From NCBI GenBank assembly GCA_019239975.1, contig JAFAZE010000167.1, forward strand, positions 1 through 64,000: a DNA stretch of 64,000 nt, written 5' to 3'. The notes beneath the pieces were generated by a model, which was not told where the DNA came from, did no database searches, and worked only from the letters and a program-made list of their open reading frames with translations. Within the stretch, counting starts at the first letter, position 1. Each line of letters starts with the position of its first letter. The position numbers were made by a program, and so were the translations under genes. This document shows, piece after piece, positions 1 to 64,000 of this stretch. This stretch comes from Streptosporangiaceae bacterium (GTDB lineage: Bacteria; Actinomycetota; Actinomycetes; Streptosporangiales; Streptosporangiaceae).

Positions 1-696
1 CAGGCCCGCGGTGGCCTCAGCGGCGATCATCACCTGGAACTCGCTGATCCGCCCGGCGCGCAGCGCGGCCAAACAGGCGGGCAGCCGCCGGGTGACCGCC
101 GCGGCGCGGCGCATCACCTCCTCAGCCGCCCGGTCGGTGACCACCAGTTCGGGAGCCAGCTCATGGGAGGCGAACTCGCCGAACTCGCTGATGGCCTGCC
201 CGGCCACCCGGGCGGGGGGCTGCCCGGCGGGGCGGCGGGCGGCGAACTCGGCGACCGCGGTCATCTGCACCCACGCGGCCAGGGCGGCCAGCCGCCTGCC
301 CGCCCCCGCCACCCCCAGCACCTGCCCGTCACCCAGCCCCCGCAGCGTCCCCGGTTCGCAGGCGGCCCCTGCCCGGCCGAGCAGCACCATCCCCGGCGGC
401 ATGACATCGGCCGCCCCGCCCTGGGCGAACCCGGCCACCCCCAGCCCGGCCAGGTCATTGACCCCGAGCGCGGCCAGGTCCTGCGGCCCGGCGGCGATGA
501 ACGACAGCCCCTGCGCGCACTCCGTCTCTGGGGGGATCTGCACCTGCCCGGCGTCGATGCCGGCGGCCAGCCGGTCCATCGCCGCGTCCAGGTCAAACCC
601 GTCCGCGCCAGCACCGTCCGCGCCGAACCCGCCGCCGGATACGGGCGGCGGCTCCTCGCCGTCCTGCCCGCTGCCGGGGATGGGTTCGTGGGACAT
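1..696 (-). CDS. DUF222 domain protein, N-terminal part (cut by window edge)
   Basis: The minus-strand frame is open from an ATG at 696 to the left edge (232 codons, no stop), so the C-terminus is missing. The protein begins MSHEPIPGSGQDGEEPP, has a Gly/Pro/Asp-rich acidic leader of about 35 residues, then an Ala/Leu-rich helical region. The segment from about residue 130 (LAALAAWVQMTAVAEFAARR) through EFASHELAPELVVTDRAAEE and CLAALRAGRISEFQVMIA is typical of actinobacterial DUF222 (13E12-repeat) proteins. Family members usually carry a C-terminal HNH nuclease domain, which would lie outside this window, so nuclease function is inferred only from the family. These genes are often multicopy. 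An AT-richer stretch at about 715-770 just upstream could hold its promoter. Confidence 0.8.
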   Translation of the reverse strand, partial: MSHEPIPGSGQDGEEPPPVSGGGFGADGAGADGFDLDAAMDRLAAGIDAGQVQIPPETECAQGLSFIAAGPQDLAALGVNDLAGLGVAGFAQGGAADVMPPGMVLLGRAGAACEPGTLRGLGDGQVLGVAGAGRRLAALAAWVQMTAVAEFAARRPAGQPPARVAGQAISEFGEFASHELAPELVVTDRAAEEVMRRAAAVTRRLPACLAALRAGRISEFQVMIAAEATAGL

Positions 697-823
697 GAGC
701 CACCATCCGTTCAGAAATGCCTTTTACTACCATCAATCCTACCGCAAGCATATTCAAGATCACAAGCCATTCGCCCACCTAGTCCCCATCTATTTTCGAT
801 CAGCAGCGCGAGGCCGGGGCGGT

Positions 824-2824
824 TCAGGAAACGCCACGCGCGCCGGGAGCATCCGGAACCGCACCGAGGAGGTCCAGGATCGCCTGGCCGTACTTGGCCA
901 GCTTGCTCTCGCCCACGCCGTTCACCCCGGCGAGCTCGGCGAGCGTGCCGGGCGGCGCGGCCGCGATCTCGCGCAGCGTCGCGTCGTGGAAGACGACGTA
1001 CGCGGGCACGCCCTGGTCTTTCGCGGTGGCGGCCCGCCACGCGCGGAGCCGGTCGAACACCGCCCGGGCCTCGGCGGTCAGCTCAGCGGGCTGGGCGCCG
1101 CCTGCACCGGCCGCCATCGCCCCGGAGGGCGTCGACGCCCCAGAGGGCCTCGTCGCCCCGGCGGCCTTGGCGGCACGGGCGGCCTTGGCCGTCGGCTGCG
1201 CGACGTCCCGGCGCAGCATCACCTCGCGCTGCCCGCGCAGCACATCGCCGCTGGCATCGGTCAGCGCCAGCGTCTGGTACTCGCCCTCGACGCCGAGCAG
1301 CCCGCGCGCGACGAGCTGGCGGACCACGCTGCGCCACTCGGTCTCGCGCAGCTCGGTCCCGATGCCGAACACCGAGAGCGAGTGGTGCCCGAACTGGGCG
1401 ACCTTGTCGGTCTTCCGCCCTAGCAGGATGTCGATCAGCTGGCCGGCGCCGAAACGCTGCCCGCGCTCGCGGGCGAGCCGCACCACCGTGGACAGCAGCT
1501 TCTGCGCGGCGACGGTGCCGTCCCACACTTCCGGCGGCGACAGGCACGTGTCGCAGTTCTCACAGACAGGCGCCCGCTCCGAGAAATACGCGAGGATCTG
1601 CGCCCTGCGGCAGTCGACGGTCTCGCAGAGCGCCAGCATCGCGTCCAGGTGTGTCTGCATCCGCCGCCGGTGCGCGAGATCGCCTTCGGAGGCGTCGATC
1701 AGCCGCCGCTGCTGCACCACGTCGGCGAGGCCATAGGCGAGCCACGCGGTGGCGGGCTCCCCGTCGCGGCCCGCGCGGCCGGTCTCCTGGTAGTAGCCCT
1801 CCACGGACCGCGGCAGGTCGAGGTGGGCGACGAACCGCACGTCGGGTTTGTCGATGCCCATGCCGAACGCGATGGTCGCCACCATCACGAGCCCGTCTTC
1901 GCGCAGGAAGCGGGCCTGGTGCCCGGCGCGGGTTCCCGTGTCGAGGCCGGCGTGATACGGCAGCGCCGGGATGGACTGGGCGGCAAGGAACGCGGCCGTC
2001 TTCTCCACGGAGTCCCTGGTCAGGCAGTAGACGATGCCGGAATCGCCCGGGTGCTCGGTGCGCAGCAGGCTCAGCAGCTGGCGCCGTGGCTCGTTCTTGG
2101 GAACGATGCGGTACTGAATGTTCGGCCGGTCGAAGCTGGACACGAACATGCGGGCGCCGGCCAGCTTCAGCCGGATCGCGATCTCCTCGCGGGTGGCGGA
2201 CGTCGCCGTCGCGGTCAGCGCGATCCGGGGGACGCCGGGCCAGCTTTCGTGCAGCACCGAAAGGCCGAGGTAGTCGGGGCGGAAGTCGTGGCCCCACTGG
2301 GACACGCAGTGCGCCTCGTCGATGGCGAAGAGGGAGATGTTCCCGCGGTCGAGCAGGCGCATCGTCGCCTCGCCGCGCAGGCGTTCCGGCGCCAGGTAGA
2401 GCAGGTCGAGGTCGCCGCCGAGGAAGGCGCGCTCGATCTCCCTGCGCTGCGCCGGATCCTGGGAGGAGTTCAGGAAGCCGGCCCGCACACCCAGCAGGCG
2501 AAGTGCGTTCACCTGGTCCTGCATCAGCGCGATCAGCGGCGAGATCACCACGCCTGTGCCCGGCCGTACCAGCGCCGGGATCTGGTAGCACAGCGACTTG
2601 CCGCCGCCGGTCGGCATCAGCACCAGCGCGTCACCACCGCCGATGACGTGCCCGATGATCTCCTCCTGCTGCCCGCGGAACGACTCGTAGCCGAAGACGC
2701 GGTGCAGGATCCGGGCCGCGCGCTCGGCGGCTTCGCCCGGGGTCAGCTCGCCGGGACTCTGCCCGCCGAAACTCTGCCCGCTGGGACGCCGTTCACTGGG
2801 GAGGGGCTCGCCTGGAAAGGCCAC
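824..2824 (-). CDS. recQ: ATP-dependent DNA helicase RecQ
   Basis: A 666-residue superfamily 2 3'-5' DNA helicase acting in recombination and stalled-fork repair. Visible in order: the RecQ entry motif [10 protein letters not shown] (about residue 45), Walker [13 protein letters not shown], the DEAH box in [19 protein letters not shown], motif VI (ETGRAGRDG), the zinc-binding region with [10 protein letters not shown] and CENCDTC, then RQC and a C-terminal HRDC-like domain (about residues 575-650, [13 protein letters not shown]). An Ala/Gly/Pro linker (about 530-570) separates RQC and HRDC. Length is normal for an actinobacterial RecQ. The ATG at 2824 lies 28 bases after the stop of the upstream EamA gene on the same strand, so the two may be co-transcribed. 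Confidence 0.96.
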
Positions 2825-2852
2825 CCCGCGAGTTTACGAGCCCGCGCCGTCA

Positions 2853-3977
2853 TTACAGCTCATCGACGCGCACCAGCGCGACCCCGGCCAGGATGAGCGC
2901 GCCGCCGGCGAACTGCATGGGGGTCGGCAGCTGGTGCAGGAGCAGCCATGCGAACAGGACGGCGAACAGCACCTCTGCCATTCCAATGAACGAGGCGAGC
3001 TTCGCGCCCAGCCGGCGCGCCGCGCCGATCCCCGCGACATAGGCGACGGCCGATGCCACCAGGGACAGCCCGAGCACCGGCACGATCCAGCTCACGTGGT
3101 AGCCGAGCAGCGTGACGTCTCCCGCGTGGGTGGTGAGCGGCAGCAGCCCGGCGAAGCCCCCCGCCGCGAGGATTACCGCGCCCACGCACATCCCGGCCCA
3201 CGCCATGACCACGGGAGGCAGCTGATCCTCACCGGAGGACGCGGAAAGGACGAAGTAGATCGCAAGGCTCACCGCGGCCAGCAGGCCCCAGACGACCCCG
3301 GCCGGGCTGATTCCGCCCGGCCCCGTCAGGTCCAGCATCATCGCCAGCCCGCCGATCGCGGTGACCGCGCCCGCGACGGTGAGCCGCCGCGGCCGCTGGC
3401 CGTGCCGCAGCCACAGCCAGCCGATCACCAGCACCGTGCCGAGGTACTCGAGCAGCAGCGCGACGCCGACCGGCATCCGCTGGATCGCGTTGAAGTAGCA
3501 CAGCTGGCAGCCCGCCACGCCGACCAGGCCGTAAGCGGTCGCGCCGCCCCATATCCGGGCCGAGCCCCGGCGCAGCAGCGCCCGCCGGCCGCGCAGCTGC
3601 GCCACGGCGGGGACGGTGAGGATCAGGGCGGCGAGGGCGACCCTCACGGTCACGGCGCCGGCGGGGGACCAGCCCGCGCGGATCAGCGCCGACGCGAACG
3701 TTCCCGACGTCCCGAAGGTCGCGGCCGACAGCAGGGCGAGAGCCAGTCCCGCGCCGCCCGCGCCGCGTGCCCCGGCAATGCTACCCGCCCCGCGTGCCCC
3801 GGCAATGCTGCCCGCGCTGCCCGCCCCGGCAATGCTGTTCGCGCCGCCCGCCCCGCGCGTGCCGCCCGCCCCGCCCGCCCTGGCCGTGCCGGAGCCGGGA
3901 GCGGCGGAAGGAACGGCGCGGTCGCGTGTGGCTCGCGGGACGTCCCGTGCGGTCCCTCGTGTCCGCGTGGTGGTCAC
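2853..3977 (-). CDS. EamA/DMT-family membrane transporter with Gly-Ala repeat leader
   Basis: A 374-residue drug/metabolite-transporter superfamily protein with two EamA halves of about five membrane segments each (first half begins near residue 78, LALALLSAATFGTSGTFASA; second half near residue 225, GVVWGLLAAVSLAIYFVLSA). It probably exports a small metabolite or amino acid; the substrate cannot be told. The start is GTG at 3977, preceded by GGAG. The first 75 residues are abnormal for the family: a basic leader followed by Gly/Ala/Arg repeats (SIAGARGAG type) encoded by near-identical DNA units around 3765-3870. It is divergent from the CGNR regulator across about 70 bases, a layout that suggests that regulator controls it. 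Confidence 0.92.
   Translation of the reverse strand: MTTTRTRGTARDVPRATRDRAVPSAAPGSGTARAGGAGGTRGAGGANSIAGAGSAGSIAGARGAGSIAGARGAGGAGLALALLSAATFGTSGTFASALIRAGWSPAGAVTVRVALAALILTVPAVAQLRGRRALLRRGSARIWGGATAYGLVGVAGCQLCYFNAIQRMPVGVALLLEYLGTVLVIGWLWLRHGQRPRRLTVAGAVTAIGGLAMMLDLTGPGGISPAGVVWGLLAAVSLAIYFVLSASSGEDQLPPVVMAWAGMCVGAVILAAGGFAGLLPLTTHAGDVTLLGYHVSWIVPVLGLSLVASAVAYVAGIGAARRLGAKLASFIGMAEVLFAVLFAWLLLHQLPTPMQFAGGALILAGVALVRVDEL
3765..3870. repeat. In-frame tandem repeat in the EamA leader
   Basis: Imperfect units built around CCCCGGCAATGCT recur three times with spacings of 27-31 bases. Read on the minus strand they give SIAGA-type peptides. The repeats lie wholly N-terminal to the first predicted membrane helix. 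Confidence 0.75.
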
Positions 3978-3995
3978 ATGGTCTCCTGTAAGTGG

Positions 3996-4025
3996 TAAAA
4001 CTGCTATATAGCTATGACGTTACCC
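3996..4025. promoter_or_regulatory. Candidate operator between EamA gene and CGNR regulator
   Basis: The divergent intergenic region holds a 10-base palindrome GCTATATAGC (4003-4012) flanked by outward GGTAA (3994-3998) and TTACC (4020-4024) arms. It is the only AT-rich stretch between the two starts and overlaps where both promoters must lie. Binding by the CGNR protein is inference. Confidence 0.4.
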
Positions 4026-4046
4026 ACGGGGAGCGAAAGGATTCAA

Positions 4047-4598
4047 GTGCTTTTTGCCCATGACACGGAGGTTGGGCTCGCCGGGGCCGCCGCCCTCGTC
4101 AACACGGGCCGCGGCGACACCGAGCGGCTGCCCGACGTGGCTGCCCTGGATCGTTTCGTGGCGGCATGGGAGTGGTCCGGCAGCCGCACGCACGACCAGG
4201 CCGAGCTCGACGCCGTCCGCCGGCTTCGCGGCCGGCTCGGGCAGCTATGGGAGATGGACGCCGACGAGGCCGCGGCCCTGGTCAACGCCCTGCTGCGGGA
4301 GGCGGGCGCGCTGCCGCAGCTCGTGAAGCACGGCGGCTGGGACTACCATCTCCACGCGACGTCGCCCGAGGCGCCGCTCGCTCACCGGATGGCCGTTGAG
4401 CACGCGATGGCGTTCGCCGACGTGATCCGCACCGGGCAGCTGAGGCGGCTGCGGGTATGCGCCGCGCACGACTGCGACAACGTGCACGTGGACCTGTCCA
4501 AGAACCGTTCCCGCAGGTTCTGCGGTACCGCGTGCGCGAACCGGGTCAACGTCGCCGCCTACCGGACGAGGAGGGCCGGGCTGCGCGCTACGCGGTGA
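4047..4598 (+). CDS. CGNR zinc finger / ABATE domain regulator
   Basis: A putative DNA-binding regulator. The N-terminal ABATE domain (LFAHDTEVGLAGAAALVNT onward) is followed by the CGNR zinc finger with CAAHDCDNVHVD, KNRSRRFCGTACANR and AAYRTRR, giving the Cys set C-x4-C and C-x3-C. I prefer GTG at 4047 because GAAAGG sits six bases upstream and family members begin just before the F-x-H-D-T motif. An in-frame ATG at 4014 would add 11 residues. Its stop overlaps the convergent AarF-like gene by 11 bases. It is divergent from the EamA transporter, its likely target. Confidence 0.9.
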   Translation: MLFAHDTEVGLAGAAALVNTGRGDTERLPDVAALDRFVAAWEWSGSRTHDQAELDAVRRLRGRLGQLWEMDADEAAALVNALLREAGALPQLVKHGGWDYHLHATSPEAPLAHRMAVEHAMAFADVIRTGQLRRLRVCAAHDCDNVHVDLSKNRSRRFCGTACANRVNVAAYRTRRAGLRATR

Positions 4599-6138
4599 TC
4601 ACAGGCCGGCGCGCCTTCCATGCGGCTTCCGCCTCACCCATCGGGGTGGACGGCGGGGCCTGGACGAACGGCCAGATCTCCTCGGCGATCGCACGCCAGT
4701 CGGCGGTCGCGGACATCTCGCCGAGCACCGCGAACAGCCCCAGGTTGATGCGCTGCAGGATCACGTACGACCGCGGGATGCTCGCGTAGGGCGCCAGCGG
4801 GCTGCGGAAGTCGAAGAAGCGGCGCGTGACCGCGGAGGCGTACTCCCCGGTCATGGTCCGCGGCCCGCGAGCACGGACCGTGTCGTAGAACACGGCCATG
4901 TGCTCGATGATCGTCTCGGTGGGCAGCGGAGCGTCCCGCATCAGGAAGCCGGCGTCCTCCATGGCCCGCCGGAAAGCTTCGGGATCGTTGTCGACGCACA
5001 GATAGCGCACCATGTGCACCAGCGGCTTCAGTTCCTCCGGCGTGAAGTGCTTGACCAGCCCGAAATCGAGGAACGTGACCCGCCCGCCGCCGTGGAACAG
5101 GTAGTTGCCCGGATGCGGGTCGCCGTTGAACGCGTGCGCCTCGTAAAGACTGCGGAACACGAAGCGGTAGATCGTCTCGGCTGCCAGGTCCCGTTCGGCC
5201 TGTGACCAGGATGCGAGCTCGGCGAACCGCGCGCCGTCGGCGAGCTCGCTCGTCACCACCCGGCGGGTGGACAGCTCGTCCACGATCCGCGGCACGTGGA
5301 TGGTCGGATGCCCCTCGTAGTAGGCCGCGAACATCCGCTGGTCGCCGGCTTCCCTGCGGTAGTCGATCTCCTCCAGGACGCGTTCGCGCAGCTCTTCGAC
5401 CAGCGCATCGACATCCTGGTTCGGTGCGGCGACGCGGAGCATCCTGCGCAGCAGGGCGACGTTGGTCAGGTCGGCCGCGATCGTCTCGGCGATGCCCGGG
5501 TACTGCACCTTCACCGCGACGGCCCGGCCGTCCCGGGTGATCGCGCGGTGCACCTGGCCGATGGAGGCGGCGGCGACCGGTTCCGGGTCCCACTGGGCGA
5601 AGAGCCGCTCCGGCGGCATGCCCAGCTCCTCGGCGATGACGCCGGCGGCCAGCTCCGCGCTCATCGGCGGGACGCTGTCCTGCAGGCGGCTGAGCGTGCG
5701 GCGGACGGCGGGCGACAGGCCGTCGTCGACGTAGCTGGCCATCTGCCCGATCTTCATCAGGACGCCCTTCATCGTCCCGAGGGTGGCCGCGACGTCTTCG
5801 GCGGTCTGCAGGGCGAGATCGTTCCGGAGCCGCTGCCGGTGCTCGCCCGCGGCGGCGAACAGCCTCGGCGCGCCGGCCGCGTAACGCGCGCCGCCGCGCG
5901 CCGCGAGCCGGGCGGCGGCCAGTCCGCGCTCCAGCCGCAGCCGGTTCCGGCGCAGGGCGCTTCGGGTTGCCCGCGCGGGTCCCTGCGAGCGTCCTGGTAG
6001 CTGCGTGCCGAGCACAGCGCGGGGGACGCGCAGCGCTGCTTCGCGTATCCGCGGGCGGCGCAGCGCTCCTCTGCTCCGCAGCAGGGCAAGCGCCACGATC
6101 GCGCCGCCGGCGGCGGCCGCTACGGCACGTTTCCTCAC
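4588..6138 (-). CDS. ABC1/AarF (UbiB/COQ8) family atypical kinase
   Basis: A 516-residue AarF/ABC1 protein-kinase-like protein. Family members are membrane-associated ATPases linked to quinone or lipid metabolism. Visible signatures: a hydrophobic N-terminus (AVAAAAGGAIVALALL), the KxGQ motif in GVLMKIGQMASYVDDG, the Ala-rich nucleotide loop AAASIGQVHRA, the lysine in AVAVKVQYPG, ExD in LEEIDYRRE, and catalytic/metal motifs NGDPHPGNYLF and FLDFGLVKHF. The start is GTG at 6138, overlapping the upstream gene's stop in GTGA, so translation is coupled. The same frame stays open to 6723, but that part is only a shadow of the neighbour. Arg/Ala-rich sequence follows the first helix. Confidence 0.92.
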   Translation of the reverse strand: MRKRAVAAAAGGAIVALALLRSRGALRRPRIREAALRVPRAVLGTQLPGRSQGPARATRSALRRNRLRLERGLAAARLAARGGARYAAGAPRLFAAAGEHRQRLRNDLALQTAEDVAATLGTMKGVLMKIGQMASYVDDGLSPAVRRTLSRLQDSVPPMSAELAAGVIAEELGMPPERLFAQWDPEPVAAASIGQVHRAITRDGRAVAVKVQYPGIAETIAADLTNVALLRRMLRVAAPNQDVDALVEELRERVLEEIDYRREAGDQRMFAAYYEGHPTIHVPRIVDELSTRRVVTSELADGARFAELASWSQAERDLAAETIYRFVFRSLYEAHAFNGDPHPGNYLFHGGGRVTFLDFGLVKHFTPEELKPLVHMVRYLCVDNDPEAFRRAMEDAGFLMRDAPLPTETIIEHMAVFYDTVRARGPRTMTGEYASAVTRRFFDFRSPLAPYASIPRSYVILQRINLGLFAVLGEMSATADWRAIAEEIWPFVQAPPSTPMGEAEAAWKARRPVITA

Positions 6139-7043
6139 CCGCGCCGCGCCCCGCGCCGCCGTGCCTCGATCCGCCGTGCCTCGATCCGCTGCCGCGCCTC
6201 GAGAACTCCCGGCTCGCCCAGGAAGACCGTGTCCAGCACGCCGAGCGCCTGGCGGATCTCGGTCCGCCGTTCGGCGGTCAGCGGGGCCGGCGCGTCGTAC
6301 CCGTACATGGCGATCGCCCAGTCCGGGAGCGCGCTCACGGCCGCGTCCCTGATGTCCCGCCAGATGTCGGCGACATCTTCGCCCAGGCCAGGAGGGTCGA
6401 GCAGGTAGTTCATGGACTCGCTGGCCGCCGGCGTGCAGCGCAGGCTGGGCCGCACCGCGGCCAGGTACGCCTCGAGCTCCGTGACGGTGGACGGTGCCAT
6501 CCCGGCGGGCACGCCGACCAGCTCGGCGGCGGCCACCATCTCCGCCACGTACCTGTCGCGGTCCGCCGGCGGCAGCGGCGTGCCGAACAGGCCGGCCGCC
6601 GCCAGGGCGGACTCCACCAGCGCCGCGTGCACCCACAGCAGCAGCGCCGGGTCGCCGGCCGCGTAGGGCTGCCCGGTGACCGGGTCGGTGCCGCGGACGT
6701 GCTCGTGGATCCGCCGCACCCACGCACCCGCCCGCTCCGCCGTGGCGCGGTCACCGAAGGTGATCGTGGTGACGTACTCCTGCGTCGCCGCGAGCCTGCC
6801 CACCGGGTCGCGCCGCCACGCGCTGTGCTGGTCGACGCCGGCCATTGCGAGCGGATGCAGCGCCTGCACCAGCAGCGACCGCAGCCCCGCGACGGGCGAG
6901 GACAAGTCGGTGCTCACCCGCCACGTGACGCTCGCCGGCCCGAAGAAACCGTCGTCGGCGGGATCGGTGGGAACGCCGGACACGTAGGCCGCCGCCGAGC
7001 GCTCCACCAGCCCCGCAGCGGTCCCGTACAGATCCGCCGTCAC
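6135..7043 (-). CDS. Oxygenase MpaB family protein (DUF2236)
   Basis: A 302-residue protein of the MpaB/latex-clearing-protein-like family, haem b proteins with oxygenase roles. Diagnostic stretches: FFGPASVTWRVSTD, a central helix LLVQALHPLAMAGVDQHS with the candidate haem-ligand His, the conserved RIHEHVRGTDP, then LLWVHAALVESALAA and an acidic/aromatic C-terminal part around PDWAIAMYGYD. The tail repeats RIEARR twice. It overlaps the AarF-like kinase by four bases (GTGA). This pairing suggests a shared role at the membrane or in isoprenoid/quinone chemistry, which is inference. The substrate is unknown. Confidence 0.9.
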   Translation of the reverse strand: MTADLYGTAAGLVERSAAAYVSGVPTDPADDGFFGPASVTWRVSTDLSSPVAGLRSLLVQALHPLAMAGVDQHSAWRRDPVGRLAATQEYVTTITFGDRATAERAGAWVRRIHEHVRGTDPVTGQPYAAGDPALLLWVHAALVESALAAAGLFGTPLPPADRDRYVAEMVAAAELVGVPAGMAPSTVTELEAYLAAVRPSLRCTPAASESMNYLLDPPGLGEDVADIWRDIRDAAVSALPDWAIAMYGYDAPAPLTAERRTEIRQALGVLDTVFLGEPGVLEARQRIEARRIEARRRGARRG

Positions 7044-7423
7044 CGCGTCACCGCAGCCACGCCGTCACCCGAAAAGGACATACCACCAACCTAACCCACC
7101 CCGCCACGCCGGCGTGCGCTGGGCACACCGCACCGCGCGGTGATGGCGGGCACACCGCACCGCGCAGTGATGAATGTGCGATCAGGCCGGTCGGCTCTCC
7201 GCCGCATTCACTCCGGGGATGGCTCCGGTAAGTCCACCCTTCCGCTAGCCGCACCGTCGCGAATGATCATTTCGAGATATGATTGTTATAATTTGCCTAG
7301 CTTTGATTTCATTTTTCGCTGGGTTTTTGGGTCTTCCTGTGCGGGCTTGAGCCGTGTTACGAACCAAGCATTGTTCTCGCGGGGCGTTCGGGAGCGGGTA
7401 CCGGGGTTCACGCGGGCCGGTGC
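7044..7423. promoter_or_regulatory. Upstream region of the RHS toxin with AT-rich promoter-like core
   Basis: This 380-base gap contains a 27-base direct duplication (about 7107-7165, unit built on GGGCACACCGCACCGCGC) and then a sharply AT-rich block (about 7258-7330) unlike the surrounding GC-rich DNA. Inside it TATAAT at 7287-7292 is a perfect -10 box. The -35 region is poor (TGATCA at 7264-7269 with a 17-base spacer). It probably drives the rightward toxin gene. Confidence 0.4.
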
Positions 7424-10156
7424 TTGGTGATATGGGAGCGCATGGTGATTGCCTGGCGTGGGCTTCGGCGTGGGAGCGACCGCTTCGGCTTGGGGAGCCC
7501 GGCCGGGCGACGTACCCCAGATACGCGGAGAGCCATCGCCCGCCAGTTCGCCGCCGCCCTTCCCGTTGTGCTGGTGCTGACGTTTGGCGGTCAGCAGGGC
7601 GCCCCGTCGGCGGGCGCCCGCTCCCCGTCGCCCTCGACGTCGTCCGGAGTGCGTTCCGCATCATCGCCCACCGCCACGGCACGCGGCGACCGCAGGTTGG
7701 GTTCAAGCTCGCCACGGACCCGCCCGCACACGGTAAAGCCGACGATGTCGCAGGTATCCGCCGGGTCGGTGACGTCGGGAGAGACCGGGTTCTGCCTTGA
7801 TGACGCCAATGATTCGTCGGCGGCGGGTAACAAGATCCAGATCCGGCGCTGTCTCGGGGATGCCTCGCAGGACTGGGCGGTGTGGGATGACGGGACGGTC
7901 CGGGTGGCGGGCGGCTGCCTGGCGGTCTCCGGCGGGGGGGCGAGCAACGGGACGCTGATCGTGCTCGAGCCGTGCACGGCGGGGGATGCGGCCGAGGTGT
8001 GGGCGCCGGGCGCGGCGAGTTCGCTGGTGAACCCGGCGTCGGGCAAGTGCCTGGATGACACCGGTGCGTCGACGGCGAGCGGCACGCAGCCGCAGATCTA
8101 CTCGTGCTCGGGTGCGGTGAACCAGCAGTGGGGACTGCCGGGGACCGCGTCGGGGTTCGTGACCGATGGGGTGACCGGCAAGTGCGCGGATGACAGCGGG
8201 AACTCGGCATCGGCTGGGACGAAGGTGCAGATCTGGTCGTGCAACGGGGGCGCGTCGCAGAAGTGGACGGCGGAATCTGACGGCACGCTGCGGGTGAACG
8301 GGGTGTGCCTGGAGCCGTCGGGCGGCGGGACGGCGGCGAACACGGTGATCGTGCTCGAGCCGTGCAGCGGGGCGGCGGCGCAGGCATGGGCGGCCGGGCC
8401 GGACGGGTGGATGTGGAACGACGACGCCGGGATGTGCCTGTCAGATCCCAACGGATCGGCCGCGAACGGGACGCAGCTGATCATCGCGGGGTGTGCGTCG
8501 AATACCCAGCAGACCTGGCGGCTGCCGCCGGTGCTCGGGCCGGCCGGGGTGCTGACCAGTGGGGTGAGCGGGATGTGCGCGGACGATACGGGTGATTCGG
8601 CGAGCGCGGGCACCAAGGTGCAGGTCTGGTCGTGCACCGGCGGGGCGGCGCAGAAATGGGTGGTGCAGGACGACGGGACGATCCGGGTCAACGGCGTGTG
8701 CCTGGAACCTTCCGGTGGAGCGGCCGCGGCCGGGACCGGGCTGGTCATCGAGCCGTGCAACGGCGCGGCGGCGCAGGACTGGGCGGTCGGCCCGGACGGG
8801 GCGTGGGTGACCAGCACGGCCGCGCAGCTGTGCGTGACCGACCCTGGTAACTCCACCACCAGCGGGACACAGCTGACGATCGCGGCCTGCTCCGGCGCTG
8901 CGGGTCAGACCTGGACGCTGCCGTCCACCACGGTCCCCGCTGCCCCCGAGGAGGTGACGGCGACCGCGGGGAACGGCCAGGCCACTGTGTCGTGGCTGCC
9001 CCCCTGGTCGGATGGCGGTTCCGCGGTAACCGCCTACACGGTGACCTCCTCACCGGTCGGCGCGACCGGCACTGCGGCGGGCACCGCAACCACAGCGACC
9101 GTTACCGGTCTCAGAAACGGAACGTCCTACACCTTCACGGTCACCGCGACCAACACGGTCGGCACGTCCGCGCCGTCGGCGCCGTCCGCTTCGGTTACCC
9201 CTGTGGCCGGCGGCACGCTGTTCGCCCACGACGCCGGGGGACGCGTGACCGCCGTGTTCGACGGGTCGGGGGCTGGATCAAAGATCAGTTACGATCCCGA
9301 CGGCAACATCCTCTCGGTCACGCCGATGCCGGCCTCCACGCTCGCCGTCGCACAGGTCTCTCCGCCCACCGCCGCTCCCGGCGCCACCGTGGCCGTTTAC
9401 GGCACCGATTTCGGCACGAGCGCCTCGGCTGTGGCGGTGACCATAGGCGGCGCGGCCGCGGCAGTCAGCTCCGTCACGCCGAACGAGATCACCGCCACGG
9501 TCCCGTCCGATGCCGGCGGCTCAGGGGTGTCTGTCGCCGTTGGCGGCGTCTCGGCCAGTGGCACGTTCATGGTGCCCGCCGTCCCGCCGACCCCGGCGAT
9601 CACCTCCCTGAGCGAGCAGATAGCAGATCCAGGCGCCACGCTCACCGTGACCGGAACCGGCTTCAGCACGAATCCCGCACTGGATGTGGCGTCCATCGAC
9701 GGGACCAAGGTCGGCGTCACGGCCGCGACGACGACCGCCCTGACGATCGCGCTGCCCACGGTGCCGGTGGCGGGGAACGTCACCGTCACCGCCCCGGGCG
9801 GCACGACCACCTCGAGCGGGCAGATCATCACGGTCCCGCAGCCTTACATGGCGGCCAACGTTGGCTTCGCCGGCGAGCTGGCCAATGCGACGCAGACGAC
9901 GATCACCCTGTCTCAGCCGGACCAGATCGCGCTCGCCCTGTTCAGCGTGCCCGCCGGCAAGCGCGCCTCGGTGGCAGTCAACGCGAACGTCCCCGACTCC
10001 AGCGGCGAGATGAACCAGTACACGATAGACATCTGGGGCCCACAGGGCAGATGGTCACCCAGGCCGAGGCCGGCAGCATCGCCAGCAACCCGAGCACCTT
10101 CTACCTCCCTGACGGCGCCGTGCCCGGACTCTACGAGGCCGAGCTCGTCCCCGTGA
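7424..10156 (+). CDS. RHS polymorphic toxin, segment 1: signal peptide, ricin lectin, FN3 and IPT domains
   Basis: First segment of a broken giant secreted protein. After a basic N-terminus, AAALPVVLVLTFGG is a plausible signal-peptide core followed by a Ser/Thr/Arg-rich linker. Residues about 120-500 contain nine QxW-type motifs (SQDWAVW, NQQWGLP, SQKWTAE, AQAWAAG, QQTWRLP, AQKWVVQ and others) and repeated C-x-DD turns, i.e. about three ricin-B beta-trefoils that should bind carbohydrate. FN3 follows (about 505-595, APEEVTATAGNGQATVSW), then two IPT/TIG folds (about 645-800). The genuine sequence stops at about 10048 after IDIWGPQG; the remaining 36 residues are out-of-frame. Restoring one C there rejoins segment 2 in frame. 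The start may be ATG 7442 or GTG 7445 (GGGAG upstream) rather than TTG 7424. Confidence 0.85.
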   Translation: MVIWERMVIAWRGLRRGSDRFGLGSPAGRRTPDTRRAIARQFAAALPVVLVLTFGGQQGAPSAGARSPSPSTSSGVRSASSPTATARGDRRLGSSSPRTRPHTVKPTMSQVSAGSVTSGETGFCLDDANDSSAAGNKIQIRRCLGDASQDWAVWDDGTVRVAGGCLAVSGGGASNGTLIVLEPCTAGDAAEVWAPGAASSLVNPASGKCLDDTGASTASGTQPQIYSCSGAVNQQWGLPGTASGFVTDGVTGKCADDSGNSASAGTKVQIWSCNGGASQKWTAESDGTLRVNGVCLEPSGGGTAANTVIVLEPCSGAAAQAWAAGPDGWMWNDDAGMCLSDPNGSAANGTQLIIAGCASNTQQTWRLPPVLGPAGVLTSGVSGMCADDTGDSASAGTKVQVWSCTGGAAQKWVVQDDGTIRVNGVCLEPSGGAAAAGTGLVIEPCNGAAAQDWAVGPDGAWVTSTAAQLCVTDPGNSTTSGTQLTIAACSGAAGQTWTLPSTTVPAAPEEVTATAGNGQATVSWLPPWSDGGSAVTAYTVTSSPVGATGTAAGTATTATVTGLRNGTSYTFTVTATNTVGTSAPSAPSASVTPVAGGTLFAHDAGGRVTAVFDGSGAGSKISYDPDGNILSVTPMPASTLAVAQVSPPTAAPGATVAVYGTDFGTSASAVAVTIGGAAAAVSSVTPNEITATVPSDAGGSGVSVAVGGVSASGTFMVPAVPPTPAITSLSEQIADPGATLTVTGTGFSTNPALDVASIDGTKVGVTAATTTALTIALPTVPVAGNVTVTAPGGTTTSSGQIITVPQPYMAANVGFAGELANATQTTITLSQPDQIALALFSVPAGKRASVAVNANVPDSSGEMNQYTIDIWGPQGRWSPRPRPAASPATRAPSTSLTAPCPDSTRPSSSP

Positions 10157-13100
10157 ACGGGGACACCGGTTCGTTCCAGGTCACAGCGACCACGATCACC
10201 GACCCGACAGCATCCCTGACAATCGGTGGCCCCGCGGTCTCCGTGGACGCGCAGGTCCTCGGCGAGCGGCCGACATGGACATTCAGCGGGACCGCGGGAC
10301 AGAAGGTCTACCTACAGTGGTCGCCGAACTGCGCCTGCAACGCGAACCTGATGGCGCCGGACGGGAGCCGTGTCGCCCAGGACAACCGGGGCGGCAACTA
10401 CCTCACCGCGCAGCTGCCTACGTCAGGCGCCTACACGTTCGTGATGGACATAGACGGTTCGATCGTCGGGACGGTCGGCACGTACACCGCGCAGGTGTCG
10501 GTGGTCCCGGCCGATGCCGCCGCGACCACCACGGTGGGCGGGACGGCGTCCCTGACGATCAGCCAGCCCGGTCAGAACGGCAGCGTCAGCTTTTCCGGGA
10601 GCGCGGGCGAGCATGTGTTCATCCGGGCCGATTTCGGCACGCAGCCCGAAGGTGCCGCCGTTGCGGTCCTCGGCCCGGATGGCTCGCTGATCGGCCAGGC
10701 CATGTACGGCGGCGGCTCCGAAGTGGCGGTCGACACCGTCGCCTTGCCCGGCGCCGGCACCTATCAAGTACGGCTTACCATGCTGACCGAGCTCGATAGC
10801 TCCACAGCCGCAACCGTGGGCTATACCGGAACGATCTCGGTCACGGTCACGAACGCGCCTGACGTGACCGCGTCCGCCACCGTGGACGGAGGAGCGGTGT
10901 CGCTGGCGATCGCCCAGTCGGGCGAGCACGGCGTTGTCACCTTTGGCGGCACAGCGGGCGAAAAGGTGTACACCGCCCTGACGATGTCCCCGTCGATGAG
11001 CGAGACCGGCTCCGCTGAGGTCGTGCAGGAGCCAGGCGGGACGGTGCTCGGCTCGAATTCGCTGACCGGCGCCTCGGGTTACATCGATACCGTCACGCTG
11101 CCGGCGGCGGGGACATACGAGCTGATCGCTGATCCGGTCAGCAACACTGGTGCCTACACGGGAACGATCACGGCCGCGGTGACAAGCGCCCCCGACCAGA
11201 CCGCCACCACGAGCGTCGGCGGCACTGCGGCCTCGGTCCCGCTCGGCAAGCCGGGTGAGCGGGCGGTGGTCTCGTTTGCCGGGACCGCGGGGCAAGAAGT
11301 ATTCACTCAGATAAGCGTGACCGGCGCGGCACCAAACTGCAGCAGTGACACCACCCGGCTCATCGATACCGCGACCGGCCTCGCGGTGGCGTTCGGCGGG
11401 AGCCTGAGCACCCCGCCGGACTACATCGACGACACTTCGCTGCCTGCCACCGACACGTATGAGGTCGTGGTCGCCCCATGTGGCGGCTACACCGGCACGG
11501 TGACGGTGACCGTGACGAGCGTTCCGGCCGCCGCCACCGCGACCGGGACCTATGGCGGCGCAGCGGTGACCGTCACGATCACCAAGCCAGGACAGGACGG
11601 CTCGGTGACCTTCACCGGCGTTCCGGCGGGTGCGGCGGTGAAGCTGAACGTCACCGCGTCGACGTTTCCAGCCAGCCCATCTCCGACGGGAAACCTGCTC
11701 GACTCGTCCGGGAATTACATCATCTCCGCCTGCTTTCTCACCGTCGGCACGACGCAGTGCACCGGCACGGCAACGACCGCGGGAACGTACACGCTCCAGG
11801 TCACTCATTCCGGGCCCTACACGGGGTCGGTGACGGTCCAGCTGACAGCCGCGTCGGCGGGCGCGGTCGCGGCGGTCGCGCGTGCGGCGTTCATGCGGCA
11901 GCGCTGGCGTTTCACCAACGGCGAGCCCGCGGTCACCATGGCAACCAGGCGGCAGCCCCCGACGGTCGGCGCCGCGCGTCCGGCCCTCCGGCACGGCGCA
12001 CCACGCTGGGCGTACACCGGGCCCAGCCGCCCGCTGCCGCGCGCGTCGCTGACGGGTACCATCCTCACCACGGCCGGGGCGCCGTTGGCCGGCATCACCG
12101 TCCGGGTCGCGGCCCGAAGCGCACGCACGGACGGCCGCGGGCATTTCACGCTGACCGGCCTGCCGCAGGGCATGCAGATCCTCGAGATGGACGGCCGCAC
12201 CGCGTCGACGCGGCAGCGCTCGTTCGGGGCGTTCGACGTCCAGGTGCGGCTGAGAGCCGGCGTCAACAGACTCCCGTTCACGTCATATTTCCCAGCCCTG
12301 GATACGGCGGACGAGGTGAGCGTGTCCGAGCCGCTGGCCCGGAGCGTGACGCTCACCACCCGGGCGATCCCAGGCCTGAAGGTGAACCTGCCCAAGGGCG
12401 TCCGGATCACCGATGCGGACGGCAAGCCGGTCTACCGGATCGGGATCACGGCTATTCCGGTCAACCGCACCCCGATCCCGATGCCAGTCGGCGAGCAGGT
12501 GCCCGTGTACTTCACCGTCCAGCCGGCCGGCGGCCACATCAGCAACGGCTGGGCCACGATCGACTACCCGAACTACCACAACGCCAAGCCGGGCACCCCG
12601 TTCAGCTTCTGGCACTACGACCTGCATGGCGCCGGGTGGGGCATCTACGGGTCGGGCAGCGTCACCTCCACGGGAACCGAGGTCACGCCCGGTCCTGACA
12701 CATGGGTGACCGATTTCAACGGCGCAATGATCACAACGTCTGGTTATCCGGACCCCAACCAGAGCTGGCTGGAGAAGTTCCTCGCCCTGTCCGCCGACCC
12801 GGTGGATCCCGGTACCGGCCTGTTCCACATGACGCAGACCGACCTGGTGGTCCCCGACGTGATCCCGCTGACCCTGACCCGCGGCTACAACGCGGCCGAC
12901 GGGAACGCCCGGCAGTTCGGCAACAACTCCAGCGATCTCTACGACACGTTCCTCACCCATGACCAGCCGGAGCCGACGCTGTACACCGAGGCGGACCTGA
13001 ACCTGGTCGACGGCGCCCGCATCCACTTCACCCGCATCACCCCCGGCACCTCGTTCAGCACCGCCGTGATGCGCGCAGGGCGCGACCGGCCAGTTCTTCG

Positions 13101-13254
13101 GCGCCACCCTTGCCTGGAACGGATCCGGATGGAACCTCACCCTGCGCGACGGTATGACCCTGATCTACGGGGAGAACGCGCCGCTGCAAGCGATCCGCGA
13201 CGCCCATGGCAACACCGTGCGGATCTACCGGATGTACCAGAACACCTCCGGTAA
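10051..13254 (+). CDS. RHS polymorphic toxin, segment 2: beta-sandwich repeats and RHS N-terminal domain
   Basis: This continues segment 1 after a frameshift near 10048. The first in-frame ATG is at 10051 (MVTQAEAGSIASNPSTFYLP), but translation on its own is doubtful because it has no signal peptide. It holds five or six roughly 110-residue repeats, each with a VGG-xx-SLTI-x-QPG-x-G-x-VSFSG-x-AG core, probably bacterial pre-peptidase-like beta-sandwiches forming a stalk. Next come a carboxypeptidase-regulatory-like domain (LTGTILTTAGAPLAGITVRV) and the RHS leader DPGTGLFHMTQTDL, typical of DUF6531. Meaningful sequence ends near 13060-13080 at ITPGTSFSTAVM. The last 55 or so residues are out-of-frame and the real frame resumes as GQFFGATLAWNGSGWNLTL. 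Confidence 0.82.
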   Translation: MVTQAEAGSIASNPSTFYLPDGAVPGLYEAELVPVNGDTGSFQVTATTITDPTASLTIGGPAVSVDAQVLGERPTWTFSGTAGQKVYLQWSPNCACNANLMAPDGSRVAQDNRGGNYLTAQLPTSGAYTFVMDIDGSIVGTVGTYTAQVSVVPADAAATTTVGGTASLTISQPGQNGSVSFSGSAGEHVFIRADFGTQPEGAAVAVLGPDGSLIGQAMYGGGSEVAVDTVALPGAGTYQVRLTMLTELDSSTAATVGYTGTISVTVTNAPDVTASATVDGGAVSLAIAQSGEHGVVTFGGTAGEKVYTALTMSPSMSETGSAEVVQEPGGTVLGSNSLTGASGYIDTVTLPAAGTYELIADPVSNTGAYTGTITAAVTSAPDQTATTSVGGTAASVPLGKPGERAVVSFAGTAGQEVFTQISVTGAAPNCSSDTTRLIDTATGLAVAFGGSLSTPPDYIDDTSLPATDTYEVVVAPCGGYTGTVTVTVTSVPAAATATGTYGGAAVTVTITKPGQDGSVTFTGVPAGAAVKLNVTASTFPASPSPTGNLLDSSGNYIISACFLTVGTTQCTGTATTAGTYTLQVTHSGPYTGSVTVQLTAASAGAVAAVARAAFMRQRWRFTNGEPAVTMATRRQPPTVGAARPALRHGAPRWAYTGPSRPLPRASLTGTILTTAGAPLAGITVRVAARSARTDGRGHFTLTGLPQGMQILEMDGRTASTRQRSFGAFDVQVRLRAGVNRLPFTSYFPALDTADEVSVSEPLARSVTLTTRAIPGLKVNLPKGVRITDADGKPVYRIGITAIPVNRTPIPMPVGEQVPVYFTVQPAGGHISNGWATIDYPNYHNAKPGTPFSFWHYDLHGAGWGIYGSGSVTSTGTEVTPGPDTWVTDFNGAMITTSGYPDPNQSWLEKFLALSADPVDPGTGLFHMTQTDLVVPDVIPLTLTRGYNAADGNARQFGNNSSDLYDTFLTHDQPEPTLYTEADLNLVDGARIHFTRITPGTSFSTAVMRAGRDRPVLRRHPCLERIRMEPHPARRYDPDLRGERAAASDPRRPWQHRADLPDVPEHLR

Positions 13255-16200
13255 TTACGACGGGCCGATCACCAGCGTCGTGTCCCCCAACGGGTACTGG
13301 CTCGCCTACACCTGGGATACCAGCGTGAACCCGCCTCGGATCACCGAGGTGACCGACAACGCCGGCCAGACAGTGGCATACACCTACGACAGCAGCGGGA
13401 ACCTCAAAACGGTGACCGACCCGGATGGCCGGGTCACCACCTATGGCTACGACGCCAGCAACCGGCTGAACTCGATCACCGATGCCAGAGGCATCCAGTA
13501 CCTCAGCAACGTCTACAACTCCAGCAACCAGGTCAGCAGCCAGGCGATCACCGGGGTCGGCACCTACAGCTACAACTACATGCTGGCGTCCTTGGCCGCG
13601 GCTGCCGCGCCATCGGTAAGCGGCGTTGTAAGCAGGTACTTCTACCCTGTGTCGCGGCCGGCTCCCGCCCAGGCGCAACCGGGTCAGGTGTCAACCGTCC
13701 AGATCACCCAGCCGGATGGCACGACCCGCGATCTGGCATTCGACTCCAACGGCTTCCTGTCGTCCGACACACGGGCGGCTGGCTCCGCGGTGGCGCATTC
13801 GATCAGCGTCGCCATGGACCCGACTCCCGCGACGCAGGACCTCCCGAAGTCGGCCAGCGACGGCGACGGCCGGACGATCAGCACGCTCTACGACAGCAGC
13901 GGCAACGAACTGACCAACACCTACACGTCCGGCGGCTCCTCTATGTCGGCGTCGGCGACCTACAAGGGCACTCCGTTCGGCCTGCCGGACTCGATCACCG
14001 ACGCTGACGGGCAGACCTGGCATTACCAGTACGACGGCAACGGCGACCTGAAATCAGTCACCGACCCGCTCAGCGACAGCGCGACCGCCATATACAACGC
14101 GCAGGGCAACCAGACCCAGATGACCGGCCCGCTCGGGGACGTGACCAGCTACGGTTACACCGACGGGCATCTGACGAGCGTCACCGACGCGATGAACCGG
14201 GTCACCCATTACGTCTACGACCAGGAAGGACGCTTGGTCGAGACCATCAACCCCGATGGCACGATGACATCGACCACTTACGACGCGGACAACCAGGTCC
14301 TGTCCACGACCGGCGCCAACGGGAACACAACGTCGTACAAATACGACCAGAACGGTAACCTCAGCCAGGTCACCGACCCCAAGAGCAACGTCACCAAGTA
14401 CGGCTACAACAACGCCGACCAGCTTTCCTCGGTCACCGACGCGCTCGGCAACACGACGACGTACAACTATTACCCGTCGGGGGAGCTGCAGTATTCCATC
14501 GACGCGAACGGCAACCGGACGGATTACCTCTACGATTCGCTGAACCGGCTCACCACGGTGCAGTACGGTTATACCGGGTCCGGTTCTTATCAGTCACAGC
14601 TCACATACCAGTACGATCCCGCGACCGGGAACGTGGATTCGGTCACCGACACCACACCGGGCGCCGGCTCCGTCAGCTATCAGTACGATCCGTTCGATCA
14701 CATAAAAACCGAGACCGGGCCCGGCGGCACTATCACGTACACCTATAACCCTGCGACCGGGCAGGTCCAGTCGGTCACGCTTCCCGGGCAGGCGGCGATC
14801 AATTATCTCTACGACAACGGCGGTCGGCTGAAGACCGAGACCCAGGGGTCCCAGCAAGCTACGTGGAACTACGATGCCGACGGCAGGGTGACCACGGAGA
14901 CGATGCCGGGCGGCATCACGGCCGACTACACCTACGACGCCGACAGCGAGCTCACCGAGATCGACTACTGGTACGGCTCGACGTTCGTCGGGAACGTCAC
15001 CTACGGATATGACGCGGACGGGAGGCGTATCGCCGAGGGCGGCACGCTGGTGCATAGCCTGCTGCCCGCCGCTCAGTCCGGAAACCAGTACAACACCGAC
15101 AACGAGCTGACCAGCTTCGGCGGGAAGTCATTTACCTACGACAACGACGGCAACCTGCTGTCGGACGGGACCAACTCATACTCCTGGAACGACCGCGGCC
15201 AGCTCGCGTCGGTGACCACGCCATCGGGCACCGACACCTTGGGGTATGACCCGCTGGGGAACCTGATCTCCACTTCCGTGGGCGGGGTGACCACGACCTT
15301 CGCCTACCAGAAGTCCCAGCTGATCTCGCAGTCCAGCAGCAACGGAACAAGCCAGGCCTTCCTCAACGGCCCATATGGCACGCTGGCCAGCACGAACACG
15401 AGCTCTTCGGGCGGGGGAGCGGTGCAGGCCTACCTCCCGGACGCGCTGCAGTCGACGCTGGCATTGGTGAACTCATCCGGCAAGGTGCAGACCTCGTATT
15501 CGTATGACCTCTTCGGCAACGTCACGTCCTCGGCGGACGCTTCGGACCCGAACCCGCTGCGCTACACCGGCCTGATCTCGGGCTCGACTATGCCGCCAGG
15601 CCTGCAGGACAACAACGCCCGCGACTACAGCCCGGTGACGGGCCGGTTTATCTCCCAGGACCCGCTGGGCATGTCCGGCTCCGGGGATAACCTCTACGCC
15701 TACGCCTCCGGCGACCCGGTGGACTACTCCGACCGGTCGGGGATGGAGGAGGAGCAACTCGCCGCCTGTGTCATCGGCGGAAGCTTCAATGACCTCGTCG
15801 GCGTAATCGACGGCCGTAAGAACTCGGTCGGTGACTTCTTCTTCGGCGCCCTCGGCGGCTGCCTGCAGGGCTTGGGTCTCGATGTCGCAGGTCCCGGGGA
15901 GGCCTTGGACAGCCTGGAAGGCGGTGAACTGGCCGCAGAGGGCACCAATGGTGCCGAGGACACGACCGGGCTTGGCGATAACCTCACGGGCGACGGCACC
16001 GGCGGCGACGGCCTGGGCGAAAATGCTTGCACAGCCGCCGAGGCGAACAGTTTCCCCGGCAACACGCTCGTCACCCTTGCGGACGGCAGGACGGCACCCA
16101 TCGACAAACTCAAGCCCGGCGATTACGTCAAAGCAACGGATCCTGCCACCGGCAAGACCGCCGCTGAGCCTGTGCTGGCGATCATCAAAGGCCACAAAGA

Positions 16201-16756
16201 TGAGCACTTTGCGAAGCTTGCCATCACCATCACCATCGGCACCAGGGGCGCACACCGCACCGGGATCGTCATCGCCACCACCGGCCACTCCTTCTACGAC
16301 CAGACCCGCCGCGACTGGGTCGCCGCCGCAAACCTGCGCCCCGGTGATCGGCTCGACGTCCTAGGCGGCACCCCCGCAGCCGTCACCGCCATCCACGTTT
16401 ATAATCAGCCAGAAGCGACCGCGTATAATATCACCGTCGGCACTTATCACGACTACTACGTTATAGCTGCGGACGCTCCTATCCTCGTTCATAACTGTAA
16501 CGAGGGAAACATCAATGTGGGAGGTCGTGAATATGGCATTGAGGAGCTCGCGCAGCTCGTATATCAGCACGTTGGCGCGGGCAATCTTGAAAACCGGCCA
16601 ACATATGATCAAATCCTAGAGGTACTCCAGAGGAGCCGGCCGGAGCGTCTCGAAGGCCAGAATTCGTATCAGTATGTTTACAAGGGAATTAGGGTGATTA
16701 TTAACAACGATGTTCCATGGCGAAGTACCGCCTACCGGATAGGCGGTACTGAATGA
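13154..16756 (+). CDS. RHS polymorphic toxin, segment 3: YD repeats, RHS core, Hint domain and toxin tip
   Basis: C-terminal segment. The frame is open upstream of the ATG at 13154 to about 13076, so the true junction with segment 2 lies before this start. Residues 40-790 are YD/RHS repeats (YDSSGNLKTVTDPDGRVTTY type), which in the family form a shell around the toxin. The core-closing sequence lies near residue 800-860 (NNARDYSPVTGRFISQDPLG), then DNLYAYASGDPVDYSDRSG. From about residue 960 is a Hint module (SFPGNTLVTLADGRTAPI, TTGHSFYD, YNITVGTYHDYYVI, ending ILVHNC), with Ser at the usual Cys1 position. Cleavage after VHN would release a tip of about 85 residues (16499-16753) containing SYQYVYKGIRVIINN and PWRSTAYRIG. 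I do not recognise the tip securely; a small RNase fold is possible. GC drops markedly from about 16390. Confidence 0.9.
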   Translation: MTLIYGENAPLQAIRDAHGNTVRIYRMYQNTSGNYDGPITSVVSPNGYWLAYTWDTSVNPPRITEVTDNAGQTVAYTYDSSGNLKTVTDPDGRVTTYGYDASNRLNSITDARGIQYLSNVYNSSNQVSSQAITGVGTYSYNYMLASLAAAAAPSVSGVVSRYFYPVSRPAPAQAQPGQVSTVQITQPDGTTRDLAFDSNGFLSSDTRAAGSAVAHSISVAMDPTPATQDLPKSASDGDGRTISTLYDSSGNELTNTYTSGGSSMSASATYKGTPFGLPDSITDADGQTWHYQYDGNGDLKSVTDPLSDSATAIYNAQGNQTQMTGPLGDVTSYGYTDGHLTSVTDAMNRVTHYVYDQEGRLVETINPDGTMTSTTYDADNQVLSTTGANGNTTSYKYDQNGNLSQVTDPKSNVTKYGYNNADQLSSVTDALGNTTTYNYYPSGELQYSIDANGNRTDYLYDSLNRLTTVQYGYTGSGSYQSQLTYQYDPATGNVDSVTDTTPGAGSVSYQYDPFDHIKTETGPGGTITYTYNPATGQVQSVTLPGQAAINYLYDNGGRLKTETQGSQQATWNYDADGRVTTETMPGGITADYTYDADSELTEIDYWYGSTFVGNVTYGYDADGRRIAEGGTLVHSLLPAAQSGNQYNTDNELTSFGGKSFTYDNDGNLLSDGTNSYSWNDRGQLASVTTPSGTDTLGYDPLGNLISTSVGGVTTTFAYQKSQLISQSSSNGTSQAFLNGPYGTLASTNTSSSGGGAVQAYLPDALQSTLALVNSSGKVQTSYSYDLFGNVTSSADASDPNPLRYTGLISGSTMPPGLQDNNARDYSPVTGRFISQDPLGMSGSGDNLYAYASGDPVDYSDRSGMEEEQLAACVIGGSFNDLVGVIDGRKNSVGDFFFGALGGCLQGLGLDVAGPGEALDSLEGGELAAEGTNGAEDTTGLGDNLTGDGTGGDGLGENACTAAEANSFPGNTLVTLADGRTAPIDKLKPGDYVKATDPATGKTAAEPVLAIIKGHKDEHFAKLAITITIGTRGAHRTGIVIATTGHSFYDQTRRDWVAAANLRPGDRLDVLGGTPAAVTAIHVYNQPEATAYNITVGTYHDYYVIAADAPILVHNCNEGNINVGGREYGIEELAQLVYQHVGAGNLENRPTYDQILEVLQRSRPERLEGQNSYQYVYKGIRVIINNDVPWRSTAYRIGGTE

Positions 16757-17205
16757 GCAGATGGAGTGAAGCATTCTTGTCTAGGTTTACCCCGGATGAG
16801 GCTTCCCGGCTTCCCCAAGAGATAGTTGCGGCTGCCGCTGGCTGGGCAGGCCATGTAGATAGATTCAAGACAGAGCTTGATATGACCGTTGCATCCGATC
16901 CGGCGAGCTGGGGGTTTCATGATTATATCGCTACTCTATTGATCAGGGATCAGATAGAAAAGCTTCTTTGTCCAGGTGTGCTGCCTGCCCAGCAGAAAAT
17001 AGCAAACTTTATTCAGGAGTACGACAAGGAGCTAATCTCTTTTACGAACGATGACGAGGAAGAACTCTTTATGCAGTTCGTTCGATCCGGTGGTGGTCTG
17101 GGTGCAGATGAATTCATGGCTGATCGGTGGTGGTGGCATCGCGTCCCGCAATCGGGGCCTGTCCTGGAAGAGCTTCTGGACTGGCGTCGACGGATATTTG
17201 GGTAG
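16753..17205 (+). CDS. Candidate immunity protein for the RHS toxin
   Basis: A 150-residue unrecognised cytosolic protein whose ATG overlaps the toxin stop in ATGA, the usual position of an immunity gene. It has no signal peptide or membrane segment. It looks mainly helical and acidic, with the stretch FTNDDEEELFMQF and a Trp-rich end (ADRWWWHRVPQSGPVLEELL). Base composition is far lower in G+C than the surrounding genes and matches the toxin tip, so tip and immunity gene probably arrived together. Function is inferred from position and size only. Confidence 0.7.
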   Translation: MSRWSEAFLSRFTPDEASRLPQEIVAAAAGWAGHVDRFKTELDMTVASDPASWGFHDYIATLLIRDQIEKLLCPGVLPAQQKIANFIQEYDKELISFTNDDEEELFMQFVRSGGGLGADEFMADRWWWHRVPQSGPVLEELLDWRRRIFG

Positions 17206-17455
17206 CGGCCCTAAGAATGGATGATGGGCGCAAGGACTCAATATAAGACGTCGGCGCCTATTGCCTATATGCGTCCTAAGTGGCAAAATTGTGTCGTGAA
17301 GGGATTGATTGGTTTCTCGAGTTCATACCTTACTCAAGCGCACCTACTGATCAGGGGCCAGGTGAAAGGACTTCTTCTGTGCGATGGAGGAACCGGGCTT
17401 CCTGATATCGAGCTGGTCCAAGTGGACTCGTACCCGAACCGCTGGAGCGTGAACG
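17206..17455. other. Low-GC gap after the immunity gene
   Basis: About 250 bases continue the lower-GC composition to about 17350 and then return to the chromosomal average. An open frame at 17221-17496 gives a 91-residue peptide (MMGARTQYKTSAPIAYMRPK) with no family signature that runs into the Nudix gene. I see no convincing gene; it may be the worn 3' remainder of a displaced toxin/immunity cassette. Confidence 0.35.
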
Positions 17456-18046
17456 TTGGCCGCAGACGACGAAGCCTCAGCTCGGTCGCTCACTGACCTG
17501 CTTGCCAGCTACCGTCCGGAGGGCGATGCCGAGAAGGCCGACGTGGAGAAAGTGCGCGCGCTGGCGGCCGCCGCGGCCGACCCGTGGCTGCGCTCGCTGC
17601 CGCTGCACGTCACCGCGTCCGCGCTGATCGTGCATCCGGAAAGCGGCCGGGTGCTGCTGCGCTGGCACCAGCGGCAGCAGGCATGGCTGCAGGCCGGAGG
17701 GCACGGCGACCCAGGCGAGAGCGACCCGTTCGCGATCGCGCTGCGTGAGGCGAGGGAAGAAACCGGCCTTCACGACCTGAAGCCGTGGCCTGACGACGCG
17801 CTCAGGCACGTGGTGATCGTCGACGTGCCCCCGGGCAAGGGAGAGCCCGCGCACCAGCACGCCGACGTGCGTTTCTTCATGGCTACCGAGGACCCGGACG
17901 CGGCGCGGGCGGAGAACGAGAACGCCCCGCTGCGCTGGCTGTCCATAACCGGGGCATGCGAGCTCACCGCGACGGACAACCTCAAGGAGACCCTGGCCCG
18001 GCTGCGGCGGGTGATGGGGGAGCGAGGTGATGGGGGAGCGAGCTGA
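17456..18046 (+). CDS. NUDIX hydrolase
   Basis: A 196-residue Nudix-fold pyrophosphohydrolase. The box is visible at about residue 82: GHGDPGES followed by REAREETGL, with one extra residue between the first Glu and the Arg compared with the standard pattern, as in many actinobacterial members. The preceding strand SALIVHPESGRVLLRWH and the following HVVIVDVPPG and HQHADVRFFMAT fit the fold. The N-terminal 45 residues are helical and outside the core. The start is TTG 17456 with GGAG about ten bases upstream. The substrate cannot be inferred. Confidence 0.9.
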   Translation: MAADDEASARSLTDLLASYRPEGDAEKADVEKVRALAAAAADPWLRSLPLHVTASALIVHPESGRVLLRWHQRQQAWLQAGGHGDPGESDPFAIALREAREETGLHDLKPWPDDALRHVVIVDVPPGKGEPAHQHADVRFFMATEDPDAARAENENAPLRWLSITGACELTATDNLKETLARLRRVMGERGDGGAS

Positions 18047-18095
18047 CCCCAGCGTGGCGCGCAGGTTATGCGGCCCGGTTCAGTAGGCTCGCAGC

Positions 18096-18209
18096 ATGAC
18101 CGAGGCATTCGATCTGCCCGAGCTCAAGCAGCTGGCTCATCTGCCCCACATCACCCTCGACGTTTACCAGGCGCTGCCTGAAGACATCGGACGCTTCCGT
18201 GACCGATGA
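18096..18209 (+). pseudogene. Truncated Uma2-like N-terminal remnant
   Basis: An ATG-initiated frame of 37 codons reads MTEAFDLPELKQLAHLPHIT then LDVYQALPEDIGRFRDR and stops. The LPHITLDVYQALPEDI stretch resembles the N-terminus of actinobacterial Uma2-family (PD-(D/E)XK-like, formerly DUF820) proteins, where the EVVDG strand would normally follow. Here the frame ends as the next gene begins (GTG 18199 overlaps it). It is most likely the 5' end of a deleted Uma2 gene. It could instead be a short leader peptide coupled to the downstream gene. Confidence 0.45.
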
Positions 18210-18807
18210 GCTGCTGGCGCATCGCCTGGCTATCAGGGATGTGGTCGAGACATGGGCGATCGCCAGGGACTCGGGGGACTGGGACGCGTTCGGCGCCCAG
18301 TGGCACGACGACGGCTACATGATGGCGACCTGGTTCCAGGGGCCCAAGGATGACTTCATCCGCGTCAGCCAGGAGGGCTGGGCGAAGGGGGTCAGCATCC
18401 TGCACTTCACCGGCGGCTGCAAGATCAGTATCGCCGGGGCCCGCGCCATCGCGCAGACGAGGATGACGATCATGCAGCGCGGCGAGGTGCATGGCATCGC
18501 GTGCGATGTGACGTGCACCGGCCGCTTCTATGATTTTTTTGAGCTACGGAACGGAAGGTGGGGAATCGTTCTGCGGCAGCCGATCTACGAGAAGGACCGG
18601 CTGGACCCCGTGGATCCGGGCGCCACGGTACGGCTTGACCCCGGCCTGCTGGCGAAGTTCCCCGAGGGCTACCGCCATCTGGCGTACCTGCAGGTTCAGC
18701 TCGGCTACCCGGTCAAGCCCGACATGCCCGGGCTGCGCGGGCCGGGGGTGGAGCGCCTGTATGAGCGAGGCGAGGCCTGGATAGCGGGCCAGCCGGTGGC
18801 GCCGTAG
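18199..18807 (+). CDS. Nuclear transport factor 2-like (SnoaL-type) protein
   Basis: A 202-residue protein with a SnoaL-like cone fold: helix LLAHRLAIRDVVETWAIARD, then DWDAFGAQWHDDGYM, HFTGGCKISIAGARAIAQTR and YDFFELRNGRWGIVLRQPIY. Such domains serve as small-molecule isomerases, hydratases or binding proteins; no specific substrate is evident. The C-terminal 65 residues (GATVRLDPGLLAKFPEGYRH onward) are typical of a subfamily with an added proline-rich lid. The GTG start at 18199 overlaps the short Uma2-like remnant. It converges on the HxlR gene with a 12-base gap. Confidence 0.82.
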   Translation: MTDELLAHRLAIRDVVETWAIARDSGDWDAFGAQWHDDGYMMATWFQGPKDDFIRVSQEGWAKGVSILHFTGGCKISIAGARAIAQTRMTIMQRGEVHGIACDVTCTGRFYDFFELRNGRWGIVLRQPIYEKDRLDPVDPGATVRLDPGLLAKFPEGYRHLAYLQVQLGYPVKPDMPGLRGPGVERLYERGEAWIAGQPVAP

Positions 18808-18819
18808 CCCGAGGGTGGC

Positions 18820-19359
18820 CTATTCCGCGTGTTCGGCACAGGGCGGGGGGCAGGCGCGGGCGTCGTAGGCGCCCTGGGCGGCCTCGATCTCGTCCGCGTG
18901 GGTGTCCGCCCACGCCACGAGCTGCCCGATCGTGTCCAGCAGTGTTCTGCCGAGCGGGGTGAGCTCGTAGTCGACCCGAGGCGGGACGACGGCGTGCACC
19001 GTCCGCGTCACGATGCCGTCCCGCTCCAGGCCGCGCAGGGTCACGGTGAGCATCCGCGAGGCGATACCGTCGATGGAACGGTGCAGCTCGGTGAACCTCC
19101 GGGGTCCGTCGGCAAGGTTGGCGACCACGTAGATCGCCCACTTGTCGCCGATCCGGTGCAGGATCGCGCGCGCCCGGCACGCGGGTGACATCCCCTCGGG
19201 CGGCTCGGGCCCCACGGCCGGATCCGCCACTCCCGTGATCCCCGTACAGGGCGTCATCCCCGTGGTCATAACCATCCCCTCGGCATGCGGCGCCGGCCCG
19301 GCTTCCGCCGCCGGTCCCATCACGTGCCCGTTATGCCCGGGCTCGCCCCCTGCTGCCAT
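18820..19359 (-). CDS. HxlR-family winged-helix transcriptional regulator
   Basis: MarR/HxlR-like repressor. The DNA-binding core is clear: CRARAILHRIGDKWAIYVVA, LADGPRRFTELHRSIDGIAS, RMLTVTLRGLERDGIVTRTV, VPPRVDYELTPLGRTLLD. A conserved Cys (SPACRA) precedes the first helix, as in redox-sensing members of the family. The tail carries CPPPCAEHAE. The N-terminus is uncertain: the frame is open to 19434, but that would place the start on the operator-like repeat, so I use ATG 19359; later Met codons also give a normal HxlR length. It is divergent from the YceI gene, the probable target. Confidence 0.88.
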   Translation of the reverse strand: MAAGGEPGHNGHVMGPAAEAGPAPHAEGMVMTTGMTPCTGITGVADPAVGPEPPEGMSPACRARAILHRIGDKWAIYVVANLADGPRRFTELHRSIDGIASRMLTVTLRGLERDGIVTRTVHAVVPPRVDYELTPLGRTLLDTIGQLVAWADTHADEIEAAQGAYDARACPPPCAEHAE

Positions 19360-19423
19360 CACGTCATCCAGGTTACGCCTCGCCGTGCCGCCCGACTGTC
19401 CTTGACGGTTCAAGCATACATCG

Positions 19424-19461
19424 GTTACTATCAAGGCGTCCAGTTACGATTAGGAAGTAAC
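19424..19461. promoter_or_regulatory. Candidate HxlR operator between hxlR-like and yceI-like genes
   Basis: GTTACT (19424-19429) and AGTAAC (19456-19461) form a perfect 6-base inverted repeat, with a third half-site GTTAC at 19443-19447. They lie in an AT-rich pocket in the divergent region, about 50 bases before the YceI start. TACT/AGTA half-sites are known for HxlR-type regulators; assignment here is inference. Confidence 0.5.
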
Positions 19462-19512
19462 AGACATGATCGTACTGGCATCGGTCCAGGAACTTTAGTC
19501 TTTGGAGGCGCG

Positions 19513-20079
19513 ATGACCACGGCAGCCGTGGAGATTCCCGGCTATGTCGCCGGGACCTGGGCGATCGACCCCGTTCACTCGGAGGTGTCGTTCGTCGTCA
19601 GGCACATGATGGTGAGCAAGGTCCGCGGCCGGTTCGACAAGTTCGAGGGCACGATCGTGACCGCGCCGGACCCGCTTCAGTCAAGCGTCACGGCGAGCAT
19701 CGATCTCTCCTCCGTCAACACCGGCACCCAGCAGCGGGACGACCACATCCGCAGCGCGGACTTCTTCGAGGTCGAGAAGCACCCGACGATGACCTTCCGG
19801 TCCACGGGCATTCGCCAGGAGGAAGAGGGCTTCCTGCTCGACGGCGAACTCGCCATCCGCGGCGTGACCCGCCCGGTCACGCTTCAGCTGGAGATCAACG
19901 GCTTCGGCCCGGACGCCTACGGCGGGACGCGGGTCGGCTTCTCCGCCATCGGGCAGATCAACCGGATGGACTTTGGCGTGAACTTCAACGGGCCGATTCC
20001 GGGCGTGCCCGGCGGCGTGGCCGTCAGTGACAAGGTAACCATCAACCTCGAGATCGAGGGCGTCCTCCAGCAGGGCTGA
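19513..20079 (+). CDS. YceI family protein
   Basis: A 188-residue lipocalin-like YceI barrel that in the family binds polyisoprenoid lipids. The pattern starts at GTWAIDPVHSEVSFVVRHMM, continues KVRGRFDKFEGTI, then IDLSSVNTGTQQRDDHIRSA, DFFEVEKHPTMTFRS, LAIRGVTRPVTLQLEI and ends KVTINLEIEGV. No signal peptide is present, so this is the cytoplasmic form common in Actinobacteria. ATG at 19513 has GGAGG seven bases upstream; the same frame is open further upstream but that is not coding. It is probably controlled by the divergent HxlR protein. Confidence 0.94.
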   Translation: MTTAAVEIPGYVAGTWAIDPVHSEVSFVVRHMMVSKVRGRFDKFEGTIVTAPDPLQSSVTASIDLSSVNTGTQQRDDHIRSADFFEVEKHPTMTFRSTGIRQEEEGFLLDGELAIRGVTRPVTLQLEINGFGPDAYGGTRVGFSAIGQINRMDFGVNFNGPIPGVPGGVAVSDKVTINLEIEGVLQQG

Positions 20080-20128
20080 GTGCCCACCCTGCTTCCCCAA
20101 AGCTCTGCTTCCCAAAAGGACGGTCGCC

Positions 20129-20166
20129 CGAGGGCGGCGCGGCCCGCCCGGGCCGCGCCGCCCTCG
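20129..20166. terminator. Bidirectional hairpin terminator
   Basis: A perfect 17-base stem (20129-20145 with 20150-20166) with loop GCCC sits between the convergent YceI gene and the small hypothetical gene. It is very GC-rich and lacks a T-run, as is usual for actinobacterial terminators. Confidence 0.75.
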
Positions 20167-20168
20167 CG

Positions 20169-20495
20169 TTACGGCTGCTTCTCGCCGGAGTCCTGGCTCT
20201 CCCGCTTGTGCCGGTGCCCGGCCGGCGCGTCCGGGTGCCTGGTCAGGTAGTCGATGTACAGCGGGCGCAGCGCGTCCGCTTCCGGGCCCTCACCCGAGCC
20301 GAGCGCGTCCGAGATGATCGCCGACATCTTGGTCAGGTCGGCGCCGGCCTCGGCGGGGTTTCCCTGCAGAGCCTCGGCCGCCGGGATGGCGCGCAGCAAC
20401 TGCCACAGGAACTCAGCGTCCAGGTGGTGCAGCGCCCGGCGCATGGCCAGATCGTGCAGCTCATGAGAGGAGAGCGACTCAAGGTCCGTGTTCAC
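20169..20495 (-). CDS. Conserved small hypothetical protein
   Basis: A 108-residue acidic, helical protein starting MNTDLESLSSHELHDLAMRR with HHLDAEFLWQLLRAIPAAEA and LRPLYIDYLTRHPDAPAGH. The layout resembles small conserved actinobacterial proteins of unknown function; I know no activity for it. No membrane segment or catalytic motif is visible. It lies 17 bases downstream of the methyltransferase on the same strand, probably co-transcribed, and ends at the shared terminator. Confidence 0.75.
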   Translation of the reverse strand: MNTDLESLSSHELHDLAMRRALHHLDAEFLWQLLRAIPAAEALQGNPAEAGADLTKMSAIISDALGSGEGPEADALRPLYIDYLTRHPDAPAGHRHKRESQDSGEKQP

Positions 20496-20512
20496 GGCTG
20501 GACTCTACCGGG

Positions 20513-21289
20513 TCAGGCACGGATCGCGCGGATCACGACGGTGACCATCGGCAGCGTGAACTCGCCGGCGCGGGTTTCCGGCCGCTCGTCAAGGTAGGAC
20601 CTGATCTGGGCGAGCAGCCGCTCCCGTTCGCCAAGCTCCATCACGAGCAGCCGTGAATGGGTGGCGACCGTCGCGACGAGCGAGTCGGCGGTGCGCCGCT
20701 GGCCGTGCTCGAATTCGGCGCGCTCGGCGCGGCCGAACTGGGGTGACTCCATCTCCGTGAGGCGCGCGCCGGCGGTCGCGGCGCGCCAGGAGCTGAGCGT
20801 GGTGCTCGCCGCTCCCTCGCTGACCCGGTCGAGCCCCGCCACCCAGGGCACCCGGTCGTCGTCGCTGTTCCACAGCCCGGCGAGCACGCCGCCGGGGACC
20901 AGGACACGGGCGATCTCCGGCAGCGCCGTGTCCATGTCGAACCAGTGCATGGCCTGGGCGCACAGGACCGCGTCCACCGAGGCGTCCGCCAGCGGGATGG
21001 CCTCGGCGCTGCCGGGCATCGCGCGGACGGCGGGAACGACGCGCCGCAGTTCCGCGAACATCGCGGGATCGGGCTCCACCGCGGTCACGTCCGCGCCGAA
21101 GGCGGCCAGCATCGCGGTGAGCTTCCCGGTTCCCGCGCCGAGGTCCAGCACGCGGGGGTGCGGCCCGGCCGGGGCGAGCGCCCACCGGACCGCGGCCTCC
21201 GCGTAATCCGGCCGGTGCTCGGCGTAGGCCGCGGCCACCGCGCCGAACGATGTGCCGTGCTGCACCCTTTCGTTTGCTTCCACGGTCAT
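20513..21289 (-). CDS. Class I SAM-dependent methyltransferase
   Basis: A Rossmann-fold methyltransferase of the UbiE/Methyltransf_11 type, about 258 residues. Motif I is VLDLGAGTGKLTAML, the acidic strand-2 end is VTAVEPDPAMFAEL, then AEAIPLADASVDAVLCAQAM, HWFDMDTALPEIARVL and VPGGVLAGLWNSDDD. The substrate is unknown. I take ATG 21289 (MTVEANERVQHGTSFGAVA), since family members begin close to F-x-x-x-A-x-x-Y; a start at 21325 would add 12 residues. Confidence 0.9.
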   Translation of the reverse strand: MTVEANERVQHGTSFGAVAAAYAEHRPDYAEAAVRWALAPAGPHPRVLDLGAGTGKLTAMLAAFGADVTAVEPDPAMFAELRRVVPAVRAMPGSAEAIPLADASVDAVLCAQAMHWFDMDTALPEIARVLVPGGVLAGLWNSDDDRVPWVAGLDRVSEGAASTTLSSWRAATAGARLTEMESPQFGRAERAEFEHGQRRTADSLVATVATHSRLLVMELGERERLLAQIRSYLDERPETRAGEFTLPMVTVVIRAIRA

Positions 21290-21337
21290 CACCTTACTGA
21301 CGCCGTGTCTCCTGCCGGACCACAAAAGGGTGGCGGG

Positions 21338-21946
21338 TCAGTGCGCGTGGGCGATGCGGTGCGACGCGGCGTGGGCCGCTGAGCGCAGCCGGAAGGCGGA
21401 GGCGATTTCCATGACGCCCAGCACCACCAGCCAGATGCCGAGGAAGACCGCGAGGGTGAACAGCGATATGCCCGGATAGGCCAGGACGACGAGGCCGGCG
21501 ATGATGCTCAGCACGCCCATGGCGGCCGTCCAGCCACGGTTGGGCATCGCCGGCTCGAAGGCCGTGAAGAGCTCTATCGTGCCGTTGACGATCCAGTAGA
21601 TGCCCAGGAACACCGCGAGCAGCACCAGCGTCACATCGGCGTGCCGGACTGCCCAGAGCCCGATGATCAGGGACAGCACGCCGAGCAGCGCCAGCAGGAT
21701 CCTTGTCCCGACGCCCGCGCCGTGGATCATGAGGGCGGACACGAACCTGAAGATCCCGTAGACGATGAGCTGGATGCCGAACAGCACGGCGACGACGAGC
21801 AGCGTCACCGTGGGCCACACCGCCACCGCTATCCCCGCGATAAGCGTGAGGAGCCCGTACCCGAACACCCAGCCCCAGTGCTGCCCGAGCCGGGCCACCA
21901 CCGGATCGCCGGGGTACATTCCGCCGGAGTGCATTGGTTCGTTCAT
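21338..21946 (-). CDS. HdeD-family membrane protein
   Basis: A 202-residue integral membrane protein with six hydrophobic helices in three pairs, the DUF308/HdeD pattern: GYGLLTLIAGIAVAVWPTV, LLVVAVLFGIQLIVYGIFRF, ILLALLGVLSLIIGLWAV, LVLLAVFLGIYWIVNGTIEL, AMGVLSIIAGLVVLAYPGIS, LAVFLGIWLVVLGVMEIAS. E. coli HdeD is linked to acid resistance; in Actinobacteria the role is not established. The C-terminus is His/Ala-rich (HAASHRIAHAH). Confidence 0.92.
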   Translation of the reverse strand: MNEPMHSGGMYPGDPVVARLGQHWGWVFGYGLLTLIAGIAVAVWPTVTLLVVAVLFGIQLIVYGIFRFVSALMIHGAGVGTRILLALLGVLSLIIGLWAVRHADVTLVLLAVFLGIYWIVNGTIELFTAFEPAMPNRGWTAAMGVLSIIAGLVVLAYPGISLFTLAVFLGIWLVVLGVMEIASAFRLRSAAHAASHRIAHAH

Positions 21947-22015
21947 GGCGATTCCCTTGTCCAGTGCCGCGGCAGGCCCCCGCGAACAACTGGAGCGTTC
22001 CCGGCGCCGGATTTC

Positions 22016-23260
22016 CTAACCGTGCAAGCGCGCAGGGACAGGCACACCACGCGCATATGCGGTCATACCGGATAAAGGGGACAGCCACCGCCCGTTCCGC
22101 ATCACCCGGGGCTGCTCGCCGCCGGTGACCACGAGGTCGGCGGTCATGCCCGGCGCGATGGCGCCGCGCGCCCGCGGCGCCGCGCCGCCGGAGCCGGTGC
22201 CGGCACCGAGCACCCTCGCCGGGACGGCGCTCGCCGCCTGGATGGCCGCGGTCTCCGGGACGCCGGCCTGCCCGGCGCAGCGCGCGACGACCTCGAGGAG
22301 GCGGCTCGTCCCGCCGGCCAGCGCCGGCGGGCCGCCCTCGTCACCCGGCTCGAGGCGGGCCACGCCGCTGGCGACCCGCACCTGCTGTGGGCCGAGCTCG
22401 TAACAGCCGTCGGGCATCCCGGCCGCCGCCATCGCGTCGGTCACCAGAACCACGCGGCCCGGTGCCGCCGCCGCGAACACGAGCCGCGTGAAACCTTGAT
22501 CAACATGCACGCCGTCCGCGATCAGCTCAACGCTGGCCTCGCCGGCCGACGCGGCCACGAGCGCGGCCGCCACGGGGCCGCCCGATCGGTGATGGATCGG
22601 CGGCATGCCGTTGGCCAGGTGGGTGACCAGCGCGCCGTCGCCGAGGCCGGCCAGGGCGCCGCGCATCAGCTCGTAGTCGGCGTCCGTGTGCCCCAGGGCC
22701 ACGACCACCCCGGCGTCGCGGAGCACCCGGATCACGTCACCGGCGCCGGGCAGCTCCGGCGCGACCGTCATCACGCGCACCGCGCCGTCGCCCGCCGCGA
22801 GCAGGTCTTCGGTGAGGGCTGGGTCGGGATCGAGCAGGAACTCCAGGGCCTGGGCGCCGCGCCGCTTGCCGGACAGGAAGGGCCCCTCCAGATGAATGCC
22901 GAGGATGTGACCCTCGGCGGCCAGCGGCGCGAGCGAGCGGACCTGGGCGAGCATGTCGCGCGGCGCGGCGGTGACGATGCTCGCCACGACGCCGGTCGTG
23001 CCGGCCAGGGCGTGATGCCTGGCGGCCGCGAGGGCTTCCTCCGGGTCCGTGGTCGCGAAGCTGTGGCCGCCGCCGCCATGGCAGTGGATGTCGACCAGGC
23101 CGGGCAGGATCGTGCCGGCCGGCGGGGGAGCGGCGCCGCCTGCCATGCGTTCCCACTCGGCTGTGCTGCCGACATAGGTGATCACGCCCGCCTCGACCGT
23201 GACGATGCCGTCGTCGAAACCGGAGTCTGGGATCCTGCCGCGGATGTCCGTGACCGTCAC
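22016..23260 (-). CDS. nagA: N-acetylglucosamine-6-phosphate deacetylase
   Basis: A 414-residue amidohydrolase that removes acetate from GlcNAc-6-phosphate in amino-sugar and wall recycling. Landmarks: metal-binding DIHCHGGGGHSF, catalytic-site LEGPFLSGKRRGA, metal His in VALGHTDADYE, substrate loop THLANGMPPIHHR (usually THLFNAM), HVDQGFTRLVFAAA and catalytic Asp in LVTDAMAAAGMPDGCYELG. The C-terminal composite strand is present (GAIAPGMTADLVVTGG). Length and domain order are standard. No other amino-sugar gene is adjacent. Confidence 0.95.
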   Translation of the reverse strand: MTVTDIRGRIPDSGFDDGIVTVEAGVITYVGSTAEWERMAGGAAPPPAGTILPGLVDIHCHGGGGHSFATTDPEEALAAARHHALAGTTGVVASIVTAAPRDMLAQVRSLAPLAAEGHILGIHLEGPFLSGKRRGAQALEFLLDPDPALTEDLLAAGDGAVRVMTVAPELPGAGDVIRVLRDAGVVVALGHTDADYELMRGALAGLGDGALVTHLANGMPPIHHRSGGPVAAALVAASAGEASVELIADGVHVDQGFTRLVFAAAAPGRVVLVTDAMAAAGMPDGCYELGPQQVRVASGVARLEPGDEGGPPALAGGTSRLLEVVARCAGQAGVPETAAIQAASAVPARVLGAGTGSGGAAPRARGAIAPGMTADLVVTGGEQPRVMRNGRWLSPLSGMTAYARGVPVPARLHG

Positions 23261-23393
23261 CCGTCAAGGATGACGCATCCCGGGGGACGCCCGGTCCATA
23301 CCCCGCGTGGGACGCCGCCCCCAGCGCCCAGGCGGCGCGCCCGGGCCAGCGTGCCGGCCCGAGGCGGTAGCGTCTGGCGGGGAAGGAGCTTGG

Positions 23394-24186
23394 GTGCAGC
23401 CTGTCTACGCCAGCGCGCCGAACATCGCGCGCGCCTACGACCACATGCTGGGCGGGAAGGATCATTTCGCCGCCGACCGCGCGCTTGCCGGGCAGATTCT
23501 GCGGGCCTACCCGCTGACAGCAGAGCTGCTGAAGGAAAGCAGGGCGTTCCTCGCGGGCGCCGTCGGCTATGTCGCCCGCCGGGGCGTCAGCCAGTTCATC
23601 GAGTTGGGCTCCGGCCTTCCCACCCCGCCGAACGTGCACGAGACCGCCCGCGGCGCCGATGCTGGCGCCCGGGTGGTCTACGTCGACAACGACCCCGCGG
23701 TGATAGCGCACACCCGCGGGCTGCTCCGCGCAACCGGCGGCGTCCGTGTCATGCCGGGTGACCTGAGCGAGCCCGAGGCGCTGCTTGCGAGCCCGGAACT
23801 GGCCGCCGTGGTCGACCTCGGCGAACCGGCGTGCCTGATCCTGACCATGGTGCTGCACTTCCTGGAGCCCGGGACCGCCCGCGCGGTCGCCGGCGTGCTC
23901 ACCCGCCGCCTCGCGCCCGGCAGCTATGTCATCGTGTCCGGCGCGGTGCCGGCCGCCGCGGCCCCGGCCAGCCGGGACACGGCGGCACGTGGCGCGGCGC
24001 GGAGTGCCATCCACGGGCGCGAGCACACCCCGGCGGAGATCGCGTCGTTCCTCGGCGGTCTGGACCTGGTGGAGCCGGGACTGGTGGACGCCCGCGCGTG
24101 GCCCGCGGGGGCGCCCGCCCAGCCGTTGCCGGAGCGCGCCGCCTACGTGCTGTGCGGCGTCGGGTACAAGACCCCCGTGCCGTTAG
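23394..24186 (+). CDS. S-adenosyl methyltransferase (Methyltransf_19 type), 3' end probably frameshifted
   Basis: Family signatures are strong: [20 protein letters not shown], the cofactor segment [47 protein letters not shown], and the end [13 protein letters not shown]. The start is GTG 23394 with GGAAGGAG six bases upstream. The family normally stops about here (roughly 262 residues). In this sequence the frame runs on to 24836, antisense across two clear minus-strand genes, while a TAG at 24184-24186 lies one frame away. A single-base indel in the C-rich run just before it would explain this, so I end the gene at that TAG. A genuine long C-terminal extension is possible but unlikely. Confidence 0.8.
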
Positions 24187-24632
24187 CTCCCGCTGACCCG
24201 CTCGAGGACGAACACCGGGATCTGGCGCGTGGTCTTCTGCTGGTACTCCGCGTACGGCGGATACGCGGCGACCGCCCGCTCCCACCATTGCGAGCGCTCG
24301 TCGCCGGTCACCTCGCGCGCGATCATCTCCCACCTCTCCGGGCCATCCTGGAGCTCGACCCGCGGGTTCGCGCGGAAGTTGTAGTACCAGAGGGGATGCG
24401 TCGGCGCGCCGCCCTGCGACGCCACGGCCGCATAGCGCCCATCGTGCTCCACCCGCATCACAGGCGTCTTGCGCACCTTGCCGCTGCGCGCGCCGCGATT
24501 CGTGATGATCACCACCGGCAGGCCGGTATCGCGCAACGTCGTAGCCCGCGTCCCGCCCGAGCTCTCGTACTCCCTGACCTGGTCGCGAACCCACGCCTGC
24601 GGGCTCGGCTCGTACTCACCGTCAACAGCCAT
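24183..24632 (-). CDS. Nitroreductase-family deazaflavin-dependent oxidoreductase
   Basis: A split-barrel F420-dependent reductase of the Ddn type, about 149 residues from ATG 24632. Visible motifs: [78 protein letters not shown] and [20 protein letters not shown]. The GARSGK-x-RKTP loop and W-Y-x-N-x-x-A-N-P are the usual cofactor-binding region. A longer start at 24668 would add 12 residues, but homologues begin at the GEYEPSP block. It converges with the methyltransferase and follows the endonuclease gene on the same strand. Confidence 0.93.
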
Positions 24633-24664
24633 ACCGGTAGTCAACACCAGCGCGCCGCGCGGCG

Positions 24665-25459
24665 TCACGCCGCACGCGACCGCGGCGACATGAGCCCGCT
24701 CGCGTTGCCCACGATGTACTTCGTGTACGGCCGCAGGAGAATCTGCACCCGTCCGGCGATGACCCGGCTCGGAATGAGGTACATGGTGAGATCGCCGTCC
24801 ACGACGAAAAACCAGTCGATCACTTCCGGGTCATAGGGCAGAAGCCGCGCTTTGTTCCCGGCCGAATACGGCCGCCTGCCCACCTGCGCTAGCCAGCCGT
24901 CCTTGCTGTTGAAGGTGGTCGTCTTGACCTGAACGCGCTTGATCCCATCCGTCGCTGCTACCAGCAGATCGTAAATCGCCGGCTCAACGGGAAGCGCTAC
25001 GTTGCACCCGCATAGGACGAACCATGCTGCGGCCAGCGAGGTCCCGGCATCACGCAGGTGCGCGAGATCCGGCTTGATGCTCGCGGAACCGGCGGAATCG
25101 GTAACGCTGTGCTCAAGATGCCTCAGGTTGAGGCCGAGCCGTATGGCGTGGGCCTTGACGCGCGTGCGCCCTTCGCCGTTGCCCGTCTCGAGACCCAGCG
25201 CCGTGAGCACTTCGTCCCAGGATTGTGCCTCGATAACAGCGTGCCTGAGCTGCGCATCTGACCATGTTCGATTTCCTCTGAAATGAGATGTGTCGAGCGC
25301 GAGCCGGTTAGCGTGCCGCTTGACTATGCGAACCGCCCCGGCGCACGTTGCTCTCAGGCCAAGGTGACGCATGACACTGCGCCAAGAGGCACAGGCCGCG
25401 ACCGCACTAGTAAGTTGCTCGTCGGACCATGTTCGCCCATTCGGCGCTTTCTCGGTCAT
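24665..25459 (-). CDS. PD-(D/E)XK homing-type endonuclease (group I intron-associated family) with duplicated HTH
   Basis: A 264-residue protein in two parts. The N-terminus holds two copies of one DNA-binding module: [20 protein letters not shown] with [12 protein letters not shown], and [20 protein letters not shown] with [12 protein letters not shown]. The C-terminal half (about residues 130-250) resembles group I intron-encoded PD-(D/E)XK nucleases: a Glu-containing strand, [20 protein letters not shown] (D-x(n)-QVK catalytic core), then [20 protein letters not shown]. It is free-standing with no intron in sight, 52 bases from the tRNA-Pro gene on the same strand. It may be a solo homing endonuclease or a domesticated nuclease. 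GC is a little lower than its neighbours. Confidence 0.75.
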
Positions 25460-25511
25460 ACCGGTACCATAACCCGGGGTACCGACATTCCATCAATATT
25501 CGAGTTTCCGT

Positions 25512-25585
25512 CGGGACGCCGGGATTTGAACCCGGGCTCTCTGGTCCCCCAGACCAGCGCCTTAACCAAGCTGGGCCACGTCCCG
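25512..25585 (-). tRNA. tRNA-Pro (GGG anticodon)
   Basis: Read on the minus strand the 74-base sequence folds as a full cloverleaf: acceptor CGGGACG/CGTCCCG, D arm with GGTTAAG, anticodon stem CTGGT/ACCAG with loop CTGGGGG (anticodon GGG), and T arm CCGGG-TTCAAAT-CCCGG. CCA is not encoded. No intron interrupts it. Confidence 0.95.
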
Positions 25586-25814
25586 CTGCGCCTGGGGCCG
25601 GTGGACCCGTGGCGCGTGCCCGCCGTCTCCGGCTGGCTCCCATACCTTAGCGCAACCGCGGCGGTGACCGGAAACGGCATGGCCGCACCCAACCGCAACC
25701 GGGGATGCGCCGGCGCGCCGGGCCGGGAGCCGCCGGCCGCGCGGCTAGGATCAGGCCCGTAACCCCAGGCCGCTACCCGGCGCGCTCGCCACGCGTTCAC
25801 GTGGGGGAGGATGG

Positions 25815-26606
25815 ATGGCCTCGCGAGGTCTGCTCTCGCGGATACGCAGGACAGCACCGGACGCCACGCCGAAACGGCGCTCGCTGCGCCGCCGGGTCGC
25901 CCTCTGGGCGCTGAAGGCGGTCGCCGCCGTGGCCGCCCTGGTCATCGCGGCGTTCGGCGTCCTGCTGGTGATCACGCCGTCCGCGGGCCAGGCCACCGCG
26001 ATCGCCCGGGCGCGGGCGCGGGCCGAGAGAATCGCCTACCCGGGGCCGCCGGTGCCCGCGAACTTCGCCCGCCCCCTGACGGCCACCGAAGATCACCGGT
26101 TCTACACCGAGCCGGGCATCGACCCGTTCGCGGTCGTCCGGGTGGTCGTCGGCAGCGCCCTCGGACACCACGACCTGGGCGGCGCCGGGCTCGAGCAGCA
26201 GCTCGCGAAGATGCTCTACACGCCGCACGGCACGGGCTGGACGGCCGAGCTCGAGCAGGTCGCGCTGGCCCTCAAGCTGAACTTCACCTACAGCAAGGGC
26301 CAGATCCTGAGCCTGTACGCCGAGGTCGCCTACTACGGTCACGGTTACTACGGGCTGCAGGCGGCGAGCTGCGGCTACTTCGGCCACCCGCCGTCTGAGC
26401 TGACCGTGGTGCAGGGAGCCATGCTCGCCGGCGTGGTGAACGCGCCGAGCGTCGACGATCCCATCGTCCATCCCGCGCTGGCGCGGGCGCGGCTGGCGCA
26501 CGTGCTCGACCGCATGGTGGCGGTCGGCGACCTCTCCCAGGCGCAGGCGGCGCCGCTGCTCAGCGCTCCGCTGCGGCTCGCCGCCGTACCCGGCTGCCGG
26601 CCGTAG
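25815..26606 (+). CDS. Minimal GT51-type peptidoglycan transglycosylase
   Basis: A 263-residue membrane-anchored protein: basic N-terminus, one helix (AVAAVAALVIAAFGVLLVI), then only the penicillin-binding-protein glycosyltransferase domain, with no transpeptidase. Motif 1 with the catalytic Glu is ATEDHRFYTEPGID. Motif 2 is GAGLEQQLAKMLYT where GSTITQQLAKN is standard. Later motifs are KLNFTYSKGQILSLYAEVAY and YGLQAASCGYFGHPPSELT. It should polymerise lipid II if active. The start region overlaps a long frame in the other phase; ATG 25815 follows GGAGGATGG. It converges on the GtrA gene with a 13-base gap. Confidence 0.82.
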   Translation: MASRGLLSRIRRTAPDATPKRRSLRRRVALWALKAVAAVAALVIAAFGVLLVITPSAGQATAIARARARAERIAYPGPPVPANFARPLTATEDHRFYTEPGIDPFAVVRVVVGSALGHHDLGGAGLEQQLAKMLYTPHGTGWTAELEQVALALKLNFTYSKGQILSLYAEVAYYGHGYYGLQAASCGYFGHPPSELTVVQGAMLAGVVNAPSVDDPIVHPALARARLAHVLDRMVAVGDLSQAQAAPLLSAPLRLAAVPGCRP

Positions 26607-26619
26607 CCGCCGCGGGCGC

Positions 26620-27183
26620 TCAGATCTGGGGAAGCGGGCCGGTCGTCTCCGGCTCGAGCCGCTCCACGACGGGCGGCTCCATGGGCTGCGCGAGGAACAC
26701 AAACCTGCGGTACGACCAGAACCGCATCAGCGTGCCGATTCCGATGCCGAAGATCGTGGCGACGTTGTAGGAGAAGTTGTCCCTCAGGCCCAGGCCGTAG
26801 ATGACGAATCCGACCACCGCGAGCTGTATGCCGATGGCGATGGTGTTGAGCAGCACGAACAGCATGGACTCGTGCCCGAGGCCCTTGCCCTGCCGGTGCT
26901 TGAACGCCCAGTACCGGTTGCCGATGAACGTGACAGCCGTCGCGACGATGTAGCCGCAGATAAGCGCCGTGAGATATCCAACGCCGAAACCCAGGTGCAG
27001 CGTGTTCTGGAAGCCAAGCTGCACCACGAAGCCGATCGCGCCCACGATCCCGAACTTCGCCACCTCATGCACAAGCACCCTGAAACGCGTGTAAGTGTCC
27101 CGGATGAGACTCAACTCGCCCGTCCTCTCGCGTGCTCCCCGTCGCGCCCGTTCCCAACGCGTGCCGTAGACCTGTCCGACCAT
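26620..27183 (-). CDS. GtrA family membrane protein
   Basis: A 187-residue protein with the four-helix GtrA/DPMS fold: FGIVGAIGFVVQLGFQNTLH, YLTALICGYIVATAVTFIGN, FVLLNTIAIGIQLAVVGFVI and VATIFGIGIGTLMRFWSYRR, ending FVFLAQP. Family members are thought to flip or help synthesise polyprenyl-linked sugars; arabinogalactan or teichoic-acid glycosylation is possible but no glycosyltransferase is adjacent. ATG 27183 (MVGQVYGTRW) is used; the frame upstream to 27525 is antisense to the ABC ATPase gene and is not coding. Confidence 0.9.
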   Translation of the reverse strand: MVGQVYGTRWERARRGARERTGELSLIRDTYTRFRVLVHEVAKFGIVGAIGFVVQLGFQNTLHLGFGVGYLTALICGYIVATAVTFIGNRYWAFKHRQGKGLGHESMLFVLLNTIAIGIQLAVVGFVIYGLGLRDNFSYNVATIFGIGIGTLMRFWSYRRFVFLAQPMEPPVVERLEPETTGPLPQI

Positions 27184-27262
27184 ACCTTGCCTGCGCCGCT
27201 GCCCACCTGACGACCCGGAAAACCGTTCGGAAACCGTCAGATTCCGGGGTAGTCTCCATCGG

Positions 27263-28192
27263 GTGCCTGAGGTACTCGTACGCGCCCGCGGCCTTACGAA
27301 GCGTTTCGGCACCTTTACAGCGGTGGACGGCATCGATTTCGATTTGTACCGGGGCGAGGCATTCGGCTTCCTCGGGCCCAACGGCGCGGGTAAATCCTCC
27401 ACGATGCGGATGATCGGCTGCGTGTCTCCGCCGACCGAGGGCGAGCTTACCATCCTGGGCGCCGACCCGGTGCGGAACGGCCCGGCGATCCGCGCGCGGC
27501 TCGGCGTGGTCCCGCAGGAGGACACGCTGGACGTCGAGCTGACGGTCCGGGAGAACCTGCTCGTCTACGGCCGGTATTTCGGCCTGCCGCGCGCGCTCAT
27601 TCGCGAGCGCACCGCGCAGCTGCTGGAATTCGTGCAGCTCAGCGACCGGGGCGGCGACAAGGTGGACGCGCTGTCCGGCGGAATGAAGCGGCGGCTGACG
27701 ATCGCCAGGTCCCTGATCAACGAGCCGGACATCCTGATCCTCGACGAGCCGACCACCGGCCTTGACCCGCAGGCCAGGCACGTGGTCTGGGACCGGCTGT
27801 TCCGGCTGAAGCAGCGGGGCGTGACGCTGATCCTGACCACGCACTACATGGACGAGGCCGAGCAGCTCTGCGACCGGCTCGTGGTGATGGATCACGCGAG
27901 GTTCGCCGCCGAGGGCACGCCGCGCGAGCTGATCGAGAGGTATTCGACCCGCGAGGTGCTCGAGCTCCGGTTCGACCCCGGCGTGCATGAGCAGGCCGCG
28001 GAGAAGATCAAAGATATTTCTGCCAAACGGACGGAGGTACTCGCGGACCGGATCCTGCTCTACGTGAAGAACGGGGACGAAGCGCTGGCGGCGGTGCGCG
28101 CGCACGGGCTGGAGCCGCTGACCTCGCTGGTCAGGCGGTCCACGCTCGAAGACGTGTTCCTGCACCTGACCGGACGGCGGCTGGAGGACTGA
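27263..28192 (+). CDS. ABC transporter ATP-binding protein (DrrA-type)
   Basis: A 309-residue ATPase of the drug/polyketide exporter group. Walker A GPNGAGKSSTMRMI, Q-loop VVPQEDTLDVELTV, signature LSGGMKRRLTIARSL, Walker B ILILDEPTTGLDPQARHVVW and switch His LTTHYMDEAEQLCDR are all intact. The DrrA-like C-terminal regulatory region follows. The start is GTG 27263 with a clear N-terminus (VPEVLVRARGLTKRFG). Its stop overlaps the permease ATG by one base (TGATG), so translation is coupled. With two permeases downstream it forms an ABC-2 exporter; the cargo is unknown. Confidence 0.96.
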   Translation: MPEVLVRARGLTKRFGTFTAVDGIDFDLYRGEAFGFLGPNGAGKSSTMRMIGCVSPPTEGELTILGADPVRNGPAIRARLGVVPQEDTLDVELTVRENLLVYGRYFGLPRALIRERTAQLLEFVQLSDRGGDKVDALSGGMKRRLTIARSLINEPDILILDEPTTGLDPQARHVVWDRLFRLKQRGVTLILTTHYMDEAEQLCDRLVVMDHARFAAEGTPRELIERYSTREVLELRFDPGVHEQAAEKIKDISAKRTEVLADRILLYVKNGDEALAAVRAHGLEPLTSLVRRSTLEDVFLHLTGRRLED

Positions 28193-29016
28193 TGGCCCAG
28201 GCCATGGCATTCCCCCGGAGAGGGGCCGTCCCCGGGGAACTGGCACTGGCACTGGCACTGCGCGGCTTCCGGTGCTGGCTGACCGTGTACCGGCGGACCT
28301 GGCGGTCCAATGTCTTTTCCAGCGTGCTCGGCCCGGCGTTCTACCTCGGCGCGATGGGGTTCGGGCTCGGTTCCCTGGTGGACGCGCACGGCACGGCGAG
28401 CCTTGGCGGCGTAAGTTACCTGGACTTCGTCGCGCCCGCGATCCTCGCCTTCGGCGCGATGAACACCGGGATGGGGCAGGCGAGCTTCCCGGTGTTCGGC
28501 TCGATCAAGTGGAACAAGATCTATATCGCGGCGCAGGCGTCGCCGCTGCGGCCCGCCGACATCTTCCGTGGCCACCTGGCATTCATGGTCATGCGGATAA
28601 CGATGAACGCGGCGGTGTTCCTGTGCGTCATGGCGGCGTTCGGCGCCGTCCGGTCGGCCTGGGCGGTGCTCGCGCTGCCCGCCGCCGTGCTCACCGGGCT
28701 GGCGTTCGCGGCGCCCGTCGCGGCCTGGGCGGTGACGCTCAAGCAGGAGATGGGGTTCATCTACATGTTCCGGTTCGGCATGATCCCGCTGATGCTGTTC
28801 TCCGGGACGTTCTTCCCGCTGTCACAGCTGCCCGGATGGCTGCGCCTGGCCGCCTACGCCACGCCGCTGTGGCATGGCGTGGCGCTGTGCCGCGGGTTCA
28901 GCCTGGGCACAGCAACGGCCGGCGGGTCACTGCTGCACGTCGCCTACCTGGCAGCTCTCGCCGCGGTGGGCATCGTGATCGGCGCCCGCACCTATCGCAG
29001 GCGGCTTTATGTCTAG
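28192..29016 (+). CDS. ABC-2 type transporter permease 1
   Basis: A 274-residue permease with six predicted helices: VFSSVLGPAFYLGAMGFGLG, YLDFVAPAILAFGAMNTGMG, AVFLCVMAAFGAVRSAWAVL, LPAAVLTGLAFAAPVAAWAV, FRFGMIPLMLFSGTFFPLSQ and a final VAYLAALAAVGIVIGARTYR. The GTFFPLSQLPGWLR signature matches DrrB/NodJ-type ABC-2 permeases. Codons 16-21 contain a small LALALAL repeat (CTGGCA triplicate). Coupled to the ATPase gene; separated from permease 2 by a 27-base-repeat array. Confidence 0.94.
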   Translation: MAQAMAFPRRGAVPGELALALALRGFRCWLTVYRRTWRSNVFSSVLGPAFYLGAMGFGLGSLVDAHGTASLGGVSYLDFVAPAILAFGAMNTGMGQASFPVFGSIKWNKIYIAAQASPLRPADIFRGHLAFMVMRITMNAAVFLCVMAAFGAVRSAWAVLALPAAVLTGLAFAAPVAAWAVTLKQEMGFIYMFRFGMIPLMLFSGTFFPLSQLPGWLRLAAYATPLWHGVALCRGFSLGTATAGGSLLHVAYLAALAAVGIVIGARTYRRRLYV

Positions 29017-29023
29017 GGCCACC

Positions 29024-29205
29024 CACCCCGCGCAACGTGCGGGGGCCGCTCGCCCCGCGCAACGTGCGGGGGCCGCTCGCCCCGCGCAACTCCCGGGGGC
29101 TGCTCACTCCGCGCAACGTGCGGGGGCCGCTCGCCCCGCGCAACGTGCGGGGGCCGCTCGCCCCGCGCAACTCCCGAGGGCCACCCACCCCATGCCAGTA
29201 GCGCC
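29024..29205. repeat. 27-base tandem repeat array, with 81-base higher-order unit, between two permease genes
   Basis: About six and a half head-to-tail 27-base units of type GGCCGCTCGCCCCGCGCAAC plus GTGCGGG fill the gap between the permeases. Every third unit carries CTCCCGG in place of GTGCGGG, giving a duplicated 81-base A-A-B block. Each A unit contains CCGC...GCGG, able to form a small hairpin. All six phases stay largely open because 27 is divisible by three, so the peptides are not evidence of a gene. There are no spacers, so it is not a CRISPR. Confidence 0.9.
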
Positions 29206-29214
29206 GGATATTTC

Positions 29215-30060
29215 ATGACTGCTCCCCCTTTGTCCGACCTACCGCTGCGGATGCTGCCGTCGGCAGGGCGGCTGGCCCGGCTGCGCCAGGCCGCCGGCGG
29301 CCCGGGCAGCCTGCGCCTGATCGAGCGGCACGCCCGGGTTTACCGGCACGCGTGGCTGGTGTTCGCGTCAGGCGTGTTCGAGCCGCTGTTTTACCTGCTC
29401 TCGATCGGCCTCGGCCTCGGCGTGCTCGTCGGCCGCGTGACCGGTCCCGGAGGGCAGTTGGTGCCCTACCGGGACTTCGTCGCGCCCGGCCTGCTCGCGG
29501 TCTCCGCGATGAACGGCGCCATGTACGACTCGACGTTCAACGTGTTCTTCCGGCTGAAGTACGACAAGCTGTACGAGGCGGTGCTCGCGACCCCGGTGCG
29601 GCCCGCCGAGGTGGCGCTCGCCGAGATCGGCTGGGCACTGATCCGCGGCTGCCTCTACGCGGTGGCGTTCATGCTGGTGATGACCTCTCTGGGTCTCGTG
29701 CACTCGCCCTGGGCGGTGCTGGCGGTCCCGGTGGCGCTGCTCATCGGCTTCGCGTTCGCCGCGATGGGCATGACCGGGACGACGTTCATGAAAAGCTGGC
29801 AGGACTTCGACTACATCCTCCTGGCCAGCACCCCCCTCTTCCTGTTCTCCGCCACGTTCTACCCGCTGAGCGTCTACCCGCGTGCGGTCCGGGTCGTGGT
29901 CGAATGGACCCCTCTCTATCAGGGCGTGGTGCTGCTGCGCGATCTGGTGCTCGGTGCCGTCGGCCCCGCGCTGCTGTGGCGCGCCGCGTACCTGGCCGTG
30001 CTCGGCGTCGTCGGCTTGTACATTTCAGGCCGCCGCATCGGCAAGCTTCTGCTGGTCTGA
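29215..30060 (+). CDS. ABC-2 type transporter permease 2
   Basis: A 281-residue paralogue of permease 1 with the same topology: FASGVFEPLFYLLSIGLGLG, YRDFVAPGLLAVSAMNGAMY, YAVAFMLVMTSLGLVHSPWA, LAVPVALLIGFAFAAMGMTG, LLASTPLFLFSATFYPLSVY and a final LGVVGLYISGRRIGKLLLV. The pair DF-x-AP-G/A-x-L, A-T-F-Y-P-L-S and W-T-P-L-Y-Q marks it as a NodJ/DrrB-like permease. It is the third gene of the exporter operon, and the two permeases probably form a heterodimer. Confidence 0.94.
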   Translation: MTAPPLSDLPLRMLPSAGRLARLRQAAGGPGSLRLIERHARVYRHAWLVFASGVFEPLFYLLSIGLGLGVLVGRVTGPGGQLVPYRDFVAPGLLAVSAMNGAMYDSTFNVFFRLKYDKLYEAVLATPVRPAEVALAEIGWALIRGCLYAVAFMLVMTSLGLVHSPWAVLAVPVALLIGFAFAAMGMTGTTFMKSWQDFDYILLASTPLFLFSATFYPLSVYPRAVRVVVEWTPLYQGVVLLRDLVLGAVGPALLWRAAYLAVLGVVGLYISGRRIGKLLLV

Positions 30061-30341
30061 GCGTCGTCCCCCCTCTCAGCCGCCGCCCGCGTCCGTTCAC
30101 ATGCCACCGCGCCTTCCTTCTCGCCGCGCCTTCCTTCTCGCCGCGCCTTCCCTCTCACGGCGCTTCCCTCTCACGGCGCTTCCCTCTCACGGTGCTTCCC
30201 TCTCACCACGCCTTCCTCCGCCGCGCTTCCTCCGCCGCGTCTTCCCTCTCACGGCGCTTTCCTCTCACCATGTCTTTCCTCCCGCCGCGTCTTTCCTCCC
30301 GCCCCCACCTTCCCCGCCCGTGACCTCTCCGCCCTGGGGCC
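30061..30341. repeat. Pyrimidine-rich short-repeat tract
   Basis: Between about 30105 and 30310 the + strand is almost all C and T, made of degenerate units such as CTTCCCTCTCACGGCG and CTTCCTTCTCGCCGCG, 14-18 bases each. There is no gene in this gap. Strong strand asymmetry of this kind could favour triplex or polymerase pausing; that is inference. Confidence 0.7.
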
Positions 30342-30400
30342 GTGGGGCCGTTGGCGTAATCGGCCCCATCAGACGGGGCTAGATGCGCCAACGGCCCCAC
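30342..30400. repeat. Dispersed nested-hairpin element, copy 1
   Basis: A 59-base element with perfect 15-base inverted arms (GTGGGGCCGTTGGCG, 30342-30356, pairing with 30386-30400) enclosing a second small hairpin GCCCC/GGGGC (30363-30367 with 30375-30379). It lies just upstream of the DUF2079 gene. A second copy, identical at 51 of 59 positions, is at 58782-58840. Confidence 0.8.
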
Positions 30401-30414
30401 CTTCCAACGCGGCG

Positions 30415-32406
30415 GTGGCGCCGTGCGGGCCGCAGACACGTGAAACGGGTAGGGTACTGGGGGTGCTGGAAGAACGACGGCCGGACACCGGTGCCGTACG
30501 GGACGGGCGCGTCCAGAAGGAGGTCGCGGTCCCGCGGGCTTCCCCCTCTCCGCCGTCCGCGTACCGGGACTGGGTCGTCTGGGGCACGGTGATCGCGGTC
30601 TTCGGCACGTACCTGACGATCTCGCTGTCCCGGCTGGTCCAGCTCAACCCGTCGTCGTGGGACCTCGGCATCTTCACCGAGTACGTGAAGCAGTACGCCA
30701 GCCTGAGAGCGCCGATCGTGGACGTCAGGGGCGCGGGCTTCAACCTGCTCGGTGACCACTTCCAGGTCATCGTCGCGCTGATCGCGCCGTTCTTCCGCGT
30801 CTTCCCGACGCCCGCGACCCTGCTGGTCGCGCAGGCGCTGCTGACCGCGGTGTCCGTCTTCCCGGTCAGCCAGGCCGCCGGCGAGAAGCTCGGCACCGGC
30901 GCCGGCCGCGCGATCGGGGCGGCCTACGGCTTCTCCTGGGGCCTGCAGCAGATGGCCGACTTCGACTTCCACGAGATCGCCTTCGCCGTGCCGCTGCTCG
31001 CCTTCTCGCTGTCCGCCATGGTCCGCGGGCGGATCAGGGCCGCCGTCTGGTGGGCGCTTCCGCTGGTCTTCGTCAAAGAGGACCAGGGATTCACGATCGC
31101 CGCCATGGGCTTGGTCCTGATCTACAGCGGCTGGCGGGAGCGCGACCGCTATGAGGCGGCGGTCAGGACACGGGCCGCCCTGTTTCTCGTGGCCTGGGGG
31201 CTGGCCTGGTCGCTGCTGGCGATCACGGTCATCATTCCGCACTTCAACGCCGATCATCACTACCTGTACTGGAGCGAGGGCGGGGTGATGGCGCCCGGCG
31301 GGCACTTCTCTGTGGCCGGAGCAGTCTCGCAGGTCTTCCACGCGTATCCGGTCAAGCTGCAGACAGTCGTGCTGCTGTTGCTCGCGACCGCGTTCATCGC
31401 TCTCGGCTCACCGATCGCGCTTATCACGCTGCCGAGCCTCGCGCTGCGGTTCCTCAACACCAACCCCAACTACTGGGGCACGATGTGGCACTACAACGCG
31501 ACGGTGATGCCTATCCTGTTCATCGCCGCCATCGACGCGATGGCCCGCACCCGCACCGCCAGCACGGCCAGCGTCGCCAGTGCCGCCAGCATGGCCACCA
31601 CCGCGGGTGCCCCCACCACCGCCAGCGCCCCCACCACCGCCAGCACCGCGTGTGCCCCCACTACCGCCACCACCGCGGGCGCCGCCACCACCGTCGGCGC
31701 GGCCACCACCGCCAGCACCGCGCGTGCCCCCAGCACTGCGGAAGCCGCCAGCGCCCCCAGCACGGCCACCAGCGCCAGTACGGCCACCAGCCCCAGCATC
31801 GCAGGCATCCCCAGCGCCCCCAGCACGGCCGGTGCCGGCAGCACCGCCAGTGCTATTGGTCCCGCGAGTGAAGCAGGTACGGCCAGAATCGGCGGCGCCT
31901 CCGGTGACGCCGGTGCCACTGGTGTTACCGGTAGCGCGAGTGAACTCAGTGCCGCCACTGTTGTCGGCCCAGCCGTCCAGGCGGCACAGCCAGGCTGGCT
32001 CTGGCCGCTCCGCGGGGCGGGCGAACGGTACGGCGCCGCCATGATGCTGGCGATCGCCGCGGCGATGGCGTTCCAGTTTCCGCTCAGCAATATCTGGAAC
32101 GGGCAGACCTACGAGACCGGCCCGCACGTGGCCGCTGCGGAGGCCGCGATGGCCCAGGTCCCGGACGGGGCGACCGTGCAGACCACGCTTGACCTGCTCG
32201 CTCCGCTCGCCGCTCGCGCCGACACGTTCTGGATCGGCAACAGCGGGAACCCCTACACCCGGTACATCGTGTTCGACGGCGCCAACAGCGGCTACACGCC
32301 CGCGCCCTCCGACGTCCCGTCGTTCATCCAGCAGCTTTACCCGAAGGCGGGCTACACCCAGATCTTCCAGTCGGACGACGTGTACGTCTTCCGCCGCGGA
32401 GCGTAG
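30415..32406 (+). CDS. DUF2079 multi-pass membrane protein with large low-complexity insertion
   Basis: A predicted polytopic membrane protein of 663 residues (GTG 30415; GTG 30463 is an alternative). The DUF2079 core is clear: WVVWGTVIAVFGTYLTISLS, SSWDLGIFTEYVKQY, GDHFQVIVALIAPFFRVFPT, SWGLQQMADFDFHEIAFAVP, WWALPLVFVKEDQGFTIAAM and FLNTNPNYWGTMWHYNATVM. Family members resemble GT-C-type lipid-linked glycosyltransferases, but no activity is established. Between residues about 380 and 525 the normal sequence is interrupted by about 140 residues of Ala/Thr/Ser/Pro/Gly repeats. The family pattern resumes at GAMMLAIAAAMAFQFPLSNI and the C-terminal FIQQLYPKAGYTQIFQSDD. Confidence 0.85.
   Translation: MAPCGPQTRETGRVLGVLEERRPDTGAVRDGRVQKEVAVPRASPSPPSAYRDWVVWGTVIAVFGTYLTISLSRLVQLNPSSWDLGIFTEYVKQYASLRAPIVDVRGAGFNLLGDHFQVIVALIAPFFRVFPTPATLLVAQALLTAVSVFPVSQAAGEKLGTGAGRAIGAAYGFSWGLQQMADFDFHEIAFAVPLLAFSLSAMVRGRIRAAVWWALPLVFVKEDQGFTIAAMGLVLIYSGWRERDRYEAAVRTRAALFLVAWGLAWSLLAITVIIPHFNADHHYLYWSEGGVMAPGGHFSVAGAVSQVFHAYPVKLQTVVLLLLATAFIALGSPIALITLPSLALRFLNTNPNYWGTMWHYNATVMPILFIAAIDAMARTRTASTASVASAASMATTAGAPTTASAPTTASTACAPTTATTAGAATTVGAATTASTARAPSTAEAASAPSTATSASTATSPSIAGIPSAPSTAGAGSTASAIGPASEAGTARIGGASGDAGATGVTGSASELSAATVVGPAVQAAQPGWLWPLRGAGERYGAAMMLAIAAAMAFQFPLSNIWNGQTYETGPHVAAAEAAMAQVPDGATVQTTLDLLAPLAARADTFWIGNSGNPYTRYIVFDGANSGYTPAPSDVPSFIQQLYPKAGYTQIFQSDDVYVFRRGA
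31555..31975. repeat. In-frame Ala/Thr/Ser/Pro-rich repeat insertion in the DUF2079 gene
   Basis: Degenerate units around ACCGCCAGC and CCCAGCACGGCC encode runs such as TTASAPTTASTACAPTTATT. They fall after a membrane helix (LFIAAIDAMA) and before the next, so the product would be an extracytoplasmic or cytoplasmic loop. The reading frame is kept throughout. Confidence 0.85.
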
Positions 32407-32443
32407 CGGATCAGCGGGCGCCCGCCTCACACGTCAGGACGGC

Positions 32444-33349
32444 TCATATGCCAAGGCCGGGAAAGATCTTGGCGGCGTTGCCGGAGACCACGTCCCGGAA
32501 CACGGCGTCCGGCAGGCCGAGTGAGCGCAGCGCTCGCACGTTCGCCGCCGTACCGGGCACCCCCGGCCAGTCGGTGCCGAAAATGAACCGCTCCGCCAGC
32601 CGGGCCAGGTCAAACCTGGCGAAATACGAGGGCAGCCGGGACGGTGGCAGCCCGGCGAGGTCCAGCCAGACGTTCGGCCGGGCCAGCGCGAGGAACGCGG
32701 CCGTGTCATACCACCAGCCCCGGCCAGCGTGCGCGAACACGAAGCTGACTTCGGGAAAGTCCTCCACCACGTCGGTCATCAGCGCGGGATCGCCGAGGCT
32801 GCTCCGCGAGCCGGGGAAGCTGGACGTCCCGGAGTGCACGATGACGGGCACGCCGCGCCCGGCGCACACCTCATATAGCCGGTACAGTTCCTTGTCCGCT
32901 GGCGAGAAGGCACCGTGCACCGGATGGATCTTCACGGCCACCGCGCCGAATGACAGCTGCCGCTCCGCCTCCCGCGCCGGCGGATGGTGCAGGTGCGGGT
33001 TGACGTTCGCCACCAGCCGGAAGCGCACCGGGTTGTACTCGGTGAACGGCACGTTCTCCTCGATCGTGTGGATGCCGGTGGCGCGCGGGCTGTACTCGCA
33101 GAACATCAGCGCCCGGTCCACGCCCTCGGCCTCGAGCAGCGCGTCAAGCCGGGCCGGGACCGGATTGCCCGCGGAGTCGTACACCTCACGCCACGGAACG
33201 GGCCCGGAGAACCTGTCGGCCCACTCCAGCCAGGCCGGCTTCACCGTGGACAGCGGCGGCGCATGCAGGTGCGCGTCGACGACCCGTTCGGCCGGGGCAC
33301 CCTCCCCGGTCAGGCCACCCTCCCCGGTCAGGCCGGCGTCCCCGGTCAA
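32444..33349 (-). CDS. Amidohydrolase_2 family metal-dependent hydrolase
   Basis: A 301-residue TIM-barrel hydrolase or decarboxylase of the ACMSD/gamma-resorcylate decarboxylase superfamily. Metal-site motifs: VVDAHLHAPPL (HxH), VAVKIHPVHGAFS, VPVIVHSGTSSFPGSRSS, VSFVFAHAGRGWWYDTAAF and the Asp in FIFGTDWPGVPG. The start is TTG 33349, overlapping the ligase stop in TTGA, so the genes are coupled. The first 20 residues are a TGEGGLTGEG-type 18-base repeat. Next to a benzoate-CoA-ligase-like gene it may act on a carboxylated aromatic; this is inference. Confidence 0.88.
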   Translation of the reverse strand: MTGDAGLTGEGGLTGEGAPAERVVDAHLHAPPLSTVKPAWLEWADRFSGPVPWREVYDSAGNPVPARLDALLEAEGVDRALMFCEYSPRATGIHTIEENVPFTEYNPVRFRLVANVNPHLHHPPAREAERQLSFGAVAVKIHPVHGAFSPADKELYRLYEVCAGRGVPVIVHSGTSSFPGSRSSLGDPALMTDVVEDFPEVSFVFAHAGRGWWYDTAAFLALARPNVWLDLAGLPPSRLPSYFARFDLARLAERFIFGTDWPGVPGTAANVRALRSLGLPDAVFRDVVSGNAAKIFPGLGI

Positions 33350-34875
33350 GGCGCCTCCAGCGGAACGCCGCGGACCATCTCGCGCAGCACGTTCCGCCGC
33401 AGCTTGCCGGTCGCCGTCCGCGGCAGCTCGGTCATCTCCACGATGGCGCGCGGACGCTTGAAGGCCGCCAGCCCGTCACGGCACCACCGGATGAGCTCGC
33501 CTGCGTCGAGCTTCTCGCCAGGCACCGGAACGACGCACGCGACCGGCTTCTCCAGCCCGTCCGCGTCGCGGGCGGCGACCACAGCCACCTCCGCGACCCC
33601 GGGCCAGGCCAGCAGCCGTTCCTCCACCTCGGAAGGGGTCACCCAGATGCCGCCCGCCTTGATCATGTCGCCATACCTGCCCAGGCAGGTGTAAGTACCG
33701 TCCTCGTTGCGGACGTAACTGTCGCCGGTGCGCATCCACTCACCGAGGAACACCCGTCGGGACAGCGCGGCCCGGCACCAGTAGCCGGTCGCCGCGCTCT
33801 CGCCGCGCACGTACAGCTCGCCCGGCTGGCCGAAGCCGGTGATCACCGCTCCCGCGTCGTCTCGGAGCTCCACGTCGTATCCGGGCACGGGCGTCCCCGA
33901 CGACCCGGGGTGAACCCGCCCTGGCCGGTTGGACAGGTAGATGTGCAGCATCTCGGTGGAGCCGATGCCGTCGAGCACCTCGATCCCGAACCGGTCCCGC
34001 ACCCGCGCGAACATCTGCGCGGGCAGCGCCTCGCCGGCCGACACACCCTGCCGTACCGACCCGAACGCCGCCGCCGGCACCTCGCAGGCCAGCAGCCTGC
34101 CCCAGAACGCCGGCGTCGCGAACAGGAGCGTCGCGCGGTGCGCCGCCGCCCGCTCCGCGAACAGCTCGGGCGTCGGCCGGCCGGGCTCCAGTATAGCGGC
34201 CGCCCCCACCGACAGCGGGAAGAACATCGAGTTCCCGATGCCGTATGCGAAAAACAGCTTGGCCACCGACAGGCACCGGTCGTCGGGAGTGATGCCGAGC
34301 ACCCGCTGCCCGTAGTTCTCTGCCACCAGCCGGATGTCCTCATGACGGTGCATCGCCGCCTTCGGGCCGCCGGTCGTCCCCGAGGTGTACAGCCACAGCG
34401 CAGGTGAGTCGGGTCACGCCGGATACGGTTCGGCGCCCCCGCCCATGCCGAGCAGGTTCTGCCAGGCGCCGGTGCCCGCGACGATGACCTCCTCCACCTC
34501 GGGGGCCTGCCGCGCCGCCGCCCGCGCGATGCCGGCGAACTCCGGCGAGCCGAGCACAACGCGCGCCCGCGCGTCCCCGACCAGCGGCGCCAGTTCGGCG
34601 GCGGTCAGCATCGTCGAGCACGGCACCGCGATCGCGCCGATGTACATCGTGGCGAGGATCGCGGTGAACAGATCGATGTCGTCAGCCATGATCATGAGCA
34701 CGCGCTCACCTGGGCGGACGCCGATGTCGGCCAGTCCGGCGCCGAAGCGGCGGATCCGCGTGGCGAGCCCGGAGTAGGACAGTTCCCCGGCCGGAGAGAC
34801 GACCGCGACCCGGCCGCCCCGGCCCTCGCGCTCGTGCCGGCCCACCAGATAATCGGCCGCGTTGAAAAGCTCCAT
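33346..34875 (-). pseudogene. Benzoate-CoA-ligase-like AMP-forming acyl-CoA synthetase, interrupted by an in-frame TGA
   Basis: Two blocks in the same reading frame together make a complete ligase. The first (34875-34417) has NAADYLVGRHEREG, ELSYSGLATRIRRFGAGLAD and YIGAIAVPCSTMLTAAELAP. The second, from 34413, reads DSPALWLYTSGTTGGPKAAM (P-loop), GSTEMLHIYLSNRPG, GYWCRAALSRRVFLGEWMRT, YGDMIKAGGIWVTPSEVEER and LPRTATGKLRRNVLREM. They are separated only by TGA at 34416-34414, between EPYPA and PDSPALW, where homologues usually have a residue such as Arg; CGA to TGA is one transition. The product would activate benzoate-like acids. It may be a recent null allele or a base-calling error. ATG 34353 could restart a fragment without the P-loop. 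Confidence 0.85.
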
Positions 34876-35485
34876 TACAGCGCCCTCCCGGCCTCATTAT
34901 CTACACATGCCCGTCAGAACATCAACGTTTTGTAGAACCAGGCTCCACCCACGCCTCCAGCGCCCCGGCACACCACCTCCGGCGGGCTAGCACGCCGCCT
35001 CCGGCGCGCTAGCCCATGATCCCGGAAACGCCGGGTCGCGTACAGTGCGCCTATAAACCCTAACTTTCCACTAAACCGTTCGCTGCTTGCCCGTCGTGGA
35101 AACTAGGGGTCGAATACGGCACCTAAACTTCCACCACCCGGTTCGCGGTCGCCACATCGTGGAAACCGCGGGCCACATAGGGGCGCGCTCACGCCACTCC
35201 AGCATCACAAGCTCAGTCGGTGGAGGCGTCCACGGGCGGCCGCGGCTGTCCGGGGCGGATGTCCGTTACTGGGTTCAGCCGGTGGGGGCGCCGGCCGTCA
35301 CAGGGCTCAGCCGTCCGGGGCGGAGGTCCGTTACTGGGTTCAGCCGGTGGGGGGGCCGGCCGTCGCCGGGCCCAGCCGGTGGGGCCGTCCATCGGCGGTC
35401 GCGGCTGTCCGGGCGGACGTCCATCACTGGGCTCAGCCGGTGGGGGCGCCGGCCGTCGCCGGGCCCAGCCGGCGGCCCCCGGCCG
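34876..35485. repeat. Gene-free region with hairpin duplicates and GC-rich direct repeats
   Basis: I see no gene in these 610 bases. At about 35060-35165 there are two similar units about 65 bases apart, each with TTCCAC...GTGGAA arms (AACTTTCCACTAAACCGTTC and AACTTCCACCACCCGGTTC). GAATACGGCACCT lies between them and recurs at 61698-61710 beside another inverted repeat. From about 35220 to 35480 an imperfect direct repeat built on CAGCCGGTGGGGGCGCCGGCCGTC recurs about four times and continues to the 3' end of the GntR gene. Confidence 0.65.
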
Positions 35486-35743
35486 TCAACGGGCTCGGCT
35501 GCCGGGGCCGACGACGAAGGGGCCGCGTCCGGGGACCATCTTGACGAGCCCCTCGTCCCGCAGCCGGTTGAAGGCCTTCTTCGTCGTTTCCCGCGCCAGC
35601 CCGGACTCCTCCTGGATCGTCCGCGCCGATGGCAGCCTGGTGTGGGGCGCCCATGTGCCGTCGTGGATGCCCGCGAGCAGGATGTTGTAGAGCTGAATCC
35701 AGACCGGTATGTCGCTTTCGTGGTCGATTGACGCGAAGGCCAT
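35486..35743 (-). CDS. Small GntR-type winged-helix regulator
   Basis: An 85-residue protein that is only a GntR DNA-binding domain: DIPVWIQLYNILLAGIHDGT, LPSARTIQEESGLARETTKK, AFNRLRDEGLVKMVPGRGPF. No effector domain follows. ATG 35743 (MAFASIDHESDIPVW) is the family-like start; the frame continues 13 codons further. Such single-domain members occur near integrative elements and antibiotic clusters, but no partner gene is obvious here. It is divergent from the hypothetical protein at 35837 across a palindrome-bearing gap. Confidence 0.85.
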   Translation of the reverse strand: MAFASIDHESDIPVWIQLYNILLAGIHDGTWAPHTRLPSARTIQEESGLARETTKKAFNRLRDEGLVKMVPGRGPFVVGPGSRAR

Positions 35744-35815
35744 GCGCGGCAATCTACGTCGACTACCGCAACGGGTTGCCACCCAGTGTTATCGATGGAC
35801 AGCTATCGTTGCCTA

Positions 35816-35825
35816 TAGACGTCTA
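35816..35825. promoter_or_regulatory. Palindrome TAGACGTCTA, candidate GntR operator
   Basis: A perfect 10-base palindrome in the 93-base divergent region between the GntR gene and the rightward hypothetical gene. GntR-family sites often take the form of such short palindromes. The assignment is positional. Confidence 0.4.
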
Positions 35826-35836
35826 GGTGGCCTAGC

Positions 35837-36340
35837 TTGGGCGGTGTGCGAGGAAAGCGGGCATTTGGCCGGCCGGTACGGTGGAGGCGCCTGCGGGCCG
35901 GTACAGCCGGCGGCGCGGCCCCGGCCGGCAGAGTCAGCGGCACGGCTTCGACCGGTGCGCCCAAAGCCGAACAGCGATGCATCTACCTGTGGATGATCCA
36001 GCCCACAGAGGGGGATGGTGGCGTTCCCGGCTTGGTCGGCATCTCGGGCGACCGGCGGTCCGCCGAGGACACGGTGTTCGGCTTACTCTGGCACAGCAAG
36101 GCGCGCACGGCGCTGATCTTCGAGGTGCGCTGCGACTCCGCCCCCTGGCCAGGCCGCTACCGGGGCACCGGCCGTCAGTGGCTGGCGGTGCGGGACGCGG
36201 AAAGCACCGCCTGGATGATCGCGCTGCCGATGACCCCGCGCCGCTCCCGGCTTCCCAGCACGCCCGGGCATCCCAACCCCGGCAGTTTCGTCTACCCGTC
36301 CTGGTTCCCCGGCCCACCCGGCTTCCCCGGCGTCTCCTGA
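35837..36340 (+). CDS. Hypothetical protein
   Basis: A 167-residue protein of unknown function. The first 45 residues are basic and low-complexity. The middle looks like a compact alpha/beta domain (CIYLWMIQPTEGDGGVPGLV, TVFGLLWHSKARTALIFEVR, GRQWLAVRDAESTAWMIALP), and the tail is Pro/Gly-rich (FPGPPGFPGVS). Codon third positions are strongly G/C, supporting coding in the middle. A later start near CIYLW is possible. No signal peptide or known motif was found. Confidence 0.5.
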   Translation: MGGVRGKRAFGRPVRWRRLRAGTAGGAAPAGRVSGTASTGAPKAEQRCIYLWMIQPTEGDGGVPGLVGISGDRRSAEDTVFGLLWHSKARTALIFEVRCDSAPWPGRYRGTGRQWLAVRDAESTAWMIALPMTPRRSRLPSTPGHPNPGSFVYPSWFPGPPGFPGVS

Positions 36341-36345
36341 ATCAC

Positions 36346-36570
36346 CGGCCGTTCCTCGTTTCCGGCCGTTCCTGGCTCTCGGGCCGCTCCCCCTTCTCCG
36401 GCCGTTCCCGGCTCTCGGGCCGTTCCCCGTTTTCCGGCCGTTCCCGGCTCTCGGGCCGCTCCCCGTTTTCCGGCCGTTCCTGGCTCGCGGGCCGCTCCCC
36501 CTTCTCCGGCCGCTCCCCGTTCTCCGCCGTCTCTATGGTTTCCGGCCGTTCCCATTCCGCCGGCCGCTCC
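36346..36570. repeat. 36-base tandem repeat array
   Basis: At least four near-identical 36-base units start at 36361, 36397, 36433 and 36469 (unit opens TCCGGCCGTTCC and contains GGGCCGCTCCCC), with decayed half-units on both sides. Each unit is itself two related 18-base halves. The minus strand keeps a 109-codon frame at 36342-36671 rich in ERPENGERPESR repeats, but with no independent support as a gene. It fills much of the gap before the acyl-CoA dehydrogenase operon. Confidence 0.85.
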
Positions 36571-36901
36571 TGGATCCTCCGCGCAGGCCGGTTTTCCCAC
36601 CGGTTCGCCACCTGTCCCGTTCCCCGGCCGCTGGCGACCTTCTCCGCGTATCTCTGTGACAGGTGCCTCATCTCCCGGGCGCACCAGCGTGATTATGTGT
36701 TGACTGGTCCCGGAGGCCGGACCGAACAGCACGATCCAGAGCCCTGTGACGCCGGACGCGGCATGACGGGTTTGCGCGGGCGACGAGGGCGGACAGGCGT
36801 ACTGGTCAGTAGATAGGCTAGACCGCGATCCGGCGGAACCGGACGCTCGCTCCGGCGGGGCCGGACGGCGAGGCGGCGAGGCGGCGGGCAGGAGGCGCAA
36901 C

Positions 36902-38251
36902 GTGGACTTCGGGTTCGACGCCAGGACGACCGAGCTGCGGGACCGGCTGCTCGTGTTCATGCGGGAGCGCGTTTACCCGGCCGAGCCGGTGTTCGCCGAA
37001 CAGGCCGCGCGACTCGCGATGGACGGCCGCGGCTGGGAGCGGCCGCCCGTCATCGAGGACCTGAAGGCCGAGGCGCGGCGGCAGGGACTGTGGAACCTGT
37101 TCCTGACCGGGAAGGCGGCCGAGGCCGTCCGCGGCACGCCCGCGGCGGTCGTGGGCGGCGTGCGCCTGCCCGACCCGCCGCTGACCAACATGCAGTACGC
37201 GCCGCTGGCCGAGATCACCGGCCACAGCCCAGCGCTCGCGCCGGAGGCGCTGAACTGCGCGGCGCCTGACACCGGCAACATGGAGCTGCTCGCGGAGTTC
37301 GGCTCGGCGCGGCAGCAGGAAACCTGGCTGTGGCCGCTGCTCAAGGGCGAGATCAGGTCCGCGTTCTGCATGACCGAGCCCGCCGTGGCGTCCAGCGACG
37401 CGACGAACATCGCCGCGACCATCGAGCGCGACGGTGACGGGTACGTGATCAACGGCCGCAAATGGTGGTCCACCGGCGCCATGAACCCCGACTGCCGGCT
37501 GCTGATCGTAATGGGCGTGACCCGCCAGGCCGCCGAAACGAGCCACGCCACCCAACCGAGCCGTGCCACCCAACCGAGCCGTGCCACCCACGGCAGGCAC
37601 TCCATGATCATCGTCCCGCGCGACACGCCAGGGGTGACGGTCAGGCGCGGCATGACCGTGTTCGGCTACTCCGACGGACCCCACGGCGGCCACGCCGAAG
37701 TCGAGTTCGAAGACGTGCGCGTCCCGGCGGAGAACCTCATCGGCGGCGAAGGCGACGGCTTCGCGATCGCGCAGGCCCGGCTCGGCCCCGGCCGCATCCA
37801 CCACTGCATGCGCATGATCGGCGCCGCCGAGCGCGCCCTCCAGCTGCTGTGCGCGAGGGCCACCACCCGTACCGCGTTCGGCAAGACCCTCGCCGAGCAG
37901 GGCGTGATCCAGGACTGGATAGCCGAATCACGGGTCAGGATCGAGCAGGCGCGGCTGCTCGTCCTCAAGGCCGCGTGGCTGATGGACACCCGGGGCAACA
38001 AGGCGGCGCACACCGAGATCCAGGCCATCAAGATCGTGACGCCCGCGATGGCCGAATGGGTGATCGACAAGGCGATCCAGGCGCACGGCGCCGCCGGGAT
38101 CAGCCAGGACTTCCCGCTCGCTCAGCTGTGGGCCGGGGCAAGGACGCTACGGTTCGCCGACGGCCCCGATGAGGTGCACAAGCGCTCTCTTGCCCGGCGT
38201 GAGCTGAGGAAGCATGCCGGGGGAGACTCCACCTCTCGTTCGGCCGAATAA
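36902..38251 (+). CDS. Acyl-CoA dehydrogenase (ACAD10/11-like)
   Basis: A 449-residue flavoprotein oxidising an acyl-CoA. Motifs: [36 protein letters not shown] (FAD/substrate), [60 protein letters not shown] and the C-terminal [20 protein letters not shown] with [20 protein letters not shown]. The start is GTG 36902. A six-residue repeat ([18 protein letters not shown]) is inserted between [13 protein letters not shown] and [13 protein letters not shown], a surface-loop position. First gene of a tight four-gene run with an SDR and two further dehydrogenases. Confidence 0.95.
37540..37593. repeat. Three 18-base in-frame repeats inside the acyl-CoA dehydrogenase gene
   Basis: Units at 37540-37557, 37558-37575 and 37576-37593 all read GAGCC(A/G)(C/T)GCCACCCA..., encoding (S)(H/R)AT-Q/H-P/G. 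They interrupt an otherwise normal catalytic domain. Confidence 0.9.
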
Positions 38252-38265
38252 ATAAGGAGAGACCC

Positions 38266-39018
38266 ATGACTGAGCGAATCGCGATCGTGACGGGCGCGGC
38301 GCGCGGCATCGGCGCCGCCACCGCCCGGCGGCTGGCCGCCGACGGGATGGCCGTCGCCGTCCTCGACCTGGACGAAGAAGACTGCAAGGGGACCGTGGAC
38401 GAGATCGCCGGCGCGGGCGGGCGCGCGCTCGCGGTCGGCGCCGACGTCAGCAACACCGGCCAGGTCGCCGCCGCCGTGGACCGCGTGGCCGCGGAGCTCG
38501 GCGAGCCGACCGTGCTGGTCAACAACGCCGGGGTGATCCGCGACAACCTGCTGTTCAAGATGTCGGACAACGACTGGGACACGGTGCTGAACGTGCACCT
38601 GCGCGGCGCGTTCCTGATGACCAGGGCGACCCAGAAGTACATGGTCGACCAGCACTACGGGCGGATCGTCAACCTGTCGTCCTCGTCGGCGCTCGGCAAC
38701 CGGGGGCAGGTGAACTACTCGGCCGCCAAGTCCGGCATGCAGGGGTTCACCAAGACGCTGGCGATCGAGCTCGGGAAGTTCGGCATCACCGCGAACTCCG
38801 TGGCCCCCGGGTTCATCGTCACGGACATGACGGCGAGTACGGCGGCGCGCGTCGGCATGGACTTCGAGGACTTCCAGAAGGCCGCCGCGTCACAGATACC
38901 CGTGCAGCGGGTCGGGCAGCCCGGCGACGTGGCGAACGCGATCTCGTTCTTCGCGAGCGAGGCGGCGGGCTTCGTCTCCGGCCAGGTCCTGTACGTGGCC
39001 GGCGGTCCCCTGTGCTAG
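38266..39018 (+). CDS. SDR-family oxidoreductase (FabG-like)
   Basis: A 250-residue classical short-chain dehydrogenase. Cofactor motif VTGAARGIGAATARRLAADG, DLDEEDCKG, LVNNAGVIRDNLLFKMSDND, catalytic Ser in NLSSSSALGNRGQ, YxxxK in NYSAAKSGMQGFTKTLA, and NSVAPGFIVTDMT. It most resembles 3-oxoacyl-ACP/3-hydroxyacyl-CoA dehydrogenases, fitting a beta-oxidation step beside the acyl-CoA dehydrogenases. ATG 38266 follows AAGGAGAG. Its stop overlaps the next gene's start by 7 bases. Confidence 0.95.
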   Translation: MTERIAIVTGAARGIGAATARRLAADGMAVAVLDLDEEDCKGTVDEIAGAGGRALAVGADVSNTGQVAAAVDRVAAELGEPTVLVNNAGVIRDNLLFKMSDNDWDTVLNVHLRGAFLMTRATQKYMVDQHYGRIVNLSSSSALGNRGQVNYSAAKSGMQGFTKTLAIELGKFGITANSVAPGFIVTDMTASTAARVGMDFEDFQKAAASQIPVQRVGQPGDVANAISFFASEAAGFVSGQVLYVAGGPLC

Positions 39019-40226
39019 ATGACGGAGTGCTGAGCGAGGAAACACTGACCGGCGACGAGATCCGCGAGCGGGTACGCGCGTTCCTCACCGCCCACGACCC
39101 GCGCACGATGCCGCGCCAGGATTTCCTGAACGCCCGCTGGGACGCGGGGCTGGCCTGGGTGCACTACCCGCCGGGATACGGCGGCCTGGGCGTGCCCCGC
39201 GCGCTGCAGGCGGCCGCGGACGAGGAGTTCGCCAGGGCGGGAGCGCCGGACAACGCCCCGGAGCGGAACCCGATCGGGCTGGGCATGGCCGCGCCGACGA
39301 TCCTGGCGTTCGGCAGCGGTGAGCAGAAGAGCCGCTGGCTGCGGGCACTGTGGACCGGCGAGGAGATCTGGTGCCAGCTGTTCAGCGAGCCCGGCGCCGG
39401 AAGCGACCTCGCCGGCCTCGCCACCCGCGCGGTCAAGGACGGGGACTCATGGGCCGTCAGCGGGCAGAAGGTCTGGACGTCGGTAGCGCATCATGCGAAA
39501 TGGGGGCTGCTGCTCGCCCGCACCGACCCCGGCGTGCCAAAGCATCAGGGGCTGAGCTATTTCGCGTGTGACATGACCGCGCCGGGTGTGGAGGTGCGCC
39601 CGCTGCGCCAGCTCACCGGCGAGGCCGAGTTCAACGAGGTGTTCCTCACCGATGCGCGGATCCCGGACGCCGACCGGATCGGGCAGACCGGCGAGGGCTG
39701 GCGGGTCGCGCAGACGACGCTGATGAACGAGCGCGTCGCGATCGGCGGGGCGCGTGCGCTGCCCAGGGAGAGCGGCATGATCTCCCCGGCGGTCACGCTG
39801 TGGCGGTCCCGGCCGGAACTGCGCACGCCCGTGCTGCATGACCGGCTGCTGCGGCTGTGGGCGGACGCCGAGGTGGCGCGGCTGGCGGGGGAGCGGCTGC
39901 GGCAGCAGCTCGCGGCCGGCGAGCCCGGGCCGGAGGGCTCCGCGGCCAAGCTGGTCTTCGCCCGGCTCAACCAGGAGATCTCGGCGTTCGAGGTGGAACT
40001 GGCCGGCGCTGACGGGCTCCGCTACGACGACTGGGCGATGAAGCGCCCCGAGACCTCCAACCTCTACGGCCGTGGCCCGGGCTTCCGTTACCTGCGCGCA
40101 CGCGGCAACTCGATCGAGGGCGGCACGTCCGAGATCCTGCGCAACATCATCGCCGAGCGTGTTCTCGGGCTGCCCGCCGAGCCGCGGGCGGACAAGGATG
40201 TCCCGTGGAAGGATGTGCCTCGGTGA
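39012..40226 (+). CDS. Acyl-CoA dehydrogenase, large-partner type
   Basis: A 404-residue acyl-CoA dehydrogenase: WVHYPPGYGGLGVPRALQAA, IGLGMAAPTILAFGSGEQKS, WCQLFSEPGAGSDLAGLATR, WAVSGQKVWTSVAHHAKWGL, FNEVFLTDARIPDADRIGQT, GEGWRVAQTTLMNERVAIGG and the C-terminal RGNSIEGGTSEILRNIIAER. The SIEGGTSEI-x-RNIIAER segment is intact. The start is GTG 39012, inside the end of the SDR gene. It is coupled to the next dehydrogenase through GTGA. Such adjacent pairs often form alpha2beta2 heterotetramers for bulky (steroid or terpenoid) acyl-CoAs; this is inferred from arrangement. Confidence 0.94.
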   Translation: MLDDGVLSEETLTGDEIRERVRAFLTAHDPRTMPRQDFLNARWDAGLAWVHYPPGYGGLGVPRALQAAADEEFARAGAPDNAPERNPIGLGMAAPTILAFGSGEQKSRWLRALWTGEEIWCQLFSEPGAGSDLAGLATRAVKDGDSWAVSGQKVWTSVAHHAKWGLLLARTDPGVPKHQGLSYFACDMTAPGVEVRPLRQLTGEAEFNEVFLTDARIPDADRIGQTGEGWRVAQTTLMNERVAIGGARALPRESGMISPAVTLWRSRPELRTPVLHDRLLRLWADAEVARLAGERLRQQLAAGEPGPEGSAAKLVFARLNQEISAFEVELAGADGLRYDDWAMKRPETSNLYGRGPGFRYLRARGNSIEGGTSEILRNIIAERVLGLPAEPRADKDVPWKDVPR

Positions 40227-41392
40227 GCGCTGATCTGCGTTATTCAGATACCGAACGGGCGCTGGCATCCGCCCTGGCCGACCTGCTCGCCGCGCAGAGC
40301 GGCTGGAAGGACGTCCTGGCCAGGACCGAGGCCGGCGAATCCTATGACGCGGGCCTGTGGCGCGCGGTCGCCTCCGGCGTGGGCTGCGCGGGGCTGCTGA
40401 TACCCGAACCGCTCGGCGGGGCCGGCGCCTCCTACCGTGAGCTGGCCACCGCGGCCGAGCAGTTCGGCGCCTTCGTCGCGCCCGTCCCGTACCTCGGCAG
40501 CGCGGCTGTGGCGACCACCGCCCTGCTCAGCGCGGCCGAGAGCACGGTCAATACCCCGGCGGGCAGCGGAGCGTCCGCCGACCTGCTGCGCCGCATGGCG
40601 GGCGGCGGCACGACCGCCGCGCTCGCCGCCGAGTTCGCGGCCTCGGCGGGTTCGGGCTTCCCCGGCAGCCTGCGCCTCGCGGCGCTGCGGCCCGGCGACG
40701 AGTCCGCCGGCGTGGCCCGGCTGCGCGGCACCGTCCGCAGCGCGGCCGACGCGCTGCCCGCTGACGTGCTTCTGGTGCCCGCCGACGGCGTGCCGCAGGG
40801 CCTGTACCTGGTCGACGGCACGGCCCCCGGGGTGCACCGGGTGCCCGTCAGCTCACTCGACATGACCAGGCAGCTCTGCGACATCACGCTGGACGACGCG
40901 CCAGGGCGCCTGATCGTGTCCGGCGAGGCGGCGGCGCGGGCGGTCGAGGACGCGCTCGCCGCGGGCGCGGCCATCCTCGCGGCCGAGCAGCTCGGCCTCG
41001 CCCAGCGCTGCCTCGACATGACGGTGGGGTACGTGAAGGAACGGCGCCAGTTCGCGCGGCCGGTCGGGTCCTTCCAGGCGATCAAGCACCGGCTCGCCGA
41101 CCTGTGGGTCTCGGTGACCCAGGCCCGCGCGGTGTCCAGGTACGCGGCGGCCTGCCTGGCCTCCGGTGACGAGGACACGCCGGTGGCGGTGGCGCTGGCC
41201 AAGGCGTACTGCTCGGAGGTCGCCACCCACGCGGCCGAGGAGTGCGTGCAGCTTCACGGCGGCATCGGCTTCACCTGGGAACACCCCGCGCATCTGTACC
41301 TCAAGCGCGCGAAGGCGGCGTCGGTCGCCTTCGGTACCGCGGGAGCGCACCGCTCCGCGCTGGCGTCCCTGGCCAGCATCGCGCCCCCGTGA
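40223..41392 (+). CDS. Acyl-CoA dehydrogenase, second-partner type
   Basis: A 389-residue partner of the preceding enzyme. The N-terminal half is divergent (AGLLIPEPLGGAGASYRELA, PVPYLGSAAVATTALLSAAE) and much of the middle beta domain is reduced. The C-terminal helical domain is well conserved: AAILAAEQLGLAQRCLDMTV, YVKERRQFARPVGSFQAIKH, AVALAKAYCSEVATHAAEEC and VQLHGGIGFTWEHPAHLYLK. GTG 40223 overlaps the upstream stop (GTGA); the frame is open slightly further upstream. Its length and pairing suit the small-subunit type of heteromeric acyl-CoA dehydrogenases. Confidence 0.93.
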   Translation: MSADLRYSDTERALASALADLLAAQSGWKDVLARTEAGESYDAGLWRAVASGVGCAGLLIPEPLGGAGASYRELATAAEQFGAFVAPVPYLGSAAVATTALLSAAESTVNTPAGSGASADLLRRMAGGGTTAALAAEFAASAGSGFPGSLRLAALRPGDESAGVARLRGTVRSAADALPADVLLVPADGVPQGLYLVDGTAPGVHRVPVSSLDMTRQLCDITLDDAPGRLIVSGEAAARAVEDALAAGAAILAAEQLGLAQRCLDMTVGYVKERRQFARPVGSFQAIKHRLADLWVSVTQARAVSRYAAACLASGDEDTPVAVALAKAYCSEVATHAAEECVQLHGGIGFTWEHPAHLYLKRAKAASVAFGTAGAHRSALASLASIAPP

Positions 41393-41401
41393 CGGCGCGA
41401 G

Positions 41402-42079
41402 TCACCCCGCGGCGCGCCCGTGGACCCTGGCCAGCGACCCATGGACCCCGCGCTGAACGGGCACGCTCCAGTCGGCGGCACACCGCGGTATGTCGACCCA
41501 GCCGCGGTGTGCCCGGCCAGCCACATCTACGCGTAGCAGCCTCCTGAAGTTCTCCCGTGGGATGCCCTTGTATCCGTGGCGGACGATCTCCTGATAGATG
41601 TACTCCGAGACGGCGAGCACCAGCGGCTGCCTGGTCTGCCTGAGGCAGTCCCTGAGAGGCTGCGCGTCGAGCAGGCGGCAGGCCAGGTCGATTTCCTCAC
41701 CGAAGGGGCCGTTGACGTCGCGATGCACCTCACCGGCGTGCAGCACGACCCGAAGCCGCATCTCGCGCGATGCCCGCTCCGCGTGGGGCAGGCGGCTTGC
41801 GCGCTCGGCGAGAAGCCGGGCCAGCTCGGGGACGAGGGATGTCAGCAGCCGTGTTTTGGGTACCTCGTCCACCGGGTGAATGAGGAACAGCACGCCATCA
41901 CCCCGGTCGGCGAGCGGGTCGCATTGCTCCTCGTGTACGCCCGCGTTGTGCGCTGCCTCAGCAAGTAGCGCGTACAGGGTCCGGCGCAGCTCTGCCCGAA
42001 CCGGATTGGTTCTGAGCGAACTTGTTGAGTTCTCTATATCAACGCCGAGAATGCTCCGGTGAACAGGCGCATCTCCCAT
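41402..42079 (-). CDS. Class III nucleotidyl cyclase-like domain protein
   Basis: A 225-residue stand-alone protein with the class III cyclase fold: ILGVDIENSTSSLRTNPVRA, a second acidic strand DPLADRGDGVLFLIHPVDEV, MRLRVVLHAGEVHRDVNGPF and GEEIDLACRLLDAQPLRDCL. Both metal Asp residues (DIENS and RGDG) are present. The usual transition-state Asn of N-x-x-x-R is Asp (IDLACRL) and no clear substrate-Lys is visible. It may be a weak or non-cyclase sensor, as in many actinobacterial paralogues. ATG 42079 is chosen because the frame above it is antisense to the SDR gene. It converges tightly on the dehydrogenase. Confidence 0.8.
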   Translation of the reverse strand: MGDAPVHRSILGVDIENSTSSLRTNPVRAELRRTLYALLAEAAHNAGVHEEQCDPLADRGDGVLFLIHPVDEVPKTRLLTSLVPELARLLAERASRLPHAERASREMRLRVVLHAGEVHRDVNGPFGEEIDLACRLLDAQPLRDCLRQTRQPLVLAVSEYIYQEIVRHGYKGIPRENFRRLLRVDVAGRAHRGWVDIPRCAADWSVPVQRGVHGSLARVHGRAAG

Positions 42080-42319
42080 ACTCTCTCGTCCCCCTCTTTC
42101 CTCTGGTCCAAGCCGTTTGTCCGCCCGGACGCCAGCGGCCGGAGAGTCGCTGTTCCCCATCCATCCGGAGATCGGTTCACATCGTATTGAAATGAACGTG
42201 CATCTGCATAGGAACCTAGGAAGTTCGAGGGGCGTGTCTGCCCCCACCATGGAATTCCGCGGCCTGGCCGTGGCGTTGCGGCGAAGGGGAGGCACGCAAC
42301 GCGGTACTGAAGGGGCTTC

Positions 42320-43144
42320 ATGACATCGCTGGACGGTCAGGTCATTCTCGTCACGGGCGCGACCGATGGGCTGGGCCGCGCGCTCGCCGCCGAACTCGCC
42401 GGCGCGGGCGCCACCGTGCTGGTGCACGGCCGCGATCCCGGCAGGATCGCGGCCACCATGGAGCACGTGAGTGCGGCGGGCGGTCCCCGGCCGCGCTCCT
42501 ACCGGGCGGACCTCGCCGATCTCGCGCAGGTCCGGGCGCTGGCCGCGCAGGTCACCGAGAACGAGCCACGCCTGGACGTGCTGGTGAACAACGCGGGCAT
42601 CGGTGCCACCGTGCCCGGCGGCGGCGCGCGGCAGGAGAGCGCGGATGGGTATGAGCTGCGCTTCGCCGTGAACTACCTGGCGGGCTTCGCGCTGACCCGG
42701 CTGCTGCTGCCGCCGCTCACGTCGTCGGCTCCGTCGCGGGTGGTCAACGTCAGCTCCGCCGGGCAGCAGGCCATCGACTTCGGCGACGTCATGCTCACCT
42801 CCGGCTACAGCGGCGTCCGGGCCTACTGCCAGAGCAAGCTCGCGCAGATCCTGTTCACCATCGATCTCGCCGAGCAGGTATCTGGCGCCGGGATCGCGGT
42901 GAACGCGCTGCACCCGGCGACGTACATGCCGACAAAGATCGTCGCGTCACCGATCAGCACGATCGCCGAGGGCGTCGAGGCGACCATGCGCCTGATCGCG
43001 GCGCCCGCCTCCGAGATCGGCACCGGCCGCTACCGCAACGGCCTGCGGGAAGCCAGGGCCGACCGGCAGGCCTACGACCCGGTGGCCCGCCGCCAGCTCC
43101 GCGAGCTGTCAGAAAAACTTACCGGCCTGCCGCCGCTCGGCTAG
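42320..43144 (+). CDS. SDR-family NAD(P)-dependent oxidoreductase
   Basis: A 274-residue short-chain dehydrogenase of the retinol-dehydrogenase/WWOX-like subgroup: VILVTGATDGLGRALAAELA, VLVHGRDPGRIAATMEHV, LDVLVNNAGIGATVPGGGAR, VVNVSSAGQQAIDFGDVMLT, AYCQSKLAQILFTIDLAEQV and NALHPATYMPTKIVASPIST. The catalytic Ser and YxxxK are intact. The substrate is not apparent. It is preceded by a 240-base gap shared with the divergent cyclase-like gene. Confidence 0.94.
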   Translation: MTSLDGQVILVTGATDGLGRALAAELAGAGATVLVHGRDPGRIAATMEHVSAAGGPRPRSYRADLADLAQVRALAAQVTENEPRLDVLVNNAGIGATVPGGGARQESADGYELRFAVNYLAGFALTRLLLPPLTSSAPSRVVNVSSAGQQAIDFGDVMLTSGYSGVRAYCQSKLAQILFTIDLAEQVSGAGIAVNALHPATYMPTKIVASPISTIAEGVEATMRLIAAPASEIGTGRYRNGLREARADRQAYDPVARRQLRELSEKLTGLPPLG

Positions 43145-43301
43145 CCGGCTTGGTCACCGTGCCCGGGGGCGGGATCGTGCCCGGGCCGCTGGTGCCGCAG
43201 GCGAGCACGGTCTCGCCCGGCGCCAACGGTGGCACGACCGTCTATACAGCGTCGCCGGTTTCGTTTGACGGCGCGGGCACATCAGGTGGCCGCCAGGTGA
43301 C

Positions 43302-46067
43302 TTACGGGCCGCCGGTGTCCGAGCCGGACCGGACGGGCACGGACAGCCGGAGGTCCCGTGAGGACCGGCCGACGCGCAGCATGCACTCGCCGCGCGGCCA
43401 TACCCACGTGCCCGCCGCGTCGTCGTAGCGGGCAAAAGCGCGGCGCGGGACGGTCAGCTGGACCTCGATCGCCCCGCCGGGCGCGGCGGTCCCGGACGCG
43501 AACGCCGCCAGGGCGCGCAGCGGGCGTCTGTCGTCGGCGAAGGGCACCTCCACGTAGGCCTGGACGACCTCGCGGCCGGTACGGGAGCCGGTGTTGCGGA
43601 TGGCGACGGTCAGCTCGAGATCGCCGTCTGGCGGCAGCGCCGCGGAGGACGCCCGGGCCGACTCGTACTCCCACGTCGTGTACCCCAGCCCGTGCCCGAA
43701 CGCGAAGTGCGGCTCCGTTCCGGCCCGGTCGTAGCCGCGGTACCCGACGAGCAGGCCCTCGGCGTAGGCGAGCTCCCCGGCCCGCGGGGTCGCGTGCAGC
43801 ACCGGGGCATCCGCCTCGGCGTGCGGGATCGTGACCGGCAGCCTGCCGCCCGGCTCGGCGGCGCCGAACAGCACGTCGGCGAGCGCCTCGCCCATCGCCT
43901 GGCCGGGCAGCCACGCGTAGCCCACGGCGCCGACCTCCTCCGCCCACGGCAGGAGCGCGGGCATCCCGGCGTTCACCACGACAACCGTCCGGTCGTTCAC
44001 CGCCGCGACCCGCCGCACCAGCTCGTCCTGACGGCCGGGCAGCGCGAGCCCGGGCCGGTCGAACCCCTCGCTCTCCGTCGCGGGGCCTGACCCGACGACG
44101 ACCACGGCGACGTCGGCCTCGCGCGCGGCGCGCACCGCCTCGTCGAGCATCGTCTCCTCGTCCGGCTCGCGGATCACGCCGAGCCGGATCGCCACGGGGC
44201 CCTGCGCCCAGTTGTCCGGCAGGAGCGACACCTCGATGTCGGCCTCCTGATCCTCCCGCAGGTCGATGACCGCGCGGATCTCCCCGGGACGCACCATTGC
44301 CTCCACCGGGTCCGCCGGTATCTTCGTGCTGCCCGTCGCGGCTACGGCGCCGTCCACGGTCAGCGTGAGACGGCCGACGCCGCCCGCCCCGATCACGTGC
44401 GGACCGCTCCGCTGTGCGCGGTAGCGGGTGCGGAGCACGATGCAGCCGCCGCCACCCCAGCCGATGCCCTCGGGAAGACCGTCCCACCAGGTGAACATCG
44501 TCGCGGCCCGGTGCTCGGAGCCAACCTCCGTGCCGTCCTCGGCGCGGAACTCCACCCGTGTGCCCGGTGTGCCCGTGACCGGGTCGGTCAGCGCGGCGCG
44601 CGGCGGCTCCGGGACGATCGACCAGGTGACGCAGCCGGGAGCCACGGTCACCCGGGCCCTTCCGGCGAGCGCTTCGGTGAGGGCCGCCGCCGGGGTGGAC
44701 ACGCTGACCGGGTTCACCGTGGCGCTGCCGCCGCCCTGGGTGACCGGCTGCACCGCGTTCGGCCCGATGATCGCCACGTGGCGAAGCGCGGCGTGATCCA
44801 GCGGCAGGACGCCGTCGTTGCGCAGCAGCGTGAACGCCGCGGCCGCCGCCCGCCGGAGCAGCCGCGGGTCGGCGAGCACCGGCGCGCGCCGCGGGCCCGA
44901 GCCGTCGGCGGAGGCAGCGCCGTCGGGGAAACCAGTCCCGTCCGCGGAGCCAGCGCCGTCCGCCGCGCGGCCCAGCGCGCCGACCCGGCGGGCGAGCCGG
45001 AGGATGCGCAGCAGCTTGGCGTCCACCGCCGCCTCCGTTACCTGGCCCGCCCGGATCGCGGCGGTCAGCTTCTCGCCCCATGGCCCGTGCGGGCCCGGCA
45101 TGGCGAGGTCGAGCCCGGCGACCGCGGTCGGCACCGTGCTGCGCGCCGCGTGCCAGTCGGACAGGGCGACGCCGTTGAAGCCCCATTCGTCCTTGAGGAT
45201 GCCGGACAGCAGCCACCCGTGCTCCGTCATCGTGACCCCGTTGACCGAGTTGTACCCGGTCATCACCAGGCCGACGTCCGCCTCGCGGACGCAGGCCTCG
45301 AAGGGCGCGAGGTACAGCTCGCGCAGCACGTGTTCGGCGATCCTCGCGTCATACGTCCAGCGCTCGGTCTCCGAGTCGTTGCTGACGTAGTGCTTGACCG
45401 CGGCGGCGACCCCGGCGGCCTGCAGGCCGCTGACGAATGCGACCGCCGTGTTCGCGGTCAGCAGGGGGTCCTCGGCGAAGCACTCGAAGCCGCGCCCGCC
45501 GAGGGGCGTGCGCATGATGTTGATGGTCGGCGCGAGCAGGACGTCGATGCCCTTGCTCCGCGCCTCGGTGCCGAGTGCGCGAGCGACCGCCGTGACCAGG
45601 GCGCGGTCCCACGTCGCGCCCAGCGCCGACGGGCAGGGCAGGCTCGCGGACGGGTTGCGCTCGTCCATGGTGACGCCGCGCACCCCGGCCGGCCCGTCGG
45701 ACATGGCCATGGGACGCAGCCCGATCGCCGCGCACCCGGCGGTGTGCCAGTTGTCCGCGCCGGTCAGCAGGCGCACCTTGTCATCGAGCGACAGCGCGGC
45801 CAGCAGCCGCCGGTCATCCCGCGGCGCGGCGGCTCCGGCGTCCCCATCCTGGCGCGCCCGGCCGTCGTGGCGCGCCCGGCTGTCCTGTTGCGCCCGGCCG
45901 TCGTGTCGCGCCCGGCTGTCCTGCCCGTCCGGCTGTGGCAGTTGGCCCTGTTCCAGCGGCTGATCCTGTTGCAGCAGACGATCCTGCCGCGACAGCTGAC
46001 CCGTCTGAGGCCGTGCCCGGCCGCCGGAGCGGCCGGGCACGACGCCTCCGTCATGAGGTGTGTTCAT
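43302..46067 (-). CDS. Glycoside hydrolase family 3 beta-glucosidase with PA14 insertion
   Basis: A 921-residue intracellular-type GH3 enzyme (no signal peptide). The (alpha/beta)8 domain is at about residues 85-380: LLTGADNWHTAGCAAIGLRP, MSDGPAGVRGVTMDERNPSA, PTINIMRTPLGGRGFECFAE, AVKHYVSNDSETERWTYDAR, nucleophile Asp in GVALSDWHAARSTVPTAVAG. Then the alpha/beta sandwich (FTLLRNDGVLPLD), a PA14-like module around residue 480-600 (FTWWDGLPEGIGWGGGGCIV), SGPATESEGFDRPGLALPGR, and a C-terminal FN3-like domain (FAFGHGLGYTTWEYESARAS). The first 80 residues are Gln/Asp/Arg repeats of 18-base origin. The ATG is 13 bases after the binding-protein stop, so both are in one operon; it likely hydrolyses imported beta-glucosides. 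Confidence 0.95.
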   Translation of the reverse strand: MNTPHDGGVVPGRSGGRARPQTGQLSRQDRLLQQDQPLEQGQLPQPDGQDSRARHDGRAQQDSRARHDGRARQDGDAGAAAPRDDRRLLAALSLDDKVRLLTGADNWHTAGCAAIGLRPMAMSDGPAGVRGVTMDERNPSASLPCPSALGATWDRALVTAVARALGTEARSKGIDVLLAPTINIMRTPLGGRGFECFAEDPLLTANTAVAFVSGLQAAGVAAAVKHYVSNDSETERWTYDARIAEHVLRELYLAPFEACVREADVGLVMTGYNSVNGVTMTEHGWLLSGILKDEWGFNGVALSDWHAARSTVPTAVAGLDLAMPGPHGPWGEKLTAAIRAGQVTEAAVDAKLLRILRLARRVGALGRAADGAGSADGTGFPDGAASADGSGPRRAPVLADPRLLRRAAAAAFTLLRNDGVLPLDHAALRHVAIIGPNAVQPVTQGGGSATVNPVSVSTPAAALTEALAGRARVTVAPGCVTWSIVPEPPRAALTDPVTGTPGTRVEFRAEDGTEVGSEHRAATMFTWWDGLPEGIGWGGGGCIVLRTRYRAQRSGPHVIGAGGVGRLTLTVDGAVAATGSTKIPADPVEAMVRPGEIRAVIDLREDQEADIEVSLLPDNWAQGPVAIRLGVIREPDEETMLDEAVRAAREADVAVVVVGSGPATESEGFDRPGLALPGRQDELVRRVAAVNDRTVVVVNAGMPALLPWAEEVGAVGYAWLPGQAMGEALADVLFGAAEPGGRLPVTIPHAEADAPVLHATPRAGELAYAEGLLVGYRGYDRAGTEPHFAFGHGLGYTTWEYESARASSAALPPDGDLELTVAIRNTGSRTGREVVQAYVEVPFADDRRPLRALAAFASGTAAPGGAIEVQLTVPRRAFARYDDAAGTWVWPRGECMLRVGRSSRDLRLSVPVRSGSDTGGP
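45853..45924. repeat. Four 18-base in-frame repeats in the GH3 leader
   Basis: Units at 45853, 45871, 45889 and 45907 alternate CGCGCCCGGCCGTCGTGG and CGCGCCCGGCTGTCCTGT types (a 36-base superunit). They encode alternating QDSRAR and HDGRA(R/Q) peptides upstream of the catalytic domain. Confidence 0.9.
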
Positions 46068-46080
46068 ATGGAGGTACGGC

Positions 46081-47796
46081 TCAGGACACCGGCGTCAGGT
46101 GCAGGAGCGTGTACTCGATGTAGGGCGAGTTGGGAACCGGGTCGTTGTACTCGTTCTGCTGGGTCGGCCAGCCGGTGTAGTCCTTGGTGGAGTACTCGTA
46201 CCAGGCCGCCCCGTACAGCAGCGGGATGACCGGCGCCTGGGTGGAAACGATGTTCTCCAGCGTGTTCAGCGCCTTCTGCTGCGCCGCCGTGTCATCGGTG
46301 CCGGCGAACTGGGCCAGAGCGGCCTGCGCCTGGGGGCTGCTGAACCGGCCGTAGTCACCGCCCGCCGGCTTGCCCAGCGGCGCGGACAGCGAGCTGTCCA
46401 GCCAGTTGTCGAAGTAGTAGTAGGGGTTGGGACCCTGCTGGCCCCAGTGGATCATCGCCTGGAAGTTGCCGGCCGGGTAGTCGTTGTACCACTGGGTGGC
46501 CTGCACCCCGTCGAACGAGACCTCGAAGCCCTGGGCGTTCAGCTGGTTGGCGATAAGCTGCGCGTCCGTGGCGTAGTCGGTGTAGGCGGACGGGTCCTCG
46601 ATGGAGAACTTGATCGGCTGGCCGTTCTTCATCCACTTGCCGCCGGTCTTCGTGTAACCGTCGCTGGTGAGCAACTGGGTGACCTTCGAGGGGGCGCCGG
46701 AGGCCGGGAGGTCGTTGCTGTAGGACTCGTTCAGCAGCGCGTTGTCCACCGGCAGGAGCAGTCCGCTCGACGATGAGGCCGGCGGCTCGTAGTTGGTCTC
46801 GCCCTGCGAGGAGAGCTGCGCGCGGTTGATCCCCGCGCTGATCGCCAGCCGCACCTTGGGGTCGTTCAGCGGGGCCTTGGCGACGTTCAGCCAGAGCGTC
46901 ACGACGTTGTTGGAGGCGAACCATGGCTGGCTGGAGGTCCAGGTGTGGTTCTGCGGACTCCTGTTGAGGAAGTTGGACTGGACGTTCGTGACGTTGTTGC
47001 CGGCGTATTCGATCTGGCCTGACTCCAGCGCCGGGTTGGCGGTGGTGTTGCTGACGTAACTGGGGAAGATCACCTGTGGGACATGGACCATGGTCTTCTG
47101 CCAGTAGTACGGGTTCTCTTTGAAGGTGACCTTCTGCGGCGAGTACGAGGCGAGCTCGTACGGCCCGGTACCCACCGGGTTGGCGTCCCCGTACGTTGCC
47201 GGGTTGCCGACGCTCTGCCAGATGTGCTCGGGCAGAACGTAGGTCGACGCGATCAGGAACAGGTTCGCGTACTCGGGCTTGGAGAACGTGAGCACCGCCG
47301 TTGTCGCGTTCTTGGCCACCGCGCTGGACACCGCCGGGGACGGGCCGGGGGCCGCGGAGGCCAGGGTCGCGTTCTTCTTCAGCAGGTTGAAGGTGAAAGC
47401 CACGTCGCTCGCTGTCATCGGCGTGCCGTCGCTGAACTTCACGCCGGGCCGGATCGTGAAGGTGAGCGTCCTGCCGCCGTCAGACCAGGCGTACGCGCTG
47501 GCCAGCCACGGGATCGGCGAGGACGTGGGCTGCATGATGTTGAACTCGAGCAGCGGCTCGTACGTCATCGCCTGCATGTTCAGCTCTGTGCCGTAGGAGG
47601 TCGAGACGTACGGGTTGAAGGTCTGCGCGGACGTCTGGCCCGTGTTGTCGACGATGACCAGCGGCTTTCCCGTGGCGTTGGCCGACGACGAGGTCGACGA
47701 CCGTGACGGCGATGAGCTACTGCTGCTGCTGCACGCCGCGACGCCCATCGCCAGGATGGCCGCCGTGGCTAGGACTTTTACTGTTCTGTGATTCAT
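46081..47796 (-). CDS. ABC transporter family 5 substrate-binding lipoprotein
   Basis: A 571-residue Opp/Dpp-type solute-binding protein. The lipobox is LAMGVAAC (Cys22) followed by a long Ser-rich linker. Family 5 signatures: YEPLLEFNIMQPTSSPIPWL, LTFTIRPGVKFSDGTPMTAS, DVAFTFNLLKKN, GTGPYELASYSPQKVTFKEN, VTLWLNVAKAPLNDPKVRLA. In peptide-transporter nomenclature it would bind peptides, but several cluster-5 proteins bind cello- or other oligosaccharides. Neighbouring GH3 and LacI genes favour a beta-glucoside ligand here. It is 199 bases downstream of the last ATPase gene, with a hairpin in the gap. Confidence 0.95.
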   Translation of the reverse strand: MNHRTVKVLATAAILAMGVAACSSSSSSSPSRSSTSSSANATGKPLVIVDNTGQTSAQTFNPYVSTSYGTELNMQAMTYEPLLEFNIMQPTSSPIPWLASAYAWSDGGRTLTFTIRPGVKFSDGTPMTASDVAFTFNLLKKNATLASAAPGPSPAVSSAVAKNATTAVLTFSKPEYANLFLIASTYVLPEHIWQSVGNPATYGDANPVGTGPYELASYSPQKVTFKENPYYWQKTMVHVPQVIFPSYVSNTTANPALESGQIEYAGNNVTNVQSNFLNRSPQNHTWTSSQPWFASNNVVTLWLNVAKAPLNDPKVRLAISAGINRAQLSSQGETNYEPPASSSSGLLLPVDNALLNESYSNDLPASGAPSKVTQLLTSDGYTKTGGKWMKNGQPIKFSIEDPSAYTDYATDAQLIANQLNAQGFEVSFDGVQATQWYNDYPAGNFQAMIHWGQQGPNPYYYFDNWLDSSLSAPLGKPAGGDYGRFSSPQAQAALAQFAGTDDTAAQQKALNTLENIVSTQAPVIPLLYGAAWYEYSTKDYTGWPTQQNEYNDPVPNSPYIEYTLLHLTPVS

Positions 47797-47816
47797 TGTC
47801 TAAACTCCGATTGCCC

Positions 47817-47834
47817 GGCCGGCTGTCGCCGGCC
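47817..47834 (-). promoter_or_regulatory. Hairpin in the leader of the binding-protein gene
   Basis: GGCCGGC and GCCGGCC (7-base stem, loop TGTC) lie about 20 bases upstream of the binding-protein ATG, within the 199-base gap after the ATPase genes. Such intercistronic hairpins often stabilise the highly expressed binding-protein part of a transporter transcript, or act as partial terminators. No other gene is seen in the gap. Confidence 0.45.
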
Positions 47835-47995
47835 TGTCATGGTGACCGTGTCGGGGTCCGTCATAACGTGGTGCGAGCGAGACCGGCCGGGCGCGAACGT
47901 CCTTCCGGCCTGCCCGCGGTGAGTGCTCAGCGATAGCTGCGCGGGTGGTGCTGCGGCGGGGCCTGGTGCCGGATGCCGCTATGGGGCGTGCCGGT

Positions 47996-49225
47996 TCATC
48001 GCTTCTCCTCTCCTGGCCCCGCCGGGCCGGGCCGCGGTGGTGGTGCTGTCCTGCCGTCCGTGATCGGCTTCCCGCCGTCTGCGGCCCCGCCCGCCGCCCT
48101 GTGCTTACCGCCCGCCCCGCGGATTCCGCCGCCGGCGGCGGAATCCGCGCCGCCAGCGGCCCCGCCGGGCGCGGCACCAGTACCCCGGCCGGCCCCCGCG
48201 AGCGGACGGGACTGTGCGCTGGTCAGACCCTGTGCGTGCAGCCAGCACGAGCTGAAGTGCCCGGTGCCGAGGTCGAAGGCCGGCGGCGTGCCGTCGGTGC
48301 ATACCGCCATCGCGTGCGGGCAGCGCGGGTGAAACCGGCAGCCCGACGGCGGCCGGATCAGGTTGGGCGGGGCGCCCCGGCCCAGCAGCGACGGCGGCTC
48401 CGCCCTGTCCGGATCCGGCGCCGCGCTGAGCAGTAGCTGGGTGTAGGGATGCGAAGGCGAGTCGGTGACCCGGGTCGCGGGTCCCGACTCGATGATCTGG
48501 CCCGCGTACATGACCGCGATCACGTCGGCCAGGTACCGGGCGGAGGCGATGTCGTGGGTGACATACAGGATGGTCAGGCCCTCCTGCTCACGCAGGCCCG
48601 CCAGCAGGTTGAGGATGCCGAGCCGGATCGAGACGTCCAGCATCGACACCGGCTCGTCGGCGAGCAGGACCCTCGGCCGTACGGCGAGCGCCCGCGCGAT
48701 CGCCACCCGCTGCCGCTGTCCGCCGGACAGCTCGTGCGGGAACTTGACGGCGAACTGGTCAGCCGGCGTCAGCGATACGCGCTCCAGCAGCGCGAGGATG
48801 TCATCGTCAAGGTCGCTGGCCAGGCCGTGCACCTGGAGCGGCCTGGCCAGGTGATAGCGCACGCTGTGCACCGGGTTGAGGGAGGAGAACGGGTCCTGCA
48901 GGACGAGCTGCACCTGGCGGGCGTAGCGTCGCCGCTCGCGCCCGGTGACCGCTTTGCCGTCAAGCAGGACGGTGCCGGACGTCGGGGTGATGAGCTGGGC
49001 GAACAGCCGCGCCAGCGTGGACTTGCCGGAGCCGCTCTCGCCGACCACGGCCGTGATGGCCGACGCCGGCAGTGCCAGCGTGACGTCCTCGACCGCGTGC
49101 ACGACGGACCTGGTGGCGCCCAGCCGAGCCTTGTGCACCGGAAAGTGCTTGGTGAGGCCGCGCGCCTCCAGTATGGGGGCGCCGGTGCCGGCCTCCCCGG
49201 TCCGGGCAACCGCGGTCGTTGTCAT
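47996..49225 (-). CDS. Oligopeptide/oligosaccharide ABC transporter ATPase (OppF/DppF-like)
   Basis: A 409-residue ATPase: Walker [18 protein letters not shown]-loop [20 protein letters not shown], signature [20 protein letters not shown], Walker [21 protein letters not shown], switch [12 protein letters not shown], and the oligo-HPY extension [20 protein letters not shown] with [16 protein letters not shown] Gly/Ala-rich tail of about 70 residues follows ([11 protein letters not shown]). ATG 49225 overlaps the previous gene's stop (ATGA). The frame upstream of this ATG is low-complexity antisense DNA and not part of the gene. Confidence 0.94.
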
Positions 49226-50448
49226 GGCTGTCCCCCTCCCGGCCCGGCGGTACCTGGCTCGGGCACCACGGGCTCGGGCACCACGGGCTCGGGCACCGGC
49301 CGCCCGGGCACCGCCCGCCCGGGCTCCGGCCGCCCGGGCAATGCGGGCTCCGGCCGCCCGGCGGTGCCGGACTCGGGCCGGGCGAGCTCCGCGGGCACCG
49401 CCCGGGTGCCGTCCTGCAGCCAGCACGCCGCCGCCCGGCCGGGCGCCCCGCCCCTCGCGTTCGGGGCGCCGTCCAGGTCGAACAGCGGTGGCGGGTCGGT
49501 GCGGCACTTGTCGAACGCGTACCGGCAGCGCGGGTGGAAGCTGCACCCGGCCGGCGTCCCCCGCAGGTCCGGAGGCGAGCCGGGGATCCCCTCCATCTGG
49601 CGGTGCGGGCCGTGCAGCGGCGGGAACGAGCTCAGCAGGCCGAGGGAATACGGGTGCCTGGGGGCACGGAAGATCGCGGCCGCGTCGGCCCGCTCCACGA
49701 GACGCCCCGCGTACATGACCGCGATCGAGTCGGCGATCTCCACGAGCAGCGACAGGTCGTGGGAGATGAACAGGACCGCGAAATCAAGCCGGTCGCGCAG
49801 CGCCATGAGCTCCTCGAGGATCTCCCGCTGCGTCACGACGTCGAGCGCGGTCGTCGGCTCGTCCATGATGACGATCTTCGGGTCGAGCGCGAGGGCCATG
49901 GCGATCATCACGCGCTGCCGCATCCCGCCGGACAGCTCGTGCGGGTAGTTGCCCAGCCGGTCGGCGGGAATGCCCACCATCTCCAGCAGCGCGGCGGCCC
50001 GCGCCTGCCTCGCGCCGCGGCCGGAGTCCGGGCGGTGGGCCCGCAGCACGTCGGTGATCTGGCGCCCGATGCGCAGCACCGGGTTGAGCGCGTTCATCGA
50101 GCTCTGCAGCACGACCGCGATCTCGTTCCAGCGCAGGCCGCGCAGCTCCTGCTCGCCCGCGGCGAGCAGGTCGACCGACTGCCGGAATCGCGCCCGGCCC
50201 GCGGTGATCAGGCCGGGCGGCCGCAGCAGCCTGGTGATCGCGTACGCCAGGGTGGACTTGCCGCTCCCGCTCTCCCCGGCCAGCCCGAGCACCTCGCCGC
50301 GGCGCAGCACCAGGTCGGCGTCCACGACCGCGTGCACCGCGCCCTCGCCGAGGCCGTAGTCCACGCACAGGCCGCTGACCTCGATGAGCACGTCACCGGC
50401 GGCGGTACCGGGCGTCGCCTCGCTGCGTTCCGTGCTCGCCATGCTCAT
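49222..50448 (-). CDS. Oligopeptide/oligosaccharide ABC transporter ATPase (OppD/DppD-like)
   Basis: A 408-residue ATPase with [100 protein letters not shown] and the oligo-HPY part [20 protein letters not shown]. The C-terminus carries a Pro/Glu/Gly repeat tail with [14 protein letters not shown], encoded by 15-base units. It overlaps both neighbours by four bases, consistent with stoichiometric synthesis with the second ATPase and the permeases. Confidence 0.94.
49256..49297. repeat. 15-base in-frame repeats at the 3' end of the OppD-like gene
   Basis: GGCTCGGGCACCACG at 49256-49270 and 49271-49285, plus a partial third copy, encode PVVPE repeats on the minus strand. The surrounding 49290-49380 is also degenerate repeat. 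Confidence 0.85.
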
Positions 50449-51545
50449 TGCTGCACCTCATCGGGAAGCACCGGATCGGTGACTGGCGGACCGGCCACGG
50501 CCGATCCCGGAATGACGCCGCCCGCGGTGGCGGAGACCGCGGAGACCGCACCCCCGTCCATCGCGGCGGCCGGGCGCCCGGCGGCGGCCGCCGCGGCGGC
50601 GGCCGTCACGCCGGCCGGCAGGACGGCCGTCAGGCCGAGGCGCGGCCGCCTTGGCAGCCCGGCCCGCCGCGCCCGCCGCCCGGTGAGCCCGGCGGCGCGC
50701 AGCCGCGGGTTCACGTACTCGTCGATGCCGAAGTTGAGCAGCGCCAGCCCGGTGCCGAACAGCCCGACCGCCAGGCCCGGCGGCACGAACCACCACCATT
50801 CGAGCCGCACCTGCTGCGCGGCCTGCGCGTTCTGCGCCCAGTAGAGCATCGTCCCCCAGCTCCAGTGCGACAGGCTGATCACGCCGAGGAACGACAGCGC
50901 CGTGTACGTGCCGACGCCGTAGATCACGGTGAACAGGAAGGAGGTCGCGACGACCGGCACCAGGTTCGGCAGGATCTCGAACGCCATGATCCGCCACTTG
51001 CGCTCGCCGATGATACGCGCCGAGTCGACGAAATCCCTGGCGCGCATCGACAGCGTCTGCGCTCTGAGCTGGCGCGCGCCGAACGCCCAGCCGGTGATGG
51101 CGATGATGGCCCCGATCAGGACGTCGTTCGGGTTGGCGCCCCTCCCGATGAAGCCGAAGATGACGATGAGCAGGGGGAGCGCCGGCAGCACGAGGAACAC
51201 GTTGGCGACCATGGACAGCAGGTCGTCGCCGTATCCGCCCAGGTAACCGGCTGACACGCCGAACAGCACGGCGAGCACCGTGGCCACCGCGCCGGCGACG
51301 AGCGAGACCAGGATCGTGCTGCGGCCGCCGGCCAGCAGCTGGGACAGGACGTCCTGCTGCACCTGCGTGGTGCCCAGCCAGTGCGCCGCCGACGGGGGCA
51401 TGGGCGTGCCGCTGGTGGTCGACGAGCTGGCGTTCGGGCTGTAGGGCGCGACCAGCGGGCCGACGATGGCGAGGACCACGAACGCGCCCGACAGGCAGAG
51501 CCCGATGACGATCTTCGGTGACCGCAGGAGTTTCCGCATCGTCAC
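50445..51545 (-). CDS. ABC transporter permease (OppC/DppC-like)
   Basis: A 366-residue inner-membrane permease. Helix 1 LCLSGAFVVLAIVGPLVAPY, the HWLGTTQVQQDVLSQLLAGG signature of the DppC N-terminus, then VSLVAGAVATVLAVLFGVSA, EAA-like loop ARDFVDSARIIGERKWRIMA and VVATSFLFTVIYGVGTYTAL. After the final helix there is a non-family tail of about 85 residues, Ala/Gly/Pro-rich (AAAAAAAGRPAAAMDGGAVS). Coupled by four-base overlaps on both sides. Confidence 0.93.
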   Translation of the reverse strand: MTMRKLLRSPKIVIGLCLSGAFVVLAIVGPLVAPYSPNASSSTTSGTPMPPSAAHWLGTTQVQQDVLSQLLAGGRSTILVSLVAGAVATVLAVLFGVSAGYLGGYGDDLLSMVANVFLVLPALPLLIVIFGFIGRGANPNDVLIGAIIAITGWAFGARQLRAQTLSMRARDFVDSARIIGERKWRIMAFEILPNLVPVVATSFLFTVIYGVGTYTALSFLGVISLSHWSWGTMLYWAQNAQAAQQVRLEWWWFVPPGLAVGLFGTGLALLNFGIDEYVNPRLRAAGLTGRRARRAGLPRRPRLGLTAVLPAGVTAAAAAAAAGRPAAAMDGGAVSAVSATAGGVIPGSAVAGPPVTDPVLPDEVQQ

Positions 51546-52522
51546 GCCTCCTGCCGGGTCCGCGGGTCGAGGAATGCGTAGACGAAGTCGGCGAGCAGGT
51601 TCGCCAGCAGCACCGCGAAGGTGATGATCAGGAATATCCCTTGCAACAGGGGATAGTCGTCGCTTCCGATTGCGGTGATCAAGAGGTAGCCAATCCCGGG
51701 ATAGGAGAAGACGATTTCGGTGAGCAGCGCGCCGGAGACGATGAACCCGATGGCCAGCGAGAAACCGGCGACGTTCGGCAGCAGCGCGTTCCGGGCCGCG
51801 TAGCTGATCACCTGCCGTTTCGGCAGGCCTTTTGCCTGCGCGATCAGCACGTAGTCCTCGTCCATGGTGGTGATCATCATGTTGCGCATCCCGATGGTCC
51901 AGCCGGCCACGGACGCCAGCACGATGGTCAGCGCCGGCAGCACGGCGTGGTCCAGGACGTTCGAGATGAACGCCCAGTTCAGGCCCGGATTAAGGGTAGC
52001 GGTGTCATAGCCCAGGCTCTGCGGGAACCAGCCCAGCTTGGTGGCGAACAGCGCGACGGCGAGGATCGCGACGAAGAAGTAGGGCGCGGCCTGGAAGAAG
52101 GTCATGGCGGGCAGCACGTTGTCCAGCCAGCTGCCCCTGCGCCACGCCGCGATGATGCCGATCAGCGTGCCGAGAATGAAGCTGATCACCGTGGCCGTCC
52201 CGACCAGGCCGATCGTCCACGGCAGCGCGGCACGGATCAGGCTGCCGACGGACGCCGGGTAGCTGTTCAGCGAGGTGCCGAGGTTGCCGTGCAGGATCTG
52301 GTTCCAGTAGTGCACGTACTGGCCCCAGATGCCGGTCTTTGTCTGCACGCCGTACTGCAGCTCCAGGGCGTTGATCGCCTGGGTGGATTCCGACGCCTGG
52401 ACACGCCCGATAACCGCCAGCGCCGGGTTGCCGGGCATCAGCCGCGGGATGAAGAAGTTCACCGTGATCGCGACGATCGCGGTGATGACGTAGAGCCCGA
52501 TCCTTCGGGCGATCATCCGCAT
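51542..52522 (-). CDS. ABC transporter permease (OppB/DppB-like)
   Basis: A 326-residue inner-membrane permease: IGLYVITAIVAITVNFFIPR with LMPGNPALAVIGRVQASEST, HYWNQILHGNLGTSLNSYPA, TIGLVGTATVISFILGTLIG, the EAA loop DEDYVLIAQAKGLPKRQVIS, and C-terminal VSGALLTEIVFSYPGIGYLL. Six helices fit the DppB pattern, and MPGNP-x-G/A is the usual family landmark. It starts 10 bases after the LacI gene stop, making it the second gene of the operon. Confidence 0.94.
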   Translation of the reverse strand: MRMIARRIGLYVITAIVAITVNFFIPRLMPGNPALAVIGRVQASESTQAINALELQYGVQTKTGIWGQYVHYWNQILHGNLGTSLNSYPASVGSLIRAALPWTIGLVGTATVISFILGTLIGIIAAWRRGSWLDNVLPAMTFFQAAPYFFVAILAVALFATKLGWFPQSLGYDTATLNPGLNWAFISNVLDHAVLPALTIVLASVAGWTIGMRNMMITTMDEDYVLIAQAKGLPKRQVISYAARNALLPNVAGFSLAIGFIVSGALLTEIVFSYPGIGYLLITAIGSDDYPLLQGIFLIITFAVLLANLLADFVYAFLDPRTRQEA

Positions 52523-52532
52523 GGCCGTCCCC

Positions 52533-53759
52533 TCACGTCTCGCTGACCTGGCCGGAGATATGGCAGCCGCAGCTTTCCCGGCACATCAGGCGGGCGGGAA
52601 GCACCACGTCGCGTTCGGCTGGCCGCTCGTGGTTGATCATGGAGTAGAGCACCTCGAAAGCGGTCTCGCCGAGCTCACCGATCGGCTGCCTGACGGTGGT
52701 GAGCTGCGGGTGCAGGTGCCGCGCCATCGGGATGTCGTCGAAGCCGGTGACGGCGACCTCGCCGGGCACGTCGACCCCGCGCCGGCGCAGCGCGTACATG
52801 ACGCCGAGCGCCGTCTGGTCGTTCGCGCACACGATGACCCTCGGCAGCGTGGTACCGCTGGCCAGCAGCCGTTCGGTGACCGCCGCGCCGCCGGCCGCGT
52901 AGTAGTTGCCCTGCCACTGCGGGCCGGAATGCAGGACCGCGCCCGCGCGGGCCACCTCGGCCTCGAGCGCCTCATGCCGTGCCAGGCTGTCCGGGCTGTC
53001 GCCGTAACCTCCGAGATAGCCGAGGGTCCGGTAGCCGTGGTCGCGCAGCAGGTGCCTGGCCAGCGCGACCATGCCGGCCCGGTTGTCGCTGTGGACGTTC
53101 GCGGTGGTCTCCGACGCGATGCCCGCCAGCGTGACGACCGGCACCTGACGGGACAGCCGCTGCAGATGGTGCGGATCAAGCACCCGGTCGTGCAGGATCA
53201 GGCCGTCGCTCTTCCGGGCGAGGGCGACGATCCGCTGGCCGGGATCGTGGTCGTCGACGTCGACCGTGCGCACCAGCAGGTCGAAGCCCCGGCGCTGGGC
53301 CGCGCGCTCGATACCCCGGTTGAGCATGTCGGGGAACTGCAGGCTCTCCGCCTCGTCCGCGAAGGCGCCGTCGTCGCCGTCCGGCGCGCCCGCGGGGACG
53401 AGGGGCCGCCGGACGATCACCCCGACGGTCTCCTTCAGCCTGGCGCTCAGCGCGCGGGCTGCCCCGTCCGGGGCGAAGCCGAGCTCGGAGACCGCGCGAA
53501 GCACCCGGTCCCTGGTCTCCGGCCGCGGGTTGCGCCGCCCGTTGAGCACCCGGGAAACCGACGCGATCGAGACCCCGGCCACCCGCGCCACGTCATAGAT
53601 CGTCGGCGCGCTCCCGCCGTCAGCGCTTGCGCCGACAGCGCTTGCGCCGTCAGCGGTCCCGCCGTCAGGCACGCCGCCGTCAGCGATGCCATTGCCAGGC
53701 ACGCCGCCGTCAGCCGGGCTGCCGCCAGCCGTCTGCCCGCCGTCCACCGGGACCGCCAC
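52533..53759 (-). CDS. LacI-family transcriptional regulator
   Basis: A 408-residue repressor. The HTH is at about residues 52-100: APTIYDVARVAGVSIASVSR, VLNGRRNPRPETRDRVLRAV, with hinge FAPDGAARALSARLKETVGV. The periplasmic-binding-like sensor follows (GFDLLVRTVDVDDHDPGQRI, NRAGMVALARHLLRDHGYRT, VIVCANDQTALGVMYALRRR, VAVTGFDDIPMARHLHPQLT). A 50-residue Gly/Ala/Asp leader (GGVPDGGTADGASAVGASAD) precedes the HTH, which normally sits at the very start; a later start is possible but no obvious Met precedes the HTH. Two palindromic sites lie just upstream, so it probably autoregulates and controls the transporter-GH3 operon. Confidence 0.95.
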   Translation of the reverse strand: MAVPVDGGQTAGGSPADGGVPGNGIADGGVPDGGTADGASAVGASADGGSAPTIYDVARVAGVSIASVSRVLNGRRNPRPETRDRVLRAVSELGFAPDGAARALSARLKETVGVIVRRPLVPAGAPDGDDGAFADEAESLQFPDMLNRGIERAAQRRGFDLLVRTVDVDDHDPGQRIVALARKSDGLILHDRVLDPHHLQRLSRQVPVVTLAGIASETTANVHSDNRAGMVALARHLLRDHGYRTLGYLGGYGDSPDSLARHEALEAEVARAGAVLHSGPQWQGNYYAAGGAAVTERLLASGTTLPRVIVCANDQTALGVMYALRRRGVDVPGEVAVTGFDDIPMARHLHPQLTTVRQPIGELGETAFEVLYSMINHERPAERDVVLPARLMCRESCGCHISGQVSET

Positions 53760-53780
53760 CGCGCGTGCCTCCGCTCATCT

Positions 53781-53836
53781 GGTAAGCGCTTACCGAGCGG
53801 AGTCAAAAAACCCTCTGGCTGCGGTAAGCGCTTTCC
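53781..53836. promoter_or_regulatory. Paired LacI-type operators
   Basis: GGTAAGCGCTTACC (53781-53794) is a perfect 14-base palindrome of the classic LacI-family NNNAAGCGCTTNNN type. GGTAAGCGCTTTCC (53823-53836) is a near-perfect second copy. Their centres are 42 bases apart, four helical turns, putting both on the same DNA face. They precede the LacI gene by 22 and 64 bases, so they likely flank or overlap the operon promoter. Confidence 0.85.
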
Positions 53837-54242
53837 GTTGGGGTACGGCAGCAGCGTACGTCGCGGCGCATGTCACCTCAAGGGCGAAAGTCCCCACTGT
53901 TACAGGAACGTGACGAGATCATCCGCGGCGAGCGCACCGGGCCGTCGGGCCCGGCTGGGCCGGAACGCAAGGGGTACCGAGCGGCGAGCCGCCGTGGCCT
54001 GCGTGCGGCCGCCGTGGCGCCCGCCGCCGCGGAAGGCGCCGCCGCGGCGCGGCCAAGACACATCCAGGAAACATCCGCCCGCTTATGACCTGCGTCGTTA
54101 CCGATGGCGTAACAACCGGGAAATGCACCGGAAACCCGTGCATGGGAAACATGAACCGTTCCCCGCAGATAGCGGAGCGGCCAGGGCGGGCAAGCAGGAC
54201 CAGCGAACCCCCGGAGGCCTTTTACAGGTAGTGGAGTAGACA
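53837..54242. promoter_or_regulatory. Upstream region of amt with GlnR-box-like sequence
   Basis: GTAAC (54109-54113), six bases, GAAAT (54120-54124), six bases, GAAAC (54131-54135) fits the actinobacterial GlnR box scheme GTnAC-n6-GAAAC, preceded by GTTAC at 54097-54101. It ends about 107 bases before the GTG start. No gene is visible in the remaining 400 bases. Confidence 0.6.
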
Positions 54243-55649
54243 GTGGTTCCTTATCCTAGCTGGCTGAATGCCGGGGATAACGCCTGGCAGATGACGGCCG
54301 CGACGCTGGTCGGGCTGATGTCCATCCCGGCCCTGGCCGTGCTGTACGGCGGCCTGGTGCAGAAGAAATGGGCGATGAACACCATGATGATGGTGTTCTG
54401 CACGTTCTGCCTGACGCTCATCACGTGGGTGCTCTGGGCATTCAAGATGGGCTTCGGCACGCCGCTTGTCCACACATTCCTCGGCGATCCCCGGACGATC
54501 CTGGGCCACACCGCCGAGCAGGGGCAGGGTAGCATCCCGCTGCTGAACGGCCTGATGCCGAACTTCAGGTTCCCGACATCGTCGCTGGCCTACTTCCAGT
54601 TCGTGTTCGCGGCGATCACCCCGATCCTGTTCATCGGCAGCGTGATCGGCCGGATCAGCTTCAAGGTATGGCTGGTGTTCGTTCCGCTCTGGATCACGTT
54701 CGTCTACGCGGTGAACGCGTTCCTGCTGTGGGGCGGCGGCTACTGGGCCGGCAAGGGAGCGCTGGACTTCTCCGGCGGGTACGTCATCCACCTGGCGGCC
54801 GGCGTGTCCGGCTTCACCGCCGCCGCGGTGATCGGGCCACGGCTGAAGCGCGACCGTGAGCGCGCCATACCGAACAACCTGCTCTTCGTCGCCGTCGGCG
54901 CCGGCATCCTGTGGCTCGGCTGGAACGGCTTCAACGGCGGCGACCCGTACTTCGCCAGCCAGGACGCGGCCGCGGCCGTGCTCAACACCAACCTGGCGAC
55001 GGCCGTGGCGATGATGACCTGGATCATCATGGACATGGCGTTCAGCCCCGAGAAGAAGCCCACCTTCCTCGGCGGCGTCAACGGCATGATCTGCGGCCTG
55101 GTCGGCATCACGCCGGCGGCCGGCTACGTCAACGGGTTCGGCGCCATCGTGATCGGGCTGGTCTGCTCCTCGGTCGTCTGGGCGGCCTGGTACTACCTGC
55201 CGAAGTACGTGTGGCCGTTCAACAGGGTGGACGACGCGCTCGGCGTGGTCTACACCCACGGCATCGCCGGGCTGTTCGGCGGCCTGCTGGTCGGCCTGCT
55301 CGCGGACCCGAACATGATCGTGTACCTCGGGCTCGGCAAGACGTCCTCGGTCTCCGGCGCGGGCGCGTTCTACCACCACCCGCACCAGCTGCTCATCCAG
55401 TTCCTGGCCGCGCTCACGATCATCGTCTGGGACTCGGTCGTCACGTTCATCATCCTCATGGTCATCAAGTACGTGCTCAGGATGAAGCTGCGGCTGTCCG
55501 ACGAGCAACTGGAGATCGGCGACGTCGCGGTGCACGGCGAGGAGGCGTACCCGACCGACGAGCTCATCAGCACCGGGGCGGCCTCGATCGCCGACGAGGT
55601 CGTGGTCAAGGAACCGCAGAAGGCGTCCGCCACCTCGGACGACTCCTAG
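54243..55649 (+). CDS. amt: Ammonium transporter
   Basis: A 468-residue Amt/Rh channel with eleven helices. Family landmarks: AWQMTAATLVGLMSIPALAV, LYGGLVQKKWAMNTMMMVF, LAYFQFVFAAITPILFIGSV, twin-His residues in YVIHLAAGVSGFTAAAVIGP and VVYTHGIAGLFGGLLVGLLA, WLGWNGFNGGDPYFASQDAA and GGVNGMICGLVGITPAAGYV. The cytosolic tail (RLSDEQLEIGDVAVHGEEAY) is the usual length. The start is GTG 54243. No glnK or glnD follows in this window; it ends at a double hairpin. Likely nitrogen-regulated through the upstream GlnR-like box. Confidence 0.96.
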   Translation: MVPYPSWLNAGDNAWQMTAATLVGLMSIPALAVLYGGLVQKKWAMNTMMMVFCTFCLTLITWVLWAFKMGFGTPLVHTFLGDPRTILGHTAEQGQGSIPLLNGLMPNFRFPTSSLAYFQFVFAAITPILFIGSVIGRISFKVWLVFVPLWITFVYAVNAFLLWGGGYWAGKGALDFSGGYVIHLAAGVSGFTAAAVIGPRLKRDRERAIPNNLLFVAVGAGILWLGWNGFNGGDPYFASQDAAAAVLNTNLATAVAMMTWIIMDMAFSPEKKPTFLGGVNGMICGLVGITPAAGYVNGFGAIVIGLVCSSVVWAAWYYLPKYVWPFNRVDDALGVVYTHGIAGLFGGLLVGLLADPNMIVYLGLGKTSSVSGAGAFYHHPHQLLIQFLAALTIIVWDSVVTFIILMVIKYVLRMKLRLSDEQLEIGDVAVHGEEAYPTDELISTGAASIADEVVVKEPQKASATSDDS

Positions 55650-55656
55650 CGAGGGA

Positions 55657-55727
55657 CTTGCGCTACGTGCGGCCGTAGCGCAAGCGGGCTGCGTATCCGG
55701 GTTCACCGAGCGCGGATACGCAGCCCG
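55657..55727. terminator. Tandem bidirectional hairpin terminators
   Basis: Two perfect hairpins stand head to tail between convergent amt and the ThDP-enzyme gene: CTTGCGCTACG pairing with 55674-55684 (11-base stem, 6-base loop), and CGGGCTGCGTATCCG (55685-55699) pairing with 55713-55727 (15-base stem, 13-base loop). Confidence 0.85.
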
Positions 55728-55742
55728 TGGGTATGCCCGGCC

Positions 55743-57818
55743 TCAGTGGCCGCGGAAGGCCTCCTCGAGCCACCACGCGCCGCGGTCCGAGGTGACCTTG
55801 GCGTCGATGAGCAGCGGCCTGGCCCGCGGCCCGCCCAGCCAGGATCGCACCGCCTCTAGGTCGGCGGCCTTTCGCACGGTCACCCCCTCGCAGCCGAAGC
55901 CGCTGCCGATGGCCGCGATGTCGGTGGCCGGGAACCGGACCGTGTCGAGCGGGTCGCCGTCGGGCCCGAAATGATGCACCTCCGCCCCGTACGCCGCGTC
56001 GTCGTACACCACGATGACCATCGGCAGGCCCAGCCGGACCACCGTCTCCAGTTCGGCGATGCCCATCAGCGCGCCGCCGTCGCCCAGCGCCGCCACGGTC
56101 AGCCGGCCGGGCCGCGCGATCGCGGCCCCGATGGCGGACGCAAGGCCGAGCCCGATGGACTGGAACGCCTGGGTGAAGCAGAAGCCCGCCTCATCAGGCA
56201 CTGAAAGGTACATCGACGGGTAACCCATGAAGTTACCCGAGTCGATCGCCACCGTCCGTTCGGCAGGAAAAAGATCGTCAAGCGCCCGCGACAGGGTGCG
56301 CGGATCGATGCGGTCCCCGCCGCTGGAGTCCGCATAGGGCACGTCCCGCCACCGCACCTCCCGTGCGATCCGCTCCCGCAGCTCACCCGACCGGTATCCC
56401 ACAGTATCCCCAGCGCCTGTGGTATCCCCAGCCGCCGCAGTATCTCCAGCCCCCGCCGCATCCCTCGTCCTCGCCGTATCCGCGGTCCCGGTCCCCGCCG
56501 CATCCCTCGTCCCCCCCGCATCCCCGGTCCCTGCCGTATCCCCAGTCCTCGCCGTATCTCCCGTCCCCGCCGCATCCCTCGTCCTCGCCGTATCTCCGGT
56601 CCCCGCCGTATCCCCGGTCCCCGCCGTATCCCCGGTCCCTGCCGTATCCCCGGTCCCTGCCGTATCCCCGCTCCCTGCCGTATCCCCGGTCCCTGCCGTA
56701 TCCCCCGTCCTCGCCGTATCCCCGGTCCCTGCCGTAGCCTGCCGCTCGCCGTCATGGTTATTCCGAACGGACGGTGGCTCCCCGACCAGGGCATGAACGT
56801 GCCCGTGAGCCGGCTGGGGGCGGCCCGGCGCCACATCCAGGCCCCCGGCGAGTTCCCGGATAACCGCCAGCGCCGTCAGCGCGACGTCGCCGTGGACGCC
56901 AAGCTGCACCGGGCGGTGCGCTCCGATCGCGGCCGGATCGTCGTCCACCTGCGCGACCGCGGCGTCCGGCCCGATCAGCGTGCCGTGCCGCGTCGTCCAC
57001 ATGTTCAGCGAACAGCCCCAGGCCACGATGATGTCCGCGTTCCTGATCAGTTCCGCCGCGAGCGGTGAGGCGAAGCCGCCGCTCACATCGAGGTCCCACG
57101 GGCTGCCGCGGAACAGCCCCTTCGCCGCGGCCGAGGTCGCCAGCAGCGCACCGCACCCGTCGGCCAGCCCCTCCAGCGCAGCCCGCGCCACACCGCTGGA
57201 GCCGCTCCAGCGGGCGCCCCGGCCGGCGATGAATACCGGCCGGCGGCCGGCGCGCAGCAGCCCGGCAAGCGCCTTGACCGCCTGTGGTTCCGGCTCGGTT
57301 GGCGGCGTTCGCCGCACCGCGGGAACACCGGCGTCGGGGCTGGCGGCCGCCTGCACGTCAAGCGGCAGGCTCAGCACCACCGTCCGCCGCGCCAGCGCCC
57401 TCTCGTAGGCGCGATGCGCGTCGGCGAGCGCCGAAGCGGGGGAGCGCAGCCGCTCGTGCTCCGCGCCAACGGCAGCCGCGAGGCCGGCCACGCCGATGTG
57501 GAAGTTGGATAGCCGGCCCGGGGCCTCCGCCGCCAGCACGAGCAGCGGCGTGCGGCTCTTCGCGGCCTCGGCGATGCCCGTCAGCGCGTTGGTCAGCCCC
57601 GGGCCCTGATGCACGGAAACGACGCCGGGCCGTCCCGCGGTCCGGGCCCACGCGTCCGCCATCACCGCGGCCCCGCACTCGTGCCGCGCCGCGATGAACC
57701 GCGCCCCGCCTGCGATCAGGCCGTTCGTGACGTGGAAATTGCCGCTGCCGACCACGCCGAACACGGTGTTCGCGCCGAGGCCCGCCAGCATCCGCCCGAC
57801 GGCGTCCGCCACCCGCAT
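55743..57818 (-). CDS. Thiamine-diphosphate-dependent enzyme (acetolactate synthase/benzoylformate decarboxylase-like) with repeat insertion
   Basis: A 691-residue ThDP enzyme. The PYR domain has the catalytic Glu in FIAARHECGAAVMADAWART and GPGLTNALTGIAEAAKSRTP. The middle domain follows (ADIIVAWGCSLNMWTTRHGT). The PP domain has the ThDP motif ALGDGGALMGIAELETVVRL (GDG, with the later residues degenerate: ...VIVVYDDAAYGAEVH). Between residues about 355 and 475, roughly 19 copies of a six-residue unit (GDTAGT) from 18-base repeats separate the middle and PP domains. Without them the length is about 570, normal for the family. It starts 3 bases after the cyclase-family gene stop, so both belong to one operon. 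The substrate is unknown. Confidence 0.88.
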   Translation of the reverse strand: MRVADAVGRMLAGLGANTVFGVVGSGNFHVTNGLIAGGARFIAARHECGAAVMADAWARTAGRPGVVSVHQGPGLTNALTGIAEAAKSRTPLLVLAAEAPGRLSNFHIGVAGLAAAVGAEHERLRSPASALADAHRAYERALARRTVVLSLPLDVQAAASPDAGVPAVRRTPPTEPEPQAVKALAGLLRAGRRPVFIAGRGARWSGSSGVARAALEGLADGCGALLATSAAAKGLFRGSPWDLDVSGGFASPLAAELIRNADIIVAWGCSLNMWTTRHGTLIGPDAAVAQVDDDPAAIGAHRPVQLGVHGDVALTALAVIRELAGGLDVAPGRPQPAHGHVHALVGEPPSVRNNHDGERQATAGTGDTARTGDTAGTGDTAGSGDTAGTGDTAGTGDTAGTGDTAGTGDTARTRDAAGTGDTARTGDTAGTGDAGGTRDAAGTGTADTARTRDAAGAGDTAAAGDTTGAGDTVGYRSGELRERIAREVRWRDVPYADSSGGDRIDPRTLSRALDDLFPAERTVAIDSGNFMGYPSMYLSVPDEAGFCFTQAFQSIGLGLASAIGAAIARPGRLTVAALGDGGALMGIAELETVVRLGLPMVIVVYDDAAYGAEVHHFGPDGDPLDTVRFPATDIAAIGSGFGCEGVTVRKAADLEAVRSWLGGPRARPLLIDAKVTSDRGAWWLEEAFRGH
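56400..56742. repeat. 18-base tandem repeat array inside the ThDP-enzyme gene
   Basis: About nineteen units of the type GTATCCCCGGTCCCTGCC run without spacers. On the minus strand they read GDTAGT, with variants such as RDAAGT. The most uniform copies lie at about 56590-56700. The frame is never broken. Adjacent identical units suggest slippage or unequal exchange. Confidence 0.95.
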
Positions 57819-57821
57819 CGG

Positions 57822-58598
57822 TCAGGCGTGTTCGACCAGTGCCAGCGCTCGGCACGGGGACCCGGAGCCGCTGACGATCGGCAGCGGCCCGGCGATCACG
57901 ACGGCGCCCTGGTCCGGCAGCCTCGCCAGGTTCCGCAACTGTGTCAGGCCGTACTTGCCGGCGCCGAGCAGCGCCGAATGGCATGGAAACGGCGGGTCGA
58001 ACGAGTGTGCCGCGCCAGCGTCGGTGCCCACGGTCTCCACGCCGATGCCGGTCACCGGCGCCTCGGCCGCCAGCCAGCGCGCGCACTCGACGCTGACACC
58101 GGGCGTATGCGGGCCGCTGGCGTCGGCGTTCAGGAACTCGGCCTGATCGTTGGAGCGCGCGTCCCAGCCGGTGCGGTACAGCAGCCACCCGCCGTCAGGG
58201 AGCGGCCCGTGATCGGCTTCCCACTGCTTGATGTGGCCGATCTCCAGGAGGAAGTCCGGGTCTTCGGCCGCCTGCGCGGTGAAGTCCAGGACCGCGGCGG
58301 GGGCGATCAGCTTGGTCACCGGCACCTGCGAGACATCCTCGCCGCCGGCGCCGGTCACCCAGTGCACCGGCGCGTCGAAGTGAGTGCCGGTGTGCTCACC
58401 CGTGGTGATGTCGTTCCAGTACCAGGCGGGCCCTCGCTCGTCGTACCGGCTGATCTCGCTCAGCGAGAACCGCGCCGTGTTGCCAAACGGCTCTGGCAGC
58501 GCGATCACAGGAGTCTGCGACGTCAGCGGCGCGGTGAGGTCGATCACCTCGACCGACCCGTCACGTACGGCAGCGGTCAGGGCCGTCAGCACGGACAT
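57822..58598 (-). CDS. Cyclase family protein (kynurenine-formamidase-like metal hydrolase)
   Basis: A 258-residue protein of the COG1878 cyclase/formamidase family. The hallmark metal motif HTGTHFDAPVHW is at about residue 69, preceded by VEVIDLTAPLTSQTPVIALP. Later family segments are VPVTKLIAPAAVLDFT, GGWLLYRTGWDARSNDQAEF, PGVSVECARWLAAEAPVTGI and ETVGTDAGAAHSFDPPFPCH. It probably hydrolyses an amide, lactone or thioester-like bond. It lies immediately upstream of the ThDP enzyme on the same strand, so the two may act in succession on a 2-oxo acid pathway; this is inference. Confidence 0.92.
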   Translation of the reverse strand: MSVLTALTAAVRDGSVEVIDLTAPLTSQTPVIALPEPFGNTARFSLSEISRYDERGPAWYWNDITTGEHTGTHFDAPVHWVTGAGGEDVSQVPVTKLIAPAAVLDFTAQAAEDPDFLLEIGHIKQWEADHGPLPDGGWLLYRTGWDARSNDQAEFLNADASGPHTPGVSVECARWLAAEAPVTGIGVETVGTDAGAAHSFDPPFPCHSALLGAGKYGLTQLRNLARLPDQGAVVIAGPLPIVSGSGSPCRALALVEHA

Positions 58599-59035
58599 GG
58601 CACTCCTCCGATCAGGGACTATCCCGTAGCTTCCCCCATCACCACCCCATCCGCCACCCCAGGCCCCGCGGTGCCCGCTCCCGCACCCCCGCCCTCACCC
58701 GCGCCTGCTCCCGCACCCCCCCGTTCTGTCGGCACCTCCCGCCCTGCCGGCGCCCGCACCCGCACCCCCCGCCCCGCGCCCGTGGGGCCGATGGCGCCAA
58801 CGGCCCCACTGGACGGGGCTATATGCGCCAACGGCCCCACTGTTCCGGCCGCCGGCCACCGGAACCCTCCCGGCCGCCGGCCGCCGGAACCCTCCCGGCC
58901 GTTGGTCACCGGAACGCCCCGCGGCCACCGGGGAAACGGCTCGCGGGGCCGCGCAGTGGGCGCGGCGGATGTTTAGTGCCTCGCTGTTGGTTGACGGTTA
59001 GGTGAAGCCGCGTTGCCGCGTTGTCAGAATGGAGC
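58599..59035. repeat. GC-rich intergenic region with short repeats
   Basis: No gene is supported in these 437 bases. They contain a C-rich low-complexity tract (58680-58780), copy 2 of the nested-hairpin element, a roughly 25-base repeat in three copies (58855-58925, CCGGCCGCCGGCC followed by ACCGGAACCCTC), and then a less biased stretch likely to hold the promoter of the rightward hydrolase gene (AT-richer at 58970-59030). Confidence 0.65.
58782..58840. repeat. Dispersed nested-hairpin element, copy 2
   Basis: Same 59-base architecture as at 30342-30400: outer arms GTGGGGCCGATGGCG (58782-58796) and its complement at 58826-58840 with one mismatch, inner GCCCC/GGGGC hairpin with the same spacing. 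It lies upstream of a rightward gene, as copy 1 does. Confidence 0.8.
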
Positions 59036-61530
<2,495 letters not shown>

Positions 61531-62856
61531 TCACGGCCGGCGTACGCGTGGTCCGGCGTGCGCGCGGGACGCGCCGCGCCGCCGGGTGTGTGAATTGTCC
61601 CCATTCGTCCGGTTCCTGCAGCCGTCAGCGCTGCGGCCGCGCTTCCTGTTATCCGGGCAAAAGGGGCGGCCGCCATGATCCCGGAATCCGCGGGCCGAAT
61701 ACGGCACCTTTGTTTCCGCGATCACGGGGTGTGGTGCTGATGTGGCGGAGGGGGCGGGCGCCGGCCGCTGCTTGCGAGGCTGGCGTTGCTGTCGCGGCTG
61801 ATGTTGCTGTGGTGAGAGCGGCCGGGCCGCCCGGCGGTCACCCAGCCCGGGGCAACGGCGCCCGGCGGGCGCCGCAGCCGCACCGCAGCCCGTTACGTCC
61901 CAGAGCCGCGCGCCGCGGCCCGTCACGTCCCAGAGCCGCGCGCCGCGGCCCGTTACGTCCCAGAGCCGCGCGCCGCAGCCCGTCACGTCCCAGTTTCGCG
62001 CCAGACCCCGGAAAGTGAGCCGCGATCGCGGCTCACTCCGCGCTACCCCGCAACCAGCGGCGGCGACCACCGCACAATCGCGCGATAACGCGACGTTGAG
62101 GCCGAAGGCGGCGAACATGATGTCCGCGATCCGGTCCGCCATCTCGTCCTCGGGCAGCCGGACCTCGGCGCTGATGAGGTAATTCACCCTCTCCAGCATC
62201 ATCAGGCAGGCCATCGCGGTCAGCTCCGCGTGCTCCTGGTGCCGCCCGGCGCTTTGGGCTGCCGCGGTCATCCCCGTCGTCATGGCTTCGGCGATGCTGA
62301 AGAACAGCCGCAGGGCGTCACCGTAAACTTCCTCGGGCACGAGGTCGGCCGAGCTGAGGACACGGAGCACGGTGCCGTGCGCGGCGTAGGCGGCGAAGAA
62401 CTTCCGCACCCACTGACGCAGCATGACGAGGCTGGCCTCGTCGTTCGTGACGACCGGGAAGTCGCCGGCGACGATCTCCATGTCGTGCAGCGCGTCCCGC
62501 AGGAGCGCCTTGAACAGGTCCTCCTTGTTCGAGAAATACAGATAGAACGTGCCGTGCGAGATGCCCGCCCGGCGCACCACGTCATCGACGCGGACGCCTT
62601 GAAAGCCCCGGTCTTCGAACTCGATCATGCCGGCCTCGAGAAGCTTGCGCACGGTCTCGCGGCCCTGCGCCCGCAGTTCGCGGTCCTGGGCCGGGACGCC
62701 GCCGCCGAGCGACGGGCGCGCCTGCGGTTTTCGCGCCGGGCGCCCCGTCCCGCGTCGCTGGCTGGCGGCGCGCGGCGCGGCGGGCTGCCGAGAAGCGTGT
62801 CCCCGGCCCGCGCCGGAGCCGCCGGGCACGCGACTCTGGTCTGCCTCCTGGGTCAT
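61531..62856 (-). CDS. TetR-family regulator with long repeat-bearing C-terminal extension
   Basis: The regulator begins at ATG 62856 (MTQEADQSRVPGGSGAG), has a basic Pro/Arg leader of about 60 residues, then the TetR HTH: LLEAGMIEFEDRGFQGVRVD, DVVRRAGISHGTFYLYFSNK, EDLFKALLRDALHDMEIVAG, and an all-helical ligand domain ending near FGLNVALSRDCAVV (about 62080). Normal TetR proteins stop there. Here the frame continues about 180 codons through palindromes and 30-base repeats (RGARLWDVTG repeated) to 61531. The tail is unlike any domain I know and may be absent from the functional protein, for instance if a stop was lost by an indel. The ligand is unknown. Confidence 0.8.
   Translation of the reverse strand: MTQEADQSRVPGGSGAGRGHASRQPAAPRAASQRRGTGRPARKPQARPSLGGGVPAQDRELRAQGRETVRKLLEAGMIEFEDRGFQGVRVDDVVRRAGISHGTFYLYFSNKEDLFKALLRDALHDMEIVAGDFPVVTNDEASLVMLRQWVRKFFAAYAAHGTVLRVLSSADLVPEEVYGDALRLFFSIAEAMTTGMTAAAQSAGRHQEHAELTAMACLMMLERVNYLISAEVRLPEDEMADRIADIMFAAFGLNVALSRDCAVVAAAGCGVARSEPRSRLTFRGLARNWDVTGCGARLWDVTGRGARLWDVTGRGARLWDVTGCGAAAAPAGRRCPGLGDRRAARPLSPQQHQPRQQRQPRKQRPAPAPSATSAPHPVIAETKVPYSARGFRDHGGRPFCPDNRKRGRSADGCRNRTNGDNSHTRRRGASRAHAGPRVRRP
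61888..61993. repeat. 30-base tandem repeats in the TetR tail
   Basis: Three full units (61888, 61918, 61948) and a partial fourth of GCCCGTTACGTCCCAGAGCC plus GCGCGCCGCG. They differ mainly by T/C at one position and encode RGARLWDVTG on the minus strand. Confidence 0.92.
62014..62037. repeat. Perfect 24-base palindrome
   Basis: AGTGAGCCGCGATCGCG followed by GCTCACT is fully self-complementary over 24 bases. It lies just downstream of the end of the recognisable TetR fold. It could be a regulator site or, as RNA, a terminator hairpin with a minimal loop. Confidence 0.75.
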
Positions 62857-63083
62857 AGTCAGAGAGTAGCCGTAGCCGCGTGCGTTGCAGCGCATACGGG
62901 CATAGCCGCGCCGCGGGCGCCGTTGATGGCGTCCCTCTCTTCCGGCCCCGGGCCCAGCACCAAGGTCTGGCTCACGCAGAGCGGTTCCGCGCCGCCCCAA
63001 CCCTAAGCGGTCAGGCCGCGTGCCCCGTTCCGCGCCGCCAGGTCTTTGTTCGGGGCCGCTGCCGCCTATACAGTTGGAGAACT

Positions 63084-64000
63084 GTGGGCCACGTGACGTT
63101 GCGCAGAACCTCAATTGCCGCGCTGATAACGGCCTGCGTGGCCGCGGCGGGCTGTGCCGTCGCGTTCACCGGGGGAACGTCCAGCCAGCCGGCCGGCACC
63201 CAGTCGTCGCTGATCAGCCTGCCGGCCATCGTGCCGGCGGTCAGCGGTGGGCAGCCGTTCGGCGACGGGGCCGCGGCCCCGTCGGCAACCCGGCACTCCT
63301 CCGTGCCCGCGCCGGCCGCCATGCCCCGCCAGCTCATCGTTCCCGATCTGGTCGCGGCCGTTCCCGGCGGGCTGACGCAGCGCCAGATCGCCGGGATACG
63401 CCGTCTGGCCGGCGTCAGGGCGGTGCTGCCCATCGATGGCGGCCAGATCAGGATCAACGGGAAGCCCGCCGAGGTGCTCGGCGCGGCGGCGGGCGCGCTC
63501 CGTTCCTGGACGCCGCCCGAGACAGCCGGCAGCGATGCGGTCTGGGCCGCCTTCGGCCGCGGTGACCTGGTGACGAGCAGCGCGGCCGTCCGCAGCCTCG
63601 GCCTGCGGCGCGGCCATGCCTACCCGGTCACCGCCGCCGTCCAGGCGCAGGTCCCGTTCGGCGTGTCCGCCCTGCTCGGCGTGCCGGGAGTCGACGCGGT
63701 GGTGGACGCGCAGCGGGCCACCCAGCTCGGGCTCGTGAAGAACGTCGCCGTGCTGATCAACGCGCCGGGCGACCAGCTGACCACGCTCACGTCGCGGGTC
63801 CGCTCCGTCCTTCGCGGCCGCGGTCAGGTGGTGCGGCTCGTCCCCGTGAACGTCACGACCAACCTGCCCGTGCAAACCCCGGCCCAGGTGCCCACCGGAG
63901 TGCCCGGGAACTACCTGCAGCTCTACCAGGAGTCCGCGGCCCAGTACTGCCCCGGCCTGTCCTGGACGGTGCTCGCCGCCATCGGCGAGATCGAGAGCGG
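63084..64000 (+). CDS. Probable secreted lytic transglycosylase (SLT-like), N-terminal part cut by window edge
   Basis: The frame is open from GTG 63084 (GGAG upstream; GTG 63093 also possible) to the right edge, 305 codons without a stop. The N-terminus has a signal sequence, LRRTSIAALITACVAAAGCA, where Cys may be a lipobox with a poor -3 residue. A Pro/Ala/Ser-rich linker follows, then an ordered region (GGLTQRQIAGIRRLAGVRAV, VWAAFGRGDLVTSSAAVRSL, VLINAPGDQLTTLTSRVRSV) of unknown fold. At the edge, YLQLYQESAAQYCPGLSWTV with LAAIGEIES looks like the start of a transglycosylase SLT domain, with the catalytic Glu in EIES. Confidence 0.8.
   Translation, partial: MGHVTLRRTSIAALITACVAAAGCAVAFTGGTSSQPAGTQSSLISLPAIVPAVSGGQPFGDGAAAPSATRHSSVPAPAAMPRQLIVPDLVAAVPGGLTQRQIAGIRRLAGVRAVLPIDGGQIRINGKPAEVLGAAAGALRSWTPPETAGSDAVWAAFGRGDLVTSSAAVRSLGLRRGHAYPVTAAVQAQVPFGVSALLGVPGVDAVVDAQRATQLGLVKNVAVLINAPGDQLTTLTSRVRSVLRGRGQVVRLVPVNVTTNLPVQTPAQVPTGVPGNYLQLYQESAAQYCPGLSWTVLAAIGEIES

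What the first reader, a model, noticed from the sequence alone, without database searches (positions are those of the whole stretch)
16020..17205. RHS toxin tip with Ser-type Hint release module and overlapping immunity gene of unknown families
The RHS core is followed by a Hint module whose first catalytic residue is Ser (SFPGNT) instead of Cys and which ends in VHNC. The 85 residues after it and the 150-residue protein overlapping the toxin stop by ATGA match no family I recognise. The tip contains YKGIRVIINN and PWRSTAY, faintly like small BECR-fold RNases. Both are much lower in G+C than the RHS body, the mark of a swappable toxin/immunity cassette.
Basis: partly seen in the sequence, partly recalled or inferred. 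Interest (0 to 1): 0.82.

Follow-up and report, generated by a model that had tools for sequence, protein, structure and literature searches.

The report
Unnamed RHS toxin and immunity pair
A soil-type actinobacterium carries a swappable toxin tip on a large secreted protein, with its own antidote gene overlapping it; both belong to families without a name in the databases searched, and the toxin is probably a small RNA-cutting enzyme of a well-known type.

Summary
At 16049-16495 there is a Hint release domain (Ser first, TGHS, final HN), then a tip of 85-86 residues ending at 16753. A 150-residue gene overlaps it by ATGA. Neither matches a Pfam, NCBIfam or PADLOC family above cut-off. Counting this one, 19 intact tips were found, all in actinobacteria, and 19 of 19 have a homologue of the partner directly downstream. 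The tip sits on different carriers (RHS+Hint, T7SS-signal without Hint, pilin-like start+Hint), and partner homologues also occur alone, once beside a CdiI_2 gene. This is a real polymorphic toxin/immunity family. The Ser-type Hint is ordinary here: 21 of 22 recognisable Hint starts are Ser. An AlphaFold2 model (pLDDT 82) gives two helices and a beta meander. No fold match is significant, but all 14 size-matched rows among the 50 listed are BECR-fold RNase toxins, and an invariant His in helix 1 and Ser-Thr at the last strand fit that fold. Profile comparison with two BECR families failed, so RNase activity is inferred, not shown. The immunity protein is predicted helical. In this assembly the RHS carrier is split by two frame changes; the cassette is intact. 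New family of a known kind; moderate interest.

The parts
7424..10156 (+). first part of the carrier (same frame as 13154): N-terminus, ricin-B lectin repeats, fn3, IPT/TIG domains
   Evidence: Pfam: Ricin_B_lectin E=1.3e-65, fn3 1e-14, TIG 2.4e-12; third-position G+C
10157..13254 (+). second part of the carrier, in another frame (within ORF 8992-13254): CarboxypepD-like domain (below Pfam's cut-off) and DUF6531 before the RHS repeats
   Evidence: the exact place of the frame change was not determined
13154..16045 (+). RHS/YD repeats and RHS core end
   Evidence: RHS_repeat E=1.7e-76; TIGR03696 E=5.8e-17
16049..16495 (+). Hint (PT-HINT) autoprocessing domain: Ser1, TGHS block, final HN
   Evidence: PF07591 E=4.2e-17; TIGR01443 over its cut-off
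16496..16753 (+). toxin tip expected after cleavage at the Hint Asn (Cys + 85 residues); predicted BECR-like RNase; invariant in 15 of 15: H24, R33, N55, R65, N69, P73, W74, S76, T77, Y79 (P0001 numbering)
16753..17205 (+). immunity gene, 150 aa, predicted helical, ATGA overlap with the toxin stop

Best explanation
A polymorphic toxin/immunity cassette at the end of a secreted, lectin-bearing RHS protein. The RHS protein carries the tip outside. The Hint domain cuts after its last Asn and frees an 86-residue tip. The tip enters a neighbouring bacterium and cleaves RNA, most likely tRNA, with a metal-independent BECR-fold active site (helix-1 His, strand Arg, last-strand Ser/Thr and Tyr). The overlapping gene makes a helical protein that binds and blocks the tip in the producer. 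Shown by sequence: architecture, families, pairing, carrier swapping, purifying selection. Predicted: both folds. Inferred only: export, release, entry, RNase activity, binding.
For: Pairing: 19 of 19 intact tips have the partner family downstream. Tip and partner distances correlate, r=0.76 over 15 pairs and 0.74 over 12, 0 of 20000 permutations as high in either (shared descent adds to this). Tip dN/dS is 0.05-0.14 in the 15 pairs where it could be computed, of 36 printed (9 loci, 21 pairs saturated); partner dN/dS is 0.17-0.28 in 10 of 11 printed pairs (7 loci), 0.61 in one near-identical pair. Carriers: RHS+Hint in L052, L055, L057; T7SS_signal without Hint in L059 (5e-43) and L062 (1e-44); pilin-like start+Hint in L037. 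A lone partner homologue lies beside CdiI_2. BECR: model pLDDT 82. Of the 50 entries listed, all 14 with target_len up to 110 are BECR toxins: colicin E5 Z 3.8 (70 residues, 3.5 A), CdiA-CT NC101 3.5, RelE 3.5, colicin D 3.2, BrnT 3.1, CdiA-CT O32:H37 2.9. Foldseek's first three PDB rows are NC101; second viral row is a DUF4258 phage protein, probability 0.99, E 0.027. PMC3482391 section 28 defines BECR as an N-terminal helical segment plus four-strand meander with S/T in strand 4 in many members; the model and invariant residues are compatible.
Against: No Foldseek match is significant: best PDB E 0.48 with probability 0.23, best viral E 0.017. VIA Z is at most 4.2, that top row is an unrelated peptidase, and beta-propellers score in the same range. 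Profile comparison with ParE and EndoU gave E 0.56 and 0.089, not better than 8 column shuffles. The first strand of the meander is only a two-residue bridge. One BECR relative, CdiA-CT O32:H37, is a non-specific RNase, so tRNA is not certain. The carrier is frame-broken here. No co-fold could be run.
Confidence: 0.6

Rival explanations
1. Polymorphic toxin/immunity cassette whose tip is not an RNase: a small alpha+beta enzyme or binder of another kind, for example a DNase or a nucleotide-modifying enzyme.
For: No significant fold match; sub-threshold Pfam hit PDDEXK_3 E=0.082 in 1 of 15 tips; BECR profile comparison negative for the two families tried.
Against: No conserved D-(D/E)xK set: the invariant polar residues are His, Arg, Asn, Ser, Thr, Tyr and one Glu; the 14 size-matched structural rows are all BECR.
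Confidence: 0.24
2. In this organism the locus is a relic: the RHS carrier is frame-broken, the tip is no longer delivered, and the partner is kept as an orphan immunity gene. This concerns this copy only and is compatible with the best explanation for the family.
For: Third-position G+C switches frame near 10.0-10.25 kb and 13.07-13.25 kb, with stops in each frame outside its part; 7 fetched loci hold the partner without a tip.
Against: Tip and partner frames are intact and keep the invariant residues; the genome is a draft of 176 contigs, so assembly error is possible; tips elsewhere sit at the end of open frames of up to 3256 codons.
Confidence: 0.3
3. The tip is only a structural end of the RHS protein and the downstream gene is unrelated in function.
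For: No activity shown.
Against: 19 of 19 pairing across many genera, related tips on different carriers, lone partner homologues in immunity or toxin neighbourhoods.
Confidence: 0.04

Closest known systems
BECR-fold RNase toxins (colicin E5, colicin D, CdiA-CT NC101, RelE/BrnT; DUF4258 by a weak viral-library match)
   Same: Small C-terminal domain, helical start then beta meander, helix His, strand Arg, Ser/Thr at the last strand; helical immunity protein, as described for NC101 and EC3006 (PMC9086364 passages)
   Different: No sequence similarity detected; own conserved set RP, N, R-x-I-x-N, PW[KR]ST-x-Y; four-strand meander only partly formed in the model; no significant fold score
Polymorphic toxin systems with Hint (PMC3482391)
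   Same: Repeat carrier, Hint just before the tip, adjacent immunity gene, cassette exchange
   Different: Tip and immunity match no Pfam or NCBIfam model above cut-off (window proteins also none in PADLOC)
PT-HINT and bacterial intein-like (BIL) domains
   Same: Ser or Cys first, TxxH, HN end, variable +1 residue
   Different: Nothing unusual; the start reads SFPGNT where most relatives read SFxxGT
CdiI_2 (PF18593) immunity
   Same: Neighbour of one lone homologue of the partner (L040)
   Different: A different family; the partner has no Pfam match above cut-off

Membership tests
Polymorphic toxin system (RHS, Hint-processed) | long repeat carrier with an export signal | tested here: inconclusive
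   RHS, lectin, fn3, TIG found, but split over three frames; a signal peptide was judged by eye only
Polymorphic toxin system (RHS, Hint-processed) | Hint domain directly before the tip | tested here: met
Polymorphic toxin system (RHS, Hint-processed) | exchangeable C-terminal tip on different carriers | tested here: met
Polymorphic toxin system (RHS, Hint-processed) | adjacent gene of a consistent partner family | tested here: met
   19 of 19 intact tips
Polymorphic toxin system (RHS, Hint-processed) | toxicity of the tip and neutralisation by the partner | not testable with these tools
   needs expression and binding assays
BECR-fold RNase | N-terminal helical segment then four-strand meander | tested here: inconclusive
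   model: helices 14-24 and 36-45, bridge 49-50, strands 56-61, 64-69, 77-80; Z at most 3.8 to members
BECR-fold RNase | alcoholic residue (S/T) in the last strand | tested here: met
   S76 and T77 in 15 of 15; last strand 77-80; it is strand 4 only if the bridge 49-50 counts as strand 1
BECR-fold RNase | sequence-profile relation to a known clade | tested here: not met
   ParE and EndoU by hhalign no better than shuffles; no BECR family hit in Pfam for 15 tips; other clades not compared profile to profile
BECR-fold RNase | RNA cleavage | not testable with these tools
   needs an assay
PD-(D/E)XK nuclease (PDDEXK_3) | Pfam score over cut-off and conserved D-(D/E)xK residues | tested here: not met
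   13.7 bits against a cut-off of 22, in 1 of 15 members; no such conserved residues

The most novel reading that the evidence does not exclude
A new actinobacterial clade of BECR RNase toxins with its own active-site set (H24, R33, R65, N69, PW[KR]STxY) and a new all-helical immunity family marked by W-x2-H, W-x2-[HY]-D and WW-x-R-[IV]-P, moved between RHS, type VII and pilin-like carriers.
Probability: 0.55. Interest if true: 0.5.

Novelty: new member of a known kind. Interest (0 to 1): 0.42.

Why it matters
It adds an unnamed toxin family and an unnamed immunity family to the likely antibacterial arsenal of actinobacteria, with a clear pairing and a testable active site. The same small tip on several kinds of carrier makes it a compact case for asking how delivery route and tip are uncoupled. 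It does not change how polymorphic toxins are understood.

Tried and rejected
Family libraries: nothing above cut-off for tip or partner in Pfam (window proteins; 5 tips; 15 tips; 16 partners), NCBIfam (window proteins; 5 tips) or PADLOC (window proteins only). PHROGs was not run. PDB sequence search with tip and partner profiles: tip matches only at E 1.1 or worse, partner none. Viral contigs with the window's tip alone, which finds close relatives only: none. A draw of 396 genomes across the phylum with the tip profile gave only the window's own genome, but no more than 12 first-look candidates per genome were scored in the rows shown, so relatives may be missed. Plasmids: no match for P0002, one for the L053 tip. 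Colicin D in 198 genomes: none; DUF4258 in 100 genomes: 2; so no profile comparison was made with these. Profile comparison with ParE (17 sequences) and EndoU (8) was negative; PT-HINT and the partner alignment as unrelated controls scored E 0.23 and 0.59, and one of 8 shuffles against EndoU scored better than the real tip (E 0.044 against 0.089). Immunity fold: only helical-bundle type matches, Z at most 6.0, not interpreted. Families absent from the VIA list are not excluded. The idea that a Ser-type Hint is unusual was dropped, as was the idea that Cys after VHN matters: in 19 ends read the next residue was S 5, D 4, Q 2, A 2, C 2 and E, T, K, I 1 each. Papers: no text held the motif words; the listings showed no description of this family, but the library lacks most subscription journals and supplements were not searched.
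Full report
The finding checks out at its coordinates. The ORF ending at 16756 holds RHS repeats, an RHS core end, a PT-HINT domain and an 85-residue tail; a 150-residue ORF starts inside the toxin stop codon as ATGA. Read from the sequence, the Hint has Ser at 16049, a TGHS block and a final HN at 16495. Base composition falls inside the Hint, from 0.65 before 16380 to 0.50 after it, and stays at 0.51-0.53 until about 17450, where a NUDIX gene at 0.71 begins. The cassette therefore seems to include the last 40 or so residues of the Hint, a plausible recombination point (inference).

Neither protein matches a named family. Pfam gives only a sub-threshold PDDEXK_3 hit for the tip; NCBIfam and PADLOC give none for the window proteins. 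The 15 aligned tips and 16 aligned partners were also scanned in Pfam: a few families appear at E 0.05-0.26 for one to three members and none is over cut-off by score or repeated widely.

Relatives exist and are paired. A draw of 297 genomes of the same family (own genome included) gave tip matches at E below 1e-10 in the own genome and 4 others (G131, G160, G177, G291), and partner matches at E below 1e-4 in the own genome and 10 others, those 4 among them. Of the 17, 14 have a tip intact to its end and 14 of 14 have the partner family directly downstream; of the 3 broken tips (L060, L061, L063) only L061 has it. A Streptomyces dangxiongensis plasmid adds one pair, whose partner is annotated as hypothetical protein. 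With the window, G131, G160 and G291, 19 of 19 intact tips are paired. In the 15 pairs measured, the gap between toxin stop and the partner start I chose is -4 to +8 bases. A profile search of 396 genomes across the phylum found only the own genome, with the candidate cap noted under Tried and rejected, so the family seems rare.

The tip travels between carriers. L052, L055 and L057 are RHS proteins with Hint; L059 and L062 have a T7SS_signal domain and no Hint; L054 has Hint and a T7SS_signal match below cut-off. G160 (L037) has Hint behind an N-terminus that looks by eye like a Flp-type pilin, with only a weak DUF4244 match. Against the G+C of the fetched locus, the tip is lower in 15 of 15 and the partner in 14 of 15 (L062 is the exception); the difference is small in L049 and L059.

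Seven further loci (L039-L045) hold the partner, by its profile, and no tip in the stretch fetched; in L044 the partner is split over two frames, and L045 is the weakest match. In L040 the gene just upstream matches CdiI_2 over its cut-off; L039 and L041 have other Hint-bearing toxins nearby. This is what orphan immunity genes look like.

Both genes are under purifying selection. The tip has dN/dS 0.05-0.14 in the 15 pairs where synonymous change was not saturated (of 36 printed, 9 loci); the partner has 0.17-0.28 in 10 of 11 printed pairs (7 loci), with 0.61 in one nearly identical pair. The script printed only pairs with pN under 0.25; the window's own tip is too distant for this test. Distances of tips and partners correlate, r 0.76 over 15 and 0.74 over 12 pairs; common descent contributes to this.

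What the tip does. AlphaFold2 with 15 sequences gives pLDDT 82 and pTM 0.72: a short hairpin, helices 14-24 and 36-45, a bridge at 49-50, strands 56-61, 64-69 and 77-80. Foldseek finds nothing significant in the PDB; its first three rows are CdiA-CT NC101 at E 0.48-0.51 and probability 0.23-0.28. In the second look by VIA-align, 110 of 1000 chains had Z 2 or more and 50 entries are listed. The 14 listed with target_len up to 110 are colicin E5 (4), colicin D (3), CdiA-CT NC101 (2), CdiA-CT O32:H37 (1), RelE (3) and BrnT (1). All are BECR-type according to passages of PMC9086364 (NC101, colicins, RelE and BrnT) and the abstract of PMC12585627 (O32:H37, homologous to colicin D). Their Z is 2.6-3.8, rmsd 3.1-4.7 A, identity 7-16 per cent. 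Unrelated larger proteins score in the same range, and the top row of all (Z 4.2) is a peptidase. The review says that BECR CdiA tips typically align at 2.4-3.5 A with 7-17 per cent identity and that most were recognised by structure only. In the viral library no match is significant; the second row is a DUF4258 phage protein, probability 0.99, E 0.027.

The invariant residues fit. PMC3482391 section 28, read in full, defines the BECR unit as an N-terminal helical segment followed by a four-strand meander, with a Ser/Thr in strand 4 shared by many members and an N-terminal His in several colicin E5/D members. In the tip, His24 (end of helix 1), Arg65 and Asn69 (strand 64-69), Ser76 and Thr77 (at the start of the last strand) and Tyr79 are identical in 15 of 15 sequences. 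The last strand is the fourth only if the bridge 49-50 counts. Against this, profile comparison with ParE and EndoU families was no better than with shuffled columns. I conclude that a BECR-like RNase is the likeliest reading, at about 0.6. tRNA is the likeliest target because the review says all but one of the characterised BECR CdiA tips cut tRNA; the O32:H37 tip, reported later as a non-specific RNase, is a counter-example. The immunity model is helical with pLDDT 90 and matches only helical bundles.

The Hint is ordinary. One search listed 63 PT-HINT matches in 16 of 41 genomes; loci were fetched for 30 of them, two from the own genome. My pattern, which can only see Cys, Ser or Thr first, found a Hint start in 22 of the 30: 21 Ser and 1 Cys. 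Two further Thr matches were not Hint starts, and 8 loci, the window's own among them, missed the pattern. The residue after the final HN varied. Passages of PMC7664689 say that Cys1 and Ser1 are both standard and that intein-like domains lacking the +1 nucleophile mostly cleave.

A caution on this copy. Third-position G+C and stop codons show that the carrier 7424-16756 changes frame near 10.0-10.25 kb and again near 13.07-13.25 kb. The genome is a draft of 176 contigs with completeness 92.87. I cannot tell assembly error from decay, and did not join the parts.

Noticed in passing
window 7424-16756: The RHS carrier is split over three reading frames, with switches near 10.0-10.25 kb and 13.07-13.25 kb; assembly error or decay not resolved.
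   Followed up: partly
window 7424-13254: Ricin-B lectins, fn3, IPT/TIG and a sub-threshold CarboxypepD-like domain before the YD repeats recall the adhesion-domain plus TTR layout described for bacterial teneurin-like proteins (PMC13018210, passages); not tested.
   Followed up: no
L037 (G160), L039 3988-5850, L041 942-2798: Hint-bearing toxins whose N-terminus looks by eye like a Flp/Tad-type pilin (G-A-x-x-[VL]-E-Y-A and a hydrophobic stretch); L037 carries this tip family, the other two carry other tips. Pfam gives only weak DUF4244 in two of three. A possible pilin-like route of display.
   Followed up: partly
L059 and L062: The same tip family sits on proteins with a T7SS_signal domain and no Hint, with the partner gene directly downstream.
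   Followed up: yes
L005 944-1354 (upstream of the partner homologue in L040): A lone homologue of the immunity gene lies just after a gene matching CdiI_2 immunity.
   Followed up: yes
L060, L061, L063, L047 from 1625: Broken or duplicated tips of the family: two truncated, one in two frames, and a partial tandem copy next to an unreadable codon in L047.
   Followed up: partly
L090 (G000 contig 18): A second Hint in the own genome, Cys-first (CFPAGT, ending LVHNC), in a 4515-codon open frame; the only Cys-first start among the 22 read.
   Followed up: no

Follow-up and report, generated by a model that had tools for sequence, protein, structure and literature searches.

Short tandem units that lie inside an open reading frame, keep that frame and encode a low-complexity peptide have been described in tolA of E. 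coli and in the pe_pgrs/ppe VNTRs of M. tuberculosis (PMC3477136, PMC12817950), and the array analysed here is built likewise. For the M. tuberculosis repeats the authors argue for mechanism over selection (PMC12817950); therefore, frame retention alone is no proof of selection at our locus. Our literature searches on repeat-bearing ThDP linkers and on Frankia and Streptomyces repeats returned nothing relevant apart from these two papers. Among the ThDP-dependent enzymes, acetolactate synthase (ALS/AHAS), benzaldehyde lyase and 2-hydroxyacyl-CoA lyase have the Pyr-central-PP order in common with the enzyme described below, with Glu47 and the GDG motif kept, and uncharacterised, cyclase-linked actinobacterial ThDP orthologues show 65–78% identity to it in aligned columns.

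The window (the whole stretch of DNA that was analysed, 64,000 nucleotides) contains the gene of a ThDP-dependent enzyme with a long GDTAGT-type hexapeptide array. The array belongs to a known kind, although its setting is unusual: as in other coding minisatellites, its unit is a multiple of 3 within one intact ORF, and it is absent from the relatives in other genera. We regard it as very likely that the array is a lineage-specific, slippage-type, in-frame minisatellite expansion in a tolerant linker, near-neutral apart from the retention of frame.

The host enzyme and its predicted structure

The initial annotation had read the gene as a ThDP enzyme of acetolactate-synthase-like fold with the array between its middle and PP domains, and both readings were borne out. 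Pfam identified the TPP N, M and C domains in ALS-like order, with the array between the second and the third (Table 1). A Foldseek search against the PDB matched benzaldehyde lyase, 2-hydroxyacyl-CoA lyase, ALS and AHAS chains with a TM of ~0.8 by target length, at 15–22% identity to these solved structures (best 8y7s, 8vzi, 8x3x and 9zgl). The catalytic residues, said to remain on both sides, do so: in an alignment of 68 sequences, Glu47, Gly579-Asp580-Gly581 and Asp607 are invariant, and the ThDP/Mg residues are invariant on both sides of the array. This alignment was made without the Phytohabitans suffuscus homologue (L108:4001-5598, +), which has 9 stops in the match-start frame; its broken reading could come from a frameshift or from a mismatch of the listed coordinates.

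Table 1. Features of the array-bearing locus, with positions in the window
Feature	Residues	Position	Strand	Basis
ThDP-dependent enzyme gene, 691 aa, with stop codon		55743..57818	-	ORF and Pfam
Pyr domain PF02776 (N-terminal, ThDP-binding), catalytic Glu47	1-104	57507..57818	-	Pfam and invariant column
Central domain PF00205	181-316	56871..57278	-	Pfam
Non-repetitive N-terminal part of the linker	325-360	56739..56846	-	Linker comparison
GDTAGT-type hexapeptide array, 19 copies of an 18-bp unit	361-474	56397..56738	-	TRF and codon-by-codon units
Most homogeneous copies	372-407	56598..56705	-	Pairwise differences between copies
PP domain PF02775 (C-terminal), GDG motif 579-581, Asp607	528-657	55848..56237	-	Pfam and invariant columns
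Putative cyclase PF04199, directly upstream of the enzyme gene		57822..58598	-	Pfam

Acetolactate synthase proper was rejected as an assignment: the best ALS models scored at most 164 bits against NCBIfam cutoffs of 363–976, and no curated NCBIfam cutoff was reached among the 25 families listed. Judged from its sequence, the enzyme is a fold relative of ALS and not an assigned ALS. The PF04199 cyclase next door is common to the cyclase-linked ThDP orthologues, adjoining the enzyme gene in each of the five relatives that were checked, on the upstream side in four and on the downstream side in the fifth, and the two genes probably form a conserved unit.

AlphaFold2, run with the 68-sequence alignment, gave a pTM of 0.79 and a pLDDT above 90 for most of the enzyme. 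Residues 345–470 had a pLDDT of ~31 and no secondary structure. The array is thus predicted to be disordered, which agrees with the earlier description of it as a flexible linker. A left-handed beta-helix of the transferase hexapeptide type was rejected, as the GDTAGT unit is without a large aliphatic residue, no strands were predicted at this low pLDDT, and the Pfam scan gave no hexapeptide family. Most likely, the enzyme remains folded and active and carries the array as a long loop on its surface.

The array might instead damage the enzyme and be a sign of relaxed selection on a gene that is becoming a pseudogene. In the sequence alignment, 153 residues separate the M part from the PP part, compared with 9 in the ancestral ALS 9zgl, and codon usage within the array is foreign, as would be expected in that case. 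However, the frame is open throughout with all catalytic columns kept, the flanks have normal codon usage and 62–84% identity to the orthologues, and the neighbouring cyclase is intact, which makes decay of the gene highly improbable.

The array and its DNA signature

Where the initial annotation had seen a nineteen-copy hexapeptide array of about 115 residues, our in-frame reading gave 114 aa (342 bp, 19 × 18 bp), with ends that agree within 4 bases. TRF reported a period of 18, 17.2 copies and a score of 317 at 56422-56736. The majority unit, GGGGATACGGCGGGGACC, encodes Gly-Asp-Thr-Ala-Gly-Thr. Unit by unit, we counted 18 full copies, one edge copy and one extra 6-bp piece (Gly-Thr, residues 444–445); all steps are multiples of 3, and the reading frame is unbroken. 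The array is far from chance, because its identity at lag 18 is 0.79, while the maximum in 2000 first-order Markov resamplings was 0.49.

Pairwise, the third to eighth copies are the most similar, and from their sequences they are presumably the youngest. The mean pairwise difference per 18 bases was 2.3 in the N-terminal third, 3.0 in the middle and 6.5 among the C-terminal copies. The latter are the most diverged, and therefore not all of the array is very young; the pattern of homogeneity has no symmetric centre. An earlier claim was that the most similar copies are central, implying recent expansion. A recent, lineage-specific origin stands, since the homologues are without the array, but the peak of similarity belongs to the N-terminal half.

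Short-read assembly could in principle have produced the copy number or even the whole array, as the genome is in 176 contigs and assemblies are known to go wrong at tandem repeats. However, the longest exact repeat inside the array is 34 bp and the copies are mostly distinguishable, and neither collapse nor inflation is forced. The frame is kept on both sides, the contig is 128 kb long with the array far from its ends, and similar arrays of other sequences occur elsewhere in the same genome. We assign an artefact only a very small probability.

Codon usage in the array differs from that of the genome: Asp is GAT in 18/18 cases (12.6% in the genome), Arg is AGG in 7/7 (10.1%), Gly is GGG in 25/30 (24.8%), and Ala is GCC in 0/26 (46.5%). 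The mean codon log-likelihood was −0.28 in the array, and +0.27 and +0.31 in the flanks. GC by codon position was 0.66/0.83/0.68 in the array, and 0.78/0.59/0.90 and 0.72/0.53/0.89 in the flanks. Because this usage is foreign to the genome, the array grew as DNA; a unit that is multiplied at the DNA level shows such a codon pattern until its codon choice has adapted.

When the copies were compared with one another, the ratio of nonsynonymous to synonymous change per site was 0.40 for the true frame, against 1.38 and 5.38 for the two other frames. The ratio in the true frame hints at constraint on the peptide, although the copies are not independent. A functional linker has therefore to be weighed, in which the length or the acidic, Thr-rich composition would be selected for domain spacing, partner binding or oligomer tuning, with copy number under selection and the same DNA origin. 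The favouring of synonymous differences in the true frame only would suit it, as would the composition of the peptide, which stays Gly/Thr/Ala/Asp with a net charge of −11. There is also a precedent, since the in-frame repeat number of E. coli tolA alters stress tolerance (PMC3477136). However, the uniform GAT and the other rare codons indicate little coding adaptation, AlphaFold2 predicts no ordered structure, and two comparisons given below, with the homologues and with the rest of the genome, also speak against selection of this kind, which we judge quite unlikely.

The coding strand of the array is 52% G, and quadruplex-type motifs reach 32 per kb there but are missing from the rest of the gene. 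Across the sampled genome, their density was 13.6 per kb inside arrays versus 0.43 outside. Such motifs are not a general cause of the arrays, because only 42 of 251 contain one. Compared with its own genome, the array DNA had only four weak matches (68–81% over 47–158 bp), all to arrays with other units. Arrays thus seem to arise locally, and a dispersed repeat family or mobile element was rejected on the same matches.

The central-PP linker among homologues

We drew homologues from 60 related genomes and from a GTDB contig scan. All loci are from other genera, and some records are double, as both searches found the same contig. The array was absent from all of the ~110 homologue loci compared, none of which is of the same genus. 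The alignment with homologues lacking the array that had been suggested beforehand is thereby in hand, and the same array in distant genera, the finding that would have counted against a recent origin, was looked for among these loci and not found. An old stable domain was ruled out, as the array is in no homologue. That no homologue needs the array also counts against the functional linker.

Measured between fixed anchors at residues 324 and 473, the central-PP linker of the array-bearing enzyme has 148 residues. The next longest have 68, 34, 34, 27 and 25, and most have 2–20, so that the cyclase-linked orthologues, which are without the array, do not exceed 68. The first 36 of the 148 residues are non-repetitive and likewise have no counterpart in the homologues. 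The linker of 68 residues, in Streptosporangium minutum, contains a duplicated segment of ~21 residues. In the orthologue of Streptosporangium sp. KLBMP 9127 (L058:4001-5893, +), the N-M linker is 110 residues long and consists of tandem repeats.

Domain lengths are nearly constant across the family, and large changes of length are confined to both interdomain linkers. The interdomain junctions therefore tolerate insertion. Given the repeats in the Streptosporangium linkers, repeats of unrelated sequence have expanded on more than one occasion in this family. The array had been called an unusual insertion; this is right in that no homologue has it, but the linker is variable in length family-wide and other small repeats are found in Streptosporangium relatives.

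Tandem arrays across the genome and in known systems

The genome was sampled by stretches totalling 1088 kb, with a TRF score of at least 80 as threshold and gene calls from a simple codon-model caller. We found 251 arrays, or 23.1 per 100 kb. The density was 7.8 per 100 kb among the relatives (20 stretches, 400 kb, 11 relatives) and 16.2 per 100 kb in 314 kb of G012, the nearest relative by the ThDP gene; single relatives ranged from 0 to 25 per 100 kb in small samples. This genome therefore tends towards an excess of arrays, but it is not alone in this. Periods were a multiple of 3 in 89/90 coding arrays and 65/146 noncoding arrays (Fisher 4e-21), a contrast that is partly built in because arrays that break the frame end ORFs and are then counted as noncoding.

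Several of these arrays lie in proteins with other catalytic functions. In a YprA/MrfA-family helicase (L198:10040-12625, −), an in-frame array of ~84 residues, of the AAGPGSCAEPGD type, is found between residues 230 and 314. It lies between the DECH and SATV motifs, at a loop between positions matching YprA 215 and 217; this junction is a short loop in 6/6 relatives read, and match coordinates exclude an insert in two more. A histidine kinase (L225:9500-11164, −) has an 18-bp array of the GDGARS type inside its HATPase domain near the ATP lid, with ~75 extra residues between positions matching 4jas residues 199 and 209.

Arrays were also seen in tails, as at the N-terminus of orotidine phosphate decarboxylase. 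In the window, a tandem repeat (53608-53728) precedes the HTH of a LacI-type regulator, within its N-terminal extension, and a 30-bp array (61879-61993; ten-residue WDVTGRGARL type) lies inside a TetR-like regulator gene. One further ORF (L004, G000:C66; 3-2180, −) has several different hexapeptide arrays, of the YGESQG, NGYAEG and YPEQPA types. Large arrays at 29015-29182, 30105-30298, 35248-35513 and 36299-36570 of the window, with periods such as 27, 16–17, 32 and 36 bp, overlap called genes little or not at all.

Within one genome, unrelated proteins thus carry arrays of unrelated sequence, which again argues against a linker selected for its function in this enzyme. At ~23 arrays per 100 kb, some in frame in other catalytic proteins, the array is no isolated peculiarity of the ThDP enzyme.

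In the preferred reading, that of a near-neutral expansion, an 18-bp GC-rich unit was multiplied in frame at the central-PP linker of an otherwise ordinary ThDP enzyme, which produced a Gly/Thr/Ala/Asp-rich segment of 114 residues; replication slippage or unequal recombination would add and remove copies. Either process may perhaps be helped by the many quadruplex-type motifs of the G-rich coding strand, as a possible helper only. The only survivors would be changes in which the frame is kept and the fold is undisturbed; the array would therefore be tolerated, and not selected for a new function, and it would be tolerated because the length of the interdomain junction is variable. The same expansion process would be acting across the whole genome. 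A broader reading, which we offer tentatively and hold to be rather unlikely, is that in this lineage of soil actinobacteria an unusually active minisatellite process puts long in-frame repeats into the loops of core enzymes (the ThDP enzyme, the YprA-type helicase, the histidine kinase), where they are kept as length-variable, possibly tunable linkers and form a genome-wide source of protein variation.

The junction of two catalytic ThDP domains can accept over 140 additional residues with neither domain visibly damaged, which is useful for the choice of insertion sites. More broadly, minisatellites that keep the frame occur throughout this genome, and several catalytic proteins are interrupted by them at loops. 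Should copy number differ among strains, the lineage would offer a natural test of repeat-driven variation in protein length outside bacterial surface proteins. The tolA and PE/PPE repeats are located in envelope or PE/PPE proteins, whereas the array described here lies at a folded-domain junction of a ThDP enzyme; and while intragenic VNTRs are variable in copy number, this array is known from one genome.
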